From Sulfurimonas sp. HSL-3221 (GTDB lineage: Bacteria > Campylobacterota > Campylobacteria > Campylobacterales > Sulfurimonadaceae): a DNA stretch of 64,000 nt. Both the position numbers and the translations under genes were made by a program. The notes beneath the pieces were generated by a model. It searched no databases, was not told the DNA's origin, and saw nothing but the letters and a program-made list of their open reading frames with translations. This document shows positions 1 through 64,000 of this stretch, piece by piece (the stretch's first letter is position 1; each line of letters starts with the position of its first letter). The stretch spans positions 1,736,001-1,800,000 of the forward strand of contig NZ_CP087998.1 of NCBI RefSeq assembly GCF_021044585.1, written 5' to 3'.

Positions 1-403
1 AATCCGCGACGGTCCTGATGCCCGTACGGGCGCAGACGATGGTGGGGTCCCCCAGCTGCATCGTAAAGGGGTTGGGGCCTGTGGGGCGGTGCCAGAGCGT
101 CTGGCCGTGCAGGCCTATTGCCTCGATCCGGGCGGTGTCGAGGTGGTGCTCGCGGATGAGCGCCTGGACGGCGTCGGCGAAGAGGATGCCCAGCCGGTGA
201 TCGAGCTCCCCTATCTCCTCCAGCGTCGTGCTGCCGCCGATGACACGGAGCAGGTCCGCGCGCAGCTGCGCGTCAAAGGGGTAGGCAAGCGACGCCGCCA
301 GCTCGATGCCCTCCCCGTCCACGGGACAGAGCACGACGTCCACCCCGTCCAGGCTCGTTCCCGACATGACACCGATATAACACTGTTTCGAATCAAAGCT
401 CAT
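1..403 (-). CDS. anmK: Anhydro-N-acetylmuramic acid kinase, N-terminal part (cut by window edge)
   Basis: AnmK phosphorylates and hydrolyses 1,6-anhydroMurNAc to MurNAc-6-phosphate in the cytoplasm during peptidoglycan recycling. About 134 codons are visible; the frame is open to base 1, so the gene continues outside the window. The diagnostic ATP-binding motif GVMSGTSLDGVD lies at residues 11-22, followed by the family's LDHRLG and GLHGQT(L)WHRP blocks. I chose the ATG at 403 because AGGA sits 7 bases upstream; an in-frame ATG at 409 is too close to it. It is divergent from the DUF808 gene. NagZ-amidase and SSS genes in the same 9 kb support a recycling role. Confidence 0.93.
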   Translation of the reverse strand, partial: MSFDSKQCYIGVMSGTSLDGVDVVLCPVDGEGIELAASLAYPFDAQLRADLLRVIGGSTTLEEIGELDHRLGILFADAVQALIREHHLDTARIEAIGLHGQTLWHRPTGPNPFTMQLGDPTIVCARTGIRTVAD

Positions 404-475
404 TTTCATTCCTACCGATATGGTACTATATGCAACTTTATCCAGGGCACGACCATCATCCAATAGGAGATTTGC

Positions 476-1330
476 ATGACCGGAGGCTTCTTTGCCATTC
501 TCGACGATATCGCGGCGCTGCTCGACGACACGGCCGTCATGAGCAAGGTCGCGGCCAAAAAAGTGGGCGGCGTCCTGGGCGACGACCTCGCCGTCAACGC
601 CGAGCAGGCCTCCGGCCACGCCAGTTCGCGCGAACTGCCCGTGCTCTGGGCCATTACCAAGGGCTCTTTCCGCAACAAGGCGATCATCCTCCCCATCGCC
701 TTCCTGCTCAGCGCCTTCGCCCCCTGGGCGATCGTGCCCATCCTGATGCTCGGGGCGGCCTACCTCAGCTACGAGGGGGCGGAAAAAGTACTGGAATACC
801 TGCGGCCGGGTCATCATGGGGAAGAGCAAAAAGGCGCCGTAGATGAAGCCGCCAAGATCACATCGGCCATCCGCACCGACTTCATCCTCTCTATCGAGAT
901 CATCGTCATCGCCCTGGGCGTCGTCGCCGGGGAAGCGCTGACAACCCAGATCCTCGTCGTCACCCTGATCGCGCTGCTGGCAACCGTGGGGGTCTACGGC
1001 ATCGTCGCGCTGATGGTGCGCATGGATGACATGGGCTTCGCCCTGGTCGGTTTCAGCCAGACAAGCACGGGCACAAAGGCCGTCCTCCTGAAACGCTCCG
1101 GCCTCCTGCTGGTGCAGGCCATGCCGAAACTCATCAAGGCGCTGGGCTACATCGGCACCGTGGCGATGCTGCTGGTGGGCGGCGGCATCTTCGTCCACCA
1201 CTTAGAGTGGCTACACCACGCCCTCGCATTCCTGCCCTCCGTCCTGCCCGAACTCGTAAGCGGCCTGGCTGCCGGGCTATTCCTTGTCACTGTTGTCTCG
1301 GCGTCGAAGCTTTTAACGCACCGGGAATGA
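476..1330 (+). CDS. DUF808 family inner-membrane protein (YedI-like)
   Basis: The 284-residue protein matches the DUF808/YedI family over its whole length. It has the N-terminal block MTGGFFAILDDIAALLDD, the VGGVLGDDLAVNA segment, and about six to eight hydrophobic helices (around residues 75-105, 135-185, 220-245 and 255-280). Its function is unknown. The start follows AGGAG at 466-470. It is divergent from anmK and is followed by an A/T-stem terminator. A second, truncated copy of its C-terminal end lies at 2489-2597, so this locus has been duplicated or rearranged. Confidence 0.9.
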   Translation: MTGGFFAILDDIAALLDDTAVMSKVAAKKVGGVLGDDLAVNAEQASGHASSRELPVLWAITKGSFRNKAIILPIAFLLSAFAPWAIVPILMLGAAYLSYEGAEKVLEYLRPGHHGEEQKGAVDEAAKITSAIRTDFILSIEIIVIALGVVAGEALTTQILVVTLIALLATVGVYGIVALMVRMDDMGFALVGFSQTSTGTKAVLLKRSGLLLVQAMPKLIKALGYIGTVAMLLVGGGIFVHHLEWLHHALAFLPSVLPELVSGLAAGLFLVTVVSASKLLTHRE

Positions 1331-1343
1331 TCGCGCCTTTCAA

Positions 1344-1370
1344 AATAAAAACACAAAATGTGTTTTTATT
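1344..1370 (+). terminator. Rho-independent terminator after DUF808 gene
   Basis: A perfect 12-bp inverted repeat (AATAAAAACACA / TGTGTTTTTATT) with a 3-base loop starts 13 bases after the DUF808 stop and is followed by GCTTTTTT. The A/T-rich stem with a T run on the plus strand fits an intrinsic terminator. Confidence 0.75.
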
Positions 1371-1574
1371 GCTTTTTTCGACAAATCAATCTCATTTTCG
1401 TTCATTTAACGCGTTTTTCGTCATTAAACACATATGAAAATTTTTCTTTCCAGGCAGCTTTACACCCAATTTTCATGGTAATAATGTAATTTTTTTCAAA
1501 ATGAAAACACATTTTTTATGTTAATTAATAATGCTATACAAGATTAAAATGCTAGTATGTTCGTTGAATAAATA
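1371..1574. other. AT-rich gene-free spacer
   Basis: The roughly 200 bases after the terminator are strongly AT-rich compared with the neighbours, with T runs at 1430-1450 and 1490-1500. I see no credible ORF. The base composition resembles the cassette region that follows, not the flanking core genes. Confidence 0.5.
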
Positions 1575-1730
1575 GTTATCCGCTCGCTACGCGACCGGAT
1601 AACGGGGGCGCGGGCTGAACACCCGCTGGTCATCTGTCGCATAGCGCCAGATAACAAGCGGATGCACCGATCACCCTCCAGAAAATTGAAATTTTCCGCA
1701 GGGCGTCGGTGACCCGCGCCCCCGTTAGGC
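1575..1730 (+). repeat. attC-like recombination site (integron cassette boundary)
   Basis: The segment ends in GTTAGGC (1724-1730), which fits the GTTRRRY core of integron attC sites. It folds on itself: TAACGGGGGCGCGGG at 1600-1614 is perfectly complementary to 1713-1727, with a second imperfect stem (CACCGA...TCGGTG, about 1665-1710) and an inner AT hairpin at 1681-1696. The 5' side also has GTTATCCG / CGGATAAC (1575-1582 / 1596-1603). The left core box (GGATAAC) is not a good RYYYAAC match, so the site is degenerate or nested. No integrase gene of the IntI type is in the window. Confidence 0.55.
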
Positions 1731-1737
1731 AAATGAA

Positions 1738-2097
1738 ATGAACACTATAGGAACATGGAACTGGTGGCGATCAAAGCGACGAGATTACAACCGTTGGTTA
1801 GTCTTTGCTGGTCTATCTGCATTCATGGCCTATGCTTTACTAATATTCTCTTTCCCAAAAGTAATACCGGATGCGGAAGTTACGGCATTTACAATACTGT
1901 TCCAAGGAGTAGGATATTTAATTGCCATAGCGTTGGCAAATGTATTTTTCTTTCTCGGGCCCATCAGTGAGCGATTATTAAAGCCAGTTGATCCGGAACA
2001 TTTTAGGAAAATTACATATGGAATTGGAAAGTGGCTTTCCGTAGCGTTGCCATTTAGCATTCCAGCCATCGTACTCTATGAAATAGTGAACAAATAA
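1738..2097 (+). CDS. Small membrane protein in cassette-like unit
   Basis: 119 residues, no family recognised. Two hydrophobic segments near residues 22-40 and 48-72 and one near 98-115 predict an inner-membrane protein with three helices. The gene starts 7 bases after the GTTAGGC core of the attC-like site and ends 3 bases before GCCTAAC (2101-2107), the form of the opposite core box. This tight fit of one ORF between two core boxes is the classic gene-cassette layout. Its lower GC content and different codon use from neighbours also suggest acquisition. There is no clear Shine-Dalgarno sequence, which is common for cassette genes. Confidence 0.75.
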   Translation: MNTIGTWNWWRSKRRDYNRWLVFAGLSAFMAYALLIFSFPKVIPDAEVTAFTILFQGVGYLIAIALANVFFFLGPISERLLKPVDPEHFRKITYGIGKWLSVALPFSIPAIVLYEIVNK

Positions 2098-2100
2098 GAT

Positions 2101-2107
2101 GCCTAAC
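2101..2107 (+). repeat. attC left core box (RYYYAAC)
   Basis: GCCTAAC directly follows the cassette ORF stop and is the exact complement of the GTTAGGC at 1724-1730. No matching GTTRRRY is seen downstream before the gene-fragment region, so this attC is truncated. Confidence 0.5.
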
Positions 2108-2122
2108 AAACCAAAAGAGACC

Positions 2123-2152
2123 AATCAAAAACCCGCGGGCGGCTTTTTGATT
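2123..2152. terminator. Hairpin with AT stem, probable bidirectional terminator
   Basis: CAATCAAAAA and TTTTTGATTG form a perfect 10-bp stem around a GC-rich loop containing the palindrome CCCGCGGG. It lies between the cassette gene and the downstream fragment of the SSS transporter and could terminate transcription from either side. Confidence 0.5.
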
Positions 2153-2159
2153 GCTTATT

Positions 2160-2488
2160 TTAAACGTTGCTCGTTTTTCCACCCAACTGCATCATAACAA
2201 ACGCCACCGCTGTCCCCCCGACAAGCTGATCGGCCAAAGAGAACGCCCCACCAAAGCAGTAGGGCTGCAAAAGCAACACTGTGACAAAACCGCCGCCCAG
2301 GGCCCACGGCACCGCCTGGGCGCTTCCGCGTTTTGTAAAGAGCGCCGAGGCGTAGACGCCCAGCAGGCCGGCATAGGCGAAGCTCATGACCCCCAGCGCG
2401 AAACTGACCAGCGGCAGGTCCGTCGCACGCTGCCAGTAGTAGCTCACGACGGCCATCATTGTCAGCACGAGTGCAAAGAGCAGTACGG
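2160..2488 (-). pseudogene. C-terminal fragment of SSS-family transporter
   Basis: The last about 105 codons of an SSS symporter are preserved and end in a stop at 2160. The protein is nearly the same as the C-terminus of the intact copy at 5564-7057 (from MLTMMAVVSYYWQRATDLPL through GGTAVAF), whereas the DNA differs mainly at third positions. The similarity stops at about 2488, exactly where the DUF808-like fragment begins on the other strand. It lacks the first 11 or so transmembrane helices and cannot work as a transporter. Confidence 0.85.
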
Positions 2489-2597
2489 CCTGGCTTTCCT
2501 CCCTTCCCTCCTGCCCGAACTCGCAAGTGGCCTCGTCGCCGGGATGCCGCCGGTGGCAATTATGATAGCCTGGGAGCGTTTAGTACAACGGCAGTGA
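2489..2597 (+). pseudogene. C-terminal fragment of DUF808 family gene
   Basis: About 35 codons ending at a TGA (2595-2597) encode LAFLPSLLPELASGLVAGMPPV..., matching the C-terminus of the intact DUF808 protein (LAFLPSVLPELVSGLAAGLF...). The rest of the gene is missing and the sequence is joined directly to the SSS fragment, head ends inward. This is a deletion scar, not a gene. Confidence 0.8.
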
Positions 2598-2831
2598 CCC
2601 TTGCGGACAAACAGAATTAGGAAAAAGCTTCTGACAGAGTAATTCACAAAAATTTAAAAATATTAATATATTTTTTTTGTTTAATAACAAACATGATCAT
2701 TCACTGCTAAGGTATCCGGAAAAAAATAGTCAGTGCTATTAAACAAAAAAGGTTTCGCTATGGCCATTAGAATAGAGGCTCCATTTATTCATTACGCAAC
2801 ACATCAGAGTTGCACTTTCAATCAATAAATC
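2598..2831. other. AT-rich upstream region
   Basis: No gene is seen. The stretch 2645-2700 is almost pure A/T. It lies before the large lipoprotein gene and may hold its promoter, but I find no clear -10/-35 pair. Confidence 0.4.
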
Positions 2832-5459
2832 ATGCTCATTCAGATACGATACGCGCTCGCGGCACTTGTCGCCGTCTCCCTGACTTCCTGTGCCACTGGC
2901 CCATCCCCATCCGCTTCTGCCGGGGCCAAGCCCACCCAAAAATCCGCACCGCCAAAAACAGCCGGCGACCTGGACCCGATGTACCGGCCACTCGGGGATG
3001 TCGATCTTTCGCAATACAAGAGCGCCGGTAACGGCCTGCTGCTGGTTGCCCGAAAGGGCGACTACGATATCCTGCTGACCAAACCCGGGTACCCCTATGA
3101 ATTGCCTGCAATGGGCTGGTCCGGCATCAACTACCACAAAGCCACACGAAACGTATCACAGTTCAGCGGATACATGATGCGCGCAAGAAATAAGGGGAAT
3201 AATCCACTTCCCTACATCGGGCGCCAGGTATTCGTAGATATTGACGGCGTCGCGGAGTCCTACTACGGATCGTTTGCTTGGAACAGCTTCAAGCAGTGCC
3301 TGTTTTGCAGCCGCGACACCATTGTAGAGTTTGTCGAGGGTATTCCCGAGGTTCGGGACACGGACGGCAAGGTACTTAGAATGCCGTACAAGATCAACCG
3401 CTATTGGGAATATTGGTATCAATTCAACAGTGGCAACTACGTATGGCATTACGTTACCAATAGCGAACAAACTTCCCGCAAAATCCAGCTAAGACCGGCT
3501 AGCCATGACCAAAAACCGGTCTACACCGAGGTCTCCGGTCTGCCCCAGTACGAATTCGTGCTGCCGCATCCAGAGCAGGTCGCTGCCAATTTTCCCAGCA
3601 CTGACCGTGCGCTGTTCACACGTACCTACTCGCTGGGCGACCTGCTCCGGCAAAAAAAAATCAATCCTGACAACCTGCTCCTGAAGCCGTTTAGCCCAAC
3701 CTCGCTGAGGGACAACTTCAATAAATCCAAGATTCACAAGTATGATCATGCCTGGATTTCACACGGGCAGTCGGCGTTCGTCTCCAGCCCGATGACCGGG
3801 AAAACCTACCTGCAGCCGTACCAAAAGCCGCCGGTGCTGACACTGCCTTCATTGAAAGAGATCGTCATGAACGGCAAGCTCTCCGTCAACCGTCAGTGCA
3901 TGGGAAAAACGGATGGCATGGTAGTACTCACGGGCCAGTGTGACCCCGCGTCGCCGGTGTTCCCACTGACCGTGATGACGCAGATCTCCACCAACCAGTT
4001 TGTCGTTAACGTGTGGTCGGACATCAATCGCCGCAGCAGCTACCTGCTGACCGGCGGCCAGTTCCCAAAACAAAACTTCTACCGCTGGAACATCGATGCC
4101 TTTATGGTGAACACAACTGTTGATCCCGACACCACACTTGCCGCCCTAGAGACGGGTGACGACCCCTTTTCGGAAAAAATGATCGCCTTTGCCAACCAAA
4201 ACCAGGACCGTCAGGTCTGCGACAAGATGGCCACGGCGGTCAGCAACGCCGAAAAAGCCCTGCACTTCGACCCGGATATCGAGGAGCGTCTCGCGAAATA
4301 CGAGCACTACTACAAGATGGATTGGGCTGACATGGGCAAGGCCATCTCAAATATCGACAGAAACCCCAAGCACACGCCGGTCACCGATTTCGAGGAGTTC
4401 GTCTGGGACGATCTGGTCAGTATGAGAACGGACATCGACCAACGTCTCAATGTCCTCAACCGCTACAAGGATGTCAACAATAGCGTATGCCAACCGGATC
4501 CTCAACGTATGACCCAACTGGTAACGGCGCTCACGAGCTTCAAAGCAGATCTTAGGGCCTCTATGAAACAGTTGGACGACACCTACTACGATCAAGCCGT
4601 TGAGCGCAAAAAAGAGATCTACTATTGGGCCAACCGGCTGGAAGAGGCCAAGAAACAGGCGGCAATGGCACAGTTTATGGACAAGCTTCATGCCTCACTG
4701 AATGCCGATCTGGCGGCAAAACAGGCGGAACGCCGTTCGATGACGCGCAGCATACTCGAGAGTCGCCGCGCCGTCAAGGCCCAAATCGCGGATGTCAAGG
4801 CACGCAATGCCGCTTATTTTGCCAACCATAAACCGGCCGTGAGTGCACCGAGCGCGGTGACCATCGCCCCGGTCACGATGCCGTCGTACTCGCTCGACAC
4901 TACCGCGGATTCAAAGGTCTACCTTGGTGGCTTGACATCGAATCGTCTCAGTTTCCAAGACGCTATCGCTCAGTCAAAGATCAAAACCGCACAGCTAAAG
5001 CAAACGACTACGGGCACGGCTCCAAACGCGACCGCTGCAACACCGTCCGCAGAGTCGGCCCCTGAGGCAAAACCTTCCAGAGATGCTCCCGGAGGTGCTG
5101 CGATCTGTGTCGCTGTGAGCCGCAATGCCAGCAATAACATGACAGACCTTGGCTACTACTACGCCTATGATCAGCACTCTACGCCACTCAAGACCGACAG
5201 AGTGGCTCGCCAGAAATATGCCGCCGAACACAACGGCACCCCAAGCTGTAAACACAATGACGAAGACGAGGTCGGCGCATTGGTCGTGGTCGTATGGGAC
5301 GGCAAGGACTATACCGGTGCCGCAAGCCGAACCTACGGCATGGGCTTCGGTCTATCAACCGGTGCCGCGGAAATGGATGCCGTCAATAATCTGTCCAATC
5401 GCAACTGGAGCTGGAAACCATCAATGGGCTACCGCGTTGTGTTCGCCAAGCAGTATTGA
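2832..5459 (+). CDS. Large lipoprotein of unknown function with coiled coil
   Basis: 875 residues. The N-terminus is a lipoprotein signal peptide with lipobox LTSC (Cys20), so the protein is predicted to be anchored in the outer or inner membrane facing the periplasm. Residues 60-450 are a mixed Tyr/Asn-rich region with no family I recognise. Residues about 490-680 are charged and helical, with likely coiled coils around 570-665. A low-complexity Ala/Thr/Pro linker follows, then a compact C-terminal block (about 765-875, from AAICVAVSRN to FAKQY) resembling small secreted DUF4189-type domains. It is a single-gene unit. The start has a weak ribosome site. Function cannot be assigned. Confidence 0.85.
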   Translation: MLIQIRYALAALVAVSLTSCATGPSPSASAGAKPTQKSAPPKTAGDLDPMYRPLGDVDLSQYKSAGNGLLLVARKGDYDILLTKPGYPYELPAMGWSGINYHKATRNVSQFSGYMMRARNKGNNPLPYIGRQVFVDIDGVAESYYGSFAWNSFKQCLFCSRDTIVEFVEGIPEVRDTDGKVLRMPYKINRYWEYWYQFNSGNYVWHYVTNSEQTSRKIQLRPASHDQKPVYTEVSGLPQYEFVLPHPEQVAANFPSTDRALFTRTYSLGDLLRQKKINPDNLLLKPFSPTSLRDNFNKSKIHKYDHAWISHGQSAFVSSPMTGKTYLQPYQKPPVLTLPSLKEIVMNGKLSVNRQCMGKTDGMVVLTGQCDPASPVFPLTVMTQISTNQFVVNVWSDINRRSSYLLTGGQFPKQNFYRWNIDAFMVNTTVDPDTTLAALETGDDPFSEKMIAFANQNQDRQVCDKMATAVSNAEKALHFDPDIEERLAKYEHYYKMDWADMGKAISNIDRNPKHTPVTDFEEFVWDDLVSMRTDIDQRLNVLNRYKDVNNSVCQPDPQRMTQLVTALTSFKADLRASMKQLDDTYYDQAVERKKEIYYWANRLEEAKKQAAMAQFMDKLHASLNADLAAKQAERRSMTRSILESRRAVKAQIADVKARNAAYFANHKPAVSAPSAVTIAPVTMPSYSLDTTADSKVYLGGLTSNRLSFQDAIAQSKIKTAQLKQTTTGTAPNATAATPSAESAPEAKPSRDAPGGAAICVAVSRNASNNMTDLGYYYAYDQHSTPLKTDRVARQKYAAEHNGTPSCKHNDEDEVGALVVVVWDGKDYTGAASRTYGMGFGLSTGAAEMDAVNNLSNRNWSWKPSMGYRVVFAKQY

Positions 5460-5492
5460 GCGGACGTAACAGTCTACTATGAAGAAAACTTT

Positions 5493-5524
5493 CAACTCGT
5501 CCCGTCAACCCTGAGGATGAGTTG
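5493..5524. terminator. Hairpin between convergent genes
   Basis: CAACTCGTCC pairs with GGATGAGTTG (10 bp with one G-U) around a 12-base loop, midway between the convergent lipoprotein and SSS transporter genes. There is no strong T run, so the terminator role rests mainly on position. Confidence 0.4.
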
Positions 5525-5563
5525 CAAAATGACCCAATAGAAAAAAATTAATTTGTCATTGGA

Positions 5564-7057
5564 CTAGCCGACTGCTTTTTCCTCTGTCCCCAACTGCATA
5601 ATCACAAATGCCACCGCCGTCCCCCCGACAAGCTGATCGGCCAGGGAAAATGCCCCTCCGAAACAGTAGGGTTGCAAGAGAAGGACCGTGACAAAACCGC
5701 CGCCAAGGGCCCACGGTACCGCCCGAGCACTGCCGCGTTTCGTAAAGAGTGCCGAGGCGTAGACGCCCAGCAGCCCGGCGTAGGCGAAGCTCATGACCCC
5801 CAGCGCGAAACTCACCAAAGGCAGGTCCGTGGCCCGCTGCCAGTAGTAGCTCACGACGGCCATCATTGTCAGCACGAGCGCGAAGAGCAGTACGGCCGCA
5901 CGGGCGGCGGCGACGTAGTGGCTTTCTGCCGTCACGCCCCGCGCCGTCTTCCAGGGGCGGTAAATGTCTTCCACGGCCACCGAGGCCATCGCCGCGAGCA
6001 CCGAGTTTGTCGAGGAGAGCGCGGCGGCGATCGCCCCCACCGTCACGAAGCCGCGTAACCCGGCGGGCATTTCATTGAGAATGTAGGTCATGAAAATCGT
6101 GATCTTCTCTCCGCCGAACTCCTGCACGGCGCCGCCGCCGATGCCGGAGAGTTCCGGGTGGTTGTAAAAGAGGTAGAGCAGCAGCCCGATGGCGAGGAAA
6201 AGAAGCACGACGGGAATCGTCATGACGATGGAGACGACCAGCGCCCGGGAGCCGTCTCGCCCGTTTTTACAGGCCAGCACGCGCTGGGTCATATCCTGGT
6301 CCAGGCCGTAGGCCGCGATGTTGAGCAGCAGCCAGCCGCCCAGCAGGCTCCAGATGCCGAAGTTCCCGGCCGTGTCGATGAGGGTCAGTTTCCCCTCGGC
6401 ATTCAAAACGTCGTACATCGTCCCGAAGTCCGTCTGCAGCGTGCTGTAGAGGTAGATCAGCACGGCCACCCCCGCCCCGATGTAGGTCACCGCCTGGATG
6501 ACGTCGCTGTAGATGACCGACTTCACCCCGCCGAAGTAGGTATAGGCCAGCGCCCCCAGCACGAGCATGAGGATGGCGGCAAAGAGGTGCAGCGGCGCGA
6601 TGTCGGCGAAGACGATCATCGAAACGGCCAGCGCCCCGATGTAGAGGCGCGCGCCGCTGGCGAGGACCCGCCCGACAAGGAACATGACGCCCGCTTCGCG
6701 TTTGGCCGTCGCGCCGTAGCGCCGCTCCAGCAGTTCGTAGACGGTGACGGCGCGGATGGCGTAGAAGCGCGGCACGAGCACCTTGGCAATGAAGAGCACG
6801 GCCAGCAGTGCCGAGACGTAGAAACCGACAAAGGTGAGGTTGCTGCGATAGGCGTACTCCGGGCCGCCCAGAAAGGTCGCCGCCGACTGCGAGGTCGCCA
6901 GTACGGAGGCGGCGGCGGCGAGCATCGGGACGCTGTTGCCGCCGACGAAGTAGTCGCGCGATGAACGGATGTTCACGCGGGAAAAAAGCCACGAACTGAA
7001 GGCGAGGATGGCAAAATAGCCGCCGAAGACGGTCCAGTCGAGGGGGGAGAATCCCAT
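5564..7057 (-). CDS. Sodium:solute symporter (SSS) family transporter
   Basis: 497 residues with about 13 hydrophobic helices and the SSS signature region near residues 35-75 (GGNSVPMLAAAASVLATSQSAATFLGG begins it). It is expected to be a Na+-coupled importer in the inner membrane. It starts inside the stop codon of the NagZ-amidase gene (TGATG), so the two are translationally coupled. With AnmK nearby, the likely substrate is a peptidoglycan breakdown sugar such as anhydroMurNAc; this is inference from context only. A truncated copy of its 3' end is at 2160-2488. Confidence 0.9.
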   Translation of the reverse strand: MGFSPLDWTVFGGYFAILAFSSWLFSRVNIRSSRDYFVGGNSVPMLAAAASVLATSQSAATFLGGPEYAYRSNLTFVGFYVSALLAVLFIAKVLVPRFYAIRAVTVYELLERRYGATAKREAGVMFLVGRVLASGARLYIGALAVSMIVFADIAPLHLFAAILMLVLGALAYTYFGGVKSVIYSDVIQAVTYIGAGVAVLIYLYSTLQTDFGTMYDVLNAEGKLTLIDTAGNFGIWSLLGGWLLLNIAAYGLDQDMTQRVLACKNGRDGSRALVVSIVMTIPVVLLFLAIGLLLYLFYNHPELSGIGGGAVQEFGGEKITIFMTYILNEMPAGLRGFVTVGAIAAALSSTNSVLAAMASVAVEDIYRPWKTARGVTAESHYVAAARAAVLLFALVLTMMAVVSYYWQRATDLPLVSFALGVMSFAYAGLLGVYASALFTKRGSARAVPWALGGGFVTVLLLQPYCFGGAFSLADQLVGGTAVAFVIMQLGTEEKAVG

Positions 7058-8766
7058 CAGCGCGCTTCCGGCGGGGCTTTCAGGTGCAGGTCACTGACGG
7101 CGCTGCGCACTTTACGCATAAAGGCGTCGCCCGGGTCGCTTTTTTCCGTGCGGTACCCCTTGTCAAGCTCCCGCCACAGCGGGGTCGCTTCCATTTGGCG
7201 GTACTCATGGTGGCCTATAAGGTACTCAATGTGCGGGTACTTCCCGGCGAGGTAGCGCACCAGCGCAATGTTCGCGCGCAGCTGCGCCGGGGTGAGGTCC
7301 TCTTTGGCGTTGTCCTCCCCGCCGACGTTCTCGATGCCGATGCTCTCAAAATTCAGCCCGATAACGTGGCGCGCCATCGTGTTCTCGGGCATCAGGCGGT
7401 AGATCGTGCCGTCCCGGTCGACGAGGAACTGCGAGGAGACGTTGAGCGCACCTGCGGTCGCGATGTCGCCGCGGCTTCCGGGCAGCAGCTCCGGCTGCAG
7501 GCGCGTAAAGGAGGACTCCAGCCCCATATCGGCCGTCCAGTGCAGCACGATCACTTTCGGATCGATCGTAATGTCACTCACGTCCATGCCGTAGTGCTCT
7601 TTAATGTACTGCTTCGTCAGGGCGATGCGCTGCGGCCCGAAAGCGATGGGCTTGTCGACGATTTTCGGCGCGCCGATGCCGTAGGTGTCGTAAAGCGCGT
7701 TGATACGGCGGTTCGACTCGGCGATCCGTTCGCGGGAGATCCGCCCCGCTTTCACCTCGGCGTAGATCGTCTCGACGATCCGGCCGAGCATATTGCTGCC
7801 GAGCTGGTTCGCGAAGAGCAGCATGTCCACCCCGCCGTTGATGGCGAGGCGCACCGTCTCTTCAAGACTGTAATGTTCCGAGATCGCCTTCATCTGCAGG
7901 TCGTCGCTGACGATGACCCCCTTGAAGCCCAGCTCGCCGCGTAGCAGCCCCGTGTTGATCTTGTGCGAGAGCGTCGCCGGGTAGTCGGGGTCGAGCCGGC
8001 GGTTGAAGACGTGGGCCGTCATGATCATGTCGGCTTTGCCCTCACCGATCAGGCGGCGGTAGGGTTCGAGCTCTTCGGGCGTCCACGTTTCGCTGACGTC
8101 CACGAAACCCTTGTGGGAATCCCCCAGGGAGGAACCGTGGCCGGGGAAGTGCTTCAGCACCCCGACGACATTCTTCGCCCGCAGGGCGTCGAGCATGATC
8201 CCGGCGTACCGCGTCACCTTCTCCGGCGACTTGCCGTAGGAGCGTTTCAGCCCGACGATCACCGTGTTGTCGGGATTGACGGCCAGGTCGACGTCGGGGG
8301 CGAAGTCCGTATTGATCCCGGCGTTGGCAAGGGTCGATGCCAGCTGTGCGTACACCTGCTGCGCGTACGCCGGGTCGTCCCGCTTTCCAACCGCTTCTGC
8401 CGACGGAACGACGGGAAAGCCATAGGCGTGTTTCAGGCGCGCGACCCGGCCGCCCTCCTGGTCCACGGAGACGAGCAGCGGGGCGGTGGCAAAGGCCTGC
8501 AGCTGGGCCGTCAGCGCCGCGAGCTGGCGGGGTGAACGGATGTTCTTCGTCCGCTTCAGGTCCGGGTAGCCGAGGTCAAAGAGGATCACGCCGCCCGGTT
8601 TGTACTGCCGCAGTTCCCGCACGAAAGGGTCCGACGCGTCGAGCGTTTCGGCATCGAAACCGACAATGAGCATCCGGCCGATCTGCGCCTTGAGGTCGGC
8701 GTCGCTAGGTGCTGCCGCACCGAAGAGAAAGAGGGGTAGAAAAAGGAATAGTATCAATGTTCGCAT
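7057..8766 (-). CDS. Exported NagZ-type beta-N-acetylhexosaminidase fused to amidase_2 domain
   Basis: The protein starts with a signal peptide (MRTLILFLFLPLFLFGAAAPS). A glycoside hydrolase family 3 NagZ domain follows (about residues 30-375) with the KHFPGHG block, the GDSH loop that holds the catalytic His/Asp pair, and the nucleophile region SDDLQM. The C-terminal about 180 residues form an N-acetylmuramoyl-L-alanine amidase domain (VLHWTA, GIENVGG, LIGHHEYR Zn/catalytic positions). Together it should remove GlcNAc and the stem peptide from muropeptides in the periplasm. I chose the ATG at 8766 as the signal peptide start; 8784 is also possible. E. coli NagZ is cytosolic, so the exported fusion is unusual. 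Confidence 0.9.
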   Translation of the reverse strand: MRTLILFLFLPLFLFGAAAPSDADLKAQIGRMLIVGFDAETLDASDPFVRELRQYKPGGVILFDLGYPDLKRTKNIRSPRQLAALTAQLQAFATAPLLVSVDQEGGRVARLKHAYGFPVVPSAEAVGKRDDPAYAQQVYAQLASTLANAGINTDFAPDVDLAVNPDNTVIVGLKRSYGKSPEKVTRYAGIMLDALRAKNVVGVLKHFPGHGSSLGDSHKGFVDVSETWTPEELEPYRRLIGEGKADMIMTAHVFNRRLDPDYPATLSHKINTGLLRGELGFKGVIVSDDLQMKAISEHYSLEETVRLAINGGVDMLLFANQLGSNMLGRIVETIYAEVKAGRISRERIAESNRRINALYDTYGIGAPKIVDKPIAFGPQRIALTKQYIKEHYGMDVSDITIDPKVIVLHWTADMGLESSFTRLQPELLPGSRGDIATAGALNVSSQFLVDRDGTIYRLMPENTMARHVIGLNFESIGIENVGGEDNAKEDLTPAQLRANIALVRYLAGKYPHIEYLIGHHEYRQMEATPLWRELDKGYRTEKSDPGDAFMRKVRSAVSDLHLKAPPEAR

Positions 8767-8840
8767 CACCCGCATTGTACACACTCATTGTGGATAATGC
8801 GTTTAATGGATTAAAGCTACCAATGGCGCCGGAAATAGTG

Positions 8841-8846
8841 TACAAT
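8841..8846 (+). promoter_or_regulatory. Predicted -10 box for coiled-coil gene
   Basis: TACAAT lies 30 bases before the start codon of the gene at 8876, in a short AT-richer stretch between divergent genes. No clear -35 is visible, as is usual in Campylobacterota. Confidence 0.4.
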
Positions 8847-8875
8847 AGTTATAACCCACTGAAAGGAGCGATATC

Positions 8876-9181
8876 ATGTCCGCTAAGAAAAAAGACGAAG
8901 AGATCATCGAAGAGAGTCAGAAAACCCTCGAGGGTTACCGTGCCGAGATCGAGGCACTGAAAGAGAAGGCAAGCCACTACAGTGCCGAGGTCAAAGCCGA
9001 GTTCGACAAGCGTCTTGACGAGTTGGAAAAGATGTATGCTGAAATGCAGGAACGTTACGCCGCCTTCAAGGACAAAACGGAAGCCAAATGGGACGAAACA
9101 AAAGCCTTTGTCGTCCTGACCAACAAGGCCCTGGCCCACTCCTACCACTATTTCCTTTCCCACTACAAGAAAAAAGGGTAA
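8876..9181 (+). CDS. Small coiled-coil protein
   Basis: 101 residues, highly charged (Lys/Glu-rich), predicted as one long amphipathic helix from about residue 6 to 75 and a Tyr/His-rich tail (SHYHYFLSHYKKKG-like end). No signal peptide. A strong ribosome site (GAAAGGAG) lies 7 bases before the ATG. No family assigned; it could be a structural or chaperone-like cytosolic protein. Confidence 0.8.
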   Translation: MSAKKKDEEIIEESQKTLEGYRAEIEALKEKASHYSAEVKAEFDKRLDELEKMYAEMQERYAAFKDKTEAKWDETKAFVVLTNKALAHSYHYFLSHYKKKG

Positions 9182-9199
9182 GCGTGTGCCGGGGAGGCG

Positions 9200-9409
9200 C
9201 TAGAAGAACTTAGCATCCTCCATCTCGTCACGCAGGCCTTTGCGCTTACGCATCTCTTCTCGCCGCTCGACGGCAGCGTTGGAGGGGTTTTCCGGGTTGG
9301 AAAAAACGGCCTTGCCGTAAAGCACGCACCCTTTGTCACCCGGATCGCAGGCTTTTTTCAAAAGATCGCACAGCTCGCCGCGCTGATGCGAACAGGTCCA
9401 TCCGCCCAT
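9200..9409 (-). CDS. Small Cys-containing protein
   Basis: 69 residues with Cys at 5, 14, 21 and 28 in the N-terminal half, which may bind a metal, and a basic/charged C-terminal half. The start is preceded by AAGGAGCAGCG. No family is recognised. It is the distal gene of the minus-strand group that includes the propeptide-like protein and the subtilase, but with its own 50-base gap. Confidence 0.65.
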   Translation of the reverse strand: MGGWTCSHQRGELCDLLKKACDPGDKGCVLYGKAVFSNPENPSNAAVERREEMRKRKGLRDEMEDAKFF

Positions 9410-9458
9410 CGCTGCTCCTTCGTTTTTGACAATTATAACCTCCCCGGCCCCGCTTTGC

Positions 9459-9932
9459 CTAGTAGAGTTTGATCGGGAGTACCCAATCCGGTTCCGCCGA
9501 GACGACGCCGTGTTGCCGCATCAGTGCATTGGACTGCGCGATATCGTCTCGATCGCTTTTATTCACAAACACGGCACTGCGACCACCGCGGCCGAGACTG
9601 CGGCTGTACTCCAGACCGTTTGCCGCCGCGAACGCTTTCAGTTCTGTCTCCTCACCCGAGACGAAACGTACAACGATGCGCCCGGTCGTCACGTAACGAA
9701 AGGCCGGTTCCCTCACTCCCGTTTTATAATAGACCTCCCCGGCATGTGAAGCGAACCTGTTCTGGGTCCGTGCCTGTTCCGAGGCCGCCTGCTCGGCCGA
9801 ACCCAGCGTTGTCGCTTTGACAAAAAGCGTCTTTGCTCCGTGACTGCCCTGTAAATAACGAGCATGCTCGATCGGGGCCGCCGAAACCATCCCCGCCGCC
9901 ATCAAACTTCCTATAAGATATAGCACCTTCAT
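9459..9932 (-). CDS. Secreted subtilisin-propeptide-like protein (stand-alone)
   Basis: 157 residues with a signal peptide (MKVLYLIGSLMAAGMVSA). The C-terminal 80 residues (from GRIVVRF through AVFVNKSDRDDI to VVSAEPDWVLP) have the look of an I9/fervidolysin-type subtilase prodomain: a beta-alpha-beta unit ending in an AEPD motif. Such prodomains act as folding chaperones and inhibitors of subtilases. The gene starts 12 bases after the subtilase stop with a GGGAG ribosome site, so both are in one transcript. Chaperone/inhibitor function in trans is inferred. Confidence 0.7.
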   Translation of the reverse strand: MKVLYLIGSLMAAGMVSAAPIEHARYLQGSHGAKTLFVKATTLGSAEQAASEQARTQNRFASHAGEVYYKTGVREPAFRYVTTGRIVVRFVSGEETELKAFAAANGLEYSRSLGRGGRSAVFVNKSDRDDIAQSNALMRQHGVVSAEPDWVLPIKLY

Positions 9933-9943
9933 CGCTGCTCCCT

Positions 9944-12355
9944 CTAATTATGGCCGCTGATTTGGATACGCCAGTTCTGCAGCATACCACTGTAACCGCT
10001 CTTAAGGTCTATCACTTTCAGACGCCATGTTCCCGCTGAAGATTCGTCCAGGCATTGTTCGGTCGAAAAACGCCAGTCCATATAACGTGCAGAACCGAAG
10101 ATGTAGTTTTCCCCGCCGACTGCAAGGACACTTTCTGTTCCCGCCGGCGAGACCAGAATAATGCGGAGGTCGTCGATCCGGTCATGGTCTGTCGTAATCC
10201 AGACATCGACATGTTCGACCAAAATCTTTTCGGCGATGGAGATAGCGCGTTCTATCCCCGTAGTGTTCGCGTCGGGAATATCAACATTCGCTACATCGGT
10301 ATACTGCCCGCTGATCTGTTCCGGCCCAAGCGACGGGAAGCCTTCCGCCATGGCAACCGCGGCAGCCGCATCCACCACGCCGAAGCCGTATTTTCCATTG
10401 ACGGGCAATCCCGCCCCGTTCAGGTTCCAGCCGCCGTCGGACGCATCGTTTTGACGCGCCGTCCTGGCAAGGATATAGCGAACATCCCGCCGTGTCAATG
10501 CCGGATTGGCTTGAAGCATGAGCGCACAAACTCCGGCCACCGCCGGGCAAGCCGAAGATGTCCCGTTCATAAAACGAGTGTAGTTACCGTCAGGATTGTT
10601 CCCCTCGAGCCATGAATCGCCGAGAATATTCCCCTCGCTATCATACTTTATATCATAGCCGATACCAAGCCCCGTCAGATCCGTCGTCACGATGGCCGGG
10701 TCTTTAAACCCATACTCGCCCCCCGTCGCAGCGACAAGGACGTTCGCGCCCGTGTTTGAGTAAGAGCTAAGTCTGCCTGCCGCATTCACGGAAGAGACTG
10801 TAATAGCGTACTTACTGTTGTGCAGACTGGAGGTATTGGCATACCCTTCATGGCTCGCGGTACGATCATTGCCGGCGGCAAAGACATAGATGGCTCCTTT
10901 CCCGCCCCGTCCGTTAAGCGCCCCCTCTTCCAACGCGTCTTCGAGCACTGCCCCCCAGTCTGTTAATGCCGCCGACGTCAACGGTCCCCAGCTGTTTGAA
11001 AAAATGGCGACACCGTTTCGTAAAAACGCATCCGCGAAATCGGAGACCCTCGCCGTTGCCAGCACATTGAAGCCTGCGAGACGCGTCATCGGGGCAACAC
11101 CCCGCACTCCCCAACCGTTATATCCCTGCGCGCCGATCATTCCCGCGCATGCGGTCCCATGGTATCCGATATCACTGCCGAGAGGCACAGGATCGTTTGC
11201 GTGGGTGCCGTAGTGATAGCTCAGGCTTATGTCAAGGTTGTTTGTCAAATCAGGATGCCCGGACTCGACGCCGGTATCGACAATGCCGACGACCACGTCA
11301 CCGCTGCCGGTAAAAGTGGTCGGCAGCCCGACGATGTCGAGGTCTTCCCCAGCGATGCCCCCGTTTTGCGCACCACCCGTCTGCCCCGTGTTCAGCAGGT
11401 ACCACTGATAGGGAAAAAGCAGGTCCCCTTCGACGCTTTCGCCGTTCAGGGGGTCCGTACCGCTCCACACCTCGGCATAATCATTCACTCCGTCGCTGTC
11501 GCTGTCGGGCAACCCCTGATCCGTACCGACGAGCTGTTCGAAGGCGTCCATAAGCCCCTCCTGATCGCCGTCTTTTTTCCAAAGCCCTTCACTGCCCGCA
11601 TAGAGCCCTGTTCCATAATTGCCTTCCGCCAGCACCTTGTAACTGTCCGGGTCGTTCAGATAACCGAAATGTGTAGAACAGTTGTTCTCGATAACGGCAG
11701 GGTTAAACCGTGTCAGTGTCGCAGCATCGATCATACTCCCTGCCGGGTCGGAACTGAACAGCTTCTGCGCAACCTTCCCGAGGATCATTGTGACCGTTGA
11801 GGGCACGGAGAGGTGGCGTTCCGCCGCGACGGCGGCAGCGGCAGAACTGAAAAGGTTGACCGACACGTTGCCGTCGCGCAAAGCCCCGAAGGTTGCGTAG
11901 GCATAAAGGGGACCGGCAAAGCTGCGTATTTCTCCCGGGACGACAAACCCGTCGCCGTCGGGGTCGATCTCATTTCCTCCGCTTACTTTCAGAAGCATCA
12001 TCGTTTCTTCCGAGGGCAGGGACGATACAGCGAAGGTGCGTGTAGCCGAAAAACGGCCGGCGATCCTTTCGCCGAAAGGCAGCAGTTTTGTCGCCGTCGC
12101 GTTGTACTCCGTGCCGTCGCGCTGCGGATCATAAGTGTAGCTTTTAGCAAGAAAAAGAGCGCTGCCGTCCAGCTTCGTCACTTCTATATCCGCACCGCAA
12201 AGTGCCCCCCTGACTGCCGTACTGCCTCCGATGCTTACGGTAATGGTCTCTGTCGGCGTCGGCGTCTCGGAATGCGAGCCGCTCCCGCATGCCGTGAGCA
12301 GAAAAACAGCTGTGACAGGAGCGATCACTTTATGTACGACGCTATAAAAAAGCAT
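9944..12355 (-). CDS. Subtilase (S8) lipoprotein with C-terminal P-domain
   Basis: 803 residues. The lipoprotein signal has lipobox LTAC (Cys23). A region to about residue 340 includes a Ca-binding type DSDSDGVNDYAEV segment (about 286-298). The S8 catalytic domain follows with Asp in VGIVDTGVESGHPD (about 360), His in GYHGTACAGM (about 399) and Ser in NGTSSACPAVAG (about 605). The last 120 residues form a proprotein-convertase P-domain (beta-sandwich; ...DLRIILVSPAGT..., ...WRLKVID...). It is expected to be a surface or periplasmic endoprotease. It appears to lack an N-terminal I9 prodomain; a separate propeptide-like gene follows directly. The start has AAGGAAAGGA upstream. Confidence 0.93.
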   Translation of the reverse strand: MLFYSVVHKVIAPVTAVFLLTACGSGSHSETPTPTETITVSIGGSTAVRGALCGADIEVTKLDGSALFLAKSYTYDPQRDGTEYNATATKLLPFGERIAGRFSATRTFAVSSLPSEETMMLLKVSGGNEIDPDGDGFVVPGEIRSFAGPLYAYATFGALRDGNVSVNLFSSAAAAVAAERHLSVPSTVTMILGKVAQKLFSSDPAGSMIDAATLTRFNPAVIENNCSTHFGYLNDPDSYKVLAEGNYGTGLYAGSEGLWKKDGDQEGLMDAFEQLVGTDQGLPDSDSDGVNDYAEVWSGTDPLNGESVEGDLLFPYQWYLLNTGQTGGAQNGGIAGEDLDIVGLPTTFTGSGDVVVGIVDTGVESGHPDLTNNLDISLSYHYGTHANDPVPLGSDIGYHGTACAGMIGAQGYNGWGVRGVAPMTRLAGFNVLATARVSDFADAFLRNGVAIFSNSWGPLTSAALTDWGAVLEDALEEGALNGRGGKGAIYVFAAGNDRTASHEGYANTSSLHNSKYAITVSSVNAAGRLSSYSNTGANVLVAATGGEYGFKDPAIVTTDLTGLGIGYDIKYDSEGNILGDSWLEGNNPDGNYTRFMNGTSSACPAVAGVCALMLQANPALTRRDVRYILARTARQNDASDGGWNLNGAGLPVNGKYGFGVVDAAAAVAMAEGFPSLGPEQISGQYTDVANVDIPDANTTGIERAISIAEKILVEHVDVWITTDHDRIDDLRIILVSPAGTESVLAVGGENYIFGSARYMDWRFSTEQCLDESSAGTWRLKVIDLKSGYSGMLQNWRIQISGHN

Positions 12356-12563
12356 TCCTTTCCTTCCGGGTCGATCCCGATATCCTTATGCATACAGCCG
12401 ATTGGTCATCCCCTTAAACACTCCTATTATAGGGTATATGAGCTTCAGAGAAAGCGGCATAATCCAATAGCATTTTTTAACGCTTTCTATTTTCTTGAAG
12501 CAATGTTTAAGCTTTTCATTCATACACTGATAGTATCTCAACCATTGGTATAAGGGGTATATT

Positions 12564-13781
12564 ATGAAACGTGTTAGCGTGATAGGTATTTCTGTCGCAA
12601 CAGCGGCATTGATCATAGGTGGCTGCGGCAGCAGCTCTTCCGGACCATCGGCACCATCCGAGATCAAAGCGGCGACCAGCATTGATCTCGCAACGGTGGA
12701 GAGTGCGTTGAGCATGCTCTATAATGGTGGCATTACCGCCGCCAGTGCGCCTGCATCCACGATGAAGGCAGCTGTAGCCGACATCAAAACAGCAATCCAG
12801 GCAAAAGTGGCAGCCGGCAGTGGTAGCGGTGAGAACAGCTATTCATATACTTATGATTGCCAGATCAGCGGTACACGTACCAACTCATACGAAAGTAGTT
12901 ACGATTACCCGGCAGAGGGCGGCTGGACGGAAACCTATAAATATACGTATAGGTACGACCACTGTATCGACAATTCCAGCGCTACTATCAATGGTGAACC
13001 GGCTAATCGCTATTTCGAGAACGGAACATACTCCTACACGAACTCGGCAACATATAACATCGACTCGAACATGTCCAAAGAGACGTGGTCCTGGAGTGAT
13101 AATCGCAGTTACGGCTACGACAACAACGAGACGACGACGTCACGGACGTATACCCGTAAAAACAATGGCAAAGAGACCTGGGAAGCGGACGGTGATTATT
13201 TCGACGCAACCGGTGTACCGGCTTGGAGCGACACCTGGCACTATTCCGGCAGCGACAAAAGAGTCGACATCAACAGCAGTGGAAAAGTCAGCGGTGGTGA
13301 AAGAAATGTCTATAACGAGACATGGACCGACTCCGGTGCCCAGGACAACTCCCACTACAAAACAATGGCTGACGGATTCTACTCCCACTATGAAACCGAT
13401 GCCAACGGTGTAGAGAGTCTAACAGGGGGCGAATATTACAACAACTTCGTCATGGAAGTTTATGCGAACGGCAGTGAAGAGAACATCACCATCAGCGGTA
13501 CTTACGGCACAACCTGCCTCGGCGGCTCGGTCACGTTTAAAACCGATCCCGTCGTCCAGTCCAACCAGGATGATTACTTCGACGGCGACGGCCTCCACGG
13601 GAACAACGTCCTGCCGTACGCCGGTACCGTTACTGTCAGCGGCAGCGGCAGCGCAACGGTCGGCTTCGACGCCAACGCATCCATGTACTCGACAGTCACC
13701 ATCGTCGCACCGGACGGCAATGCGACTTACAGCCGTTGGGATGACATCCCGGCAGGCACCTGCGGCGCGATGATGCCATAA
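12564..13781 (+). CDS. Tyr/Ser/Thr-rich lipoprotein, unknown function
   Basis: 405 residues with lipobox IGGC (Cys21). After a short Ala-rich helix (about 35-80) the protein is dominated by alternating aromatic/hydroxyl segments such as YSYTYD, YKYTYRYD, TYSYTNS and WSWSDN, which suggest extended beta structure such as a repeat-stranded surface protein. No family is recognised. It is divergent from the subtilase and upstream of two ATP-grasp-like genes in the same direction, separated by 142 bases. Start codon: ATG preceded by AAGGGG. Confidence 0.8.
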   Translation: MKRVSVIGISVATAALIIGGCGSSSSGPSAPSEIKAATSIDLATVESALSMLYNGGITAASAPASTMKAAVADIKTAIQAKVAAGSGSGENSYSYTYDCQISGTRTNSYESSYDYPAEGGWTETYKYTYRYDHCIDNSSATINGEPANRYFENGTYSYTNSATYNIDSNMSKETWSWSDNRSYGYDNNETTTSRTYTRKNNGKETWEADGDYFDATGVPAWSDTWHYSGSDKRVDINSSGKVSGGERNVYNETWTDSGAQDNSHYKTMADGFYSHYETDANGVESLTGGEYYNNFVMEVYANGSEENITISGTYGTTCLGGSVTFKTDPVVQSNQDDYFDGDGLHGNNVLPYAGTVTVSGSGSATVGFDANASMYSTVTIVAPDGNATYSRWDDIPAGTCGAMMP

Positions 13782-13794
13782 CGGCCGTGGCACT

Positions 13795-13821
13795 CAGAAG
13801 TGAGGTACCTCCTCCCTTCTG
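13795..13821 (+). terminator. Hairpin after Tyr-rich lipoprotein
   Basis: CAGAAG and CTTCTG flank an inner palindrome GAGGTACCTC shortly after the stop codon. There is no T run, so it may be an RNA-stabilising or attenuating structure in place of a true terminator. Confidence 0.3.
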
Positions 13822-13923
13822 CATGGTCAATCTTCTGACTTTCCGGCTTCCAAAACACATTTAGAGACTTGTAAGTCCCTATCCACGATAATCCAGTATC
13901 TTTACAACCGAAAGCATCTGTAC

Positions 13924-14937
13924 ATGACTACTATTTTGCAACTGGCGGGCCTGCCTGACTCGAATGAGATCGTCCTGGAGACGACGGATGAAACGGGAGC
14001 ACGCCGTTTTCTCGATTTTGCCTGGCTCTCACCGCTGCTAGAACCACTCGATCCCTCCCGCTTCCGCCACCTGAAACTGCTCTACGGCGGTGCCGACAAC
14101 CCGATCAATGTCAATATCAGGCCCGATATCGTCTACAACAGTATCAGTGACCCGGAACGTTGCCTCCATGCCCTGGACCGTGCGCAGCACGCTGCACGAA
14201 GCAATCCCTATCCCTTCATCAATCCGCCGGCTAATATCCCCCGCATCCGTCCCGACCGTCTTTTCGAGTTCGTTTCACCGCTCAAGGGGATCACTATGCC
14301 CAAAACTGTCCGGCTGACGCCACATTCTCTCTCCGACGTTCAAAATGTGCTGGCAATGTCTTTTCTGAAGCCCCCCATCCTGTTCAAAGAAGCCGCCACT
14401 TATCCGGAACGGCCGAACCACTATATTCTTGAAAACTTCGACGATCTCCATGCCCTGGAACGTTTTGCCTTCGACGGCAGGGCCTACTACGCCTCCACCT
14501 TTAGCGACTACCGTTCACCGGATGGCCTCTACCGTCTCTACCGTTTCTATGTTATCGGGGACACCCAACTGCCCGGACACCTCATTCTCTCCGATCAATG
14601 GTATATCCGTAACGATGAGGAAGCCCACCGGGGTTTGAAACCGAAAATGACAAGCGTACTGAGTGAGGAGAAGGCCTTTCTCAAACAGTTTAAAAAAAAG
14701 AGCTTCCCGATCTTATCCATGTTGAAAAAACAGCTTGGACTAGACTATTTCGCCGTAGAATGCACCATTGATAAAAAAGGGGAACTACTCCTTTTCAGCA
14801 TTGACTGCAACGGACACTATGCTGACGGGACAAAAGCGCAAGGTTACTACTCGACAAAAGAACTTGCACAGTTCAACCTGGCTGTCGAGAAGATGCTGCT
14901 TGAAAAACGCCCTTCGCCAAAGGAGCATCATGCTTAA
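13924..14937 (+). CDS. ATP-grasp-like protein, probably degenerate paralogue
   Basis: 337 residues. It shares layout and many motifs with the next gene: an N-terminal Rossmann-like part with DIVYNSISDPERC (compare DIVVNSVCDPDTN), INPP, TMPKTVRL, LERFAFDGRAYYAS, GLYRLYRFYVI and a C-terminal strand pair. The ATP-grasp loop GEHGGGG of the partner is replaced by EAATYPERPN, and the metal-binding ELN of the partner is replaced by SID. It may therefore be a non-catalytic partner or have altered specificity. It overlaps the next gene by 8 bases. Family function is unknown here. Confidence 0.75.
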   Translation: MTTILQLAGLPDSNEIVLETTDETGARRFLDFAWLSPLLEPLDPSRFRHLKLLYGGADNPINVNIRPDIVYNSISDPERCLHALDRAQHAARSNPYPFINPPANIPRIRPDRLFEFVSPLKGITMPKTVRLTPHSLSDVQNVLAMSFLKPPILFKEAATYPERPNHYILENFDDLHALERFAFDGRAYYASTFSDYRSPDGLYRLYRFYVIGDTQLPGHLILSDQWYIRNDEEAHRGLKPKMTSVLSEEKAFLKQFKKKSFPILSMLKKQLGLDYFAVECTIDKKGELLLFSIDCNGHYADGTKAQGYYSTKELAQFNLAVEKMLLEKRPSPKEHHA

Positions 14938-15913
14938 AATCCTTAATCCCATCGGCACACCTGACTCTCAGCGGACAACCGTCATCTGGAATAATGGCAA
15001 TCCTCAGCAGCTCAAGATCAATTTTGAAGGAACCAACAGTCTTGTGAGTCTCATTGACCAGCAGCGCTACCGCGTCCTGCCCATTACCTTCGGCGGACGC
15101 CATCCCAAACAGATCGTTCCCGAAGATGCCGATATCGTCGTCAATTCAGTCTGCGATCCTGATACGAACGCCATCGCACTGCATCAGCTGGAATCGACAC
15201 TGAACAACCTCGAGCTGCCTGTCATCAACCCTCCGGATCTGACATTCCAGACGACCCGGGAACAGACCTATTCACGTCTGCATGGTATCCCGGGACTTCG
15301 CGTTCCGAAAACGGTACGAGTCGCACCGCAGCGGGTGGCGGAGATCCCGGGACTGATCGCGGAAAACGGCCTGGAATATCCCTACATTTTCCGTTCGGCT
15401 GGCGAACACGGCGGCGGCGGGATGGTCCTGGTCGAGAGCGAGCAGGATCTGCCGAAACTGGAGCGCTTCGCCTTCGACGGCCGGGAGTTCTACGCGATCG
15501 CCTTCCACGACTTCCGAGACGAAGACGGCCTCTATCGCAAATACCGTCTTGTCGTCATCGACGGCCGGGTCTATCCGCGCCACCTCATCGTTTCGAAATC
15601 ATGGAACATCCACTCGCAAACACGTAAGGAACTGATGAACGACTCTCAAGCCTTCCGGGATGAGGAGATTGCCTTTCTGGCGAGTCCTCCTGCGCGCCTG
15701 GGAGAGACCTGCCGTCTTATTCATGAAAAACTGCCCCTCGATTTCTTTGGTATCGACTGCCACCTGGATACGGAAGGGAAAATGTTCATCTTCGAGCTCA
15801 ATACCTGTATGCGCATCGTCAGTAACGACCCCATTCCCTACCAGGCCCCTGCCCTCGATGCCATCAGGGAGGCCTTTAACGCACTGATTGCAGACAAGGC
15901 ACAAAGCCACTAG
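14930..15913 (+). CDS. ATP-grasp domain protein
   Basis: 327 residues. An N-terminal domain (about 1-105) is followed by an ATP-grasp fold with the nucleotide loop RSAGEHGGGGMVLV (about 155-168), the DGREFYAIAF strand and the Mg-binding FELNTCM near residue 285. ATP-grasp enzymes ligate a carboxylate to an amine or thiol; the substrate is unknown. I chose the ATG at 14930 because AAAGGAG is 5 bases upstream and it overlaps the upstream gene, which fits translational coupling. Two paralogues side by side suggest a heteromeric or stepwise ligase. Confidence 0.82.
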   Translation: MLKILNPIGTPDSQRTTVIWNNGNPQQLKINFEGTNSLVSLIDQQRYRVLPITFGGRHPKQIVPEDADIVVNSVCDPDTNAIALHQLESTLNNLELPVINPPDLTFQTTREQTYSRLHGIPGLRVPKTVRVAPQRVAEIPGLIAENGLEYPYIFRSAGEHGGGGMVLVESEQDLPKLERFAFDGREFYAIAFHDFRDEDGLYRKYRLVVIDGRVYPRHLIVSKSWNIHSQTRKELMNDSQAFRDEEIAFLASPPARLGETCRLIHEKLPLDFFGIDCHLDTEGKMFIFELNTCMRIVSNDPIPYQAPALDAIREAFNALIADKAQSH

Positions 15914-17269
15914 CTAGGCAAGCCCCAGCATTTCCCGCGTCTCATCGGGCGTTGCGATGCGACGCTGCAGCTCCTCCGCGATCCGCGCGACCCGACGGAC
16001 CAGCGCTTCGTTCGAAGCGAGTACCTTCCGCTCGTAATCGTAATGGATGTTATCCTCTATACCAACGCGGACGTGCCCTCCCGCGGCGACGGCGGCGGCA
16101 TTCATCGGCAGCTGGAAGCCGCCCAGCCCCGCCCCGGCCCAGACGGAGTCCTCCGGCAGCGCCTCTGCGATCATGGTCAGGTTGCCGAGCGTCGCCGGCG
16201 CCGTGTTGAGATTACCAAGCAGGATATTGAAGTATTTGCGCCCTTTGATGATCCCGTGCCGCTCAAGATACTTGGCCAGGTTGACCATCCCGTAATCGAA
16301 GACCTCCATCTCCGGCCGGATCCCCTTCTCCTGCATCGTCATCGCCAACCGCTCGACCATGTTGATCGTATTGACGCTCGCCCCGGAAAGGAAATTGAGT
16401 GACCCGAGCGTCAGGCTCGCCATATCCGGTTTCGCCCCCCCGCTCAGATGCAGCACCTCGGAGCGCCGTTCGAAATCACTCCAGTTTCGTCCCGACGTGG
16501 AGACACAGCAGACCATCCCCGGCCGCTCCCGGCGTATCCCCGTTAGGATTGCTTCGTAATAGCGGGCATCAGGCGTTGGCAACCCCCGTTCATCCCGGGC
16601 GTGGATATGGACGATGCGCGCTCCTGCATCATAAACGCGGATCGCATCCGCAACAATCTCCTCGACATGGACCGGGACATACGGCGTGCTTACTTTCGTC
16701 GGCACCATCCCCGTCAGACAGACATTGATCATCAACGGAGGAAAGGGATTCAGCGGGTGCGGATCGTTCCCCTCGATATAGGCTGCCGCCGCGATTTCGC
16801 GCTCTGCCCTTGTCTCGAAATGGCGGACGAGGTCCATCCGCAGCGTCGTCCAGTGGGTCACATCCTCCAGGCTGAAGGAGCAGAGCTTCTCCAGGCGGCC
16901 GACAACCTCATAGCCGTAATGCTTGCGGTACCAGACAATCGTCTCGGGGTGGTCCGCATTTGTCGTCACATACTTTACCCCCGCATCATACATCGCTTCC
17001 AGCCGGGCATTCTGAAGCGCCTTCCCGATGTTCATACCCTGGAATTCCGGGTAGACCCCCAACAGCGTCGTTTTCCCCTCTTCGGGCGAGAGGATCTTGT
17101 AACCGCCCGCACCGATGATCCTACTGTCCTCCGTCCGGGCAACATAGAAACAGGCGAGGTCGAGCTCCTCCATCTCTACCGAAGGAACATGGTGCATATT
17201 CCACGGTTCCATCACTTTCAAGATCGCATCCCTGTCACCCGCAGCGGCTTTTTCGATTCGGTATTCCAT
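15914..17269 (-). CDS. GNAT acetyltransferase fused to BKACE (DUF849) beta-keto acid cleavage enzyme
   Basis: 451 residues. Residues 1-150 form a GNAT domain (VYPEFQGMNIGKAL for acetyl-CoA binding, then AMYDAGVKYVTTNAD and YRKHYGYEV). Residues about 175-451 are a BKACE enzyme, with MINVCLTGM at its start, the Zn-binding HIHARDERGLP, STSGRN, EMEVFDYG and the C-terminal RVGIEDNIHYD. BKACE enzymes condense a beta-keto acid with acetyl-CoA to give acetoacetate and a CoA ester; a fused acetyltransferase would share the acetyl-CoA chemistry. It is convergent with the ATP-grasp genes (no gap). The substrate is unknown. Confidence 0.9.
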   Translation of the reverse strand: MEYRIEKAAAGDRDAILKVMEPWNMHHVPSVEMEELDLACFYVARTEDSRIIGAGGYKILSPEEGKTTLLGVYPEFQGMNIGKALQNARLEAMYDAGVKYVTTNADHPETIVWYRKHYGYEVVGRLEKLCSFSLEDVTHWTTLRMDLVRHFETRAEREIAAAAYIEGNDPHPLNPFPPLMINVCLTGMVPTKVSTPYVPVHVEEIVADAIRVYDAGARIVHIHARDERGLPTPDARYYEAILTGIRRERPGMVCCVSTSGRNWSDFERRSEVLHLSGGAKPDMASLTLGSLNFLSGASVNTINMVERLAMTMQEKGIRPEMEVFDYGMVNLAKYLERHGIIKGRKYFNILLGNLNTAPATLGNLTMIAEALPEDSVWAGAGLGGFQLPMNAAAVAAGGHVRVGIEDNIHYDYERKVLASNEALVRRVARIAEELQRRIATPDETREMLGLA

Positions 17270-17348
17270 CGTCGACCCCCTAAGATCATCTATTCTACTG
17301 TTTTATGGTGCGCTTTTCCATTAGACCGCCCCAGATCCCGGAGTAAAG

Positions 17349-17354
17349 TATAAT
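17349..17354 (+). promoter_or_regulatory. Predicted -10 box for yaeQ
   Basis: TATAAT lies 27 bases before the yaeQ start codon in the gap between divergent genes. No -35 motif is obvious. Confidence 0.5.
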
Positions 17355-17380
17355 TACGCAGCTAATGACAAGGAGCCCCT

Positions 17381-17914
17381 ATGGCGCTGGGCGCAACGAT
17401 CTACAAAGTCTCCCTTTCCATCTCCGATCTCGACCGCCACTTCTATCACGACTTCGACCTGACCGTCGCCCGCCACCCATCCGAAACGGAAGAGCGGATG
17501 ATGATGCGCCTGGCTGCCTTCGCCTTTCATGCCGACGAACGGCTCGCCTTTACCAAGGGGATCGTCCAGGAGGACGAACCCGACCTCTGGAACAGGGACT
17601 ATGACGGCACCATCCGCCTCTGGATCGACCTGGGGCAGCCCGACGAAAAGCGCATACGCAAGGCGTGCGGCCGCGCCGAGGAGGTGATCATCTACACCTA
17701 TTCGCGCCGGGCGGCCGACGCGTGGTGGCGCCAGAACGGTTCGAAACTGGCGCGTTTCGGCAACCTGCAGGTGATCCAGCTCGATGCGCAGGGCGACGCC
17801 GTGGCCATGGCAGAACGGAGTATGCAACTCCAGGCGCTGATCCAGGACGGCGAACTGCTTCTGAGCGACGACCGGGATCGGCAGCTTAAAATCACGAGGG
17901 AGTCATGGGCGTAA
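17381..17914 (+). CDS. yaeQ: YaeQ family protein
   Basis: 177 residues, full length for the family. Signature parts are MALGATIYKVSLSISDLDRHFY at the start, HPSETEERMMMRL, LWNRDYDG, LWIDLGQPDEKRIRKACGRA and the C-terminal LQ-rich part. YaeQ has a PD-(D/E)XK nuclease-like fold with no known physiological role in most species. It overlaps the next gene by 10 bases. The start has AAGGAG 6 bases upstream. Confidence 0.93.
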   Translation: MALGATIYKVSLSISDLDRHFYHDFDLTVARHPSETEERMMMRLAAFAFHADERLAFTKGIVQEDEPDLWNRDYDGTIRLWIDLGQPDEKRIRKACGRAEEVIIYTYSRRAADAWWRQNGSKLARFGNLQVIQLDAQGDAVAMAERSMQLQALIQDGELLLSDDRDRQLKITRESWA

Positions 17915-18711
17915 GAAAGATCCGTCTCGGCAGCAACTCCATTGCGACCATCGACCTTGAAACGGCCGAAGACGGCACGCAGCGGATCGTCAAATCCTCC
18001 GAAGACCCCTTCGCCCTGGAGGCCGAGGCGACGATGCTCCAACACCTCCGGCCCCACCTGCGCGTACCAAAGGTGTTCGAGCAAAGCGCAGGGCGCCTGG
18101 TCATGGAGTACATCCCCAACGATGCCGCCTGCAACGGCGCCTGCGAAGAGGAGATCGCCGACGCCCTGGCCCACCTGCACAGTATCCCCGCCCAGGGCGT
18201 CTTCGGGTTCGGCTCCGATACGACAATAGGCCCCTTCCGCCAGCGCAACCGGCCGCGGATACGCTGGGTCGATTTCTACCGGGAGATGCGGGTGCTCGAC
18301 TTCGCCGCCAAGGCCTTCGACGAGGGGCAGATCGACAAGAGCCTTCTACAACGTATCGAGAAACTGGCCGCGGATTTCGAGCAGTTCCTGGACGAGCCCG
18401 AGCACTCTTCTTTGCTGCACGGCGACGTCTGGGGCGGGAACGTCCTGACCCGTGACAACCGCCTGGCCGCCTTTATCGACCCCGCCTGCTACTACGGCCA
18501 CTTTGAGATGGAGCTCGCTTTTATCGGGATGTTTCAGACGTTCGGGGAAGCATTCTACGCGCGTTACCGCACTCATCGCCCCATCCCCGAAGGCTTTTTC
18601 GAGCACAGGGCCGACCTCTACCGTCTCTACCCCTATCTTGTACATATCCGCGCCTTCGGCGGCGGCTACCTGGCGGGTTTAGAGGCCATCCTCCGACGCG
18701 TCGGCTACTGA
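17905..18711 (+). CDS. Fructosamine-3-kinase-like protein
   Basis: 268 residues of the fructosamine kinase / aminoglycoside phosphotransferase fold. The catalytic loop is LLHGDVWGGNV (about 170-180) and the metal site is FIDPACYYGHFEMELAF (about 190-206). Known members phosphorylate ketosamines on glycated amino groups, leading to deglycation. It overlaps yaeQ (ATGGGCGTAA) and its 3' end overlaps the convergent pyruvate-kinase-like gene by 33 bases. Confidence 0.9.
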   Translation: MGVRKIRLGSNSIATIDLETAEDGTQRIVKSSEDPFALEAEATMLQHLRPHLRVPKVFEQSAGRLVMEYIPNDAACNGACEEEIADALAHLHSIPAQGVFGFGSDTTIGPFRQRNRPRIRWVDFYREMRVLDFAAKAFDEGQIDKSLLQRIEKLAADFEQFLDEPEHSSLLHGDVWGGNVLTRDNRLAAFIDPACYYGHFEMELAFIGMFQTFGEAFYARYRTHRPIPEGFFEHRADLYRLYPYLVHIRAFGGGYLAGLEAILRRVGY

Positions 18712-20544
18712 CCAGAGCGCCTCTTTGCGCAGGAGCTGCCGGTTTTTCCGGAAGCTCTGGTGTACCTGTTCCAGGATGCGCAGCAGCGCCCCCGCCGTCC
18801 CGATCGCAAAGGGGCCTTTGTTGAGCATGACGCACTCCGCCCGCCCCGCCATCGCCGCGTCGGTGATCTCGGCGCGGCTGGGGAGGTTGTTCTTCATCTG
18901 GCTCTCGAGCACCTGCGTCGCCCAGATGACGGGGAGGTGCGCCGCGCTGCAGAGATCGAGCAGGCTCTCCTGGATCGTGGCGAGGTTCTCGAAACCGGTC
19001 TCGATCGCCAGGTCCCCCCGGGCGATCATCACCCCGCTGCGCTCCCACAGCAGCAGCTGTTCCAGGATACGCGGCATCCGGTAGACGGCGTGCCGGGTCT
19101 CGATCTTGGGCACGATGCCGATATGGCCGCACGCCTCCGCCTGCAGGAGCGCCTGCAGATCGGCGACGTCCCGGTCCGTCTGACAGAAGGAGAGTCCGAA
19201 CATATCGGCATAATGTTTGACGGCGCGCAGATTCTCCCGGTCTGCCGGGGTCAGGGCCGGGATATTCAGGTAGGTATCGGGCAGGTTGATCCCCTTCTCC
19301 TCCTTGAGCAGCGTCCCGCCCGGTTTCGCCTGGGTCACCCGGCAAAGCACGCCGTCCGCTTCGACTTCGTGCACGGAGAGGCCGATCTTGCCGTCATCGA
19401 TGTAGACCCGGTCCCCCGGAAGGACGTAGGAGGTGAAGGCCGGCAGCGTACAGGAGATCTGCGCCGGTACGACCGTCTTGCCCGTCTCGTCTTTCAAAGC
19501 GGCGCACCCTTCCGTATCCGTCGCGGTAATGCGCAACGTGTCCCCCGCAAAAAGCCGGATGCGTTCGGGCTGGACGACACAACCCCGCACGTACCCCTTC
19601 CGGCCGCCTACTGCCACCATGCAGCTTTCGTCGACGGCGACCTTCTTGCTGATGACACCCGTTGCCCCCTCCCCGTCGCGCTGCATGATCTTCACCTTGG
19701 CGTGCCGGCCGTTGATGTCCATCACTTTCAGTACACCGCCCGCCTCCAACGTGTCGAAGAGACGCCGTTCCAGTGCGAGCTGCCCCGGGATCCTCGCACG
19801 GGTATTGGGGTCGGTACGCTCGGAGATGGTCTGTGCAGGCAAGGGCCGGATCATAATCGTCTTTTCGCGCTTGTTGCTGCCGAGGACAATGGGAAGCTTC
19901 AGCCGCCGGATCCGCCCGGTCCGTATCTTCGGCCCCGCCAGGTCGACAAAGATCTTCAACCTCTCCTCCGCGGGCCGCGTTTCGTTCAGCGCCAGGATGA
20001 CATCGGCCATCCCCTGCCAGACGGCGGGATCGTCGTGCGCGGTATTGATGCGAAAGATATTGACCCCGGCTGCCGAGAGTCCACGAATCAGTTCCCCGCC
20101 GTTACGGGCCGCGTCGGAGGGGAGCGTCACCATGACCGCCGTCGTCTGCTCCGCCGCGTCCGCAGCGCCTTTCCCGCCAAAGAGGGCCCGGCTGTTCTGC
20201 GCGATCATCTCCTGGGCCGCGGCGATGCCGAGGTGGTGGAACGCCGCCGTCTCCTCCGGGGAGATCTCCCCCCGTCCCAGCGACGAGGAGAGCTGGTCGT
20301 AGAGGGTATCGACACTGGCGGCGACGTGGGCATAGGAGCGCCCAAGCGAGGAGAGCGAGAGCAGAAAAAGCTTCTCCTGCAGCTCCGTCCAGTCTTTTGA
20401 ACGGAGGATAAGATATTGCCTGAGGTTGAGAAGGCTCCGGTAGTGCGGGTGGTTCCGGTCGGTCCCGTGACGGGCCGCGAGCAGGTCGCTCCGAAGCTCT
20501 TCGAAGATATCGAGAGCCGATTGCATCAAAGTTCTGTCCAGCAT
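18679..20544 (-). CDS. Pyruvate-kinase-like protein, long form
   Basis: 621 residues, about 150 longer than a usual pyruvate kinase. Residues 1-130 are a helical extension of unknown role. The barrel begins at TVMVTLPSDAA (about 137) with FRINTAHDD, VDLAGPKIRTGRI, a B-domain (about 270-400), then GVMIARGDLAIETGF and PVIWATQVLESQMKNNLPSRAE near 510-570. The C-terminal allosteric domain is absent or very short. Substitutions such as TAHDD for the usual MSHG-type motif mean activity on phosphoenolpyruvate is likely but not certain. It is convergent with the kinase gene. Confidence 0.85.
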   Translation of the reverse strand: MLDRTLMQSALDIFEELRSDLLAARHGTDRNHPHYRSLLNLRQYLILRSKDWTELQEKLFLLSLSSLGRSYAHVAASVDTLYDQLSSSLGRGEISPEETAAFHHLGIAAAQEMIAQNSRALFGGKGAADAAEQTTAVMVTLPSDAARNGGELIRGLSAAGVNIFRINTAHDDPAVWQGMADVILALNETRPAEERLKIFVDLAGPKIRTGRIRRLKLPIVLGSNKREKTIMIRPLPAQTISERTDPNTRARIPGQLALERRLFDTLEAGGVLKVMDINGRHAKVKIMQRDGEGATGVISKKVAVDESCMVAVGGRKGYVRGCVVQPERIRLFAGDTLRITATDTEGCAALKDETGKTVVPAQISCTLPAFTSYVLPGDRVYIDDGKIGLSVHEVEADGVLCRVTQAKPGGTLLKEEKGINLPDTYLNIPALTPADRENLRAVKHYADMFGLSFCQTDRDVADLQALLQAEACGHIGIVPKIETRHAVYRMPRILEQLLLWERSGVMIARGDLAIETGFENLATIQESLLDLCSAAHLPVIWATQVLESQMKNNLPSRAEITDAAMAGRAECVMLNKGPFAIGTAGALLRILEQVHQSFRKNRQLLRKEALWSVADASEDGL

Positions 20545-20578
20545 ACCGATATCTTACCGTGAAGGCGTTTCAAATCGG

Positions 20579-21856
20579 TTACGTTTTACTGCCCATTTCT
20601 GCGGCACGCCGCACGATATCCATGCCGTAGCGCTCCCGCATTTTCATCACCGCGCCGTCAAGCCGCTGCATCTTCCGGTCCTCCTCGAGGGTGAACATAT
20701 CGACCGCTTTGGGATCGTGGTGGAGGAACTTCGTTGCACTCATGGCGATGTAGGTGACGGCCGCGTTCGGATAAAGGTCAAGCTCCCGGAACTTCTCCAG
20801 GGCGAAGGCGGTGATAAAACGCTCGTTGAAAAAGCGGTAGACGGTGTACTGCTTCTTGCTGCGCAGCCTCCCTTCGTAGCCGATGCTGAAGTAGAAGGTC
20901 GTGGGGTTGACGCCGAGGCGGGCAATGGTATGGGTCCAGTGGCGCACCATCACCCGCACGCGGCGGTAGAACTCGTCGCGTTCGCGGATGGGGCGGTCCA
21001 TGCTGCGCGACATGCCGATCCCCTTGCGGCTGCGGCGGGGGTTGATCCCCTCCCCGTCACGCCCCGTCATGCGGGCATAGAGGTCCCGCCCGTGCCGCCC
21101 CCAGCTCGCGAACAGATGCGGGCTTTCCACCGCCTCGCCGACGGTGGCGATGCCGTAACGCGCCAGCTTCTTCCCGAAGGCTCTGCCGACCCCCGGGAAC
21201 TCCCCGACGGGGACGTCGCGCGTAAAGTCGGCGATCTCCTCGTCGTAGACGACCCGCAGGCCGTAGGGTTTCACCGTCGACGTCGCCAGCTTCGCGATCC
21301 ACTTGGCGTTGCTCGCCCCGATGGAGACGGGCAGCAGCAGCTCCTTCGTCACCTTCTCCTGGAGGTAGCGGATAAAATCGGGCATGTCACGCTCCTCGAC
21401 CCAACCCGTAACGTCGCCGAAAAGCTCGTCGATGCTGTACTGCTCCACCAGCGGGATCTCCTTGGCCAGCATCTCCATCATTTCGTGCGACAGGGTGTGG
21501 TAGAGCAGATGGTCCGGGGGGACGAGGATCGCCCGGGGGCAGAGCTGCAGCGCCTCGCGGATGGTCATGGCCGTCTTGACGCCGCAGGCCCGCGCCTCGT
21601 AGCTGGCCGTCGTGACGATCCCCCGGATGCGCCCCGCGTCGAAAAAGTAGTTCGAGGCGTCGTGCTCGGCGTGAAAGAGCGTCGGGACGAAGGCCCCCTG
21701 GTTCAACTGGACAAGCTTCTTCTCCTTTGCCGGCTTCGCGTCAAAGATGAACGGGTCCCCCCGCCCGCCGACGATGACGGGCTTGCCCACGAGATCGGGG
21801 TTGCGGGTACGTTCGGCGGAGACAAAGAAGCTGTCGAGGTCGAGGTGGAGTATCAT
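20579..21856 (-). CDS. Y-family DNA polymerase (DinB/UmuC-like)
   Basis: 425 residues. Catalytic carboxylates are in LDLDSFFVSAER (residues 4-15) and YSIDELFGDVTGW (about 142-154). The helix-hairpin-helix PVGEFPGVGRAFGKKLARYGI is near 235. Little-finger part to the end. An insertion of about 35 residues (GDPFIFDAKPAKEKKLVQLNQGAFVP...) sits between PVIVGG and GIVTTASYEARACGV in the fingers. It is expected to do translesion synthesis. It lies 34 bases downstream of the pyruvate-kinase-like start region on the same strand. Confidence 0.93.
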   Translation of the reverse strand: MILHLDLDSFFVSAERTRNPDLVGKPVIVGGRGDPFIFDAKPAKEKKLVQLNQGAFVPTLFHAEHDASNYFFDAGRIRGIVTTASYEARACGVKTAMTIREALQLCPRAILVPPDHLLYHTLSHEMMEMLAKEIPLVEQYSIDELFGDVTGWVEERDMPDFIRYLQEKVTKELLLPVSIGASNAKWIAKLATSTVKPYGLRVVYDEEIADFTRDVPVGEFPGVGRAFGKKLARYGIATVGEAVESPHLFASWGRHGRDLYARMTGRDGEGINPRRSRKGIGMSRSMDRPIRERDEFYRRVRVMVRHWTHTIARLGVNPTTFYFSIGYEGRLRSKKQYTVYRFFNERFITAFALEKFRELDLYPNAAVTYIAMSATKFLHHDPKAVDMFTLEEDRKMQRLDGAVMKMRERYGMDIVRRAAEMGSKT

Positions 21857-21899
21857 ACCGCCATGATACGGCTAAACGCGGGCGGCGGGCCGTTTTATT

Positions 21900-22445
21900 T
21901 CACGGCGCCATCCTCTTTTGCGGCGGGAAGAGGCATCGCAGCAGCACGGGCGGCATCGGCACCCCGTCGTCCGAGATCGTGTAGCGGATCCCGACCGTGT
22001 CGTCCACCGTCATCATCCCCGCGAAAAGCGAGGGAGGGGTGATGCCGAACCGGCTCATTTTCGTTTTGAACGTCCCCGAAATCACCCCATCTTCCATGCG
22101 GTCCGGCGTGGCGGCGACCTGCGTTTCATGGCTTCCTATGCGCATCACCCCCTCCAGGGTGCCGTCCTCTTTTTGGGCCCGCAGCGTGAAAAGGACGGGG
22201 CACTCCCGGTCGACGCCGAAGGCCTCATAGGCGTCGTTGTCCAGCGCCTCGTTCCCGCTTTTGAGCGTTTCGATGACCAGGGCGACCTGCAGCGTTTCGA
22301 GCCTGCCGTTTTCCTGCACCATGTAAACGCGGACACTGTCCGACGCCAACTTCCAGTCATGCAGCGAGGAGGTGCCGTTGACCTCGATGCTCCCTGCAGC
22401 CCATACGGTCTGCATCATGGCCATCAAAAACAAAATAGCTTTCAT
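21900..22445 (-). CDS. YceI-like secreted protein
   Basis: 181 residues. The signal peptide is MKAILFLMAMMQTVWAAG. The mature part resembles the YceI lipocalin-like beta-barrel (GTSSLHDWKLASDSVRV near the N-terminus, a central strand set, and PSLFAGMMTVDDTVGIRYTIS near the end). YceI proteins bind isoprenoid lipids in the periplasm. I chose the ATG at 22445 because it begins the signal peptide and has GAGAGG upstream; the longer frame to 22559 adds a non-signal stretch. Confidence 0.75.
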   Translation of the reverse strand: MKAILFLMAMMQTVWAAGSIEVNGTSSLHDWKLASDSVRVYMVQENGRLETLQVALVIETLKSGNEALDNDAYEAFGVDRECPVLFTLRAQKEDGTLEGVMRIGSHETQVAATPDRMEDGVISGTFKTKMSRFGITPPSLFAGMMTVDDTVGIRYTISDDGVPMPPVLLRCLFPPQKRMAP

Positions 22446-22615
22446 CGCCTCTCCCTCTCCTCGGAACACGCGGGGCGCCTCTTTTCCGCACCGCGCCACT
22501 GTAAAAAGTGTAACACAAAAATGCCGTGCGCCCGGAGAAAGGAACAGCGGTACCGCCATATGGCGCTCTGCCCTCTTTTACGCTTTTGCGCGCAAAGTGC
22601 CATAGACTTGCACTT

Positions 22616-22948
22616 ATGAAACGCACTATCGACGCCGAAGAGATCCGGATCCTTTTTTTTACCGCCTACTTTCTTTACGGCAGAAGCAAATACGGCAGCA
22701 GCGAGCGGGGAGACGTACGCCTGGGGAGGATGGGGGCGTACCGGGGAGTGATGCAGCTCTGCCGCGCGGCGATGGACGCCCCTTCGCCCTGCCTGCGCAG
22801 TGCGATGATCGAGGGGTGCCGCCGGCTGGAAGCGCAGGCGGAGGGGCTTCCCGAAGGCACGTTCAAAACCGCCTACCTCGAAACCCTTGCCGTCTTGCGG
22901 CGGCGCGTTGCATCAACCGATAGCGTCCTAGAACATCCCCATCATTGA
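22616..22948 (+). CDS. Small protein of unknown function
   Basis: 110 residues, no recognised family. It begins MKRTIDAEEIRILFFTAYFLYGRSKYGS and is mostly helical with Cys at about 49, 60 and 67. I took the ATG at 22616, which gives a sensible N-terminus, though the ribosome site is weak. Its end overlaps the convergent ankyrin gene by 21 bases. Confidence 0.6.
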   Translation: MKRTIDAEEIRILFFTAYFLYGRSKYGSSERGDVRLGRMGAYRGVMQLCRAAMDAPSPCLRSAMIEGCRRLEAQAEGLPEGTFKTAYLETLAVLRRRVASTDSVLEHPHH

Positions 22949-23377
22949 GGTGCGGCCGAACTTCTGCACCAGCATCGCCGCCGTGCCGCCGCGCTCGTTG
23001 GCGATGGAGGTATCGGCCCCGGCGTCGAGGAGCGTTTTGCACAGCTCGGGCATATCGTCCATGATGCTCTCCATCAGCGGCGTCCAGCCCACGCCGTCTT
23101 GTTTGTTGATGTCCGCGCCGTGGGTAAGCAGGTACGCCACCATGTCGCGGCGGTCGCGACGGATGGCGATGTGCAGCGGTGTCCAGCCGTACTTGTTCTG
23201 CAGGTTGATATTGCCGCCGTTTTCGAATACCGCTTCGAACGCTTCAAGGTCATTCATGTAGACAATGTCCTCCAGCAGGTCGAACAGTCCCCCCTCGGGG
23301 TGGGAGGCGTAATCCAGAATGCGCTCTTCGATCTCCGGCGCCATCTTGTCCAGGATCTCCAGTTTATGATCGTCCAT
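22928..23377 (-). CDS. Ankyrin-repeat protein
   Basis: 149 residues, no signal peptide. A helical N-terminal part (1-35) precedes about three ankyrin repeats (GGNINLQNKYGWTPLHIAIRR, HGADINKQDGVGWTPLMESI, AGADTSIANERGGTAAMLV). It is likely a cytosolic protein-protein interaction module; partner unknown. The ribosome site AAGGAG precedes the ATG. Confidence 0.9.
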   Translation of the reverse strand: MDDHKLEILDKMAPEIEERILDYASHPEGGLFDLLEDIVYMNDLEAFEAVFENGGNINLQNKYGWTPLHIAIRRDRRDMVAYLLTHGADINKQDGVGWTPLMESIMDDMPELCKTLLDAGADTSIANERGGTAAMLVQKFGRTSMMGMF

Positions 23378-23481
23378 TCTCGACTCCTTGTTAAATGTAA
23401 AGCTTTTCCTATTATACAGTCCGCCGCTTTTTTATACACCCGCGCTACCCCTGCCGTAGTCGTTTTGTGATGTAATGAGAG

Positions 23482-23487
23482 TACAAT
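23482..23487 (+). promoter_or_regulatory. Predicted -10 box for the hydrogenase operon
   Basis: TACAAT lies 26 bases before the first hydrogenase start codon, between the divergent ankyrin gene and the operon. All eight operon genes are close enough to be read from it. Confidence 0.4.
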
Positions 23488-23512
23488 AGCAAAAACCACG
23501 GACGAACGGAGT

Positions 23513-25282
23513 TTGGCAGAAATGATGGTTTTTATACTGCTTTTATCGCCGATGATTGCGGCACTGGCACTCTTTGCCCTCCCATCGCTGCGGGGGCGCT
23601 ATGCCGTGGCGACGCTGCTGTTCGGCGTGCTCTCGGTAGCGGCCCTCTCTCTCTTCCTGCACCCTGAAGCGCAGACCTTCGCCATTACACCGGGAATGGG
23701 CACCCTGATCGAGGCCGCCGACATCGTTTTGCTCTTCTATTTCCTCTTCCAGGGGGTAAAACACCGCTCCCCTCCGGTTCTGCTGCTCGCGTTGATTCAG
23801 CTGCCGCTCTACCTCTGGGCCGTTGCGATCACCCCGGCAGAGGCCCCTGCGCTGGTCGTGGACGATCTCTCGCGTTTCATGTTCCTCATTATCAACATCG
23901 TCGGCGGCGCCATCGTCCTCTACGCGGTCGAGTATATGCGCCGCGAAAAAAGCGGCGAAGGGAAACAGCGCCTTTTCATCGCCTATCTGATGCTCTTCCT
24001 CGCCGTCATGAACGCCATCGTCATCGCCGACGACATCCTGCTCTTCTTCTTCCTCTTCGAGATGACGACGCTGGCCTCTTACCTCCTGATCGCCTTCCGC
24101 GGCGATGCTGCCGGCCGCCGGAACGCCCTGCGCGCGCTCTGGATGAACCAGGTCGGCGGGGTGTTCCTGCTTTTGGGCGCCCTGGCCGCAGCCTACGGGC
24201 CGGGCAGCGCGACCTTCAGCGGCCTGCTGCAGGGCGGCGGCGGGCTGCTGCTGCCCGCCCTGGCCCTGCTCGCCATGGCCGCCCCGGTCAAGGGGGCTTC
24301 GCTCCCCTTTGACGGGTGGCTGCTCGGCGCCATGGTCGCCCCCACCCCGGTCAGCGCCATGCTGCACTCGGCGACGATGGTCAAGATCGCCCCCTTCCTG
24401 CTCCTCAAGCTCGCCCCGGGGCTCGGAGGCACCCTGCCCGGTACCCTTTTGGCCCTCTTCGGCGCCCTGGTCTTCGTCGCCGCTTCCTACCTGGCGCTGT
24501 CGCGCAGCCTGCTCAAGGAGATCCTCGGCTACTCGACCGTCGCCCTGCTGGGGCTGATGATGAGCCTGGCCGCCGTCGGCACGCCTGAGAGCATGCAGCT
24601 CGCGATGGCGCTGATGCTCTTCCACGCCCTTGCCAAGGCGCTGCTCTTCCTCGCCGCGGGCGCGCTTGAGAAGGATTTCGGCCTCAAAGACGTCGAGCAG
24701 ATGAAAGGGCTGCTGCAGTACGCCCCCCGCAGCGTCGGTTTCCTGTTGTTCGGCTTCTTCTCCCTCACCCTGCCGCCTTTCGGCCTCTTTATGGGGAAAC
24801 TCTTTGCCATCGCCTCCGTCGCGTCGCTACTGCATACGCAGCCGTGGTTCGTCGTGGTGCTGACGGGCATCGCCGTCGGCAGCGCCCTGCTGGTGCTGCT
24901 CTATTTCAAGATTGCCGCCGCACTCCTCGCCGCCGCCCCGGACACCCTCCCCATCGAACGCGAAATGATGCCCCCCGGCTTCGCCGCCCCGCTGACCGTT
25001 TTAACCCTGCTCAGCCTCGCAACGGCAGGCGGCTACATGCTGCAGCAGCACAACAGCCTCCTCTGGCTGCTGGCGCTGCCCGTACTGATTGTCGCCCTTC
25101 TGCCGCTGCTGACGCGCTCCCTGCAGCGCTTCGACCGCGTCATGCCCTACCGCTGCGGGGAGAAGAGCGAGTTTGACGGCGCCCTCTTTTACGTGGAACC
25201 TTCGGCGGGAGCGGCACAGGCAATGCAGTGGGGCTTCGGCCTGCTCTTCGCCGCCGTGGCCCTCTCGGGAGCGCTCATATGA
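23513..25282 (+). CDS. Ech-type hydrogenase antiporter-like membrane subunit (EchA/HyfB-like)
   Basis: 589 residues, hydrophobic throughout (about 14-16 helices). It belongs to the NuoL/MrpA/HyfB family of proton/cation-translocating subunits; helix motifs include FEMTTLASYLLIAF (about 180), PFDGWLLGAMVAPTPVSAMLHSATMVKIAPFL (from about 262) and HALAKALLFLAAGAL (about 368). It should couple electron transfer by the hydrogenase to ion movement across the inner membrane. I accept TTG at 23513 because ACGGAG is 5 bases upstream; ATG at 23522 is the alternative. Next gene overlaps by ATGA. Confidence 0.92.
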   Translation: MAEMMVFILLLSPMIAALALFALPSLRGRYAVATLLFGVLSVAALSLFLHPEAQTFAITPGMGTLIEAADIVLLFYFLFQGVKHRSPPVLLLALIQLPLYLWAVAITPAEAPALVVDDLSRFMFLIINIVGGAIVLYAVEYMRREKSGEGKQRLFIAYLMLFLAVMNAIVIADDILLFFFLFEMTTLASYLLIAFRGDAAGRRNALRALWMNQVGGVFLLLGALAAAYGPGSATFSGLLQGGGGLLLPALALLAMAAPVKGASLPFDGWLLGAMVAPTPVSAMLHSATMVKIAPFLLLKLAPGLGGTLPGTLLALFGALVFVAASYLALSRSLLKEILGYSTVALLGLMMSLAAVGTPESMQLAMALMLFHALAKALLFLAAGALEKDFGLKDVEQMKGLLQYAPRSVGFLLFGFFSLTLPPFGLFMGKLFAIASVASLLHTQPWFVVVLTGIAVGSALLVLLYFKIAAALLAAAPDTLPIEREMMPPGFAAPLTVLTLLSLATAGGYMLQQHNSLLWLLALPVLIVALLPLLTRSLQRFDRVMPYRCGEKSEFDGALFYVEPSAGAAQAMQWGFGLLFAAVALSGALI

Positions 25283-26097
25283 ACTGGCTCATGATTCTCC
25301 TCGCCCCCCTGCTCGGCGGCGTCGTCTACGGTGCGGAGCGTGTGCTGCGTGCGCGGATGCAACGCCGTCAGGGACCGCCCCTGCTGCAGCCCTTCTATGA
25401 CATGTTCAAGCTGATGGACAAGCGCACCCTCATCATCCACGCCCCCCACGCCCTACTGGCGGTGGCACACTTCCTGCTGCTCTGGCTGGCGGTGGGGGCG
25501 CTTTTTGCCGGATGGAACTTGCTCTACATCGTCTTTTTGCACCTCTTCGCCCTGATCGTGCTCGTCCTGGCGGGCTACAGCGTTCGCTCGCCCTATTCGC
25601 AGGTGGGGGCCAACCGCGAACTCGCCGCCCTGGCCGCCTATGAGCCCATATTGGTGCTCCTCGCCGTCGGCTTCTACCTCGTCTCGGGCAGCTTCGACGT
25701 CAGTGCGATCCTGGAACACGGCGGCTACCTGGCACAGATGCCGCTGCTCTTCGCCGCGCTGTTGATCATCCTGCCCATCAAGCTCAAAAAGTCCCCCTTC
25801 GATACCGTCGAAGCGCACCAGGAGATCGTCGGGGGCGTCGAAGTCGAATACAGCGGGCTCTTTTACGAGTTCCTTTACATGGCGCGTTTCCTGGAGTACC
25901 TCTTCGTTTACGGCCTTGTTTTCCTCTTTGCCGGGGCGTCGCCGCTGTGGGGCGCGCTGCTCGTGCTGGCCGTTTTCCTGCTTGTCAATCTCGTCGACAA
26001 CGCCACCGCGCGGGTCAGAACCGACCAGATGGTCAGGATTATCTATGCCACGGCGTTTATAATGGCAACAGCCAATATCATCTGGATCAGCCTATGA
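25279..26097 (+). CDS. Ech-type hydrogenase membrane subunit (EchB/NuoH/HyfC-like)
   Basis: 272 residues, about 8 helices, NuoH-like. Typical pieces are GAERVLRARMQRRQGPPLLQPFYD (about 15-38), the cytoplasmic loop SPYSQVGANRELAALAAYEPIL, and KKSPFDTVEAHQEIVGGVEVEYSG. It anchors the soluble arm and forms the base of the ion path. The ATG at 25279 overlaps the upstream stop (ATGA), and the gene ends overlapping the next start in the same way. Confidence 0.95.
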   Translation: MNWLMILLAPLLGGVVYGAERVLRARMQRRQGPPLLQPFYDMFKLMDKRTLIIHAPHALLAVAHFLLLWLAVGALFAGWNLLYIVFLHLFALIVLVLAGYSVRSPYSQVGANRELAALAAYEPILVLLAVGFYLVSGSFDVSAILEHGGYLAQMPLLFAALLIILPIKLKKSPFDTVEAHQEIVGGVEVEYSGLFYEFLYMARFLEYLFVYGLVFLFAGASPLWGALLVLAVFLLVNLVDNATARVRTDQMVRIIYATAFIMATANIIWISL

Positions 26098-26621
26098 AAT
26101 TTTTCAGCGCCTTTCGGAAAAAATCCCCCTGGATCCTCCACTACAACGCGGGCAGCTGCAACGGCTGCGATATCGAGATCCTCGCCGCGCTGGGACCCCG
26201 CTATGACCTGGAGCGCTTCGGCGTCATCAATACCGGCAACCCCAAGCAGTCCGACATCTTTCTCGTGACCGGCCCCGTCACCTACCGCTCCCGCGAACGG
26301 CTCGTGGAGCTCTACTGCCAGATCCCCGAACCGAAAGTCGTCATCGCCGTCGGTTCCTGCACGGCGGCGGGCGGGGTCTTCCGCGGCATGTACAACGTCG
26401 AGGACGGCATCGACCGCTACATCCCCGTCGACGTCTATGTTCCGGGCTGCGCCTCCTCGCCCCAGCTCATCATCGATGCCGTCGTCGAAGGGGTGCAGAT
26501 CCTGGAGCGCAAAAGCAAGGCGATCGAAACGCCCTTCAAACTTTTCGGCGCCGTCGAAACGGTCGCCGGAAAACTCAGCCGCCTCGGCATGGCAAAAAAG
26601 GTGAATGATGCAGAAGATTGA
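26094..26621 (+). CDS. Ech-type hydrogenase small subunit (EchC/NuoB-like)
   Basis: 175 residues. It carries the proximal [4Fe-4S] cluster with Cys in AGSCNGCDIEILA (about 19-22), GSCTAAGG (about 85) and VPGCASSP (about 118), all four ligands present. It passes electrons between the ferredoxin-like subunit and the NiFe site of the large subunit. The start overlaps the upstream stop (ATGA). Confidence 0.95.
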   Translation: MKFFSAFRKKSPWILHYNAGSCNGCDIEILAALGPRYDLERFGVINTGNPKQSDIFLVTGPVTYRSRERLVELYCQIPEPKVVIAVGSCTAAGGVFRGMYNVEDGIDRYIPVDVYVPGCASSPQLIIDAVVEGVQILERKSKAIETPFKLFGAVETVAGKLSRLGMAKKVNDAED

Positions 26622-26952
26622 AACAACCCTGGGCGCGCTGCTCGCAGACCTCCGCGCCTTTTACGATCCCAAAGTGTGGCACTTCCTCACCGTCAACGGG
26701 ATCGACCTGGGCGAAGGGAAGATCGAGCTACAGTGGATCTTCTCCCGCTACGGCGCCAAGAACGACGTTGTCGTCTACTACGCGCTGAGCGACTACGACA
26801 CCCCCGTCCCCTCCGTCGTGCCCGTCATCCCCTCCGCCTTCCTGGGCGAACGGGAGATCGTCGACATGTTCGGGCTCAATGTCGAAGGGACCGCGGGCGG
26901 CCTCTACCTCGACAAAGACTCCCAGCCCCATCCGCTCAGGGGGGACGCATGA
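26605..26952 (+). CDS. Ech-type hydrogenase subunit (EchD/NuoC-like)
   Basis: 115 residues, short version of the NuoC 30-kDa subunit, ending with the family block VPVIPSAFLGEREIVDMFGLNV...GGLYLDKDSQPHPLR. It has a structural role bridging small and large subunits. It overlaps both neighbours (17 bases upstream, ATGA downstream). The ATG at 26608 is an alternative start. Confidence 0.92.
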   Translation: MMQKIETTLGALLADLRAFYDPKVWHFLTVNGIDLGEGKIELQWIFSRYGAKNDVVVYYALSDYDTPVPSVVPVIPSAFLGEREIVDMFGLNVEGTAGGLYLDKDSQPHPLRGDA

Positions 26953-28034
26953 AGAAAACCGTCCAGATCCCGCTGGGTTCGCAGCATATCTCCCTGCTCG
27001 AGCCCATCCGGTTCAAATTCGAATGCGAAAACGAGACCATTGTCGGGGTCGACGCCGATGTGGGCTTCGTGCACCGCGGCGTCGAGCAGGCCTGCACCAC
27101 CAAGTTCGACTTCAAACAGGTCGGCTTCGTCGTGGCGCGGGTCTGCGGGCTCTGCGCCATCACCCACTCCCTCTCCTACACCCTCGCCGCGGAGAAGCTG
27201 CTGGAGTTCACCCCGAACGACCGCATCAGGTACCTGCGGATGCTGATGGTCGAACTCGACCGCATCCATTCGCACATGCTCTGCCTTGCGCACACGGCGG
27301 AAAACGCCGGCTTCGAGGCGCTCTTTATGCAGATCATGGGCGACCGTGAGCTTGTCATGGATATCCAGGAGGCTATCAGCGGCAACCGCATCCAGTTCGA
27401 CTTTATCGCCATCGGCGGCGTCACCCGCGACCTTACCCCCGAGATGGTCGCCCTGCTGCACAAAAACCTCGACCTCCTCTTCGGCAAGATCTTCGACCTC
27501 ATCGAGCTGTTCGAATCCAACTGGTCCCTCTCGCTCAAGTACAAAGGCATCGGGGCGCTCTCGCTGGAGGAGGCGCAGACCTACAACGCCCTTGGCCCCC
27601 TCGCCCGGGCCGCCGGACTGGCCACCGACGTGCGGGTGGAAACGGATGACTTCCCCTACGAGGCTCTGGGCTACGAGATGATGCTTGAAACGAGCGGCGA
27701 CATCCATGCCCGCAACCGGGTGCGGCTGCGCGAGATCATGAACTCCATCGCGATGTGCCGCAACATTGTCGACAACCTCCCCGCCGGGGAGATCATGGAG
27801 AAGGCCAAGGGCAAACCGAAGGGCGAGGCGATTGTACGCGTCGAAGCGCCCCGGGGCGAGCTCTTCTACCTCGTGCGCGGCGGCGGGCAGAACATGCTCG
27901 AGCGTGTCCGGATCAAGACCCCGACCTTCTCGGGCATCCCTGCCATGATGGAGGTGTTCAAGGGTAGCCGCTACGCCGACGCCCCGGCGATCCTCGCCTC
28001 CTTTGATCCCTGCATGTCGTGTACGGCGAAGTGA
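26949..28034 (+). CDS. Ech-type [NiFe]-hydrogenase large subunit (EchE/NuoD-like)
   Basis: 361 residues. Both NiFe-ligand motifs are present: RVCGLCAITH (about 64-73) and DPCMSC at the C-terminus (residues about 353-358), so the protein should bind NiFe and not be a Complex I-like inactive copy. Only TAK follows the last Cys, so there may be no C-terminal peptide to remove. The start overlaps the echD stop. The last 27 coding bases reappear at 28170-28197 (see repeat). Confidence 0.96.
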   Translation: MKKTVQIPLGSQHISLLEPIRFKFECENETIVGVDADVGFVHRGVEQACTTKFDFKQVGFVVARVCGLCAITHSLSYTLAAEKLLEFTPNDRIRYLRMLMVELDRIHSHMLCLAHTAENAGFEALFMQIMGDRELVMDIQEAISGNRIQFDFIAIGGVTRDLTPEMVALLHKNLDLLFGKIFDLIELFESNWSLSLKYKGIGALSLEEAQTYNALGPLARAAGLATDVRVETDDFPYEALGYEMMLETSGDIHARNRVRLREIMNSIAMCRNIVDNLPAGEIMEKAKGKPKGEAIVRVEAPRGELFYLVRGGGQNMLERVRIKTPTFSGIPAMMEVFKGSRYADAPAILASFDPCMSCTAK

Positions 28035-28197
28035 GTTGAAAATGCATGAAAAGCAAATCATGATGTCCAGCAAAGTCCGGCTAGCCGGGCGGGCCCGCCG
28101 CCGAAGCGAACCCAGTGTTAACGTAGGTCAAGGGGCTTGGCTCCTTGAGCGTGTGAAAACTTTAGAAGTACCCTGCATGTCCTGTACGGCGAAATAG
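28007..28197 (+). repeat. Duplicated echE C-terminal coding tail with 135-bp insert
   Basis: The end of echE (28010-28034, coding for PCMSCTAK) and 28172-28196 differ at about three of 25 positions. Between them lies 135 bases with no clear ORF but strong inverted repeats (CCGGCTAGCCGG and GGCGGGCCCGCC around 28078-28101; TCAAGG...CCTTGA around 28127-28147). The second copy encodes PCMSCTAK plus a stop, in the +1 frame relative to echE. A ribosome site for the next gene follows the second copy. Confidence 0.75.
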
Positions 28198-28206
28198 GAG
28201 GAAGCC

Positions 28207-28641
28207 ATGTTCAGATCGATGTTCAACGCCTTTGCGAACCTCTTCAGACCCGTCCGGACCCACCCCTATCCCGCCGAGCCGATGCCCCTGCCCCCGGCCT
28301 GGCGGGGGCTGATAGAGTATAATGAGGAAGCATGCATTTTCTGCGACAAATGCGAGAAAGCGTGCCCGCCAAAATCGATCCGCTTTTTCCAGCACGAAGA
28401 CGGGCGCAAAGAGTACCGCTACAACGCCTGGCTCTGCATCTACTGCGGCGAGTGCGTGCGGGCCTGCCCCAAACCGGAAGAGGCGCTGTGGCAGAGCGAA
28501 ACGAAGGCACGTCCCGCCGTCAAAGCGGACAACGTCAACGGTGGCTGGTTCGACTGGGAAGCAGAGTGTGCGCAGAGCCGCGAAGAGTATGCGGCGGCCA
28601 AAAAAGCGGCAAAAGCCGCCAAGAAAAACGAAGGAATTTGA
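28207..28641 (+). CDS. Ech-type hydrogenase ferredoxin-like subunit (EchF/NuoI-like)
   Basis: 144 residues with two [4Fe-4S] motifs, CIFCDKCEKACP (about 43-54) and CIYCGECVRACP (about 79-90). It links the hydrogenase to a soluble electron carrier, probably ferredoxin. The charged Ala/Lys-rich C-terminal tail (about 120-144) is extra. The ATG follows TAGGAGGAAGCC, a strong ribosome site; it is separated from echE by 172 bases of duplicated/inserted sequence. Confidence 0.95.
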   Translation: MFRSMFNAFANLFRPVRTHPYPAEPMPLPPAWRGLIEYNEEACIFCDKCEKACPPKSIRFFQHEDGRKEYRYNAWLCIYCGECVRACPKPEEALWQSETKARPAVKADNVNGGWFDWEAECAQSREEYAAAKKAAKAAKKNEGI

Positions 28642-28642
28642 T

Positions 28643-31090
28643 ATGCGTATCGTTATCGTCGGCGGCGGCATCGCGGCCGCGTATATCGCCAATGCCATCA
28701 AAGAGCAGTCGCCCTCCCACGAAGTACTTATTGTCACCAAGGAAGCCCATCCTCCCTATGACCGCATCCACCTCTGCGCGCTGGTCAGCGGCAGCACCGA
28801 TATCGACGAGATCGCCCTGCCCCTGCCTGCCGATGTGCAGGTGGAGCTGAACGCCGAGGTCACCAGCCTCGACATCGGGGCCAAACGCATCTTTACCGCT
28901 TCCGCTTCTTATGCCTACGACAAGCTCATCCTCGCCACCGGTTCCGAGCCGCGCCGCCTCTTCGACACGGCAGGCCTCACCAACGTGGCCACCTTCCGCA
29001 GCGCCGACGACAGTGACTGCATCGCACAGCGGATCGTCGGCAAAAACGTCGTCATGATGGGCGTAGGCCCCATCGGACTGGAGCTGCTCGATACGCTGAG
29101 CACCCTGGAGGGGCCGGAGCATATCTATCTGGTCTCGCGGGGAAACCACCTCTACGACAAAGCCCTCACCCCCTCCGCCGTGGCACTCATGAAACGCATC
29201 TACGAAGGTGCCGATCCCCGGGTCCATATCCTCTTCGAAGAGGAGATCACGGACAAGGTGATCGAAGGCGATACGATTACCAAGATCGTCATGAAAGAGC
29301 ACACCATCGACGACCCCTTTGTCATCTTCGGTGTCGGCATCTCTCCCGCCGCCGCCTTCGCCAAAAGTGCCCTTGAGACGGACAAAGGTATCCTGGTCGA
29401 CGAACATATGCGCACGTCCGATCCCGACGTCTATGCCGTCGGCGAAGTGGCCCAGCTTCACAACGGCTATATCGCCGGGAGGGTCAAGGAGTGTACGCTC
29501 CAGGCCGACGCCGCCGTCGCCGCGATTCTCGGGGTCGAAGACGAAGGTTTCCAGGACTTTGTCACCATCGACGGCCTCAAAGTCGGTTCCTTCCTGCTCG
29601 CCGACGTTACCTCGACCGCCTATAACCCGAAGGACGAAGCGAACGAGGACATCGTCATCGCCTCCAAAAAAGAGGGGCGGATCGACCAGTACATCATCAA
29701 CGACGACCGCCTCGTGCGTTTTATCGGGATCAACACCAACATCGACGTCTTGGCATTGAAGACGATGATGGAGGAGGACAAACCGGTCGACCCGGCTTTC
29801 TTCTACGACAACAGGCTGGTGAGCGAACGCGGACGCCTGATCTGCAGCTGTGCCAGCGGCTACGAACAGGACCTCGTCGCGCTGATCAAGGAGAACTGCA
29901 TCGAGAGCTTCGCCGACCTCAAACCGCTGAGCGAAGCGGGGCGGGTCTGCGGCCGCTGCAAGCAGGATGTCGTCAAGCTCATCGCCGATACCCCGGTCGA
30001 CCCCGAGGAGGCGGCCCGTCTCAAGGCAGAGCGCGAAGCGGCGGCCAAAGCCGAGGAGATGGCGAAGGTGCAGCGGCGCATCGACAAGTTCAACAAGCTG
30101 CACCCCGCCAACCGCATCGACAGCGAGAACCTCGACGAAGCGCTCAAAGCCTTTGACATGAGCAGCGAGTTCAACCGCTGGGTCTCTATGATCACCGCCA
30201 ATATGCGGCTGCACCCCTCTTACGAACCCCTGGTGGGCCAAAGTACCCTTCAGCTCAACAAGATCCCCATCATCTGGCTCGAGCTCGCCGACTGCAGCGG
30301 CAACTCCGAAGGGTTCATCAAATCCGCCCATCCCAAGGTGGACGACCTCATCCTCAAATACATCTCGCTTGATTACCACGAACTGCTGATGGCGGGGGCG
30401 GGGGACCAGTCGGAGCTCTCCCTTGACGGGGTGCTCGCGAACGACAAGGGGCGCTACATCCTGATGGTCGAAGGGGCCATCCCGCTGGGCCTGGAAGGAA
30501 AGTTCCTGCGCATCGGCCCCAAGGGCGAAACGGGGCTGGAGCTACTGAAGCGCACGGCGAAAGACGCCGCGGCGGTCTTCTCCATCGGCTCCTGCGCCTT
30601 CGACGGGGGTGTCGTCGCCGCTGCGCCCAATCCAACCGGCGCCGTCGGCGTGGCGGAGGCGCTGGGCCGGGACGACATCATCAACCTGCCCGGCTGCCCG
30701 GTCAACCCCATCAACATCGTCGGAACTCTCCTGCACTACATCATGTTCGACGAACTCCCCAAACTCGACGACAAGAACCGCCCCGAATGGGCCTACGGTT
30801 TCCGGGTCCACGACAACTGCGAGCGGCGCGGCCACTACGACCTGGACGAATTCGTCCTCGAATGGGGCGACGAAGGGGCCAAGAAAGGGTGGTGCCTCTT
30901 CAAGATGGGCTGCAAAGGGCCCTATGCCGATCTAAACTGTTCGCTGGTAAAATTCAACGAAGGCACGAGCTGGCCGGTCCAGGTCGGCCACGGCTGTTTC
31001 GCCTGCGGCCAGGGCAAGATCGCCTTTGACAAGTACGCCAACAACCGGCCCCTGCCGGAAGGGGAAGAGGAAGAAATTCATGGCCACTAA
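28643..31090 (+). CDS. FAD/NAD oxidoreductase fused to [NiFe]-hydrogenase small subunit
   Basis: 815 residues in three parts. Residues 1-395 form a NirB-like pyridine-nucleotide-disulfide oxidoreductase (FAD motif IVIVGGGIAAAYIA, NAD motif VVMMGVGPIGLE). Residues about 395-445 are a BFD-like [2Fe-2S] module (CSC and CGRC). After a charged helical linker, residues about 505-815 form the hydrogenase small subunit with GSC, PGCPVNP, HDNC, KMGCKGP and CFACGQG cluster ligands. The first ligand motif is CSGNSE, with Asn where CxGC is usual. It should move electrons between H2 and NAD(P) or another carrier in the cytosol; no Tat signal. GAAGGA precedes the ATG. Confidence 0.93.
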   Translation: MRIVIVGGGIAAAYIANAIKEQSPSHEVLIVTKEAHPPYDRIHLCALVSGSTDIDEIALPLPADVQVELNAEVTSLDIGAKRIFTASASYAYDKLILATGSEPRRLFDTAGLTNVATFRSADDSDCIAQRIVGKNVVMMGVGPIGLELLDTLSTLEGPEHIYLVSRGNHLYDKALTPSAVALMKRIYEGADPRVHILFEEEITDKVIEGDTITKIVMKEHTIDDPFVIFGVGISPAAAFAKSALETDKGILVDEHMRTSDPDVYAVGEVAQLHNGYIAGRVKECTLQADAAVAAILGVEDEGFQDFVTIDGLKVGSFLLADVTSTAYNPKDEANEDIVIASKKEGRIDQYIINDDRLVRFIGINTNIDVLALKTMMEEDKPVDPAFFYDNRLVSERGRLICSCASGYEQDLVALIKENCIESFADLKPLSEAGRVCGRCKQDVVKLIADTPVDPEEAARLKAEREAAAKAEEMAKVQRRIDKFNKLHPANRIDSENLDEALKAFDMSSEFNRWVSMITANMRLHPSYEPLVGQSTLQLNKIPIIWLELADCSGNSEGFIKSAHPKVDDLILKYISLDYHELLMAGAGDQSELSLDGVLANDKGRYILMVEGAIPLGLEGKFLRIGPKGETGLELLKRTAKDAAAVFSIGSCAFDGGVVAAAPNPTGAVGVAEALGRDDIINLPGCPVNPINIVGTLLHYIMFDELPKLDDKNRPEWAYGFRVHDNCERRGHYDLDEFVLEWGDEGAKKGWCLFKMGCKGPYADLNCSLVKFNEGTSWPVQVGHGCFACGQGKIAFDKYANNRPLPEGEEEEIHGH

Positions 31091-32774
31091 AAAAATCGTT
31101 ATAGACCCCATTACCCGCATCGAGGGGCATCTGCGCATCGAAGTCGAAATCGACGAGAACAACACCGTCAAAGAGGCGTGGGCCTCCGGCCAGCTTTTCC
31201 GCGGCATCGAAACCATCCTCAAAGGGCGAGACCCCCGGGATGCCGGCCTCATTGCCCAACGCATCTGCGGGGTCTGTACCAATGTGCACTACCGCGCCTC
31301 CATCAGCGCCGTCGAAGACGCCTACGGCATCGCCCTGCCCCCCAATGCCGAGAGCATCCGCAACCTCGTCACCCTCGCGCTCTTTGTCCAGGACCACATC
31401 GTCCACTACTACCATCTGCACTCCCTCGACTACGTCGACGTCGTCAGCGCCATCTCCGCCGAGCCCGACAAGGCCGCAGAAGTGGCACAAACTTATCATC
31501 ATTACCCCTACCGTACTTCGACGGGGCATATGAGCGCCGTCAAGGAGAAGCTGACCTCTTTCGTCAACGCGGGACGACTGGGACTCTTCGCCAACGGTTA
31601 CTGGGGGCACAATGCCTACCGCTTCAGCCCCGAGCAGAACCTTATCCACATGAACCACTACCTCGAAGCCCTGCGGGTCCAGCGCGACCTCAGCCGGGCG
31701 GTGGCGATCTTCGCCGGCAAGACGCCCCACCCGCAGAACCTCGTTGTCGGCGGCGTCACCAGCGTTGCGGACATGCTCAATCCGCAGCGCCTCAACGACT
31801 TCATGTTCATCATCAAAGACGCCCGCGACTTCATTGAGCGCGCCTACCTCCCCGATATCAAGATGGCGCTCGAGGCCTACAGGGACGACATCAAAGCCGG
31901 CACGGGACGCGGCAGCGGCAACTTTATGGCCGTGGGCGGCTACCAGTTCGGACAGGAGCAGCAGCTCTTCGAAGGGGGAACCGTTTTCGGGCATGACTTC
32001 GGCAGCGTCGAACCCTTCGACGAGCAGTACATCACCGAAGAGGCGTCGCGCTCCTGGTACGCCGACGACGCCCCGGTTGCGCCCTACGACGGCAAGACCG
32101 AGCCCTTCTATACGAACCTCAACAAAGACGGCACGCTGAAGACGGAGGGCAAATACAGCTGGGTCAAGGCACCGCGCTACAAAGGCAAGCCCATGGAGGT
32201 GGGGCCGCTCGCCAGGATGATCATCGGCACCCTCAAGGGTTCCCCGGTCATCAAACCCTACATGGAGCAGTTCATGAAGGAGACGGACCTCGAGCTGATG
32301 GACTTTTCGACGACGCTGGGGCGCAACGCCGCCCGTGCCGTAGAGGCCAGGGTCTGCTGCGACTACCTCTTTGATTTCTGCAGCGACCTCATCGAGAACA
32401 TCAAGTACTACGACGAAGAGACCTGGACGAAGTACGACTTTGCCGCCCTGCCCAAAGCAGCACAGGGGCGCGGCATCTTCGAGGTGCCGCGAGGTGTGCT
32501 GGGCCACTTTATCCGCATCGACGACGCCAAGATCGCCAACTACCAGGCGGTGGTGCCGACGACCTGGAACGCTTCGCCCAAGGATGAAGGCGGTGTGCGC
32601 GGCCCCTACGAAGAGTCCCTGGTCGGCATTACCCTCGCCGACCCTTCCGCGCCGCTGGAAGTGCTGCGGGTCGTGCACAGTTTCGACCCCTGTCTCGCCT
32701 GTGCCGTGCACGTCATCAACGCCAAAGGCAGAGAGCTTTCGCACTACAAGATCGCCGCGGCGTGCACGCTTTAG
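31080..32774 (+). CDS. [NiFe]-hydrogenase large subunit (cytosolic, group-2-like)
   Basis: 564 residues. The N-terminal signature ITRIEGHLRIE is followed by RICGVC (about 61-66) and the C-terminal DPCLACAVH (about 537-545), giving four Cys ligands to NiFe. About 19 residues follow the His and would be removed by a maturation protease, which is not in this window, nor are hyp genes. It overlaps the upstream gene by 11 bases, so it pairs with that fusion small subunit. Group assignment is by overall look and lack of export signal, not by a tree. Confidence 0.95.
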   Translation: MATKKIVIDPITRIEGHLRIEVEIDENNTVKEAWASGQLFRGIETILKGRDPRDAGLIAQRICGVCTNVHYRASISAVEDAYGIALPPNAESIRNLVTLALFVQDHIVHYYHLHSLDYVDVVSAISAEPDKAAEVAQTYHHYPYRTSTGHMSAVKEKLTSFVNAGRLGLFANGYWGHNAYRFSPEQNLIHMNHYLEALRVQRDLSRAVAIFAGKTPHPQNLVVGGVTSVADMLNPQRLNDFMFIIKDARDFIERAYLPDIKMALEAYRDDIKAGTGRGSGNFMAVGGYQFGQEQQLFEGGTVFGHDFGSVEPFDEQYITEEASRSWYADDAPVAPYDGKTEPFYTNLNKDGTLKTEGKYSWVKAPRYKGKPMEVGPLARMIIGTLKGSPVIKPYMEQFMKETDLELMDFSTTLGRNAARAVEARVCCDYLFDFCSDLIENIKYYDEETWTKYDFAALPKAAQGRGIFEVPRGVLGHFIRIDDAKIANYQAVVPTTWNASPKDEGGVRGPYEESLVGITLADPSAPLEVLRVVHSFDPCLACAVHVINAKGRELSHYKIAAACTL

Positions 32775-32833
32775 GCCCCCTCTAACGCAGCAGACGTTAT
32801 ACTTCCGTCATCTATTCATTGAGGGGAATACGT

Positions 32834-33517
32834 ATGGAACTTTGCGTCGCGCTCGACCTGCCGAGCATGGAAGAAAACCTGGCACTGGTGGAGAAGATCA
32901 AGGCCTACCCGGTCTGGCTCAAAGTCGGGCTGCGCGCCTACATCCGCGACGGCGAACCTTTTCTCAAAGCGCTCAAAGCGATCAACCCGGACGCGAAGAT
33001 CTTCCTCGACCTCAAGCTCTACGACATCCCCAACACCATGGCCGACGCGGCCGAGTCCATCATGGGCCTGGGCGTTGACATGTTCAACGTACACGCCAGT
33101 GCCGGTAAACGTGCCATGCAGACCGTTATGGAGCGCCTCTCGACGTACGAGAAACGCCCCCTCGTCCTGGCCGTCACGGCACTGACCTCCTTCAGCGAAG
33201 AGGAGTTCGGCGACGTTTACAACGCCGGCATCGCCGCGACGGCAGACAAATTCGCCCAGGATGCGCACGAAGCGGGGCTCGACGGCGTCGTCTGCAGCGT
33301 TTTTGAAAGCGCCTCCATCAAAAAAATGACCAGCAGCAGGTTCATTACCCTGACGCCTGGCATCCGCCCCTTCGGCGAAGATGCGGGCGATCAGCAGCGT
33401 GTCGCCACGATCGAAGCGGCAGAGACGGAGAAGGTCGACTTCATCGTCGTCGGCCGCCCCATCTACAAGGCCGAAGACCCCGCCGCCGTCGTCGAAAAGA
33501 TCCTCGAGCGACTTTAA
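32834..33517 (+). CDS. pyrF: Orotidine 5'-phosphate decarboxylase
   Basis: 227 residues, full length. OMP decarboxylase makes UMP in the last step of pyrimidine synthesis. The catalytic block [10 protein letters not shown] is at about 60-69, with the phosphate-binding LTPGIRP near 174 and [12 protein letters not shown] near 204. GAGGGG lies before the ATG at 32834. It is 59 bases after the hydrogenase operon and may have its own promoter (TTATACTT near 32798). Confidence 0.96.
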
Positions 33518-33562
33518 GCGGCTCCGCCTTGCTTTTTAAGCGAAATATTATTTCCAGCTGAT

Positions 33563-33568
33563 TATAAT
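33563..33568 (+). promoter_or_regulatory. Predicted -10 box for tRNA-Ser/tRNA-Asn
   Basis: TATAAT lies 22 bases upstream of tRNA-Ser in an AT-rich gap. The two tRNAs are 12 bases apart and are likely one transcript. Confidence 0.5.
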
Positions 33569-33590
33569 CTCACTCTCATTTTTGAGACTT

Positions 33591-33679
33591 GGATAGGTGG
33601 GTGAGAGGCTGAAACCACACCCCTGCTAAGGGTGCGTACGTCCTGCGTACCGAGGGTTCGAATCCCTCCCTGTCCGCCA
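33591..33679 (+). tRNA. tRNA-Ser (GCU anticodon)
   Basis: Acceptor stem GGATAGG/CCTGTCC (with a G-U pair), anticodon loop CTGCTAA with GCT anticodon, a long variable arm (GTACGTCCTGCGTAC) typical of class II tRNAs, T-arm GAGGGTTCGAATCCCTC, encoded CCA. Confidence 0.96.
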
Positions 33680-33691
33680 CTTCTTAACGAT

Positions 33692-33766
33692 TCCGGATTA
33701 GCTCAGCGGTAGAGTAGGTGACTGTTAATCACTTGGTCACTGGTTCGAATCCAGTATCCGGAGCCA
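33692..33766 (+). tRNA. tRNA-Asn (GUU anticodon)
   Basis: Acceptor stem TCCGGAT/ATCCGGA, D-arm GCTCAGCGGTAGAGT, anticodon loop CTGTTAA (GTT), T-arm CTGGTTCGAATCCAG, encoded CCA. Its 3' end is the attachment site of the genomic island that follows. Confidence 0.97.
33749..33766 (+). repeat. attL of the tRNA-Asn island
   Basis: The last 18 bases of tRNA-Asn recur exactly at 44068-44085. The integrase gene begins its 3' end 30 bases away, the usual position for a tRNA-targeting tyrosine recombinase. Confidence 0.88.
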
Positions 33767-33796
33767 CTTCTTATAGAACCCCTAAATTACGATCTT

Positions 33797-34924
33797 TCAA
33801 GCACTCTTTGAAATTCTCGGTGCCATTACGGTGTCATTCAGTGCCACGCTTTTTTCAAGAAATGACGCTCTCTTTTTGCGTTTGCGATTAATGTAACGTG
33901 CATAATGCGACAGTGTCATTGTCGCGTCTTTGTGGCCAAGCATATTCGATACCCACAAGATATCTTCATTGTGCTCCAGCATCATTGTCGCGAATGAGTG
34001 ACGGGTATGATAGATCGGCCTATACTCCAATCTGCACTTTTTCAATGTCCGTTTCCAGTCTGTGTCGCGGATGCGTTTGATATCATAATAGTGTTCGCCA
34101 TCTCTGTTAAGAAAGACATAGCTGTCATTCTGTCCAGTTTGTTTGAACTGATCTTGTAGATACGGAATCAGCGTATCGATCATTTCGACTTGGCGAATAC
34201 TCTGAGCAGTTTTCGGTTCCGTCACTGTTCCCATCTTGATCGCACGCTTTACGCTAATAGAACCACGCAAAAAATCCACATCTTCCCATCTCAGCCCGAT
34301 CATTTCGCCGCTGCGCATTCCCGTGAAGAATGCCAATGCGTAGAAGTTGCGGAACTGGCCGGATGAGCCGTTCAAAATCAGATTGATTTCCTCAACGCTG
34401 AACGGGTTGATATCCGTCTTGTTCAGCTTTGGAGTACTGACCAAGGCCAATGGACTTTTCTCGATCAGCTCGTCTTTCATAGCATCTTTGAGAATACCGG
34501 AGAGAACCGCCCGGATATGGCGCACCCTTCTGGGGCTAAGCGTTTTCAGCAGATTGTTTTGCCATCTCTGGATATCGGAAGGTTTTATAGTGTCGATCTT
34601 CTTTTTTCCAAGGACGAGAGCGATATGCAATCTGTAGGCGTTTGCATACTCCGTCTGTGTGACAGCCCGTCTTGAGTTGCTGTGCATTTCAAAGGATGTG
34701 ACACTGAAGTCATTTAGTGTCGGTATACGCTTTTCAAAGAACTCGCCGCTATGCAGTTTCAGCATCAGCTGCGGAATGATTTTGGTTTTCGCAAGCTTGC
34801 GATTTTCGGGCGTATTGTCGAGTTTCAATGGTTTTCGATAGCGTTTTCCTCCATGGGAGAAATCGACCCACAAGCTCTCTCTCACGCCGTTTTTAGTTTT
34901 TGTCTTTTTGACATATAGTTTCAT
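33797..34924 (-). CDS. int: Tyrosine recombinase (phage-type integrase)
   Basis: 375 residues. It has an N-terminal AP2-like DNA-binding part (about 1-60), a SAM-like core-binding domain (about 65-160) and a catalytic domain with Arg in GMRSGEMIGLRWED (about 205), HTRHSFATMML (His and Arg, about 310), the His in NMLGHKDATMT (about 333) and the Tyr in LSHYARY (about 344). It should integrate and excise the island at the tRNA-Asn 3' end. The ATG has AAAGGAAA upstream. Confidence 0.95.
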   Translation of the reverse strand: MKLYVKKTKTKNGVRESLWVDFSHGGKRYRKPLKLDNTPENRKLAKTKIIPQLMLKLHSGEFFEKRIPTLNDFSVTSFEMHSNSRRAVTQTEYANAYRLHIALVLGKKKIDTIKPSDIQRWQNNLLKTLSPRRVRHIRAVLSGILKDAMKDELIEKSPLALVSTPKLNKTDINPFSVEEINLILNGSSGQFRNFYALAFFTGMRSGEMIGLRWEDVDFLRGSISVKRAIKMGTVTEPKTAQSIRQVEMIDTLIPYLQDQFKQTGQNDSYVFLNRDGEHYYDIKRIRDTDWKRTLKKCRLEYRPIYHTRHSFATMMLEHNEDILWVSNMLGHKDATMTLSHYARYINRKRKKRASFLEKSVALNDTVMAPRISKSA

Positions 34925-34990
34925 CAGTTTTTTCCTTTCGAAAAAACCGCTAAAACCGAATACGGGGTTTCCGAAGCAAGTATAGCATTT

Positions 34991-35326
34991 TCAAGAAGCA
35001 TCGGATTTCACTTCCGCGATGATTTCGCTGATAATACCGTCGATTTCTGCCGGACTTTCGTCTTCCTCAATACCCATTAGCCATCGGTCCAGTGCCACTG
35101 AATCAAATACGAGTTTTCTATATCTTTGGTGATAGTGGATACCCTCTTGCAAATCGCCGTTTTTGATCAATTTTCTAATAGTATCTGCCGAATAGCCCAT
35201 GTAATGCGCTGCTTCTTTCGAACTCAACCAGCGTTTTTGTTGTTTCGACTCAAGGAGATTTATCATGTGATCGAGTTTTTTTTCAATCAATGGTAGCCGT
35301 TCGAGCGATTCAAAGTCCACTTTCAT
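34991..35326 (-). CDS. HTH protein, excisionase/transcription regulator type
   Basis: 111 residues. A MerR/excisionase-like helix-turn-helix (HTH_17 type) lies at about 33-80 (WLSSKEAAHYMGYSADTIRKLIKNG). N-terminal about 28 residues are a helical, possibly dimerising segment. It overlaps the relaxase stop (ATGA) and precedes the integrase by 66 bases, which fits a recombination directionality factor or a regulator of island genes. Confidence 0.82.
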   Translation of the reverse strand: MKVDFESLERLPLIEKKLDHMINLLESKQQKRWLSSKEAAHYMGYSADTIRKLIKNGDLQEGIHYHQRYRKLVFDSVALDRWLMGIEEDESPAEIDGIISEIIAEVKSDAS

Positions 35327-36666
35327 CTAGTCCCTCCTCCAACTGTTCCACCGCCTCGCCCTTTCTGGCTTTTTTCTATGATGTCACCAACGATTTGAGC
35401 TGCTTCGTCAATCCTTCGAGCTGTTTCTGCAAGCTCCCTACCTGCTTGTTTAAGTCCTCTATCTGCACGTTCAACAATTGCAGATCGGCGCTCTCGCTTA
35501 GCTCCGAAAGTTTGCTCAAACAATGATTTTCTTGAGTTTTTAAACTCTTCAAAGCGACTTGTTCGATCTCGTCGAGTTTTTGCCGATACGCCTCTTTCTC
35601 CTCTCGCTCGTTTTCGAGCTGGTCCATCAACGACTGGATCAATGTACTTTTCTTGTTCATCTACTGCTCCTGTTGGGTTGTCGGGTATTGAACTGTCTCG
35701 TTTTTCGGTGCATGAACGACGGAGAGGAAGAGCCACATCGTCCCTGCTCCGATGAGTATTCCCGACAGAAGTGTCAACACCGGACGGCAGCTGATTTTTT
35801 GAATATCTTTGCGTATGATAGAGAGCTTTTTGTTGATTGAGCCGTTCCAGCTTTTGTGATAGTTTCTCAATTCCCGCTTCACGATTGTTTCGGTTTCGCT
35901 GATAATCCTTGACTCTTCTTTTTGCTTCCTTTTCAAGGCCGCTAACGCTTGTGAATGATTCATTGAATATGCCTCCTTTAAATCGTTTGGCTTTTTTCCA
36001 GTCTGACGCTTGAATGGAAATGTAGTTTTTCCCGATTCGGGGCACTGCGTATCCAGCTGATTTGAGCGCGTCGATCAGTTCATTGCGGTTGTTGATCACA
36101 CCATCTTCCACCAGTTCGTAGAGAGTTTCGACCAATTCATCCTTGGAAACATCTATAAGGCGTTTATCAGAGGGATTGTAGGCATAGCTATGGCTGCGCT
36201 CTTTATCGGGATCGTTCGGATCGCTGAGACCGTATTGAAGGTTCACCAGTTCTTTAAAGGTATCGACGCGCGTCAGGTCCACTTTATGCCAGAATGGGTT
36301 GAAAGCTTTCTGGCTTCCCAAATGAATCCGAGGGATGATGAAGTGCAACTCCACTCTTTCTTTATCCCGATGCTCGACCCATAAGATGTTACGGTCACCG
36401 TCCTCAATCCCACTGAATATAGTTTGTTCAAATCCGTCCATGATTGATTCTGCAACATTGGGATCGATTTCTGATTCCTCGAACGAGAGAACGCCGCTCT
36501 TATACTTCTGTTTAAACGGAACCGATCGGATGATATCCAGGGTAAGACCGCTGTTACCACGGACGACCCGTTTGGGTTCATTGGTACTGTCTTTGAGCAA
36601 ATACTCCATAGCTGCGGTTCCGTCGCCTATACCGTGAGGGAAGAATTTAATCAGCATACTGTCCAC
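35323..36666 (-). CDS. Relaxase (MobA/MbeA-like, MOBP-type)
   Basis: 447 residues. The relaxase domain occupies about 1-260; the His-containing motif WVEHRDKERVELHFIIPR (about 97-114) is the metal-binding motif of this branch, and GDGTAAMEYLL near residue 13 is family-typical. The C-terminal half is charged and low-complexity, and its DNA also encodes two other proteins in another frame. It is expected to nick oriT and lead strand transfer. It overlaps MobC upstream by 20 bases. Confidence 0.88.
   Translation of the reverse strand: MDSMLIKFFPHGIGDGTAAMEYLLKDSTNEPKRVVRGNSGLTLDIIRSVPFKQKYKSGVLSFEESEIDPNVAESIMDGFEQTIFSGIEDGDRNILWVEHRDKERVELHFIIPRIHLGSQKAFNPFWHKVDLTRVDTFKELVNLQYGLSDPNDPDKERSHSYAYNPSDKRLIDVSKDELVETLYELVEDGVINNRNELIDALKSAGYAVPRIGKNYISIQASDWKKAKRFKGGIFNESFTSVSGLEKEAKRRVKDYQRNRNNREAGIEKLSQKLERLNQQKALYHTQRYSKNQLPSGVDTSVGNTHRSRDDVALPLRRSCTEKRDSSIPDNPTGAVDEQEKYIDPVVDGPARKRARGERGVSAKTRRDRTSRFEEFKNSRKSLFEQTFGAKRERRSAIVERADRGLKQAGRELAETARRIDEAAQIVGDIIEKSQKGRGGGTVGGGTR
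35376..35660 (-). CDS. Nested coiled-coil mob protein (MbeD-like), inside relaxase gene
   Basis: 94 residues, read in a different frame from the relaxase and wholly inside it. It is a heptad-rich coiled coil (LIQSLMDQLENEREEKEAYRQK at the start and LNKQVGSLQKQLEGLTKQLKSL at the end) resembling ColE1 MbeD in composition and position. AGGAG lies 6 bases before the ATG, overlapping the end of the preceding nested gene. In ColE1, mbeB and mbeD are also nested in mbeA. Confidence 0.72.
   Translation of the reverse strand: MNKKSTLIQSLMDQLENEREEKEAYRQKLDEIEQVALKSLKTQENHCLSKLSELSESADLQLLNVQIEDLNKQVGSLQKQLEGLTKQLKSLVTS
35661..35963 (-). CDS. Nested membrane mob protein (MobB/MbeB-like), inside relaxase gene
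   Basis: 100 residues in a frame different from the relaxase. An N-terminal basic helical part is followed by one strong transmembrane helix at about 60-82 (VLTLLSGILIGAGTMWLFL). RSF1010 MobB is likewise nested in mobA and has a membrane segment. An excellent ribosome site, AAAGGAGG, lies 8 bases before the ATG; the stop is adjacent to the next nested gene's start. Confidence 0.72.
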   Translation of the reverse strand: MNHSQALAALKRKQKEESRIISETETIVKRELRNYHKSWNGSINKKLSIIRKDIQKISCRPVLTLLSGILIGAGTMWLFLSVVHAPKNETVQYPTTQQEQ

Positions 36667-36958
36667 TCAGTGCCACAAGGTCGTCTTCGATTTCCGCAAG
36701 GCCGGAAAGAACGGCAATATCGACAGGATTACCGAAATTCAGGTGACGAGCAATTTGATTGAGGTTATTGCCAATCGCGTTTAGCTCGCGAAGAAGCGGA
36801 AGCGGGACGTTCTTTTTATCGCACGGATCGATTTGGGCACTGTCTATCGCGGCGCGGATCAAAGCGCTGATCCGCATTTCAGCCTCGGCCGCCTTGCGGA
36901 TCAGCTCATCATGTTCTTTTTCGGAAAGTCGGATCGTGATGCGTTTGCTCTTTCCCAT
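36647..36958 (-). CDS. MobC-like relaxosome protein
   Basis: 103 residues. The N-terminus is a ribbon-helix-helix (SKRITIRLSEKEHDELIRKAAEAEM) and the C-terminal part has the MobC block LLRELNAIGNNLNQIARHLN (about 62-81). It binds oriT and assists the relaxase. I chose the ATG at 36958 because GGAG is upstream; the frame extends further to 37006 without support. Confidence 0.9.
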   Translation of the reverse strand: MGKSKRITIRLSEKEHDELIRKAAEAEMRISALIRAAIDSAQIDPCDKKNVPLPLLRELNAIGNNLNQIARHLNFGNPVDIAVLSGLAEIEDDLVALSGQYAD

Positions 36959-37017
36959 GAAACACTCCGTAATGCGTTTCAAGGAATTATAGAAATGTGG
37001 AGACATTTTTTGAGAAG

Positions 37018-37170
37018 AAATGCAAATTTTTTGAAATTTGCGTAGTTTTTAGAGGGTCTTAGGGAGTCTTCTCCCTAACCACAGCACATTAGGCAGAGAA
37101 AAACGAAGGTTTTTGTCTGACAATGTGTCTGCTGGCTGATGCATACCGGCTCGGTAGCTTCTCTCTAAAT
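37018..37170. promoter_or_regulatory. Probable oriT region
   Basis: Upstream of the mob genes are two perfect inverted repeats: GCAAATTT/AAATTTGC (37022-37041) and TTAGGGAG/CTCCCTAA (37059-37078, 4-base loop). Read on the minus strand, the second hairpin is followed by TAAGACCCTCT, loosely like the hairpin plus TAAGTGCGCCCT at the RSF1010 nic site. Position and structure fit an oriT; the nick base is not known. Confidence 0.5.
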
Positions 37171-37254
37171 GTGAATCTCTGGTATTTTTGACCTTATCTA
37201 ATCTAATAGAAATGTAGAAAGTTCTTCATTCGTCCTAAAAAAGATCAAGGTCGT

Positions 37255-37884
37255 TTATTCAAGACAAAGAGCTTCCCCCAGATAACTGTTCCCCATTTTT
37301 TTCAGGTCATCTTTGTAAGTGCCATCACACTCTTCTCCCATTGTATTGGAATGCCCGCATACTTTTTTTCGAATGATGGCTTCACTTTTCCCCATGAGCT
37401 CTTTGGCATCGGCATCATTCACCATGCGAGCCACCCCTTCAAGCCCATCTGACGGCATGGGAAGGTCGCAATAGTAGTCTTTTGCCGTGTTGCTCCCCCA
37501 GTAAGCAAACCCAAGGGAAAGGTAAAACTCCAGTGACTGGGGAACACAGGTGCAGCGAAATCGCCGGACGTGTTTTGTCAGCGCATGCTCGAATACGTCA
37601 CTAAGCAATTGTCTGGCGTATCCGTGCCGTTGCAATGGTTTTGGCGTAAAAAGGTTATGGATGGTAAGATAGTCACCATAACAGTCTATTTTATAGAAGA
37701 TGTAACAGAGGTGATTCGCCTGCGTGTCAGACAGCACCATACAGCCGTCATATTTCCAGCTGAAATGACGATCCCACCAGCGAAGGGATTGTTCGGCGAA
37801 TCCGAGGCTTTTCGGATCCGTGATCGTTGCGATTGACGCGAGATAGGCATCTCTGTCAAGGTGCACCAGTTGATAGATGGACAT
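37255..37884 (-). CDS. GNAT-type acetyltransferase
   Basis: 209 residues. The acetyl-CoA motif is LFTPKPLQRHGYARQLLSDVF (about 92-112) and the C-terminal strand LEFYLSLGFAYWG is typical. The last 70 residues are Cys-containing and not recognised. I chose the ATG at 37884 because of AAAGGAAAAG upstream; the longer frame to 38052 lacks support. Substrate unknown; this is island cargo. Confidence 0.82.
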   Translation of the reverse strand: MSIYQLVHLDRDAYLASIATITDPKSLGFAEQSLRWWDRHFSWKYDGCMVLSDTQANHLCYIFYKIDCYGDYLTIHNLFTPKPLQRHGYARQLLSDVFEHALTKHVRRFRCTCVPQSLEFYLSLGFAYWGSNTAKDYYCDLPMPSDGLEGVARMVNDADAKELMGKSEAIIRKKVCGHSNTMGEECDGTYKDDLKKMGNSYLGEALCLE

Positions 37885-38052
37885 ACTTTTCCTTTTTCGT
37901 GCACAATGGACACAGGAAAAGGACAATGGCCCCTCAAATGAATGCAGAGTGAAAGATCTGTTAAGTATAATATCCAATGAATCATCCAGAACCTGTTCAC
38001 TGTTCAAATAAGCATCACAGACGCACGAGCAGATCACAAATCGACAAGACAA

Positions 38053-38288
38053 AACTGAATATCTTTGATATTGATATTGTCAACTCAATCAAAAAGAAAA
38101 TGTAAACACCGTAGAAATATAGTATAATGTCATACTTTCAGCGCACCTCGGTCTGCGACTGACTCCGTTTCTGTTATCCTTCGATTGCTTTCCGCTCTCT
38201 TTTGATCGCCTTAACTAAATTATCATCATTCAGCCTAGACCGGCGCTTGTTTTCGGACTTTCGGTAGGCTCAATCAAAAAGAAGACAC
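38053..38288 (+). promoter_or_regulatory. Promoter and long leader of helicase gene
   Basis: TATAAT at 38123-38128 would start a transcript with a 5' leader of about 150 bases before the helicase start at 38289. The leader ends with AAAGAAGACAC before the ATG. A long leader is common for cold-shock RNA helicases; the regulatory role is inferred. Confidence 0.45.
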
Positions 38289-39617
38289 ATGTCATTCACA
38301 ACACTTGGCCTATCAGAGCCGATTTTACGCGCTGTTGCCGAAACCGGTTACACACAGCCCACACCCATTCAACAAAAAGCCATCCCGGTTGTCCTTTCAG
38401 GCAAAGATATCCTCGCCGGAGCCCAAACCGGAACCGGCAAGACGGCAGGGTTCACCCTGCCGATGCTGCAACTGCTAAGCACAAAAGCTACCTCCAGAGG
38501 CAAACGCAGCGTCCGTGCACTGGTGCTGACACCGACACGCGAACTTGCCGCCCAGGTGGGAGAAAGCGTGAAAACCTACGGGAAATTCCTCCCGCTGCGT
38601 TCCACGATTATTTTCGGCGGGGTGAACATCAATCCCCAGACGAATGCACTTCGCAGCGGCGTCGATATCGTCGTTGCAACACCCGGGCGGCTGCTCGACC
38701 ATGCGAATCAGAAGAACATCGACCTTTCAAAGGTAGAAATGCTTATCCTCGACGAAGCGGACCGCATGCTCGATATGGGCTTTATCCACGATATCAAGAA
38801 GATCTTCAAAATGCTGCCACAGAAGCGTCAGAACCTGCTCTTTTCAGCAACCTTCTCCAAAGAGATCCAGACCCTGGCCGATTCACTGCTGAACAAACCC
38901 GAACTCATTGAAGTTGCCCAGCGGAATAAGACCTCCGATCGTGTTCAACAGACGGTGCATCTTATCAGGCAGGATCAAAAACGAGCTGTGCTCTCGGCAT
39001 TGATCAAAAACAACAACTGGGCACAGGTACTGGTCTTCACCCGCACCAAACACGGAGCGAACCGCCTCTCAAAACAGCTGATCGATGACGGCATCGCGGC
39101 GGAGGCGATCCACGGCAACAAGAGCCAGAGCGCCCGCACCAAAGCACTGAAGGCGTTCAAAGAAGGCAAGGTCCGCATTCTGGTCGCCACCGATATCGCC
39201 GCACGCGGTCTGGATATCGACCAGTTACCGCATGTCGTCAATTTCGAATTGCCGAATGTCCCGGAGGATTATGTCCATCGTATCGGCCGGACCGGACGTG
39301 CCGGCAATGAAGGCGAAGCCGTCTCACTGGTCTGCCCCGAAGAGATGGCTTTTTTGAAAAGCATCGAAAAGCTCATCAAGGCAGAGATCAAACGCAAGGA
39401 TGTCGAAGGTTTCAACATACCGGTGTTCAAAAAACGCGAAGCTTCATCAAATCCATCTTTGAAACGTTCTGAAGTCAAAGTACAGGCTGAAATGAACAAG
39501 CCACGCAAACACCCTGAGCAGAAGTCCCAGCGCGGACATCACAAGCAAAGGCGCAAGCCCTCCAACAAAACGCACATGTCTTCATACATCGGACAGATGC
39601 AGGCGGAGGTGCGCTGA
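38289..39617 (+). CDS. DEAD-box RNA helicase (RhlE-like)
   Basis: 442 residues. Motifs in order: Q-motif ([13 protein letters not shown]), [11 protein letters not shown] (I), PTRELAAQV (Ia), [11 protein letters not shown] (II), SATFS (III), [14 protein letters not shown] (IV), DIAARGLDI (V) and [10 protein letters not shown] (VI), then a basic tail (about 375-442) for RNA binding. It unwinds structured RNA, often in cold growth or ribosome assembly. It is coupled to the next small gene by TGATG. Confidence 0.96.
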
Positions 39618-39808
39618 TGGGACGCAGTACACAGACGTTTGAAAAACGCCGCAGGGAAATTGAAAAACAACAGAAAAAAGAGGCGAAGCGCCTGAAGAAA
39701 GAAGCGAAGAAAAATGGCGAATATGAGCCATTACCGGAAGTGTACATTGCGGAAGAGGAGACAAACCCGACTGATGTAAAAATGTCGGAGACAGAATCCG
39801 GTTCATAG
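39617..39808 (+). CDS. Small basic protein coupled to helicase
   Basis: 63 residues, Lys/Glu-rich single helix (FEKRRREIEKQQKKEAKRLKKEAKK) with an acidic tail. The start overlaps the helicase stop by one base, so it is translationally coupled. It may help RNA binding of the helicase. No family assigned. Confidence 0.8.
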   Translation: MGRSTQTFEKRRREIEKQQKKEAKRLKKEAKKNGEYEPLPEVYIAEEETNPTDVKMSETESGS

Positions 39809-39867
39809 CAGTTAATCAGGTAAATCGTTTCCTAGTCGCTTGAAAACATCCGACTTTTTCCCTATGA

Positions 39868-40077
39868 TCACAAAATGTAAAGATCCTGTGCAGTTGAGTT
39901 ACCGATGACAAAGGAGACCTGCTGTCCCACAGAGAGTGGTCCAACCTCCCTCATAGAGTTGTAGTGAATCTGACTTTGGTCGATTGTAATTGTTTTACTA
40001 TTCAATTTTTGTCGGATAATGCCGTATCCCTGGTCGAGACTGTACCAAATGATGGTTCCTTCTACTCGCTGTGACAT
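39868..40077 (-). CDS. Divergent cold-shock-domain protein
   Basis: 69 residues with the size and strand pattern of CspA. The sequence is divergent: the RNP1 region reads DQGYGII (usual KGFGFI) and RNP2 reads TITIDQSQI (usual VFVHF). AAAGGATCAC precedes the ATG. RNA binding may be altered or lost. Confidence 0.72.
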   Translation of the reverse strand: MSQRVEGTIIWYSLDQGYGIIRQKLNSKTITIDQSQIHYNSMREVGPLSVGQQVSFVIGNSTAQDLYIL

Positions 40078-40181
40078 ATGTGATCCTTTAAATGTATGGA
40101 TCGCCAACCGGCATCGCGGCAACGGCTGAAGAACATGAATATATGATTGAAAAATGTTTGCGATGCGGGAAATGGTTACGT

Positions 40182-40367
40182 TCAGTCCCTGAGGTTGAGC
40201 CAGGAAGCCGGATTTAGAAAAGTCAATCCGCTTTCCATCCATATTTCTGATTCACTGTTTCTTGCGTAGATGTGACCATCGATCAGCTTGTAGCGGATGC
40301 CGGTAATCACACTGGTCAGCTGTTTACCCTCTTTTAATGCCTTTAACACGGCTTCTCTGCTATCCAT
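40182..40367 (-). CDS. Small protein of unknown function
   Basis: 61 residues (MDSREAVLKALKEGKQLTSVITGIRYKLIDG...). AAGGATC precedes the ATG at 40367. It lies between the two cold-shock-domain genes on the same strand. No family recognised. Confidence 0.65.
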   Translation of the reverse strand: MDSREAVLKALKEGKQLTSVITGIRYKLIDGHIYARNSESEIWMESGLTFLNPASWLNLRD

Positions 40368-40451
40368 GTAGATCCTTGAAATCGCTCTATAAAAGAACAC
40401 AAGCCCTCTTAGCTGAACGCATTCAGGGCAGCACACGCTGCCGGCAGAACA

Positions 40452-40670
40452 TTACAGCAGCGTAACGTTCTCTGCCTGAGGACCTTTTTGACCCTGCCCG
40501 ATACTGAAGGTAACTTTCTGACCTTCGTTCAGTTCTACGCGGCCATAACCGCTGTTGTTGACCTGACGGAAATGAACGAATACGTCATCTCCACCGTTTT
40601 GAGGGGCAATAAACCCAAAGCCTTTTTCACCGTTGAACCATTTGACGGTTCCATTGATCATATCTGCCAC
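40452..40670 (-). CDS. Cold-shock protein (CspA family)
   Basis: About 72 residues. Canonical [15 protein letters not shown] (RNP1) and DVFVHF (RNP2). It should bind single-stranded nucleic acid and act as an RNA chaperone. I prefer the GTG at 40670 because AAGGA is 7 bases upstream; ATG at 40661 gives the same core. About 160 bases upstream lack a gene and may be a thermo-responsive leader. Confidence 0.95.
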
Positions 40671-40840
40671 AGCAAATCCTTGTGTATGTTTGTCGAAAAG
40701 TAAAGTGGAGTAATCTAAGAGGAGAGAATAAAACTGCGACCGATAGTCTTCAATAATGTGCAAACCAAGATGAAACTCTAAATCATCTTTCAATACGGAC
40801 AGTATACCTGAACCGCGCCGATATAGCAAGGCTACGTCGA

Positions 40841-41641
40841 TTAACCGGAGGAAGGCATAGCTATCCGTTCGACATTGACAGACATATTCAGGAGTTCGAC
40901 GGGATCGCCAAATTGCGTATAGATGGCAACGTCGGCCGCATCCCGTCCGTAAGCGATCGCAATGCGCCCTCCGCGCAGATTGCTTTGTGTCGGATCGAAC
41001 GTATACCAGCGACCGCCCACAAAGGCTTCAAGCCAGGCGTGAAGGTCCATCGGTGCGAGGTGTTCCAGGTAGCCGACGACCATGCGTGCCGGTATCGACA
41101 GCGCCCGGCAGCAGGCGATGCCCAGATGGGCCATGTCGCGGCAGACGCCGCGGCCCGTCTGGTTGAGTTCGGCGGCGCTGATGATCTGCTGCCCCATACC
41201 GGGTGCGTACTGAACGGTATTGCGGATATACTCGACGATGGCGGTGCACTGGTCGTATCCGGCAGCCCGGCCCGCCGTGATCGATCTCGCCATTTCGGTG
41301 AAACGGTCCGATTCGCAATAGCGGCTCGGATAAAGAAACGGTAATGTCTCGCTGGGTAACTGCTGCACTTCGACAAACGGAGCTCCTGCAGAAATATCAC
41401 AAACGTCCGATGTTTCGAAATCGCCGGAAGTATGCACGGTAAAATACCCTGCAGGTGCGACCAGCCGCTGACACAGATTGCCGAAGGTATCGGTAAATTC
41501 CACTACCGGAACACTCGGTGTCAAAACGTAATGTTCGCTGGAAACCCACTGCTGCCACCCGCTCTGCGGTCGCAGCATCAGCAGGAACGGTGTCGGTACG
41601 GGAATGCTGAATTCAAGGAAACAAGAGGCGTGTAACCACAT
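40841..41641 (-). CDS. Transglutaminase-like cysteine peptidase domain protein
   Basis: 266 residues. An N-terminal beta domain (about 1-120) is followed by a transglutaminase core with Cys in [10 protein letters not shown] (about 164), His in [10 protein letters not shown] (about 201) and Asp in YTFDPTQSN (about 216). No signal peptide. Such proteins are often peptidases or crosslinkers; substrate unknown. Stands alone within the island. Confidence 0.9.
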
Positions 41642-42046
41642 AACAATCCTTCACAGTACTGCGAGCGTCTTTTTAACGTCATCATTTGTAGCGGATGGGC
41701 TTCTTGATTAAGTCCGGCAATTATTGCCGCCATCAAGCTCTATATTTGATCAGTAGCATCAGTGCATCCGAACCCCATGAACTTTCTATTATAGCGCGCA
41801 ACAAATCATTTGCAGGTATGCGGTACGCCAAACTTTCACCCTACATAAACATAACGGAGGCGCGGACCGAACACCCGCCGGTTATCTTCCGCATCAAGCC
41901 GCATCACGTTGAAAACGAGTAGTATTTCAATAAACAAACTATAATTTGCTTTGTATAAAATATAAAAAAAGGAATGGCCGTCTAATCATGCAAACGCCGT
42001 TTGATTGCATACGAAGGCTATAAAGTGTAAAGCATAATTTTCCATC
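41642..42046. other. Gene-free region with repeat related to the attC-like site
   Basis: No gene is seen. At 41850-41895 is a segment (ATAACGGAGGCGCGG..., GAACACCCGC, GGTTATCT, CGCAT) about three-quarters identical to the 5' part of the attC-like site at 1597-1645. No GTTAGGC-like core follows within 100 bases, so it is a remnant or another repeat family. Confidence 0.55.
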
Positions 42047-42718
42047 ATGAATCCTGTTTCTGATTCCGGGCATAATGATCCGTTCAGCACCATCAGCCAC
42101 ATGGTGGCGGCACTCGTTTTTATCTGGTACGGCTTTCGATTGATTTTGCTGTCGCACGGTACCCGTCTGCGCGTTATTTCCGTCGGCATCTATGTATTTT
42201 CTGTCATTTTTTTGTTATCGATGAGCGGTGTTTATCATTATCTTGAAACAGGCGGCGAGGCGCGTGCCGTTTTGCAGCGGCTCGACCATGCGGGCATTTT
42301 CGTCCTGATCGCCGGTACCTTTACACCGATTCACGCCATCCTGTTCCGCGGTTTCCTCCGATGGGGATTCCTTGCATTTGTCTGGACCTTTGCCGTCACG
42401 GCGCTGACCCTGAAAACGATCTACTTCAACGATCTGTCGGAGTGGGTTGGATTGACGCTGTACATCGGCTTCGGCTGGCTGGGGGTCGTTTCCGGTTATG
42501 CATCGTACCGGCTGTACGGATTCGCGTTCATCAGGCCGTTGTTATTCGGCGCCCTGGCCTATACCGCCGGGGCCAATATGGATTTTCTGCGGTGGCCTAC
42601 GGTCATCCCGGGTGTGATCGGGCCGCACGAGATGTTCCATATCGCGATTATTGCCGGTATCGCCTGGCACTGGCAGTTCATCGACCGCATCGTCAAACGG
42701 CAAACTGAAAGGGCATGA
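42047..42718 (+). CDS. Haemolysin III / PAQR-family membrane protein
   Basis: 223 residues with seven hydrophobic helices. Family residues: SGVYHYL (about 58-64), LDHAGIFVLIAGTFTP (about 78-93) and HEMFHIAIIAG near the end, whose His residues form the Zn site in PAQR proteins. Role in bacteria is not clear; these are membrane hydrolase-like proteins. It is the only plus-strand gene in the right half of the island. Confidence 0.92.
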   Translation: MNPVSDSGHNDPFSTISHMVAALVFIWYGFRLILLSHGTRLRVISVGIYVFSVIFLLSMSGVYHYLETGGEARAVLQRLDHAGIFVLIAGTFTPIHAILFRGFLRWGFLAFVWTFAVTALTLKTIYFNDLSEWVGLTLYIGFGWLGVVSGYASYRLYGFAFIRPLLFGALAYTAGANMDFLRWPTVIPGVIGPHEMFHIAIIAGIAWHWQFIDRIVKRQTERA

Positions 42719-42858
42719 GCAAACGGAAAGCGGATGCATGCGCTTTTGTGCGACAGGGCGTTTCGGACCATTGACGGCATGCGGAAAAAGAGCCGTAAGG
42801 AAAACGAGATGAAAAGCGGACCGGCGGGAGACCCGGCGGCCTCGGAGGAAGCGGCGGC

Positions 42859-43374
42859 CTAGAACTTGAGCGCGCACGCCTCTTCGTAGCTTTTGGGCGC
42901 CGCGCGCAGGGTGCTGCCCTTGAGCTGGTCGTAAAGGGCGTCGAGTTTCTCCTCGGCGCCCATGCGCTTGAGCTCCTTCTTGTCCATGTCGGCGGATTCG
43001 ACGAGCTCGTTCCATACGGAGCTCTCGTCCAGCGAAAAAGCGTAGACGGTTACGCCCTCGTAGACGAAAACGGCATCGCTCGCCAGGTCACCGACAAAGA
43101 GTGTCGTCAGGGTTTTAGGAGAGAGGACGCTTTTGTAGCGTTCGAAGGCCGCTTCGAAGTCGTCAAAGCTTGCCAGCTCTCCGGCGAAAAAGAGCATCTT
43201 TTCCTCGTCCGAAATGGCGATGGCCTGTTTGAGCATTGTCTGGGGCTTGGATTTGCCCTCGGTGACGACGAGCGCCCCGCGGTAGCCGTAACGGCCCGGT
43301 ACGCCCAGCGCGCCCTTGAGCGCCGGCTGCCACTCCAGTTTGTTGTCGTAGATGTAATCGATCGGTGTTCCCAT
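42859..43374 (-). CDS. Hypothetical cytosolic protein
   Basis: 171 residues, no family recognised. It has no signal peptide and a mixed alpha/beta look (YRGALVVTEGKSKPQTMLKQ, KMLFFAGELASFDDFEAAF, TLTTLFVGDLASDAVFVYEG). I chose the ATG at 43374 because AAGGAAC is upstream. It is high in GC, like the core genome, although it lies inside the att sites. Confidence 0.72.
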   Translation of the reverse strand: MGTPIDYIYDNKLEWQPALKGALGVPGRYGYRGALVVTEGKSKPQTMLKQAIAISDEEKMLFFAGELASFDDFEAAFERYKSVLSPKTLTTLFVGDLASDAVFVYEGVTVYAFSLDESSVWNELVESADMDKKELKRMGAEEKLDALYDQLKGSTLRAAPKSYEEACALKF

Positions 43375-43712
43375 GGGAGTTCCTTGGTGTGAACCCATCG
43401 TAAAAATGTCATGAATGAACGAAATATTATCTCTGCTTCCGCGTTCAGAAATCTTTGCAATGCAATTCGAGATTTGCTTCGTTCAAGTTATGTGTAAGCA
43501 CCGCAAGAGAGATAGCTGCCGTTACGCTTGTAGGAAGAATAAAAAATATGCATAAATCATACCAATGGATGGGCCGTTTTTGTCGTGAAAATTAGATAGA
43601 CGTATAACAACTGTCAGCCGTTGGCTTCAATAGTAGTTTGACGCCGGGGCTCACGTAAAAAGTGATTGAGTTAGAATATACCCCAGGGGTTGAATCTCCA
43701 TTTCACTTGTCT
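43375..43712. other. Gene-free spacer near the island right end
   Basis: About 340 bases without a credible ORF or RNA gene. Composition is mixed and AT-richer than the gene before it. Confidence 0.4.
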
Positions 43713-43748
43713 CCGCCTCGATTAAAGAAAAAATCGTCTTCGAAAAAT
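43713..43748 (+). repeat. 36-bp direct repeat, copy 1
   Basis: Matches 44158-44193 at 33 of 36 positions (CCGCCTCGATTAAAGAAAA... versus CCGCCTTGATTTTAGAAAA...). One copy is inside the island, the other 73 bases outside attR. Confidence 0.7.
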
Positions 43749-43801
43749 CATTTGCCTATTTTTCTCGCTCCCTTGTCTATACAACGTAGGAACGATGAAA
43801 G

Positions 43802-43933
43802 ATGCGGGCTTTTTATGAACGTCTGAAAGCCAACGGCAAACACTCGACTGCTGCACAGATTGCCGTCATGAGAAAAATCTATACTGCCACTAAAAAACTG
43901 GACAGCAGTTTAAGATGCGATCTTCCTAAATGA
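43802..43933 (+). pseudogene. IS110-family transposase C-terminal remnant
   Basis: 43 residues (MRAFYERLKANGKHSTAAQIAVMRKIYTATKKL...) match the C-terminal end typical of IS110 transposases (FYxRL...GK...K.A..AVMRKLL). The rest of the gene and element are gone. Confidence 0.7.
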
Positions 43934-43934
43934 T

Positions 43935-43990
43935 ACAATTGACGAAGCATTCTGGTGCCATTATGGTGCCATTCATTACTAAAAAAAACG
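43935..43990 (-). pseudogene. Integrase C-terminal remnant
   Basis: Read on the minus strand, the bases encode NGTIMAP, close to NDTVMAP at the C-terminus of the intact island integrase; DNA similarity covers about 25-30 bases (GCACTGAATGACACC-like). It suggests an earlier element with a related integrase. Confidence 0.5.
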
Positions 43991-44067
43991 TGTTTATTGA
44001 GGAAAGTCAAAAATACGAAACCCCGTTGTTTCGGTGTCTAGCGGTATTGTGTAGTTCTTTCAAGGGC

Positions 44068-44085
44068 ATCCAGTATCCGGAGCCA
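44068..44085 (+). repeat. attR of the tRNA-Asn island
   Basis: Exact 18-base copy of the tRNA-Asn 3' end (33749-33766), with no tRNA upstream of it. Confidence 0.88.
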
Positions 44086-44157
44086 TTTTCTTCGACGCTT
44101 TTTCCTAAACTCTTCGTTGTCACAGCACTCACGTACAATAGTACGCTTCGCACTGTT

Positions 44158-44193
44158 CCGCCTTGATTTTAGAAAAAATCGTCTTCGAAAAAT
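44158..44193 (+). repeat. 36-bp direct repeat, copy 2
   Basis: Second copy of the repeat at 43713-43748 (33/36). It lies just outside the island next to the second helicase gene's 3' end. Confidence 0.7.
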
Positions 44194-44240
44194 TCTTTCA
44201 TAATCTAAATGCAAATTGATTGAGAGTGTATACTCGCCGC

Positions 44241-45485
44241 CTAGCGCCCTTCGGCCTCTTTTTGGGCCTGTTCGCGCAGACGGTCTTTCTTGCTTTTTTT
44301 CTTTCCCTTTACCGGGGCCGGGCCTTTTGTCTTAACCGGGGCTTCGCCGGTCAGTTCAAAGCCTTCGACCCGCTCGCGCGGCAGCCGGATCTTCGCGCGT
44401 TTTTCGATGACCTTGAAATGCGCCTGCGTCTCATGGTCGATGAACGAAACGGCCGTGCCCGATTTTCCGGCGCGCCCTGTCCGCCCGATGCGGTGGATGT
44501 AATCCGCCGGGGAGCGCGGAAGGTCGAAGTTGACGACACAGTCGATATCCTCGACATGCAGTCCCCTCCCGACGAGATCGGTGGCGAAGAGGATGCGGAA
44601 CTGTTTCTGCTTGAAATCCTCCAGCGTCGCGCTGCGCTCCTCCTGCGTGAGGTCGCCGTGGAACGACTCCGCCGAAAAGCCGTACTTGCGGAACTTCGCG
44701 GCGATATTGTCCGCCGCGCGCTTGTTGGCCATAAAGACCAGAACCTGCTCCCACGGTTCGCTCTCCAGCAGATGGCGCAGCAGCGGCCCGCGCTTCTCGC
44801 GGTCCACCTCGATGACCCGCTGCTCAATACTCTGAACCGTCGGTGCCTCCGACGCAAAGGCCACTTCCACGGCTTCCTGCGTAATGCGCGATGCGATAGC
44901 CTGCATCTTCGGCGGATAGGTCGCGGAAAAAAGAAGATTCTGCCGCTTTTCGGGAAGCTGCGGCAGAATAAGATCCAGCTCTTCGGCAAAGCCGAGGTCA
45001 AGCATCTTGTCCGCCTCGTCGAGGACCAGGAACTCCAGATGCGAGAGGTTCATCTGCTTCTTGCTCAGTACGTCGATGAGCCGCCCGGAGGTTGCCACGA
45101 CGACATCGCACCCCTGCTGCACGGCGTAAAGCTGATCGCCGATGCGCTCGCCGCCGATGATGCTGACGACCTTGGGCGGCTTCGGCAGGAAAGCGCCGAA
45201 GGTCTCGAACGCCTGCGCCACCTGCAGCGTCAGCTCCCGCGTCGGGGTCAGCACCAGGGCCTTGATCTTCGCCTTGCCCTCCCCTTTGCGCTGCGACCAG
45301 AGCTGCAGGAGCGGCAGCACAAACCCGGCGCTTTTGCCGCTGCCCGTCTGCGCACGTGCTATGACGTCCCTGCCTTCGAGCAGCAGCGGGATCACCCGCT
45401 GCTGTACGGGCGTCGGTTCGACGTAGCCGTTCTCCCGCAATGCGCGTTCGATCGCGCCGATAAGTCCGAGTCCGGTAAACGACAT
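44241..45485 (-). CDS. DEAD-box RNA helicase (RhlE-like), core copy
   Basis: 414 residues. Motifs: PTPVQQRVIP (Q), AQTGSGKSAGF (I), PTRELTLQV (Ia), LVLDEADKMLD (II), SATYP (III), VLVFMANKRAADN (IV), DLVGRGLHVEDI (V) and [10 protein letters not shown] (VI). A basic tail follows (about 385-414). It is a paralogue of the island helicase (38289-39617), which lies on the other strand. Likely works in ribosome assembly or RNA decay. Confidence 0.95.
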   Translation of the reverse strand: MSFTGLGLIGAIERALRENGYVEPTPVQQRVIPLLLEGRDVIARAQTGSGKSAGFVLPLLQLWSQRKGEGKAKIKALVLTPTRELTLQVAQAFETFGAFLPKPPKVVSIIGGERIGDQLYAVQQGCDVVVATSGRLIDVLSKKQMNLSHLEFLVLDEADKMLDLGFAEELDLILPQLPEKRQNLLFSATYPPKMQAIASRITQEAVEVAFASEAPTVQSIEQRVIEVDREKRGPLLRHLLESEPWEQVLVFMANKRAADNIAAKFRKYGFSAESFHGDLTQEERSATLEDFKQKQFRILFATDLVGRGLHVEDIDCVVNFDLPRSPADYIHRIGRTGRAGKSGTAVSFIDHETQAHFKVIEKRAKIRLPRERVEGFELTGEAPVKTKGPAPVKGKKKSKKDRLREQAQKEAEGR

Positions 45486-45619
45486 GAAGGTTTCCTCATA
45501 GTTTGTTGCACGTATTTTAGGGGGTTTGGGCTTTAACGCACATCGTCACCATGCATCGGCTGCAAAAAGCCGGTCAGTCGGCCCTCCCTTACACCATGCT
45601 GTTAGAAAAATTCATCCGC

Positions 45620-47593
45620 TCACAGCTCGCAGGTATCGTTTGAACAAAAACGGCTTTCGATCCCGTCGCTGTCCGCAAACTTGTTCCAGTCGATATGCGG
45701 CATGGCGGCAAGCTTCTCTTCGTAGGTTTCCCGGGAGATCCCTTCGTAGGGCATCTGCTTGTAGGCCCCGCTCTCGGAGTGCGGCAGCATGGAAACCGAT
45801 TTGATCACCGGGGCGAACTGCGCGAGCATGTGCTCGACCTGGTGCCCCTCTGTTTCGGGATCGAAATAGACGGTGCAGCTGACCATGTTGTCGCTCCATT
45901 CGCGCTGTATCATGGCGAGGAAAGCGAACTGCTCCCAGGCGGAAACCTCGGTCGCCTTTCGAGTTTTTCCCTGGTCGATCGGAAACGCGAAAACGGTCGT
46001 GTTCTCGCTGTAGACGTCGGGTTCATGCGCAACGCCCGCCGCCTTGAGCAGACGGCAGACCGCGGTATCATTGCCGACGCGCATCCGCCGCAAAGCGTAT
46101 TGGAACGTCGGGAAGTGCATCCCGGAGCTCACGCCCGCCAGCTGCGAGATCGTCCCCGAGGGCTTGATCGTCGTCACCCGGATGGAGGGCGGTACGCCGG
46201 CTTCAGACGCCAGTTTGCGGTTTGCCGAGCGCACCACCTTGTAGCCCCTGCGCAGCCGCCTTGTCAATTCGGTCGCCCCCAGCTGGTCCAGCATGTCCGC
46301 CATGCCCGAAAGACTGACCCCAATGCGCCGGTTGCGGACCACGATCGCGTTTGTTTCGGGGCGATGCGTCGGCAGCAGCGCGACCGTTGAAGCGTAAAAC
46401 GTGGCGTACTCCAGTACCCTATAGAAGTCGTCTTCCCCCGCGCATCGCGACGGAAAGACCTCGGCCAGGTTGCACAGCTCGTAACTCTCGAGCGGTATCT
46501 CGCTGCAGGGGTTTGCCAGCCACGCCCGGTCTTCGGACTCTCTGCCGTAGCGCCCGTATTTTTGCACGTTGATCAGGTTCATGATGCCCGGTTCGCCGTT
46601 GGCGATAATGTGTTTTGCGATGATGGGGAGTTTCGCAAAATCTTCCGTCTTTTTCAGCACAACGGTGTTGTTTGACATCCAGCCGATCTCGGCACGTTCG
46701 GGGAAACGTTCATAATCTTTCAGGGAGAGAAAGCTCTCATCCTCCGCCGACCCCAGGGCGATCTCGGCACTGCGGCGCACATTGCCGGCCACGACACAGG
46801 CGCCGATGGCATTGAAGATATCGGCGGTGCAGCGCGTCGCATCCGTTTCTCCGGCGCAAAAAGCGTCCAGATAGCTCTCTATCCTTCGGTGAAGCGTCTT
46901 GAGCGGCTCCGGTCCCGAAGCAGTACCGCCGAAGCCCCTGATAGGCGCCCCCGCGGGCCGGATCATATCGTAGTCGAATGTGAACCACGCCCCGCCCCTG
47001 GTGTAGCTTTCGATCAGCAGCCTTACCGATGCGACCCACCCTTCCCTGCTGTCTGGAATGACAAAAGGTACCGGGCGCGATTTGTCCGGCACGGCCGTAC
47101 CCCGCCCCTTCCATGCGGTGTTGAAACCGACCCCGACGCCGCACATCAGCATGTCCATCGTCCAGTCCGCGGCGGTGGCGAGGTCGGCGGTGTCGACCGC
47201 GCCACAGTTGTTGAGCGCCGCGGCGCCCCGGGTGTAAACATACTCCGTGCCCATCGCCCAGAGCCCCCGCCCCGGCGGCAGCCATTTCATCTCGAACATC
47301 GCCTCGGCCATTTCGGCAGCGTACGACTGCCAATACCCTTCGTCCCAATGCAGCCTGCTCAGCGCATAATGGTGTTTTCGGACGGACATCACCCCGTTCG
47401 TCACCCGGATGACGGTATCGGCCCAATGCTCCTGCGATCCGTCCTCCATTTTCCGACTGTAAGTTCGGTAGTACGTCGTTTCCCCAAAACCGCCAAAGCC
47501 GAACTCCGGTTTGCGCTGCCGCAGCGCGCCGCAGATCTGCTCTTTAAGTTCAAACCGCTCCGTAATCATCATCTTTGTGTCACTGTCACTCAT
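45620..47593 (-). CDS. Adenosylcobalamin-dependent (class II) ribonucleoside-triphosphate reductase
   Basis: 657 residues, similar to the monomeric Lactobacillus-type RTPR. The first redox Cys is in LNNCGAVDT; the active-site NPCSEIPLESYELCNLAEVFP and the C-terminal CSNDTCEL Cys pair are present. It makes dNTPs from NTPs with coenzyme B12, independent of oxygen. I chose the ATG at 47593 because AAGGAGACGAGGG precedes it. No cobalamin riboswitch is visible upstream. Confidence 0.9.
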   Translation of the reverse strand: MSDSDTKMMITERFELKEQICGALRQRKPEFGFGGFGETTYYRTYSRKMEDGSQEHWADTVIRVTNGVMSVRKHHYALSRLHWDEGYWQSYAAEMAEAMFEMKWLPPGRGLWAMGTEYVYTRGAAALNNCGAVDTADLATAADWTMDMLMCGVGVGFNTAWKGRGTAVPDKSRPVPFVIPDSREGWVASVRLLIESYTRGGAWFTFDYDMIRPAGAPIRGFGGTASGPEPLKTLHRRIESYLDAFCAGETDATRCTADIFNAIGACVVAGNVRRSAEIALGSAEDESFLSLKDYERFPERAEIGWMSNNTVVLKKTEDFAKLPIIAKHIIANGEPGIMNLINVQKYGRYGRESEDRAWLANPCSEIPLESYELCNLAEVFPSRCAGEDDFYRVLEYATFYASTVALLPTHRPETNAIVVRNRRIGVSLSGMADMLDQLGATELTRRLRRGYKVVRSANRKLASEAGVPPSIRVTTIKPSGTISQLAGVSSGMHFPTFQYALRRMRVGNDTAVCRLLKAAGVAHEPDVYSENTTVFAFPIDQGKTRKATEVSAWEQFAFLAMIQREWSDNMVSCTVYFDPETEGHQVEHMLAQFAPVIKSVSMLPHSESGAYKQMPYEGISRETYEEKLAAMPHIDWNKFADSDGIESRFCSNDTCEL

Positions 47594-47863
47594 CCCTCGT
47601 CTCCTTGCTGTCCTATGCAACAAGTATAGTACGATTTCCACAAGCACTCGATGATTTCTGTCAAAATGTTCCTACCCCATCTCTTCTGACGCCGTTTTGA
47701 AAACATCGGCACACAAAACAGCATGAGCTCCCCTGCGTAATCGCTGCTCTTACGTTCAATTTACAATCGCGAAACAATCAAGGCATCTGAAGCAGGGATG
47801 AGTATCTTGGAAAGTAAAAAAGAGCGTAGCGCCAAAACCCTCCTAGAGAGTTTTGACTATATA

Positions 47864-48474
47864 TTACTGTAACACTAGAACAGGAGCTGCTACAGAACAA
47901 TCGAAGTTAGAAATACTGTTGATATACACTGTGCCTGAAGTCACAAGTACAGCCTCTGAAAAGAGATCGATATTGTATGAAGCATCTACTTTAAAGGTTT
48001 CTGTAGATGAATTAACATCATATGAAAGTCCCGTAGTTGCATCAGATGTGAACTCCAGAATGCCGCTCTGCATCGAATATGTCAAGTAACCATAATCGTA
48101 ATCGGGGTCATCGACAAGCAGTTCGGAACCGTAAGCAGTTCGGAACCGTAAGCACGATCTTGTGTATACGCATGATAATCATAGCTTCCAACTGCATCCG
48201 TACAGAAGTAATAATCGATATTTGAGGCGTCATAGGTATCCAGAGCAAAATCAAGATCGACATTAATGTGATATCCCATCACGCCCGTAGCATTCAGATC
48301 TGCAAAGGTGACGTTGATGTCACCGACGCCAAAATTACCAGAAGAGCCAGAAGAACCGCAACCGCCAAGGCCCAGGGCCAAAGTACCTACAAGAATAGAT
48401 AAAATATAGTTTTTAATTGTTATATCCCAATATTTAATATCGCCTATACTACATTCATAGAGGTTACATATCAC
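47864..48474 (-). pseudogene. Lipoprotein gene split by a 17-bp tandem duplication
   Basis: A lipoprotein with lipobox LGGC begins near 48474 (GTG start, other starts possible). It reads ...DRAYGSELL and then shifts frame at a direct tandem repeat, stopping at 48082. Removing one repeat copy restores one frame that runs through VDDPDYDYGYLTYSMQ to the stop at 47864, giving about 195 residues of an unknown Tyr/Asp-rich lipoprotein. The break is therefore recent or phase-variable. Confidence 0.8.
48116..48149 (+). repeat. 17-bp tandem duplication in lipoprotein gene
   Basis: Two adjacent identical copies of AAGCAGTTCGGAACCGT (48116-48132 and 48133-48149) followed by AAGCA, the start of a third. 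Because 17 is not a multiple of 3, the duplication changes the reading frame. Confidence 0.93.
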
Positions 48475-48647
48475 TTAATTTTTGACATGTATATAAATAT
48501 CTTACAACTATAAATAATATATACTGTATTTAATATTGGAGTCTGAAAGCTTCGAGCGCATCCTTGTCAAATCAGACGAGCTCATTACAAAGCTAATGAA
48601 TAAAGAAAAAAACATATTTTTCGAAGCCCACTCTTTTCAAAATTTGT

Positions 48648-48653
48648 TATAAT
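48648..48653 (+). promoter_or_regulatory. Predicted -10 box for DUF4395 gene
   Basis: TATAAT in an AT-rich gap, about 115 bases before the likely TTG start at 48767. Confidence 0.45.
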
Positions 48654-48766
48654 TCGTCCCGCATCAAAACTTTATCACAATGCAAAAGCGTGGATCCCTT
48701 GTTCATACGATGTTTATAGAAACAGGGAATGCTTGCACATACACTCACGCATCCAAAGGAAGTTTT

Positions 48767-49507
48767 TTGAACCTTCAGAGTTTTTTATGGGATTATGGAG
48801 AAAAAGTACCCGGGTACGACGTCAGAGTCGTCAATGAAAGAGAAGCCAGAGCCGCGGCGGGGATCCTTGGAATCCTCGGGACCATTATCATCTTCGTCGG
48901 GATAGGCTTCAACCACATCATGGCAGCGAGAATCTATTTGGCCTTTTTATTTATAGATTTTACGCTGAGAATGATCAGTCCGAAATACGTCCCTTCCCTG
49001 CTGCTGGGCAAGTTTGTCGTGCAGAACCAGAAACCGGAATATGTCGGCGGACTGCAGAAGCGCTTTGCGTGGACGCTGGGCTGGCTGATCTCCCTGCCGA
49101 TGGTCTGGTGGTTCGTCATCAACTGGGACATCACCTTCTACAAAGTACTTATCTGTGTCCTCTGCGCGTCGCTGATGTTCCTGGAGAGCGCCTTCTCCAT
49201 CTGCGTCGGCTGTATGATCTACAAGCTGCTCACGCGCATTGACCCGGTCCACTGTCCGGGCGGCACCTGCGAGCTCCGTATCAAAGAGCCGATCCAGAAG
49301 TTCAACCCGGTCCAAAAGGTGATCGCGGCCCTGACCGTCGTCGGCTTCCTGGTGGGCACCTACGCCTTTTTGGCCTACGAGGAGCCCAAGACCTTCTTCG
49401 GCGAGTTTCTTCATGAAGCCGTTTTGACGGAATCGCAATTGATCAAAGAGAAAGAAGAAGCGTACCAGAGGGAGCTGGAGAAAGAGTTCGGAGACGACGA
49501 CTTCTAG
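48767..49507 (+). CDS. DUF4395 membrane protein
   Basis: About 246 residues. Five hydrophobic helices and the DUF4395 pattern: VRVVNEREARAAAGILGILG, RMISPKYVPSLLLGKFVV, PEYVGGLQKRFAWTLGW and ESAFSICVGCMIYKLL. Cys in the last motif may be functional. A hydrophilic helical tail (about 205-246) is extra. I prefer TTG at 48767 because AAAGGA is 6 bases upstream; the ATG at 48680 has no ribosome site and adds a non-conserved N-terminus. Function unknown. Confidence 0.85.
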   Translation: MNLQSFLWDYGEKVPGYDVRVVNEREARAAAGILGILGTIIIFVGIGFNHIMAARIYLAFLFIDFTLRMISPKYVPSLLLGKFVVQNQKPEYVGGLQKRFAWTLGWLISLPMVWWFVINWDITFYKVLICVLCASLMFLESAFSICVGCMIYKLLTRIDPVHCPGGTCELRIKEPIQKFNPVQKVIAALTVVGFLVGTYAFLAYEEPKTFFGEFLHEAVLTESQLIKEKEEAYQRELEKEFGDDDF

Positions 49508-49584
49508 TACCCGCTCTTTTTCTGAGCGAAAATGGCACCGTCCATTGTTTCACTCCCAAAGGGTGCCCTGCCCAATCAGCCAGT

Positions 49585-49782
49585 TCAGTGGCCGGCCAAA
49601 GCGTCAGCCTGCTGCTCCTGTTCTTTCGTTTTCGCGTTCATCGTCTGCGTAACGCTTTGTGCGTCATGCATCACGTCGATCTCCTGCCGAAGCATATGAT
49701 CGCTCTTGTCACCTTCCGTTTTCTGATCGGAACAGCCTCCGAACAGCGTTAAAATACATACGAGTCCCCATAACGTTTTCAT
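49585..49782 (-). CDS. Small lipoprotein
   Basis: 65 residues with lipobox FGGC (Cys17); the mature 48-residue part is charged, helical and Gln-rich. AAGGA lies 8 bases before the ATG at 49782. No family recognised. Confidence 0.7.
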   Translation of the reverse strand: MKTLWGLVCILTLFGGCSDQKTEGDKSDHMLRQEIDVMHDAQSVTQTMNAKTKEQEQQADALAGH

Positions 49783-50015
49783 CACCTGCATCCTTACGTT
49801 GAATCCGCTCTATTCTAAGCTGTTGACACCCATCTGTCAAATGCTGCAATAAAAAGTCTCTCCTCTTGAATACATATACAAAAGACAATACTGTCCGGAT
49901 TGCCGACCCCATACTGATAAATTATTTTAATAAATCATGCGATACACTCTGAACAGTTGATAACTATTTTATTTTCTTAAAAACACTCCGGCTGCCGGAG
50001 GGGAGGAAGATCTGC

Positions 50016-50522
50016 ATGAAAATCAGCGCGCTGCCTATAGTCTTCATATTGTTTTTCGGACTGGCGGGATGTTCATCCAAATATCTTACAGAACCAAAAA
50101 TAGAAACCATCAAGACTGACGCCACCGCCTACCTTGAGGGCAGAATCGACTACGCAAAAACGAACAGGGATTATCTGCCGTCTTCTCTCAAATCAGATCC
50201 GGATTCCACGCGTGTGCTTCATTACGATTATGAGGTCACCTATGTAAACGGGGACATCGATTACGATGCATTAAATCTGTTCAATCCTCTGGTACTGGTC
50301 GGGTTTCCCCTCAGTGATTCCGACGTTGTCGTACAGGGGAAGCTCGATGTGATCGATGCCAATGCAACGACGATCTCCTTCAAGGCTGTCTGTGTCGCCA
50401 AAAGCACCAGAAACCTCTTTAAAAACACCAACCTATCCGAAGACAGAAAAAAATGTCTGGATGAAGTCAAAAAAAATATCGATTTGCAAGTCAGAGTAAG
50501 TCTAACAAAAGGAGAACTGTAA
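50016..50522 (+). CDS. Lipoprotein of unknown function
   Basis: 168 residues, lipobox LAGC (Cys19). The mature part includes VLHYDYEVTYVNGDIDYDALNLFNPLVLVGFPLSD, likely a beta-rich domain. GGAGGGGAGGAAG lies upstream. It is followed after 2 bases by the next lipoprotein gene, with which it forms an operon. Confidence 0.82.
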   Translation: MKISALPIVFILFFGLAGCSSKYLTEPKIETIKTDATAYLEGRIDYAKTNRDYLPSSLKSDPDSTRVLHYDYEVTYVNGDIDYDALNLFNPLVLVGFPLSDSDVVVQGKLDVIDANATTISFKAVCVAKSTRNLFKNTNLSEDRKKCLDEVKKNIDLQVRVSLTKGEL

Positions 50523-50524
50523 TC

Positions 50525-50971
50525 ATGCGATTTAAACTTACCACTACCACCTTGCTGGCACTGGGTACAGCAATCATCATGTCCGGATGCGGCGCAAAAG
50601 GGCCGACCTTTTCGAAAATCGAAAAGCCTGAAAAAGACATGGGACTTGTCTACATATACCGCCCGTCAAGTTTTATAGGAGGCGGTATCTATTATGATAT
50701 CCATGTGACTGATCAGGATGGCAATGACAAAGTGATCGGCACGTTGAGAAACGGCGGCTATTTCCAATACACCAGTCAACCGGGCGAAAAAGAGTTCTGG
50801 GCCAAAACAGAAGCCAAAAGCTCCGTCACGATTGATATTGAACCGAACAAAATGTACTGCATCAAAGGAGAGGTCGGTATCGGATTTATCGCCGGAAGAC
50901 CCCACTTGACAGTTGTTGACAACAAACTATGCGAAGAAGAGATCAAAGATACGCAGTTAAGCAGTGACTGA
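50525..50971 (+). CDS. DUF2846-type lipoprotein
   Basis: 148 residues, lipobox MSGC (Cys22). The mature part matches the DUF2846 pattern: GLVYIYRPSSFIGGGIYYDI, IGTLRNGGYFQYTSQPGEKEFWA, and NKMYCIKGEVGIGFIAGRPHLTVV. These are usually outer-membrane or periplasmic proteins of unknown role. Coupled to the upstream lipoprotein. Confidence 0.88.
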   Translation: MRFKLTTTTLLALGTAIIMSGCGAKGPTFSKIEKPEKDMGLVYIYRPSSFIGGGIYYDIHVTDQDGNDKVIGTLRNGGYFQYTSQPGEKEFWAKTEAKSSVTIDIEPNKMYCIKGEVGIGFIAGRPHLTVVDNKLCEEEIKDTQLSSD

Positions 50972-51093
50972 GACAAGCTGCCTACGGAGTCGCTATTAAC
51001 TGCAAAATTTCTCCTCTCCCATGCAGGGCAACGTCTCCGTGCGTTTCGACAGGAACCCGAGGTGCACTTAAGCCCTCCATAGTAAAATTGCGT

Positions 51094-52116
51094 ATGGAGA
51101 TTACATCTTTGGACCTGCTCAACTGGCTCGGTATCGCCTTCTGCATCACGCAGTCGGCGATGTTCTCCGGGCTCAACCTCGCTTTTTTCAGCATCAGCAA
51201 AATGCGACTGCATATCGATATGTCCAAAGGCGATGCTGCCGCGGCAAAGGTCTACGCCATGCGCGAAGACCCGAACTTTCTGCTGACGACGATCCTCTGG
51301 GGCAATGTCGGCATCAACGTTCTGCTGACCCTACTTTCCAATTCCGTGATGGCCGGCATCATCGCCTTTGTCTTTTCGACCTTCGTCATCACCCTCTTCG
51401 GCGAGATCATCCCCCAGGCTTATTTCTCCCGAAACGCCCTTAAAATGGCCTCCACACTGACCCCCCTGCTGCGCTTTTACCAGCTGCTCCTCTGGCCGTT
51501 GGCCAAACCCTCTGCCAAGATGCTCGACCTCTGGCTGGGACGGGAGGCGGTGCAGTTCCTGCGCGAAAACGAGATCGAGGAGATGCTCAAACTGCATATC
51601 CAGGAACGCGATTCCGAGATCACGCGGACCGAAGGGGTCGGCGCACTGAATTTCCTCGCCATGGACGACCTTAAAGTCGGCGAAGAGGGCGAACCCATCG
51701 AACCGCTAAGCATCATTCCCCTCAAGTTCGAGGGCAGCGTGCCGCAGTTCCCCGAAATCGCCTCCTCGTCCAAAGACCCCTTCTTGCGCCGGGTCCAGAG
51801 ACCCCACAAGTCATGGATCATCCTGACAGACATGCGTGACAACCCCCGCCTCGTCATGGATGCCGACGGCTTTATCAACGCCGCCCTCTTCGAATTCGAC
51901 ACCTTCGACCCCATGGAGCACTGCCACCGCCCGACAATCATCACCAATATGGAAACGACACTCGGTTACATTCTGCCGGGTCTGCAGGTCGATCCGGAGC
52001 ATATGGAAGACGACGTCATCGACCAGGACATTATCCTAGTCTGGGGAACCGAACGGCGCATTATCACCGGGGCGGACATTCTCGGGCGGCTGCTGCGGGG
52101 CATCGTGGCAAAATAA
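51094..52116 (+). CDS. CNNM/DUF21-domain membrane protein
   Basis: 340 residues. The N-terminal DUF21 domain has about four helices (WLGIAFCITQSAMFSGLNLAFFSISKMRL, ...LLTTILWGNVGINVLL, FVITLFGEIIPQAYFSRN). The later part has only weak CBS-like character. CNNM/CorC-type proteins are linked with Mg/Na transport. Start uncertain: ATG 51094 or TTG 51088, neither with a clear ribosome site. Confidence 0.85.
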   Translation: MEITSLDLLNWLGIAFCITQSAMFSGLNLAFFSISKMRLHIDMSKGDAAAAKVYAMREDPNFLLTTILWGNVGINVLLTLLSNSVMAGIIAFVFSTFVITLFGEIIPQAYFSRNALKMASTLTPLLRFYQLLLWPLAKPSAKMLDLWLGREAVQFLRENEIEEMLKLHIQERDSEITRTEGVGALNFLAMDDLKVGEEGEPIEPLSIIPLKFEGSVPQFPEIASSSKDPFLRRVQRPHKSWIILTDMRDNPRLVMDADGFINAALFEFDTFDPMEHCHRPTIITNMETTLGYILPGLQVDPEHMEDDVIDQDIILVWGTERRIITGADILGRLLRGIVAK

Positions 52117-52129
52117 CTACGATGCCATC

Positions 52130-53140
52130 TTACGGTACCTGTAGCACCAGGTTCAAACGCCCGAAATAGTTGGAGCGGACATACTGCCCGATCGGACGGC
52201 TGGGGTAGAGCTCCAGCGAAGCCCGCAGCCTATTGTAATAGAGATCGAATCCCAGCAGCCCCGTGATAATCGTCGTCGGCATCTCGAAATCATACCCGTG
52301 CTGTTTGGCGTACTCATGCATGTAAAAATAGCCGATCACATCGGCGAAAAGAGCGAGGTTGACGCTCCATCCCCACGTCCTCCTTCGTGTTTCCAGGTTA
52401 AGCTGGTGGGCAAGCGAACGGTTGACGATCCCACTGATCGTGACAAAGTTTTTGGGAGCATTCTCCCCAATACGCACGGCCGTGCCCCCGCCCGCTCCGA
52501 CATAGCTGCTCCCCGCATTGACAGAGAGGCTGTTGAACCACTCGAAGGTGTAACGTTCTGCGACACGGACAGAGTATTGGCGCGTTCCCATCACATAGCC
52601 GGCCTGGAACAGCAGCCGGGCCGGCACCTGATTGTCCCACCCCTGCGGTTCATCGATCCGTAACAACCGGTGCAAACCCTTCTGCACGACTTCCGCCCCC
52701 GAAGAGGGCCCCATGACCCCCAGCGTCATCAGCACCTCGTGGAAGATATGCTCATTCCAGATAAACAGCGACGCTGTCAGGGCCGTCGACCCCATATAGG
52801 GAACGTCATCGTAGACGGGTTCGGTCTCATTCGTATCTTCGGGTGTAATGGCGATCCCCTGGAGGCTGATGGCCCCGTTTTGCTTCATATCGGAGAGGTC
52901 AAACGGGTAAACGGCCCTCAGCAGATCGCGCATCCCCCTGACGTAGCCGTATTGAAAACTCCCCTTTTCACTTGCACCCAGTTCATCGCTCATCCAGCCG
53001 ACCTGGAAACCGCCGGTGTATTTGTCGTCCGACCCGAAGATCATGTCGTTGTCGATCGAAAACGACCAGCTCTGTGCAAAGAGCGGCAGGAACAGCCCCG
53101 CCGACAGCAGCCCGATGATGAAACGCACTATCACCCTCAT
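52130..53140 (-). CDS. LpxR-like lipid A 3'-O-deacylase (DUF2219)
   Basis: 336 residues with a signal peptide (MRVIVRFIIGLLSAGLFLPLFAQ). The mature protein has the family N-terminus IDNDMIFGSDDKYTGGFQVGW, whose Asn/Asp residues are near the active site, and alternating beta-strands of an outer-membrane barrel ending in a hydrophobic strand. It should remove 3'-linked acyl chains from lipid A. It overlaps the ABC permease stop (ATGA), making it the last gene of the six-gene operon. Confidence 0.88.
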   Translation of the reverse strand: MRVIVRFIIGLLSAGLFLPLFAQSWSFSIDNDMIFGSDDKYTGGFQVGWMSDELGASEKGSFQYGYVRGMRDLLRAVYPFDLSDMKQNGAISLQGIAITPEDTNETEPVYDDVPYMGSTALTASLFIWNEHIFHEVLMTLGVMGPSSGAEVVQKGLHRLLRIDEPQGWDNQVPARLLFQAGYVMGTRQYSVRVAERYTFEWFNSLSVNAGSSYVGAGGGTAVRIGENAPKNFVTISGIVNRSLAHQLNLETRRRTWGWSVNLALFADVIGYFYMHEYAKQHGYDFEMPTTIITGLLGFDLYYNRLRASLELYPSRPIGQYVRSNYFGRLNLVLQVP

Positions 53141-54264
53141 GAAGCAGTGGCCAGGCTACGGCGGAAGAAAAAGAGCCCCAGCAGGAAAAAGACGACGCCG
53201 ATCCCGCTGATGGCAAGCAGCTCCGGCCAGACGATGTCAATACCGGCGCCGCGATAGAGCACCGCCTGCGCCATGCTGACGAAGTGGCTCGTCGGCATCA
53301 GCAGCATGACGTTCTGCAGCCCCTGCGGCATGCTTTCAAAGGGAGTCACCCCTCCCGAGAGGATCTGCAGCGGCAGGATCGTAAGAATGATGATCAGCCC
53401 CAGCTGCGGCATCGTCCGGGCGACCGTTCCCATAAAGATCCCCATCGACGTCGTCGAAAACAGCATCAGCAACGATCCGAACAAAAAGAGCGTCAGCGAC
53501 CCCTCGACGGGGACGGAAAGAATTCTCTGCACGACGATCTCGATCGAGAACGTGACACCGGCAAGCACGACAAGGCCCATCGACCACACCTTCGAGAGCA
53601 TGATTTCCGCCGCATTCAGCGGCATGACCATCAGGTGTTCCAGCGTGCCGTGTTCCCGCTCGCGGATCAGCGCCGCTCCTGCGAGCATGATGGAGAGCAG
53701 CGATATCTGCCCGATCACCTCCATGATGCTGCCGAAACGGATGCTGTCGAGCGTGGGGTTGTACTTCATGCGCGTGACGACTTCCACCGGCAGCGCTGCC
53801 GATGTCCTTTGACCGTAGAGGAACTCCCGGACTTCGTCGTTGACCATCTGCTGGATGTAGCCGGCCCCGATGCCGGCCTGGGACATCCGCGTCGCGTCGA
53901 TGTTGACCTGGAGCGTCGGATGCCTCCCCTGGAGCAGCTCCTTCTCGAACGAGGGGGGTACCGTGATAATAAAGGTGTAGCGTCCCTCTTCCATCCCGGC
54001 GTCGGCCGCTTTGGCACTGATCAGGTCCGGCGGAAGGAACCGGGGCAGGTAGAAGGCGTCCATGATCCGCATGGAGAGGGCCGAACGGTCCGCGTCGACG
54101 AAGGCCACGGGCACATTGACCAGCTCCGTCGAGGTGGAGGTCGCCTTGACATAGATGGCGAAGGTAAAAGAGTAGATGATCAGGAAAAGCATCATCTTGT
54201 CCCGCAGCAGGCTGCGAAGCTCCTTGATGCCCAAAAGGTAGATGTTCGCAAGATGCTTTTTCAT
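53137..54264 (-). CDS. ABC-2 type exporter permease (YhhJ-like)
   Basis: 375 residues. One N-terminal helix (about 20-40), a large periplasmic domain (about 45-175), then five helices (about 180-370) with the ABC-2 pattern REREHGTLEHLMVMPLNAAEIMLSKV. It pairs with the upstream ATPase-permease protein. It begins right after that gene's stop (1-base contact) and overlaps lpxR-like downstream. Confidence 0.94.
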   Translation of the reverse strand: MKKHLANIYLLGIKELRSLLRDKMMLFLIIYSFTFAIYVKATSTSTELVNVPVAFVDADRSALSMRIMDAFYLPRFLPPDLISAKAADAGMEEGRYTFIITVPPSFEKELLQGRHPTLQVNIDATRMSQAGIGAGYIQQMVNDEVREFLYGQRTSAALPVEVVTRMKYNPTLDSIRFGSIMEVIGQISLLSIMLAGAALIREREHGTLEHLMVMPLNAAEIMLSKVWSMGLVVLAGVTFSIEIVVQRILSVPVEGSLTLFLFGSLLMLFSTTSMGIFMGTVARTMPQLGLIIILTILPLQILSGGVTPFESMPQGLQNVMLLMPTSHFVSMAQAVLYRGAGIDIVWPELLAISGIGVVFFLLGLFFFRRSLATAS

Positions 54265-56985
54265 CTATTGCTCCTGCTGCTTCAACGCCGCGATGCTCAG
54301 CAGCGTGATGATGACGACCGCCGCCGCCAGGGCCGCGAAGTCGCGGGAGAGGTCACTGAGGGTGAGCGCCTTGCTGAAGACGCCGCGGCTGATGTTGATG
54401 AAGTAGGTTGCCGGGTAGATCTCACCGATGACACGCCCCGCCCCTTCAAGCGAGCTGACGGGTTCGCTGAGCCCCGAGAAGCTGATAGTCGGCAGCAGCG
54501 TCAGAATGGCCGTCGCCGCCAGAGCGGCGACCTGGGTCCGGGTAAACGCGGACATGAGCAGCCCGAGGCCCGTCGTGATCGTCACAAAAAGCAGCGCTCC
54601 AAGGCTCAATGTCATCAGGCTCCCTTTGAGCGGGACCCCGAACAGCAGGACGGCGATCATGACCAATCCGAAAAAACCGACCATGCTCACCGCGATGTAG
54701 GGGAGCTGCTTACCCAGCAGGAACTCAAGGCGCGTGACCGGGGTGGCGTAGAAGTTGGTGATGGAACCCAGCTCCTTCTCCCGCACAACGCTCAGTGCCA
54801 TCAGGATCGACGGAATGAAGACCAGCAGGATCGGGATGATCGCAGGCACCATCGCGAAGATACTTTTGAAGTCCTGGTTATAGCGGTAGCGCATCTCGAT
54901 GTCGACGGGCGACAGCGCGGGGACATAGCCCAGCGTCCGGCGTGTCAGCTCCGTCAGGTAGTTGTAGTGCATCCCGCGGATGTAGCCAAGGATCGTTTCG
55001 GCGCGGAACGGCATCGCGCCGTCGATCCAGACACCGATCTGCGTCTGCTGTCCCCGCGTCACATCCCTGCCGAAGCCCGGGGGAATCTCGAGAGCGACGG
55101 CGACCTCCCCGCTGCGCATGCGCCGGTCCAGGTCCGCCTGCGAATGCAGCGGCGGCCGCTCGAGAAAATAGCGCGACCCCGCCAGGCTCTGGACGTAGTC
55201 GCGGCTCTGGGGGCTCTGATCCCGGTCAAGCACGGCGAAATGGAGGTCCTCGACGTCCATTGTGATCCCGAACCCCAAAGTGAGCATCAGCAGCACAGTC
55301 CCGAACACGGCGAAAGTGAGCCGGACCGGGTCGCGCAGCAGCTCAAGCGTTTCGCGGTAACTGTAGCCGAAAAGGCGCATCGGGCTGAAGAAACGGTTAG
55401 GCGTCCTCACACGGTGCGGCTCCGGCGTCGGCTCCACAGCGCTCTGCCCCTTCTCCCCCTCCCCGATCGCCTCTTCGAGGTAATCAATAAAGGCCTCTTC
55501 AAGGCCCGTCTTCCCCCGGGAGCGGATGAGTGATGCCGGCGTATCACTGGCCAGGACCCTCCCCTGATGCATCAGCGAAATACGGTCGCAGCGCTCGCCC
55601 TCGTTCATGAAGTGGGTGGAGATAAAGATCGTGACACCGTCGTGACGCGCTAGGTCAATCAGCAGCTCCCAGAAGCTGTCGCGCGACACGGGGTCGACGC
55701 CCGAGGTCGGCTCGTCGAGAATGAGCATCTGCGGCCGGTGCACGACGGCGACGGCAAGGGAGAGGCGCTGCCTGATGCCGAGCGGCATCCCGTCGGGGTA
55801 GCTGTGCTCGTAGGCTTCGAGCTTGAAGCGTTCGATCATCTCGTCGACCCTCGTCTCGACCTCCTGCGTGGGAAGGTGAAAGAGCTCGGCGTGCAGCACG
55901 AGGTTCTGCCGCACTGTCAGTTCCGCGTAGAGCGAGAAAGACTGGGTCATGTAGCCGACTTTGTTCCGCGTTGCGAGGTCGTGACGCTCGCTCCGGACGC
56001 CGAAAAGCCACGCCTCCCCCTCGCTGGGGTGCAGCAGTCCGGTCAGCATCTTCATCGTCGTCGTCTTCCCGCAGCCGTTGGAGCCGAGAAAACCGAAGAT
56101 CTCGCCGCGTTTGATCCGGAAACTGACATGATCCACCGCCGTAAAATCGCCAAAATGCATCGTCAGCCCCTCCGCGGCGATGGCTTCCTCCGCGTCCGCA
56201 AAGTTGCCCGGGGGGACGACGAGGGTTTCATGCCCCCGGCGTTTGTGTTCGGGCAGCAGGCGGATAAACGCTTCGTCGAGCGTCTCCGTACCGGTCTGCT
56301 TCCGCAAGGCATCGGGGGTCCCGGTGGCCAGCACATGCCCTTCGTCCATCGCCACCAGCCAGTCGAAGCGTTCCGCCTCCTCCATATAAGCCGTGGCGAT
56401 AACCACGCTCATCCCCTCCCTGTGGGAGCGGATGCGTTCGATCAGCTCCCAGAACTGCCGCCGCGACAGCGGGTCAACCCCCGTCGTCGGTTCGTCGAGG
56501 ATCAGCAGGTCCGGGTCGTGGATCAGAGCGCAGCAGAGCCCAAGTTTCTGCTTCATCCCGCCCGAAAGCTTCCCGGCCGGCCGCGCTTTGAACGGGGCCA
56601 GTCCCGTGCTCTCCAGCAGCTCCGTGATCCGCGCTTCGCGCTCCGCACGTCCCTGGGCGAACAGGCGGCCGAAGAACTCGACGTTTTCATACACCGACAG
56701 GGACATATAGAGGTTCTTGCCGAGGCCCTGCGGCATGTAGGCGATGCGCGGGCAGACCGATGCGCGGTAGCGTGCATCGGCCATGTCACCCCCGAACACC
56801 TCCACGCGCCCCGCTTCGATGCGCCGGACCCCGGAGATCAGCCCGAGCAGCGTCGATTTTCCCACGCCGTCGGGGCCGATAAAGCCCACCATCTTGCCTG
56901 CCGGAATCTCCAGGTTGACGCCTTCGAGCGCCTGAGTCTTGCCGTAGCGGTGGGAGATTTCTGCAAGGGTGACCACACTGTTCAT
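54265..56985 (-). CDS. ABC transporter with two ATPase domains and a permease (RbbA-like)
   Basis: 906 residues. ATPase 1 (about 1-235) has Walker [10 protein letters not shown], signature LSGGMKQK and Walker [14 protein letters not shown]. ATPase 2 (about 265-500) has GSNGCGKTT, a weak signature [10 protein letters not shown] and [12 protein letters not shown]. The C-terminal 370 residues are an ABC-2 permease with a large periplasmic loop. The layout equals E. coli RbbA. It should form an exporter with the YhhJ-like, HlyD-like and OMF proteins. It overlaps the HlyD-like gene by ATGA. Confidence 0.95.
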
Positions 56986-57983
56986 GGCGTCGGATCATCC
57001 CCCGGCAGGCGGTTCAGGCGCTCGGGCCACGGTGTCTGCGCGTCCATGCGGACATAGGCGCTCCCCGGCAGTCCGATCTTGACCCGCTCAAGATAGCGGC
57101 GCAGCAGGGCTTCGTCGACTTTCACCTTGATCCGGAACATCAGCTTTTCGCGCTCGCTCTGCGTTTCGATCTCTTTGGGAGTGAACTGCGCCTGCGGGGA
57201 GACGAAGGTCACCGTCGCCGGGATCGTGACATCGGGACGCGCATCCAGGATGATCCGCGCCTCGCTGCCGACGTCGATGCGCCCCGCCTGAGCCGTCGGC
57301 AGGAAAATCGTCATATAGACGTCGGTCAGATCCAGCAGTGTCAGCACCTTTCCGCCACCGCCGATGATCTCCCCGGGTTCGCGGAGCCTGTAGAGGACCC
57401 GTCCGTCGATGGGCGCGTAGAGCCGGCTCTCTTCGAGGTTTGCCTTGATCGTATCCGCCTGCGCCCGCGCCGCATCAATGGCGGCTTCCGCACTGACGAC
57501 CTGCGCACGCGCCGCCTCCAGGGCAGCTTCGGTAACGTTCAGGGCCGACTCGTGCTGCTGCAGCTGTACCAGCGGGATGTTCTTGTTAACATAGAGATTC
57601 TTGGAGCGTTCAAGGTTTTTGCGCGCAAGGGTCCGTTCACTCTCACGCTGCTTGACCACGGAGAGTGCGAGTTTGCGCTGCTGCTCCGCCTGGCGTACCT
57701 GCGCCAGGGCCTGGGCGTAACGGGCATCAAGCTCGTCGGTGTCCATCACCGCCATCAGGTCCCCTTTTTTGACCATGTCCCCCTCGTGTACGGTGATCTC
57801 GTCAAGCCTTCCGGGCAGTTTCGTTTCAATATCGACCATCGTCGCCTCGATGCGCCCGTTACCCATCGCGATCGTCTCCGGCAGGGAAGGCCCTTCTAAC
57901 CGGAGCAGTATGAAATAGAGGGCACCGGCCGCAGCGGCCAGCAGCAGAACGATGCCCGCACGTTTGAAAAATGGGTTATTCAT
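56982..57983 (-). CDS. HlyD-family periplasmic adaptor (YhiI-like)
   Basis: 333 residues. N-terminal membrane anchor (about 10-27), lipoyl half-motif with [28 protein letters not shown], a helical hairpin (about 90-190), then the second half-motif and beta-barrel. It links the inner-membrane ABC exporter to the outer-membrane factor. It overlaps its neighbours at both ends. Confidence 0.94.
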
Positions 57984-60333
57984 AGGTTTCCTTTTTGAGC
58001 GGGTACGCTTCCGGGGTTACGAGCGCATGACGCAGTCTGGTGATAAAATCTCTGCGCGCCTCCGGGTTCATGAAAAAATCGAAACGCCCGCCGTCATACT
58101 GCAGCTGCATCAGATCGACGAGGAAACGGTAGCGGGTGTTCACCGCACCGAAATCGGCGGAGAGGGCCGCATTCTGCGCGACAAGCAGGTCCGCCAGCGT
58201 CCGGTTCCCCAGGGCGTAATTCTCCCGCACAAGGTTGTAGCTTTTGCGTGCGCTTCCGGCCGCCGACTGCGCCAGTGCTATCGCCGGGTACGCGGCACGC
58301 AGCGTATGCAGGTCCCCCCGGATCCGCTGTTCCAGTGCCGACAGCCGCTCGAGGCGGTCCGCTTCCAGCCGTCTGACCCCCAAGTCTGAGCGTGCGGCAC
58401 GGGCGCTGCGCCCCCCGCCCTCGAACAGCGGCAGGGAGAGCGACACCCCCGCCATCCAGTTGGTCTCATCCTCCAGGCTGAACGCCGCACCCGGCGTACG
58501 GGTCTCGTCGAAGACATGGGTCACTTCGCCGTACAGCGCGATATCCGGGGACCAGTAGGCCCGCCGATCGGAACGGTATTGCCGGCGCTGCGCCGAAAGC
58601 TGCGCTTCGACCGCATCCAGGTCCGGCGAAACCTTCTGTGCCTCGGCGACATAAAACGCGTTTAGCCGTTCGAACGACACGGCGTTACTGATACGTCCGA
58701 GCAGACCGCTATCGCTGATCACGAGGGCAGGATCTTCCAGGGTCACTTCTGTCAATGCGTACCTGTCGGTGATGGGCCGGTGCAGGATACGGTTGAGCTG
58801 TTCATACGCCCTGGCAACATCGGCCTCGGCCCGCAACCGCGCCTGTGTCGCCACCGCGATCTCGCTCTCCCACTGGTAGACGTCGGAGAGGTCCGTCATC
58901 CCCGCATCGACACGCTGTCTTGCCATCGCAAGGTTGGCCTGCATCAGCCGCTCGTTCTCCCGGCGGATATCGAGCAGTGTTGTGGCTACGTGCGTCTGCA
59001 AAAACGCCGTGGTCGCCTGTCGGACCACCTCCAGTTCCAGCCCGCGCTGCTGCGCCCTGCGCCCTTCCTGCAGCGATTGTTGCACCGCCAGCCTGGCCAG
59101 CGCCCTCTCCGAGAAGAGGATCTGTTGCAGCTTTAACGTACCGTCCGTACTCTTCTCGGCGTAGAACCCCCCTTCGACGTAGACGTTGTCGCCGTTGCGC
59201 TGGGTGTAGAGCAGCTCGGCACTCAATTGGGGCAACAGGACCGAACGTACCTCATCTATGCTCTCTTCCCCTTCCCGAACCCCCAGTTTGCCGGCGATCA
59301 CATAGAGGTTCTGCTTGAGCGCCGTCTCCGCTGCGCTGACCAGGTCCATCGCTTTGCCGTCATCGGCCGACTCATGCAGCAGGCGCGCCTGTGCCAGGAC
59401 ACGGAAGGGCGGCGAGATCTGCATGGCGCGCGCGACCGCCATATCGATGCGCAGCACGCTCTGCGCTTCGAAAGCGACGCTCTGGCGCTCCGCCGCCCCT
59501 CCCCCGGCGATCGCCACGATATTCAGGGCACTGCGACGCAGACGCCGCAGGCGTTCATCGGGGACGAAGAGATCGGCCAGCACGCCCGACCCCACCCCGG
59601 GTTCGAAACCGAGCGAGAACACGGGAAGCTTCTCCCGGCGGAGGTCATCCATCAGCGCCGTGCGTGCTGCCGCAGCGAGCCCCGACATCTCCCCAAGCAG
59701 CACCGCCCCGCTTCCTTCGGCGAGACTGTAGCTCCCATCGGCGGCCACCGGCAGCACCGCGAGCCTGACCCCCTGTGCTTCCGCCCGCTCCGCGGCACGC
59801 GCCGCCATTTCCGGGAAGAGCGCAAGGACACGTGCATCGACCAGCAGCGATGCCTGCTCGAACGGTACGATTTCGCGGTAGCGCTCCAGTGCCGCACCGA
59901 ACGTGCTATGGCCCAGGACAAAGTTGACGTTGCGGACACCGCTCCCGTCCCCTTCCGGTGCGATCCCCCGCAGGCCGGCACCTTCCGCAAAGGGGATCAC
60001 CGTCGGCTTTTGCATGGCACCCTTTGAGAGGGCGACCTCCCCCGCCAGCGTACCCAGGAGGACGATCATGTCGACCTTCGAATCCTTTTGCAGGCGTTCG
60101 ATCGCGGCAGCGGTACGGGCAGTGTCGCCCCCTCCTTCCATCTGCATTGTCTCCGGGAAAAGGAGTTCTGACGGGTTAGGGGCGAGCTGTTTCACTTCCG
60201 TCACCAGTGCCGCCCGGTCCCGGGCAAATGCTTCATCGTAACGGTCCGCGACGATGCCCACATTGAGGGCGGAAGCCAAAACGGGAAACAGAAGCAGCGC
60301 CACTGCGCCCCAACGTCTACATCCGGTTGTCAT
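57976..60333 (-). CDS. Outer-membrane factor (TolC family) with N-terminal binding-protein-like domain
   Basis: 785 residues. Signal peptide about 1-22. Residues about 23-330 look like an ABC-type substrate-binding fold (LNVGIVADRYDEAFARD, VDMIVLLGTLAGEVALS, VPFEQASLLVDARVLALFPEM, LPVFSLGFEPGVGSGVLADL). Residues about 330-785 are a TolC-like OMF with long helices (AAETALKQNLYVIAG, REN YALGNRTLADLLVAQNAALSADFGAVNTRYRFLVDLMQL region). It provides the outer-membrane channel for the exporter. It overlaps the TetR stop (ATGA). The domain combination is unusual. Confidence 0.88.
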   Translation of the reverse strand: MTTGCRRWGAVALLLFPVLASALNVGIVADRYDEAFARDRAALVTEVKQLAPNPSELLFPETMQMEGGGDTARTAAAIERLQKDSKVDMIVLLGTLAGEVALSKGAMQKPTVIPFAEGAGLRGIAPEGDGSGVRNVNFVLGHSTFGAALERYREIVPFEQASLLVDARVLALFPEMAARAAERAEAQGVRLAVLPVAADGSYSLAEGSGAVLLGEMSGLAAAARTALMDDLRREKLPVFSLGFEPGVGSGVLADLFVPDERLRRLRRSALNIVAIAGGGAAERQSVAFEAQSVLRIDMAVARAMQISPPFRVLAQARLLHESADDGKAMDLVSAAETALKQNLYVIAGKLGVREGEESIDEVRSVLLPQLSAELLYTQRNGDNVYVEGGFYAEKSTDGTLKLQQILFSERALARLAVQQSLQEGRRAQQRGLELEVVRQATTAFLQTHVATTLLDIRRENERLMQANLAMARQRVDAGMTDLSDVYQWESEIAVATQARLRAEADVARAYEQLNRILHRPITDRYALTEVTLEDPALVISDSGLLGRISNAVSFERLNAFYVAEAQKVSPDLDAVEAQLSAQRRQYRSDRRAYWSPDIALYGEVTHVFDETRTPGAAFSLEDETNWMAGVSLSLPLFEGGGRSARAARSDLGVRRLEADRLERLSALEQRIRGDLHTLRAAYPAIALAQSAAGSARKSYNLVRENYALGNRTLADLLVAQNAALSADFGAVNTRYRFLVDLMQLQYDGGRFDFFMNPEARRDFITRLRHALVTPEAYPLKKETYE

Positions 60334-60947
60334 CTGATCCCCCTTTTTTTGTCAGCGGTTTTATGCTGTGCGTCCGTGTAAGACCCTCTCGTCTGGCAGA
60401 TGAAGGTATCGCACAACTGCTCGGCGAGTGCCTGCGGGTCTCCGCCTGCTACCACCCAGAATTGCAGGTAACCGTGCAGCTGTCCGTTGAAGGCATAGGC
60501 GCACAGTTGGGCCGCCCGTTGGTCAAGGTTTGGATTGATTTTTGAAAAACATGACGCCAGGAAAGCATAGAGTTTTTGCGCACTCTGCGGGAACTCGTTC
60601 CCAAGGGCACTGAAAAAAAGCGGGTTGTTTCGTACCCCCTCTTCCAATACAAGTCTGCCCTGCTGCACCATCTCGAAGATCATGGAGGCATAATGCTGCA
60701 ACTGTAGGACAGGATCGTCCGCGTTTAAACGGTCAATCCCTTCAAAGAGCATTGCGATTTTCGCTTCGATGTAGGCAAGGTATATGCCCTCTTTCGAACC
60801 GAACATCGCATAAACAGTACTGATGGAAACGGATCCGGCTTTGGCCAGCTCCGCTACTTTGAACTGCTGAAAACCCTCACGCTCCAACATCTGCGCGGCC
60901 ATTTCCAGCAGTTTCACTCTTTTCGTGTCCGGTACGCTCTTTGTCAT
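60330..60947 (-). CDS. TetR-family repressor of the export operon
   Basis: 205 residues. N-terminal HTH (FKVAELAKAGSVSISTVYAMFGSKEGIYLAYIE, about 30-62) with a TetR ligand-binding helical domain. It is the first gene of the operon and so probably autoregulates and controls the exporter. I chose the ATG at 60947 with AAGGTG upstream; a GTG at 60956 is possible. Confidence 0.92.
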   Translation of the reverse strand: MTKSVPDTKRVKLLEMAAQMLEREGFQQFKVAELAKAGSVSISTVYAMFGSKEGIYLAYIEAKIAMLFEGIDRLNADDPVLQLQHYASMIFEMVQQGRLVLEEGVRNNPLFFSALGNEFPQSAQKLYAFLASCFSKINPNLDQRAAQLCAYAFNGQLHGYLQFWVVAGGDPQALAEQLCDTFICQTRGSYTDAQHKTADKKRGIR

Positions 60948-60950
60948 ATG

Positions 60951-60970
60951 GCACACCTTGTGTTGTGTGC
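60951..60970. promoter_or_regulatory. Candidate TetR operator
   Basis: GCACAC...GTGTGC inverted repeat (6-bp arms, 8-base spacer) just upstream of the TetR start codon. The arms have the length and spacing of many TetR operators. It could block transcription of the whole operon. Confidence 0.45.
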
Positions 60971-61057
60971 TTTAAGTATAGGAGCCATTTTCTTAAGAGT
61001 AATTTAATTACTGAGAAATTCCCGCAGGCTGTTTTTGATGTAAACGCGCGTGGCCGG

Positions 61058-61435
61058 TCAGTACTTCCGTTTTCGGGGGATCACGCCGCGAACCCCGCCC
61101 TTGGGGTCATCCATGTCCCCCCGGCGGCGCGGGATCAGGTGCATATGGACATGAAAGATCGTCTGGCCGGCGTCGGCGCCGACGTTGATGCCGATGTTGA
61201 ACCCACTGATCGTCTCATCTAACGCAAGCAGGCGCGCTTTTTGGTGCTGAAGAAGATCGTGCATAGCGGCGATCTCCTCCTGCGTCAGTTCAAAATAGTC
61301 CGCGACGTGGCGCTTCGGGATGATCAGCGTGTGCAATCGCGTGACCGGGTATTTATCGTAAAAAGCAAACGCGAGGTCGTTCCCGTCGACGATCGTGTTT
61401 TCAGGCAGGTGGCAAAAGATACACTTCATAGACAT
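61058..61435 (-). CDS. HIT-family hydrolase
   Basis: 125 residues. HIT motif HVHMHLIPR (about 95-103), N-terminal Cys pair CIFCHLP, and the family block DLAFAFYDKYPVTRLHTLIIPKRHV. Members split nucleoside phosphoramidates or dinucleotides. The start may be the second ATG (61429). No clear ribosome site. Confidence 0.93.
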   Translation of the reverse strand: MSMKCIFCHLPENTIVDGNDLAFAFYDKYPVTRLHTLIIPKRHVADYFELTQEEIAAMHDLLQHQKARLLALDETISGFNIGINVGADAGQTIFHVHMHLIPRRRGDMDDPKGGVRGVIPRKRKY

Positions 61436-61697
61436 AGGATGACAGAATATCCATTAAAATGCCTTTCGCCCGCATGCATCGTCTTTTATGCATCAATAAA
61501 ATTGATATAATTATTGTCATCCCATCGAAAGAGGGTGTGTAGGCTTCGGTATCGTCTCCTTTGCTATGCCTCTCTTTCAAATAGGTGTTTTATTGCCAAA
61601 TCCGCACAGGATTTACATAAACATAAGAAAACACCTGTAACAATGGGAAATACCGATTTTCATCAGGCGGTACGTTTCGCGCCAAAGGAGTGCTTGC
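61436..61697 (+). other. Gene-free region with structured RNA candidate
   Basis: No ORF is supported. TATAAT (61506-61511) could start a transcript toward the gene at 61698. GGTGTTTT (61584-61591) pairs with AAAACACC (61628-61635) around an inner AAATCC/GGATTT stem, so a 50-base hairpin may sit in the leader. I recognise no riboswitch class. Confidence 0.45.
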
Positions 61698-62153
61698 ATG
61701 AAATACGTCCTTATCCTCTCACTGATCGCCGCTTCCCTGTTGGCCGAGATCGATGTCAGACAGAATATCAAGGCCCTTTATATGGGGGTTCCCCTGACAA
61801 AAAACCAGATGAATTACATTCTGGACAACCAGACCCAAATCCTCAGCCTTATGAAGGCCCAGGCGATCCAGACGGTCGGTGCACAGCAGATCCATGACAG
61901 CAACGTCGTGGAGTTCATGCTGCGCAGTGACGGCACTGCCGACAGCTACAGAGTCCTTGACCATGCCAGCCGACGCAATATCGACCGGCTCAGCGAACTC
62001 GTCGTGATGGAGGGGTACAAGCAGATGCCCGTTCCCCCCATGGACACCCCTATCCGCTTCATTATCCGGTACCGTACCGGTAATATGGAGAACGCCGTCG
62101 ACCTCACACCCGAGCCCGAACCGCAGCCGAAGAAGAAAAAACGCGTACGCTGA
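61698..62153 (+). CDS. Secreted TonB-like C-terminal domain protein
   Basis: 151 residues, signal peptide MKYVLILSLIAASLLA. The later part (VEFMLRSDGTADSYRVLDHASRRNIDRLSELVV...IRFIIRYR) resembles a TonB C-terminal / energy-transducer-like fold. Ends in an acidic-basic tail (PEPEPQPKKKKRVR). AAGGAG precedes the ATG by 7 bases. Role unknown. Confidence 0.75.
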   Translation: MKYVLILSLIAASLLAEIDVRQNIKALYMGVPLTKNQMNYILDNQTQILSLMKAQAIQTVGAQQIHDSNVVEFMLRSDGTADSYRVLDHASRRNIDRLSELVVMEGYKQMPVPPMDTPIRFIIRYRTGNMENAVDLTPEPEPQPKKKKRVR

Positions 62154-62188
62154 CCCCTTTCCCGGGGCAGCACCACTCACCCACGCCA

Positions 62189-62872
62189 ATGCTACACTAC
62201 TGCATCATCGGCGACGTCCACGGCTACTATGACAAACTGATGCGCCTCATCGCCCAACTGCCGAAGGAAGCGCGGCTCGTCTTCGTCGGCGACCTCATCG
62301 ACCGCGGGCCGGATTCGGCAAAGGTCATCGCCTTTGTACGCGAAGGCGGACACTTCTGCGTACGGGGGAATCACGAAACGTTCATGCTGTCGCAGCGCCC
62401 CGAAAACGGGCGGCGATGGGAAGCGAACGATGCCTATCATCTCTGGATGCAAAACGGTGGCAACGCGACCCTCGCCTCGTACGGACTGCACGACTATCCC
62501 TCGTTACGGCAGGAAGGAAGCACCCCTCTGCTCCGCCCTTTTTTCCGCGATATTACGTGGCTGGAGACGCTGCCTTACTACCTTGAGCTCGAGGGGTGCA
62601 GCGTGGCCGGCCGCCGGGTCGTCGTCTCCCACGCCTCCGTGTCACGCATCTGGCCAAAGCGCCAAAGCGACCGTGAGGCCTTCAACCGCGACGTCCTCAT
62701 TAACCGCGATCCCCCCGCGCCGCTCCCCGGCATCTACAACGTCTTCGGACACACCCCTTTTCGCACGCCTACGCTTTACGATTACGCGGCGCGCATCGAC
62801 ACAGGCCCCTATCTCTACGGCACGCTTAGCGCCCTCGAAGTGCCGTCGCTCAAACTGTTTGGCAGCACCTGA
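62189..62872 (+). CDS. Metallophosphoesterase, PPP Ser/Thr phosphatase type
   Basis: 227 residues. Ordered metal motifs GDVHG (8-12), GDLIDRGPDS (about 34-43), GNHE (about 66-69), SHAS (about 150) and GHTP (about 191). It resembles PrpA/PrpB and ApaH-like phosphatases. Substrate could be phosphoprotein or dinucleotide. Confidence 0.92.
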   Translation: MLHYCIIGDVHGYYDKLMRLIAQLPKEARLVFVGDLIDRGPDSAKVIAFVREGGHFCVRGNHETFMLSQRPENGRRWEANDAYHLWMQNGGNATLASYGLHDYPSLRQEGSTPLLRPFFRDITWLETLPYYLELEGCSVAGRRVVVSHASVSRIWPKRQSDREAFNRDVLINRDPPAPLPGIYNVFGHTPFRTPTLYDYAARIDTGPYLYGTLSALEVPSLKLFGST

Positions 62873-62944
62873 CGCAGACGTTTCAAACCAAAGGTTAACC
62901 GCGGAAGCGTTACCATAGCTACATCCCAACCCAAGGCGGCAACA

Positions 62945-64000
62945 GTGCAAACGTCCCGGAAAAGTATCGGTCTTGTCGGCGCCGTCGCCATCGGCATCGG
63001 CGGCATGGTCGGCGGGGGAATCTTCGCGGTGCTGGGCGAAGCGGTTTCCCTCTCCCGCGGGGCCACCCCGCTGGCCTTCCTCTTCGGCGGCATCGTTGCG
63101 CTGCTGACCGCCCTCTCCTACGCGCGCCTCTCCGTCGCCTATCCCGGGCGCGGGGGAACCGTCACTTACATCGACAATGCCTTCGGCAATACCCTCGCCT
63201 CGGGCAGCGTCAACCTCATGCTCTGGCTCAGCTACCTTGTCACCATCGCCCTCTACGCCGTCGCCTTCGCCGCCTATGCCCACACCTTTTTTCCCGACGG
63301 TCCGCCGCTGCTGCGGCATATCCTGATCTCGGCGGCCATCGTGCTGCCGACGGCCATCAACCTTGTCAGTAGCACCTTCGTCAGCCGTTCGGAGAGCTTC
63401 ATCGTCGGGATAAAGATGCTGCTGCTCGCCGTCATTATCGTTTCCAGTCTCCCCTACCTCCAGGCGGCCCCTTTCGAGCCGCGCCACTGGGGACCCCTCT
63501 TCTCGATCGTCTCCGCCGGAATGATCATTTTCGTCGCCTATGAGGGGTTCGAGCTCATCGCCAACGCCTCCGAGGACATTGCCGACCCCAAGCGCAATCT
63601 TCCCCGCGCCTTCGTACTCAGCGTCCTGATCGTCATCGCCCTCTATGTGCTCATCGCCGCGGTGACGGTCAGCACCGTTCCCGAAGCGGTGCTGGAAAAG
63701 GCCAAAGATTACGCCCTGGCCGTCGCGGCGCAACCGGCACTGGGACACGGAGGGTTCATCCTCGTCGCCGTCGCCGCACTGCTGGCGACCTTCTCGGCCA
63801 TCAACGCCACCATCTACGGCAATGCCCGCCTGGGCTATACCCTCGCCAAAGATGGCCGTCTGCCCGAAGCCTTCGATGCGGAACGGCGAAACGAACCTTT
63901 CATCGGCATTCTCGCCACCATGGCCGCCGCACTGCTGATCGCCAATACCTTCGACCTGACCGAGATCGCCATCATCGGCAGCGCCGGTTTTCTGCTGATC
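62945..64000 (+). CDS. APC-family amino acid permease, cut by window edge
   Basis: At least 352 residues, running off the right edge. It starts VQTSRKSIGLVGAVAIGIGGMVGGGIFAVLG, the APC helix 1 motif, and has about nine helices before the edge with FVAYEGFELIANASEDIADPKRNLPRAF typical of APC transporters. GTG at 62945 is preceded by AAGGCGG, 5 bases upstream. Expected inner-membrane amino acid transporter; substrate unknown. Confidence 0.9.
   Translation, partial: MQTSRKSIGLVGAVAIGIGGMVGGGIFAVLGEAVSLSRGATPLAFLFGGIVALLTALSYARLSVAYPGRGGTVTYIDNAFGNTLASGSVNLMLWLSYLVTIALYAVAFAAYAHTFFPDGPPLLRHILISAAIVLPTAINLVSSTFVSRSESFIVGIKMLLLAVIIVSSLPYLQAAPFEPRHWGPLFSIVSAGMIIFVAYEGFELIANASEDIADPKRNLPRAFVLSVLIVIALYVLIAAVTVSTVPEAVLEKAKDYALAVAAQPALGHGGFILVAVAALLATFSAINATIYGNARLGYTLAKDGRLPEAFDAERRNEPFIGILATMAAALLIANTFDLTEIAIIGSAGFLLI

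Follow-up and report, generated by a model that had tools for sequence, protein, structure and literature searches.

This study analyzed a window of 64,000 nucleotides, that is, the whole stretch of DNA taken from the chromosome of Sulfurimonas sp. HSL-3221 (genome G000; its chromosome coordinates are given as C1). Within the window, a DUF808 gene is followed by an attI-type leader, two cassettes, and a copy of the 3' end of an SSS symporter gene (Table 1). The original prediction had described a solo cassette in which one small ORF lay between the complementary boxes GTTAGGC (1724-1730) and GCCTAAC (2101-2107). Both boxes and the ORF were found exactly as described, and the span required a small extension, to a leader beginning at about 1346 and a last cassette base at G2166. 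Two cassettes, rather than a solitary one, stand behind the attI-like head.

Table 1. Features of the locus (window positions)
Feature	Position	Strand	Basis or detail
DUF808 gene, platform left border	476..1330	+	Pfam DUF808, 1.9e-91
attI-type leader (intI-attI intergenic region without intI)	1346..1575	+	leader homology
attI core GAATAAATAG|TT	1566..1577	+	crossover between G1575 and T1576
Gene-less hairpin cassette, 149 bp	1576..1724	+	33 full-length copies, covariation, wobble bias
ORF cassette (TTAGGC...AAACG)	1725..2166	+	start box pairs with R''
ORF, 119 aa, hydrophobic, probably a membrane protein	1738..2097	+	ORF call
attC of the ORF cassette, resident attC family	2101..2172	+	covariance model R1, alignment
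SSS symporter gene 3'-end copy, platform right border	2167..2490	-	89% identical to C1:1741589-1741897

The DUF808 border was syntenic at three loci (L064, L065, and L066) in the sister genomes G004, G005, and G007, which belong to the same genus and each consist of a single contig. At the right border, an ORF (2160-2468) was called at the SSS 3'-end copy, and the matching segment C1:1741589-1741897 falls within the full SSS gene. Farther downstream, the SSS 3' end (2160-2490) was followed by a DUF808 3' end (about 2490-2597); next came a gene of 875 aa (2832-5459), whose start resembles that of a lipoprotein, and then the intact SSS gene (5564-7057). Compared with 476-1330 and 5564-7057, the stretch at 2160-2600 looks like a tandem duplication; the same arrangement was found in G004.

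The leader was 65-76% identical to leaders in G014, G041, G027, and other genomes of the order; in G014, the similarity stopped at G|TT, and unrelated cassettes came after it. The exact 12-mer GAATAAATAGTT occurred only twice in G000, beside intI and at the core in the window, and in intI-bearing relatives the core AATAAATAG|TT lay 218-241 bp upstream of the intI start. The leader homology and the core together identify an attI at this position. The DUF808 stop codon and the crossover are about 245 bp apart, and the leader therefore looks like an intI-attI interval from which intI has been removed. The leader contains two palindromes (about 1345-1369 and 1504-1525) and a TATAAT-like -10 box, TAGTAT (1553-1558). 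The box is conserved among leaders by alignment only and is a candidate Pc promoter, which may drive the expression of the cassettes. As a separate observation, rACA...TGTy palindromes recurred in intI-attI leaders (the two above and L009, about 17170-17345); their sequence varies by genus, and they are possible operator or recombinase sites.

The coding cassette and its attC site

The start box of the coding cassette is the exact reverse complement of R'' (GCCTAAC). In the array beside intI, each cassette start GTTNNNN is likewise the reverse complement of the R'' of the same cassette, and the window follows this rule. The ORF is framed tightly between 1725 and R'' at 2101 and is co-oriented with the attC.

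The original prediction had proposed a check with an attC covariance model. We employed a model, R1, built only from the five attCs of the genome's own integron array. R1 matched 2102-2172 at 85.7 bits (E 1.8e-19, E-values of covariance models being rough), and the attC is therefore real and belongs to the resident family. The sole other R1 match in the 64 kb was the reverse complement of this same attC (28.8 bits). The site was 86-97% identical to the attCs of the intI array, and its R' box, GTTGCTC at 2166-2172, differs from the canonical GTTRRRY; the paired R'' and R' boxes, together with the model match, establish it as an attC. It was also found on plasmids of Aliarcobacter (92.6%) and Arcobacter (89.2%), which makes these plasmids possible carriers of the site.

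We then considered the encoded protein. Pfam returned only a sub-threshold MFS_1 match (17.8 against a cut-off of 33.4), and PADLOC returned no match. No full-length relative of the ORF was found in its own genome or in the genome-contig collection searched; the protein had only a weak, partial match in the latter collection (Dechloromonas), and the search of these two sources for the same cassette at another location yielded no intact copy, only a distant 35-residue match. A terminator-like stem within the downstream site would suit a normal small gene flanked by chance core boxes and a terminator hairpin, but this reading is refuted by the attC match at E 1.8e-19, the exact R-box pairing, and the replacement of cassettes in the sister genomes, and its probability is negligible. 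The original prediction had named the absence of an attC match and the conservation of the ORF as a normal gene as evidence against a cassette, and neither was observed. Judged from its sequence, this small gene (1.7-2.2 kb) is a true integron cassette.

The gene-less hairpin cassette

The stretch upstream of the coding cassette had been read as one attC site with a 15-bp outer stem. The stem was confirmed (z = -7.0 against shuffles), and the bottom strand of the stretch folded at -58 kcal/mol (z = -9.6). The folded stretch thus stood, but it comprises the attI core plus a gene-less hairpin cassette and is not one simple site. The hairpin cassette starts at G1575|TTATCC, carries an R'' box, GGATAAC, at 1597-1603, and ends at G1724; on the bottom strand, it consists of a P0 hairpin and a three-way junction.

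When 399 genomes of the order were searched, many copies of this unit were identified, in at least 20 genomes and 7 families among the matches listed. Among the loci read, 33 copies were full-length; about 20 lay directly behind an attI core and the remainder behind attC-like ends, and every copy was followed by GTT and unrelated sequence. In G290, ORF cassettes alternate with identical hairpin copies. The segment is thus bounded by G|TT and mobile between contexts, as a gene-less cassette should be. Partial pieces also exist and may be truncations. A parse into two tandem mini-cassettes was rejected because unit and fold remain undivided in the 33 copies.

The common fold of 28 distinct copies contained 54 pairs, with 96.6% of the cells paired. 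Changes on both sides were found in 34 of these pairs (0 of 500 shuffles; at most 15 in slid controls). When read on the bottom strand, the wobbles comprised 119 G.T and 6 A.C, and it is therefore on the bottom strand that the ability to fold is maintained, as would be the case for an attC substrate. The ordinary attCs of the genus exhibited no such strand bias (24 top and 15 bottom), a difference that leaves room for a bottom-strand RNA. The segment 1576-1724 alone could accordingly be a non-coding RNA or another regulatory element and not, or not only, a recombination substrate, a reading compatible with that of the platform as a whole. The strong covariation, the bottom-strand wobbles, and the unbiased ordinary attCs would all suit such an element, but the units lie between G|TT crossovers, following attI sites at some loci and attC sites at others, no room for a bottom-strand promoter is evident, and Rfam gave no credible match for the upstream region or the hairpin unit; we consider this reading somewhat unlikely. 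Most likely, the hairpin unit represents a gene-less cassette of minimal form, which would travel because its bottom strand is well suited to IntI as a substrate.

No match to the hairpin unit was found in plasmids and phages. A scan of viral contigs for the core motif gave six matches, all in an unrelated, shared GC-rich context without the hairpin unit. The family was not found in a mostly open-access literature on integrons of Sulfurimonas, Arcobacter, or Epsilonproteobacteria.

Two further observations concern related structures. A partial match to the hairpin unit lies at 41851-41907 of the window (CATAACGGAGGCGCGGACCGAACACCCGCCGGTTATCT) and may be either a truncated copy or a different type of attC. 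Another gene-less hairpin unit, which starts with TTGCTCGTT or TTGTTCGTG, was found behind an attI core or the first unit, namely at L140 (reverse strand, about 4990-5130) and on the downstream side of the L173 copy; the junction G|TTGCTCGTT at 2166 of the window could be the stump of this second unit.

The distant integrase and the same slot in sister genomes

The absence of an integrase gene near the cassette, noted in the original prediction, held within the window, where neither intI nor a remnant of it was found at the locus; an intI adjoining the attI, as in a complete integron, is thus lacking here. The genome nevertheless encodes one intact IntI, 764 kb from the window (C1:973383-974324), which is full-length, scored 420.6 bits with the integron integrase profile TIGR02249 (above the cut-off), and contains the SAM-like and catalytic domains in Pfam. 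The array divergent from this intI has five attC sites of 71 bp each. Over the whole genome, R1 identified sites of the attC family at nine loci (561-563, 726, 845-849, 969-972 [beside intI], 1225-1227, 1352, 1394-1396, 1472-1475, and 1738 kb [the window]), and no cassette common to two platforms was found within G000. IntI was present in 13 of the 60 genomes surveyed. Together with the nine loci and the attC copies on Arcobacter and Aliarcobacter plasmids, this count lends no support to the original suggestion that such elements are uncommon in Campylobacterota.

Two side observations belong here. A cassette of the intI array (L009, 13123-13703) is a MazE/PemK-like toxin-antitoxin pair. The weak TIGR02249 matches at C1:1770 kb (25-28 bits) belong to a different tyrosine recombinase of 397 aa, encoded on the minus strand (window about 33863-34660), which may serve another element as its integrase.

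A cassette that left the resident array could have been inserted by IntI at an ordinary secondary site of the chromosome (attG type), and the presence of IntI in the genome, the resident-family attC, and the distance between intI and the locus are all consistent with such an event. However, an attG target must be neither attI nor attC, whereas the head in the window, which combines an attI core with a 230-bp leader homologous to intI-attI regions, is attI-like, and attI-like heads also occupy the same slot in the sisters. The attG explanation was therefore rejected as very improbable.

Examination of syntenic loci, likewise proposed in the original prediction, revealed the same order in G004, G005, and G007, namely DUF808, an attI-like head, cassettes, and SSS, with cassette contents differing from those of the window. 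The slot contained several cassettes with three R1 attCs in G007 and two R1 attCs in G005. In G004, it contained one 1145-aa ORF, with a head box TTATGT that pairs with ACATAAC at the cassette end, and the array ended at the SSS stop codon. The DNA flanking the slot was about 89-95% identical. The expectation of a cassette and of past integron activity was thus supported. Among the slot cassettes, L066 4400-5266 encodes a PDC-S14 candidate defence protein (GIY-YIG and DUF4357), and L064 1921-5358 encodes the 1145-aa protein, which is of the HD-CE/HATPase type.

No IntI was found in the three sister genomes, where the only matches were near 59 bits, a score that ordinary tyrosine recombinases also reach with this profile. 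Many other attC clusters in these genomes start with an attI-like core and a matching R-box, and intI remnants adjoin several attI leaders (G007 L138/L144, G004 L136, G005 L141, and G000 L086). At the G007 locus orthologous to the G000 intI, the leader is fused to the last bases of intI between TTGGAC repeats; the 842-kb platform of G007 retains 18 N-terminal and 31 C-terminal intI residues; G004 retains the first intI codons beside an attI leader; and C-terminal ends of intI remain at the 816-kb platform of G005 and the 848-kb locus of G000. Beside leaders of the window type, a frameshifted intI was found in G027 (L075) and an intI fragment in G041 (L071). The remnants at these platforms indicate that platforms arise by intI loss.

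At the same slot, G004, G005, and G007 have a leader of another type than the window, whose leader was therefore replaced or acquired rather than simply inherited. Because the window has no intI remnant and a leader type unlike that of the sisters, we infer its own history rather than read it from the locus. The same two features would fit a leader segment that came to the slot by duplication or recombination, without intI, in which case no complete integron ever stood there, and near-identical leaders do occur at two platforms of one genome (93.6% for G007 L138/L144; 91% for G005 L137/L142). The leader length, however, fits the intI-attI spacing, and intI ends have been kept at other intI-less platforms; we consider a leader arriving alone quite unlikely.

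On balance, positions 1346-2166 are read as a degraded chromosomal integron platform that comprises an attI with a promoter-like leader, a hairpin cassette, and a coding cassette with its attC but has no intI of its own, with a probability of approximately 0.85. The ancestor would most likely have been a complete integron between the DUF808 and SSS symporter genes, with intI once standing at exactly this locus and later deleted. IntI would have recombined folded bottom-strand attC sites into attI, leaving the G|TT junctions. The odds that the distant IntI can still act on the window in trans appear about even. Exchange between platforms is suggested by a cassette with 119- and 178-aa ORFs that was 98.5% identical over 1079 bp between the G000 intI array and an intI-less platform of G005 (1361 kb). 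Compared with the approximately 89-95% identity of the flanks, this value is suggestive of cassette transfer between platforms of different species later than the split of those species.

Relation to known integron systems

A CALIN, in the terminology of IntegronFinder, is a cluster of attC sites lacking an integron-integrase. The locus falls within a known category, that of decayed integron platforms, and comes close to a CALIN; two of its traits are less common, an attI head, as at several platforms in one genome, and a structured gene-less cassette. One proposal holds that CALINs are degraded integrons (PMC9024848). In Xanthomonas, they occupy conserved positions, and intI has been lost in most strains (PMC12444791); according to the same paper, mobilization of CALINs in trans is possible. 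The window resembles them in carrying cassettes with attC without an adjacent intI while its chromosome encodes IntI elsewhere, and in a position conserved across species, as in Xanthomonas. In contrast to a CALIN, it is headed by a recognizable attI-type leader, and the default call needs two attCs, whereas the window has one attC of the main family plus a hairpin cassette that probably serves as an attC. Similar to sedentary chromosomal integrons, it has an attI, an attC family uniform within the genome, and cassette turnover between species; however, the locus has no intI, and platforms lie at several chromosomal positions. The attG insertions treated in PMC12444791 share the distance of the cassette from intI, but the attI-like head places the window outside their definition.

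Gene-less (ORF-less) integron cassettes have been described in Vibrio and Treponema (PMC11014356, PMC6557892). The hairpin unit is similar to these cassettes in that it has no ORF, is bounded by crossovers, and could affect downstream cassettes. By contrast, it forms one conserved three-way-junction family with compensatory evolution across at least seven families of the order, and it exhibits a bottom-strand wobble bias. We tentatively propose, at slightly less than even odds, that Campylobacterota hold a family of mobile cassettes without genes, defined by structure alone, which form a three-way junction of approximately 150 bp with compensatory change on the bottom strand, spread by borrowing IntI, and often stand first behind attI; the copy in the window would then lie on one of several intI-less attI platforms that a single IntI could serve in trans.

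The integron system described here is distributed among several platforms headed by attI, with no genome having more than one integrase, and it belongs to a phylum whose integrons have received little study. Such genomes are natural material for asking whether IntI keeps remote platforms alive in trans, and the hairpin cassette offers a clean case for a gene-free DNA unit that would persist and spread solely through its fold on the recombining strand.

Follow-up and report, generated by a model that had tools for sequence, protein, structure and literature searches.

Among the described families of small bacterial repeats, the one that most likely comes closest to the repeat reported here is the YPAL (RU-2) element of Yersinia, a likeness judged on behaviour and not on sequence. 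According to the passages on it in PMC2229807, YPAL/RU-2 is an intergenic sequence of 168 bp with internal rather than terminal inverted repeats, is not A+T-rich, and has been found at filled and empty sites with target duplications of variable size (3-26 bp). The same passages describe the ERIC (IRU) repeats of enterobacteria as transcribed intergenic sequences of about 130 bp, which have 7-bp terminal inverted repeats and TA ends and for which an action on mRNA stability has been proposed. The GTAG REPs, as treated in the relevant sections of Di Nocera 2013 (PMC3733652), are single hairpins of 20-40 bp associated with RAYT genes. REPs are characterized there as dispersed and intergenic, standing between codirectional or convergent genes and frequently no more than 20 nt from a stop codon. 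These sections also report GTAG repeats in all divisions of the Proteobacteria, including the epsilon division, place Sulfurovum sp. NBC37-1 among the species with CGTC repeats, and mention intragenic palindromic repeats, RPE among them, that touch the ends of coding sequences or alter them.

We analysed a window of 64,000 nucleotides from the genome of Sulfurimonas sp. HSL-3221 (NZ_CP087998.1, positions 1,736,001 to 1,800,000), in which a structured repeat separates the genes echE and echF and the last codons of echE are present on both of its sides. As far as the cited descriptions go, this repeat is like YPAL/RU-2 in being intergenic and not A+T-rich, in its internal inverted repeats, in its filled and empty sites and probably in variable target duplications, all of them points of behaviour only; unlike YPAL/RU-2, it has a core of about 80 nt with three hairpins, and its 27-nt duplication lies on gene ends and at two loci only. 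It shares with the GTAG REPs, as described, a dispersed and intergenic distribution near stop codons, between genes that are codirectional or convergent, and a GTAG directly 5' of the palindrome P3, whereas its size and its three hairpins set it apart from a single hairpin of 20-40 bp. Kinship to the GTAG and CGTC repeats of PMC3733652 is possible, on a comparison with their description rather than with their consensus sequences. With ERIC/IRU, likewise compared by description only, it has the intergenic position in common, whereas the surroundings of the echE copy yielded no inverted pair. Unlike in RPE as described, the repeat does not lengthen the coding end here, which is instead duplicated and preserved. 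Among the features of MITEs, filled and empty sites in close relatives are present.

Searches for a RAYT transposase (Y1_Tnp) gave 0 matches in the Sulfurimonas sp. HSL-3221 genome (G000) and matches in 6 of 10 relatives, the one in G004 being only weak, and a scan of eight Y1 loci in the relatives, with about 3 kb of flank to either side, found no copy of the repeat. Mobilisation by RAYT was rejected on these grounds. At the curated threshold, Rfam, with its introns, riboswitches and CRISPR repeats, returned nothing other than tRNAs over 9 loci, with two chance-level matches at the insert, and the family is absent from Rfam 15. No published description of the repeat was found in titles and abstracts on repeats of Sulfurimonas, Sulfurospirillum, Sulfuricurvum, Epsilonproteobacteria and Campylobacterota or on bacterial MITEs. 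Because the repeat is not REP-sized, has no RAYT in its genome and has no copies near the Y1 loci, we regard it as a new family among the known small mobile repeats, set apart from YPAL and the REPs by description. It would add a small, mobile, RNA-like repeat family supported by covariation to those of the order studied. The features of the locus are collected in the table.

Table. Features at the echE/echF junction and at a further site of the window (window coordinates)
Feature	Position	Strand	Basis
echE-like gene, group-4 [NiFe] hydrogenase large subunit	26949..28034	+	ORF, ends PCMSCTAK and TGA
First (upstream, coding) 27-nt gene-end copy	28008..28034	+	Empty-site comparison, direct repeat
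Insert 5' of the repeat core, outside the conserved repeat	28035..28072	+	DNA search, flank comparison
Member of the dispersed structured repeat	28073..28151	+	Covariance model R1, 76.9 bits, E 7.3e-18
Hairpin P1 of the repeat	28075..28090	+	Consensus structure, covariance model
Hairpin P2 (GGG...CCC with inner stem)	28091..28113	+	Consensus structure, covariation, covariance model
Conserved linker AGTGTTAACGTAG, GTAG end adjoining P3	28114..28126	+	14-copy alignment, covariance model
Hairpin P3, compensated stem of variable sequence, conserved GGGCTTYGCTC-like tip	28127..28149	+	Covariation, covariance model
Insert 3' of the repeat core	28152..28170	+	Sequence, empty-site comparison
Second (downstream) 27-nt gene-end copy, ending in TAG	28171..28197	+	27/27 against G005
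echF ribosome-binding site GGAGG, overlaps the second-copy TAG	28197..28201	+	Same in the empty site
echF-like gene, 2x[4Fe-4S] ferredoxin subunit	28207..28641	+	ORF, Pfam
hydB-like gene end, empty site for another copy of the repeat	32770..32774	+	Congener comparison

The product of the echE-like gene matched the Pfam families Complex1_49kDa (178.9 bits) and NiFeSe_Hases (37.9 bits). Among proteins of solved structure, formate hydrogenlyase subunit 5 is its nearest relative, and its closest named relatives are mostly records of Sulfuricurvum and other Campylobacterota. The initial annotation had reported that the codons for PCMSCTAK and a stop occur twice, and both a direct reading of the sequence and a 23-nt direct repeat (96%, spacing 163) bore this out. 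Each copy measures 27 nt with its stop codon, and with an offset of 163 nt from copy to copy the second is read in the +1 frame relative to the first, as had been noted. The stretch between the copies is indeed an insert, with a length of 136 nt (28035-28170) in place of the 135 given earlier. The direct-repeat score at echE was 20, compared with a maximum of 12 across 506 mismatched pairs of flanks, and when the flanks of the 23 repeat copies in the same genome were compared with each other, the other 22 copies scored no higher than 10. A search of the insert revealed no terminator and a single weak promoter-like match (28036-28064).

Comparison with relatives identified the native gene end. 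In the congeners G005 and G007, as well as in G021 and G058 from two other genera of the same family, the junction is empty and echE runs straight into echF. The downstream copy is identical to the echE end of G005 at all 27 positions and to that of G007 at 25 of 27, whereas the upstream copy differs from the G005 empty site at 4 of 27 nucleotides, with every amino acid kept and the stop codon changed from TAG to TGA. The downstream copy is thus the native gene end, which runs into the native leader of echF, and the match of the empty-site relatives to this copy places the insertion point of the repeat 27 nt ahead of the echE end. The spacer between the two genes measures 172 nt here and 9 nt in G005 and G007, in agreement with the earlier remark that echF has been separated from tight coupling to echE. 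Among 41 named relatives, 37 have a spacer of 0-14 nt; the other four are L045 (147 nt), L047 (67 nt), L048, in which the reading is upset by a run of N, and L049, in which the 98 nt probably reflect a misplaced start. The 172-nt spacer was found only in G000 and G004 among the 18 echE tails that were read, one of which (L210) is a false reading; these tails came from 30 loci, and 39 of the 150 genomes searched had an echE match. In the distant relative L045, a related repeat (5117-5194, 41.3 bits) stands at the echE/echF junction after the TGA, without a duplication, and among the 43 loci searched with the covariance model, L038 carries the repeat 3' of echF. The junction is filled in both G000 and G004, and these genomes show 2 differences in 509 positions (27694-28202) versus 262 in the 5.8 kb around. 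This interval looks like a recombination tract spanning the echE end and the insert, and its near identity suggests that both probably moved between lineages together.

Searches of the same genome and of relatives revealed that the core of the insert is a dispersed repeat, and thus the insert is not unique noise. When the insert was used as a DNA query, more copies turned up in its own genome, and 79 of 100 relatives had matches at the loose threshold of E <= 1, many of these matches being weak. Apart from weak chance-level matches, those in the own genome begin near base 52 of the query (about 28082 of the window). Unrelated flanks beside the core are likewise carried by other copies; at echE they amount to 38 and 19 nt. 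An alignment of 14 copies was folded with RNAalifold into three hairpins in which 95.2% of the cells are paired and 14 of the 21 pairs show double changes. The double-change cells numbered 51, compared with 17.6 +/- 3.6 in shuffled alignments (0 of 500 shuffles), and sliding the pairing partners by 1-3 columns reduced the pairing to 28-47%. In a further set of 24 matches, drawn from 19 loci in several families, 97.7% of the cells were paired and 82 double-change cells stood against 21.5, in an alignment that was fitted to the covariance model and hence leans towards its structure. The strong palindromes recognized in the initial annotation are therefore real in kind and their structure is established by covariation among copies, whereas the single sequence folds no more stably than its shuffles (z = -0.82).

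The covariance model, which has 82 positions and three hairpins, matched at E <= 0.01 a total of 31 times in G000 and, among seven congeners, 32 in G004, 24 in G003, 38 in G006, 22 in G007, 21 in G005, 9 in G001 and 2 in G002. In the window, a single marginal match accompanies the echE copy. Across the order, the repeat was detected at E <= 1e-5 in at least 56 of 198 genomes and 16 of 66 genera, in a survey that scored up to 23 candidates per genome. The linker ends in GTAG directly before P3, or in GCAG or GTCG in some copies, and in long forms of the repeat a further hairpin region separates P1 from P2. Within the genus, 62 of 64 copies are intergenic, lying between ORFs called by a simple codon-usage script, and in 29 of the 64 the stop codon of an antisense neighbour lies within 20 nt of the 3' end of the repeat. 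These 64 copies consist of 23 from G000 and 41 of 60 model matches, from which second locus ids for the same place, tandem neighbours and the weakest matches were excluded. The echE copy shows the same-strand arrangement, which is less common than the antisense one with the 3' end against a stop codon. Tandem head-to-tail runs with units of about 92-110 nt occur at L034, L035, L232 and L238. Integron attC sites were considered because GTTAACG resembles the attC core, and they were rejected by eye, the tandem copies having no cassettes between them.

The mobility of the family was evident from orthologous stretches. When the 22 further copies of G000 were compared with G004 and G005, 10 stood opposite an empty site in at least one of them. 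The sites are empty in both genomes at 26854, 111136, 144303, 859982, 1857682 and 2177949, and in G005 at 996537, 1706814 and 1876844, the last of which was judged on G005 alone, as the comparison with G004 was split across two stretches. The site at 460399 is filled in G000 and G005 and empty in G004. The remaining 12 copies were filled in both, of unequal length or not comparable. The hydB-like gene end of the window is conversely empty in G000 and G005 and filled in G004 and G007, in which the insertion alters the last residues from TL to VL. Most of the compared sites show a short duplication or none, the junctions in these alignments being uncertain by a few bases; the alignment pieces overlap by 3-6 nt at 859982 and hydB. 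Flank tests found no target duplication above chance elsewhere.

A second gene-end duplication was found at G000:2320668-2320785, where the repeat lies between a polyprenyl synthetase gene and a transketolase gene, both named by eye from their translations. The synthetase ends in LHYINRHK and a stop 5' of the repeat, and LSYINRHK and a stop recur 3' of it. G006 and G007 are empty at this locus, and when the filled locus was aligned with the G007 site, the two alignment pieces overlapped by 27 bases. The same pattern of 27 nt on the same strand is present in four genomes (G000, G003, G004 and G005), and both duplicated blocks, here and at echE, comprise exactly 8 codons and a stop. The downstream copy again equals the empty-site sequence, with identity to G007 at 27 of 27 positions in G003 and 1-3 differences in the other three, and homology goes no further than its left edge. 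Compared with the native end, the upstream copy has changes at 8 of 27 nucleotides, which are synonymous except for one codon changed from Ser to His by three substitutions, while 30-31 of the 33 nucleotides ahead of it are unchanged. All four genomes have it in identical form, and their gene bodies diverge at as many as 45 of 159 third positions. The distance from copy to copy is 174 nt in G000 and G004 and 175 nt in G003 and G005. Elsewhere in the family, His often precedes YINRHK: a degenerate pattern was matched in 125 of 228 genomes, many with His codons, under a search that allowed up to two mismatches and whose matches need not all come from the same gene.

Beyond these two loci, no gene-end duplication was found among 147 copies (82 and 65), a number that includes orthologues and thus not only independent events, the 65 having been picked from copy lists. 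A possible third case at L257 of G006 (16/18 nt) proved not to be a gene-end duplication. In the flank test of the 82 copies, one mismatched pair scored above both cases and the second locus fell near the top of the null distribution, and the strength of the second locus therefore rests on the empty-site comparison. The confinement of the 27-nt duplication to two loci argues against a general rule of insertion.

The family is dispersed, its structure covaries, its sites are filled or empty among close relatives, and the duplicated blocks have the same exact 27-nt extent at two loci. We consider it probable that a small non-autonomous mobile element of the REP or MITE kind was inserted at the end of echE and left the gene end on both sides. 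Under this explanation, the three-hairpin core of about 80 nt would have entered in the orientation of the genes, at a point 27 nt short of where the echE stop codon ends, and the duplication would be a long target-site duplication. In the ancestral, packed operon, these 27 nt may have held both the codons for the C terminus of EchE and the leader of echF, with the stop codon overlapping the Shine-Dalgarno sequence, and the duplication may have been kept because the stretch had both jobs. After duplication, the upstream copy would need only to encode PCMSCTAK and could drift synonymously, while the downstream copy would need only to serve as the leader of echF and would retain its nucleotides; such a division of labour would account for the synonymous drift upstream and the nucleotide conservation downstream. 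As RNA in the spacer between echE and echF, the hairpins would probably modulate message stability or coupling, as reported for ERIC. The locus would then be a natural example of a dual-purpose stretch, C-terminal codons and next leader, that an insertion has split into one job per copy. The arrangement of the echE copy counts against this explanation, as it is not the commonest one of the family. So do the confinement of the 27-nt duplication to two loci, the recoded upstream copy of the second locus and the lack of Y1_Tnp matches in the genome. With two cases of the 27-nt duplication at hand, the mechanism of insertion can be put to the test. It is unlikely, though conceivable, that a repeat landing on the coding strand is targeted through translation termination, entering at a fixed distance, 27 nt ahead of where the stop codon ends, and that it brings along or generates a recoded gene end specifying almost the same amino acids. 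A length of 27 nt is about that of a ribosome footprint. If this held, the host gene would stay whole and its original end would serve as the leader of the next gene.

The suggestion that a mobile element carries a copy of its target end was among those made from the sequence at the outset, and the dispersed core, the filled and empty sites and the second 27-nt locus favour it in outline, with the copy either brought along by the element or made from the target by the insertion. One rival explanation would be an import by recombination, in which the first copy and the repeat came from a relative that already had the repeat after echE, the left join being homologous and the right join illegitimate and 27 nt short of where the resident stop codon ends, so that the resident gene end became the second copy. 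Import and target duplication yield the same final anatomy. At both loci it is the first copy, not the second, that departs from the empty-site sequence, and the nearly identical tract shared by G000 and G004 points in the same direction, as does the distribution of copies at 460399 and at the hydB site, filled in G004 and G007 only, which conflicts with the species grouping. The His found in the first copy of the second locus is also the residue that is common elsewhere in the family, and the identity of that copy in four genomes together with its triple change would fit an imported copy better than gradual drift. On the other side, import would require the two joins to coincide in the recipient at two unrelated genes, each time 27 nt from the end of the stop codon, no donor was found, and the 4 changes in 27 nt at echE are within drift, since third positions of echE differ at 29 of 160 between G000 and G005. 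We therefore regard import as possible and appreciably less probable than a target-site duplication by a mobile element.

The other explanations fared worse. Integrative elements that use the 3' end of a gene as an attachment site leave a duplicated gene end and a recoded upstream copy, and the present structure could on this account be the scar of an element, integrated at the end of echE by a tyrosine or serine recombinase, that was later deleted down to its sites and the repeat. However, the core of the insert is an independent dispersed repeat, no integrase gene or larger island lies between the copies at the junctions read in relatives, and an unrelated second 27-nt target was also used, in which the copies diverge as early as the third base of the block and thus share no overlap region at the left edge; we consider a scar very unlikely. 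A device for producing an alternative EchE C terminus by frameshift, recoding or splicing, of which frameshift and splicing had been proposed in the initial annotation, has in its favour that the +1 frame is open over 28003-28197 and ends in the same residues as echE. However, the first copy already supplies the full C terminus and a stop, the small ORF matches nothing in Pfam or NCBIfam, and Rfam gave no family, introns included. The offset moreover varies, 163 nt at echE compared with 174 or 175 nt at the second locus, which does not conserve the frame and argues against any frame-dependent device, and we consider the proposal extremely improbable. Least credible of all, with hardly any chance of being correct, is that the second copy is a remnant of another echE, as also suggested in the initial annotation, or a chance repeat. 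The same residues do occur twice, but homology to echE stops abruptly 27 nt ahead of the end of the stop codon, and 27 of the 33 nucleotides before that point are mismatches, so that no trace of a second echE is present. The score of the repeat also lies far above those of mismatched flanks, relatives show a plain empty site, and a graded decay of a second large-subunit gene was seen in none of the 41 named relatives.

Several further features were observed beside copies of the repeat. In the copies of family f20 (L222-L231; for example L227, about 968-1045), palindromic ends read by eye, TAGAGTTCTTGCA...TGCAAGAACTCTA, flank the core and are like terminal inverted repeats. A tRNA-like sequence (GGATTCGAACC) occurs in the flanks of some copies of G006 (L265 and L266), suggesting that some copies of the repeat may adjoin tRNA genes. 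A different, second dispersed repeat of about 75-90 nt lies in the flank of one copy (L101:1324-1412) and has many copies in G003-G007.
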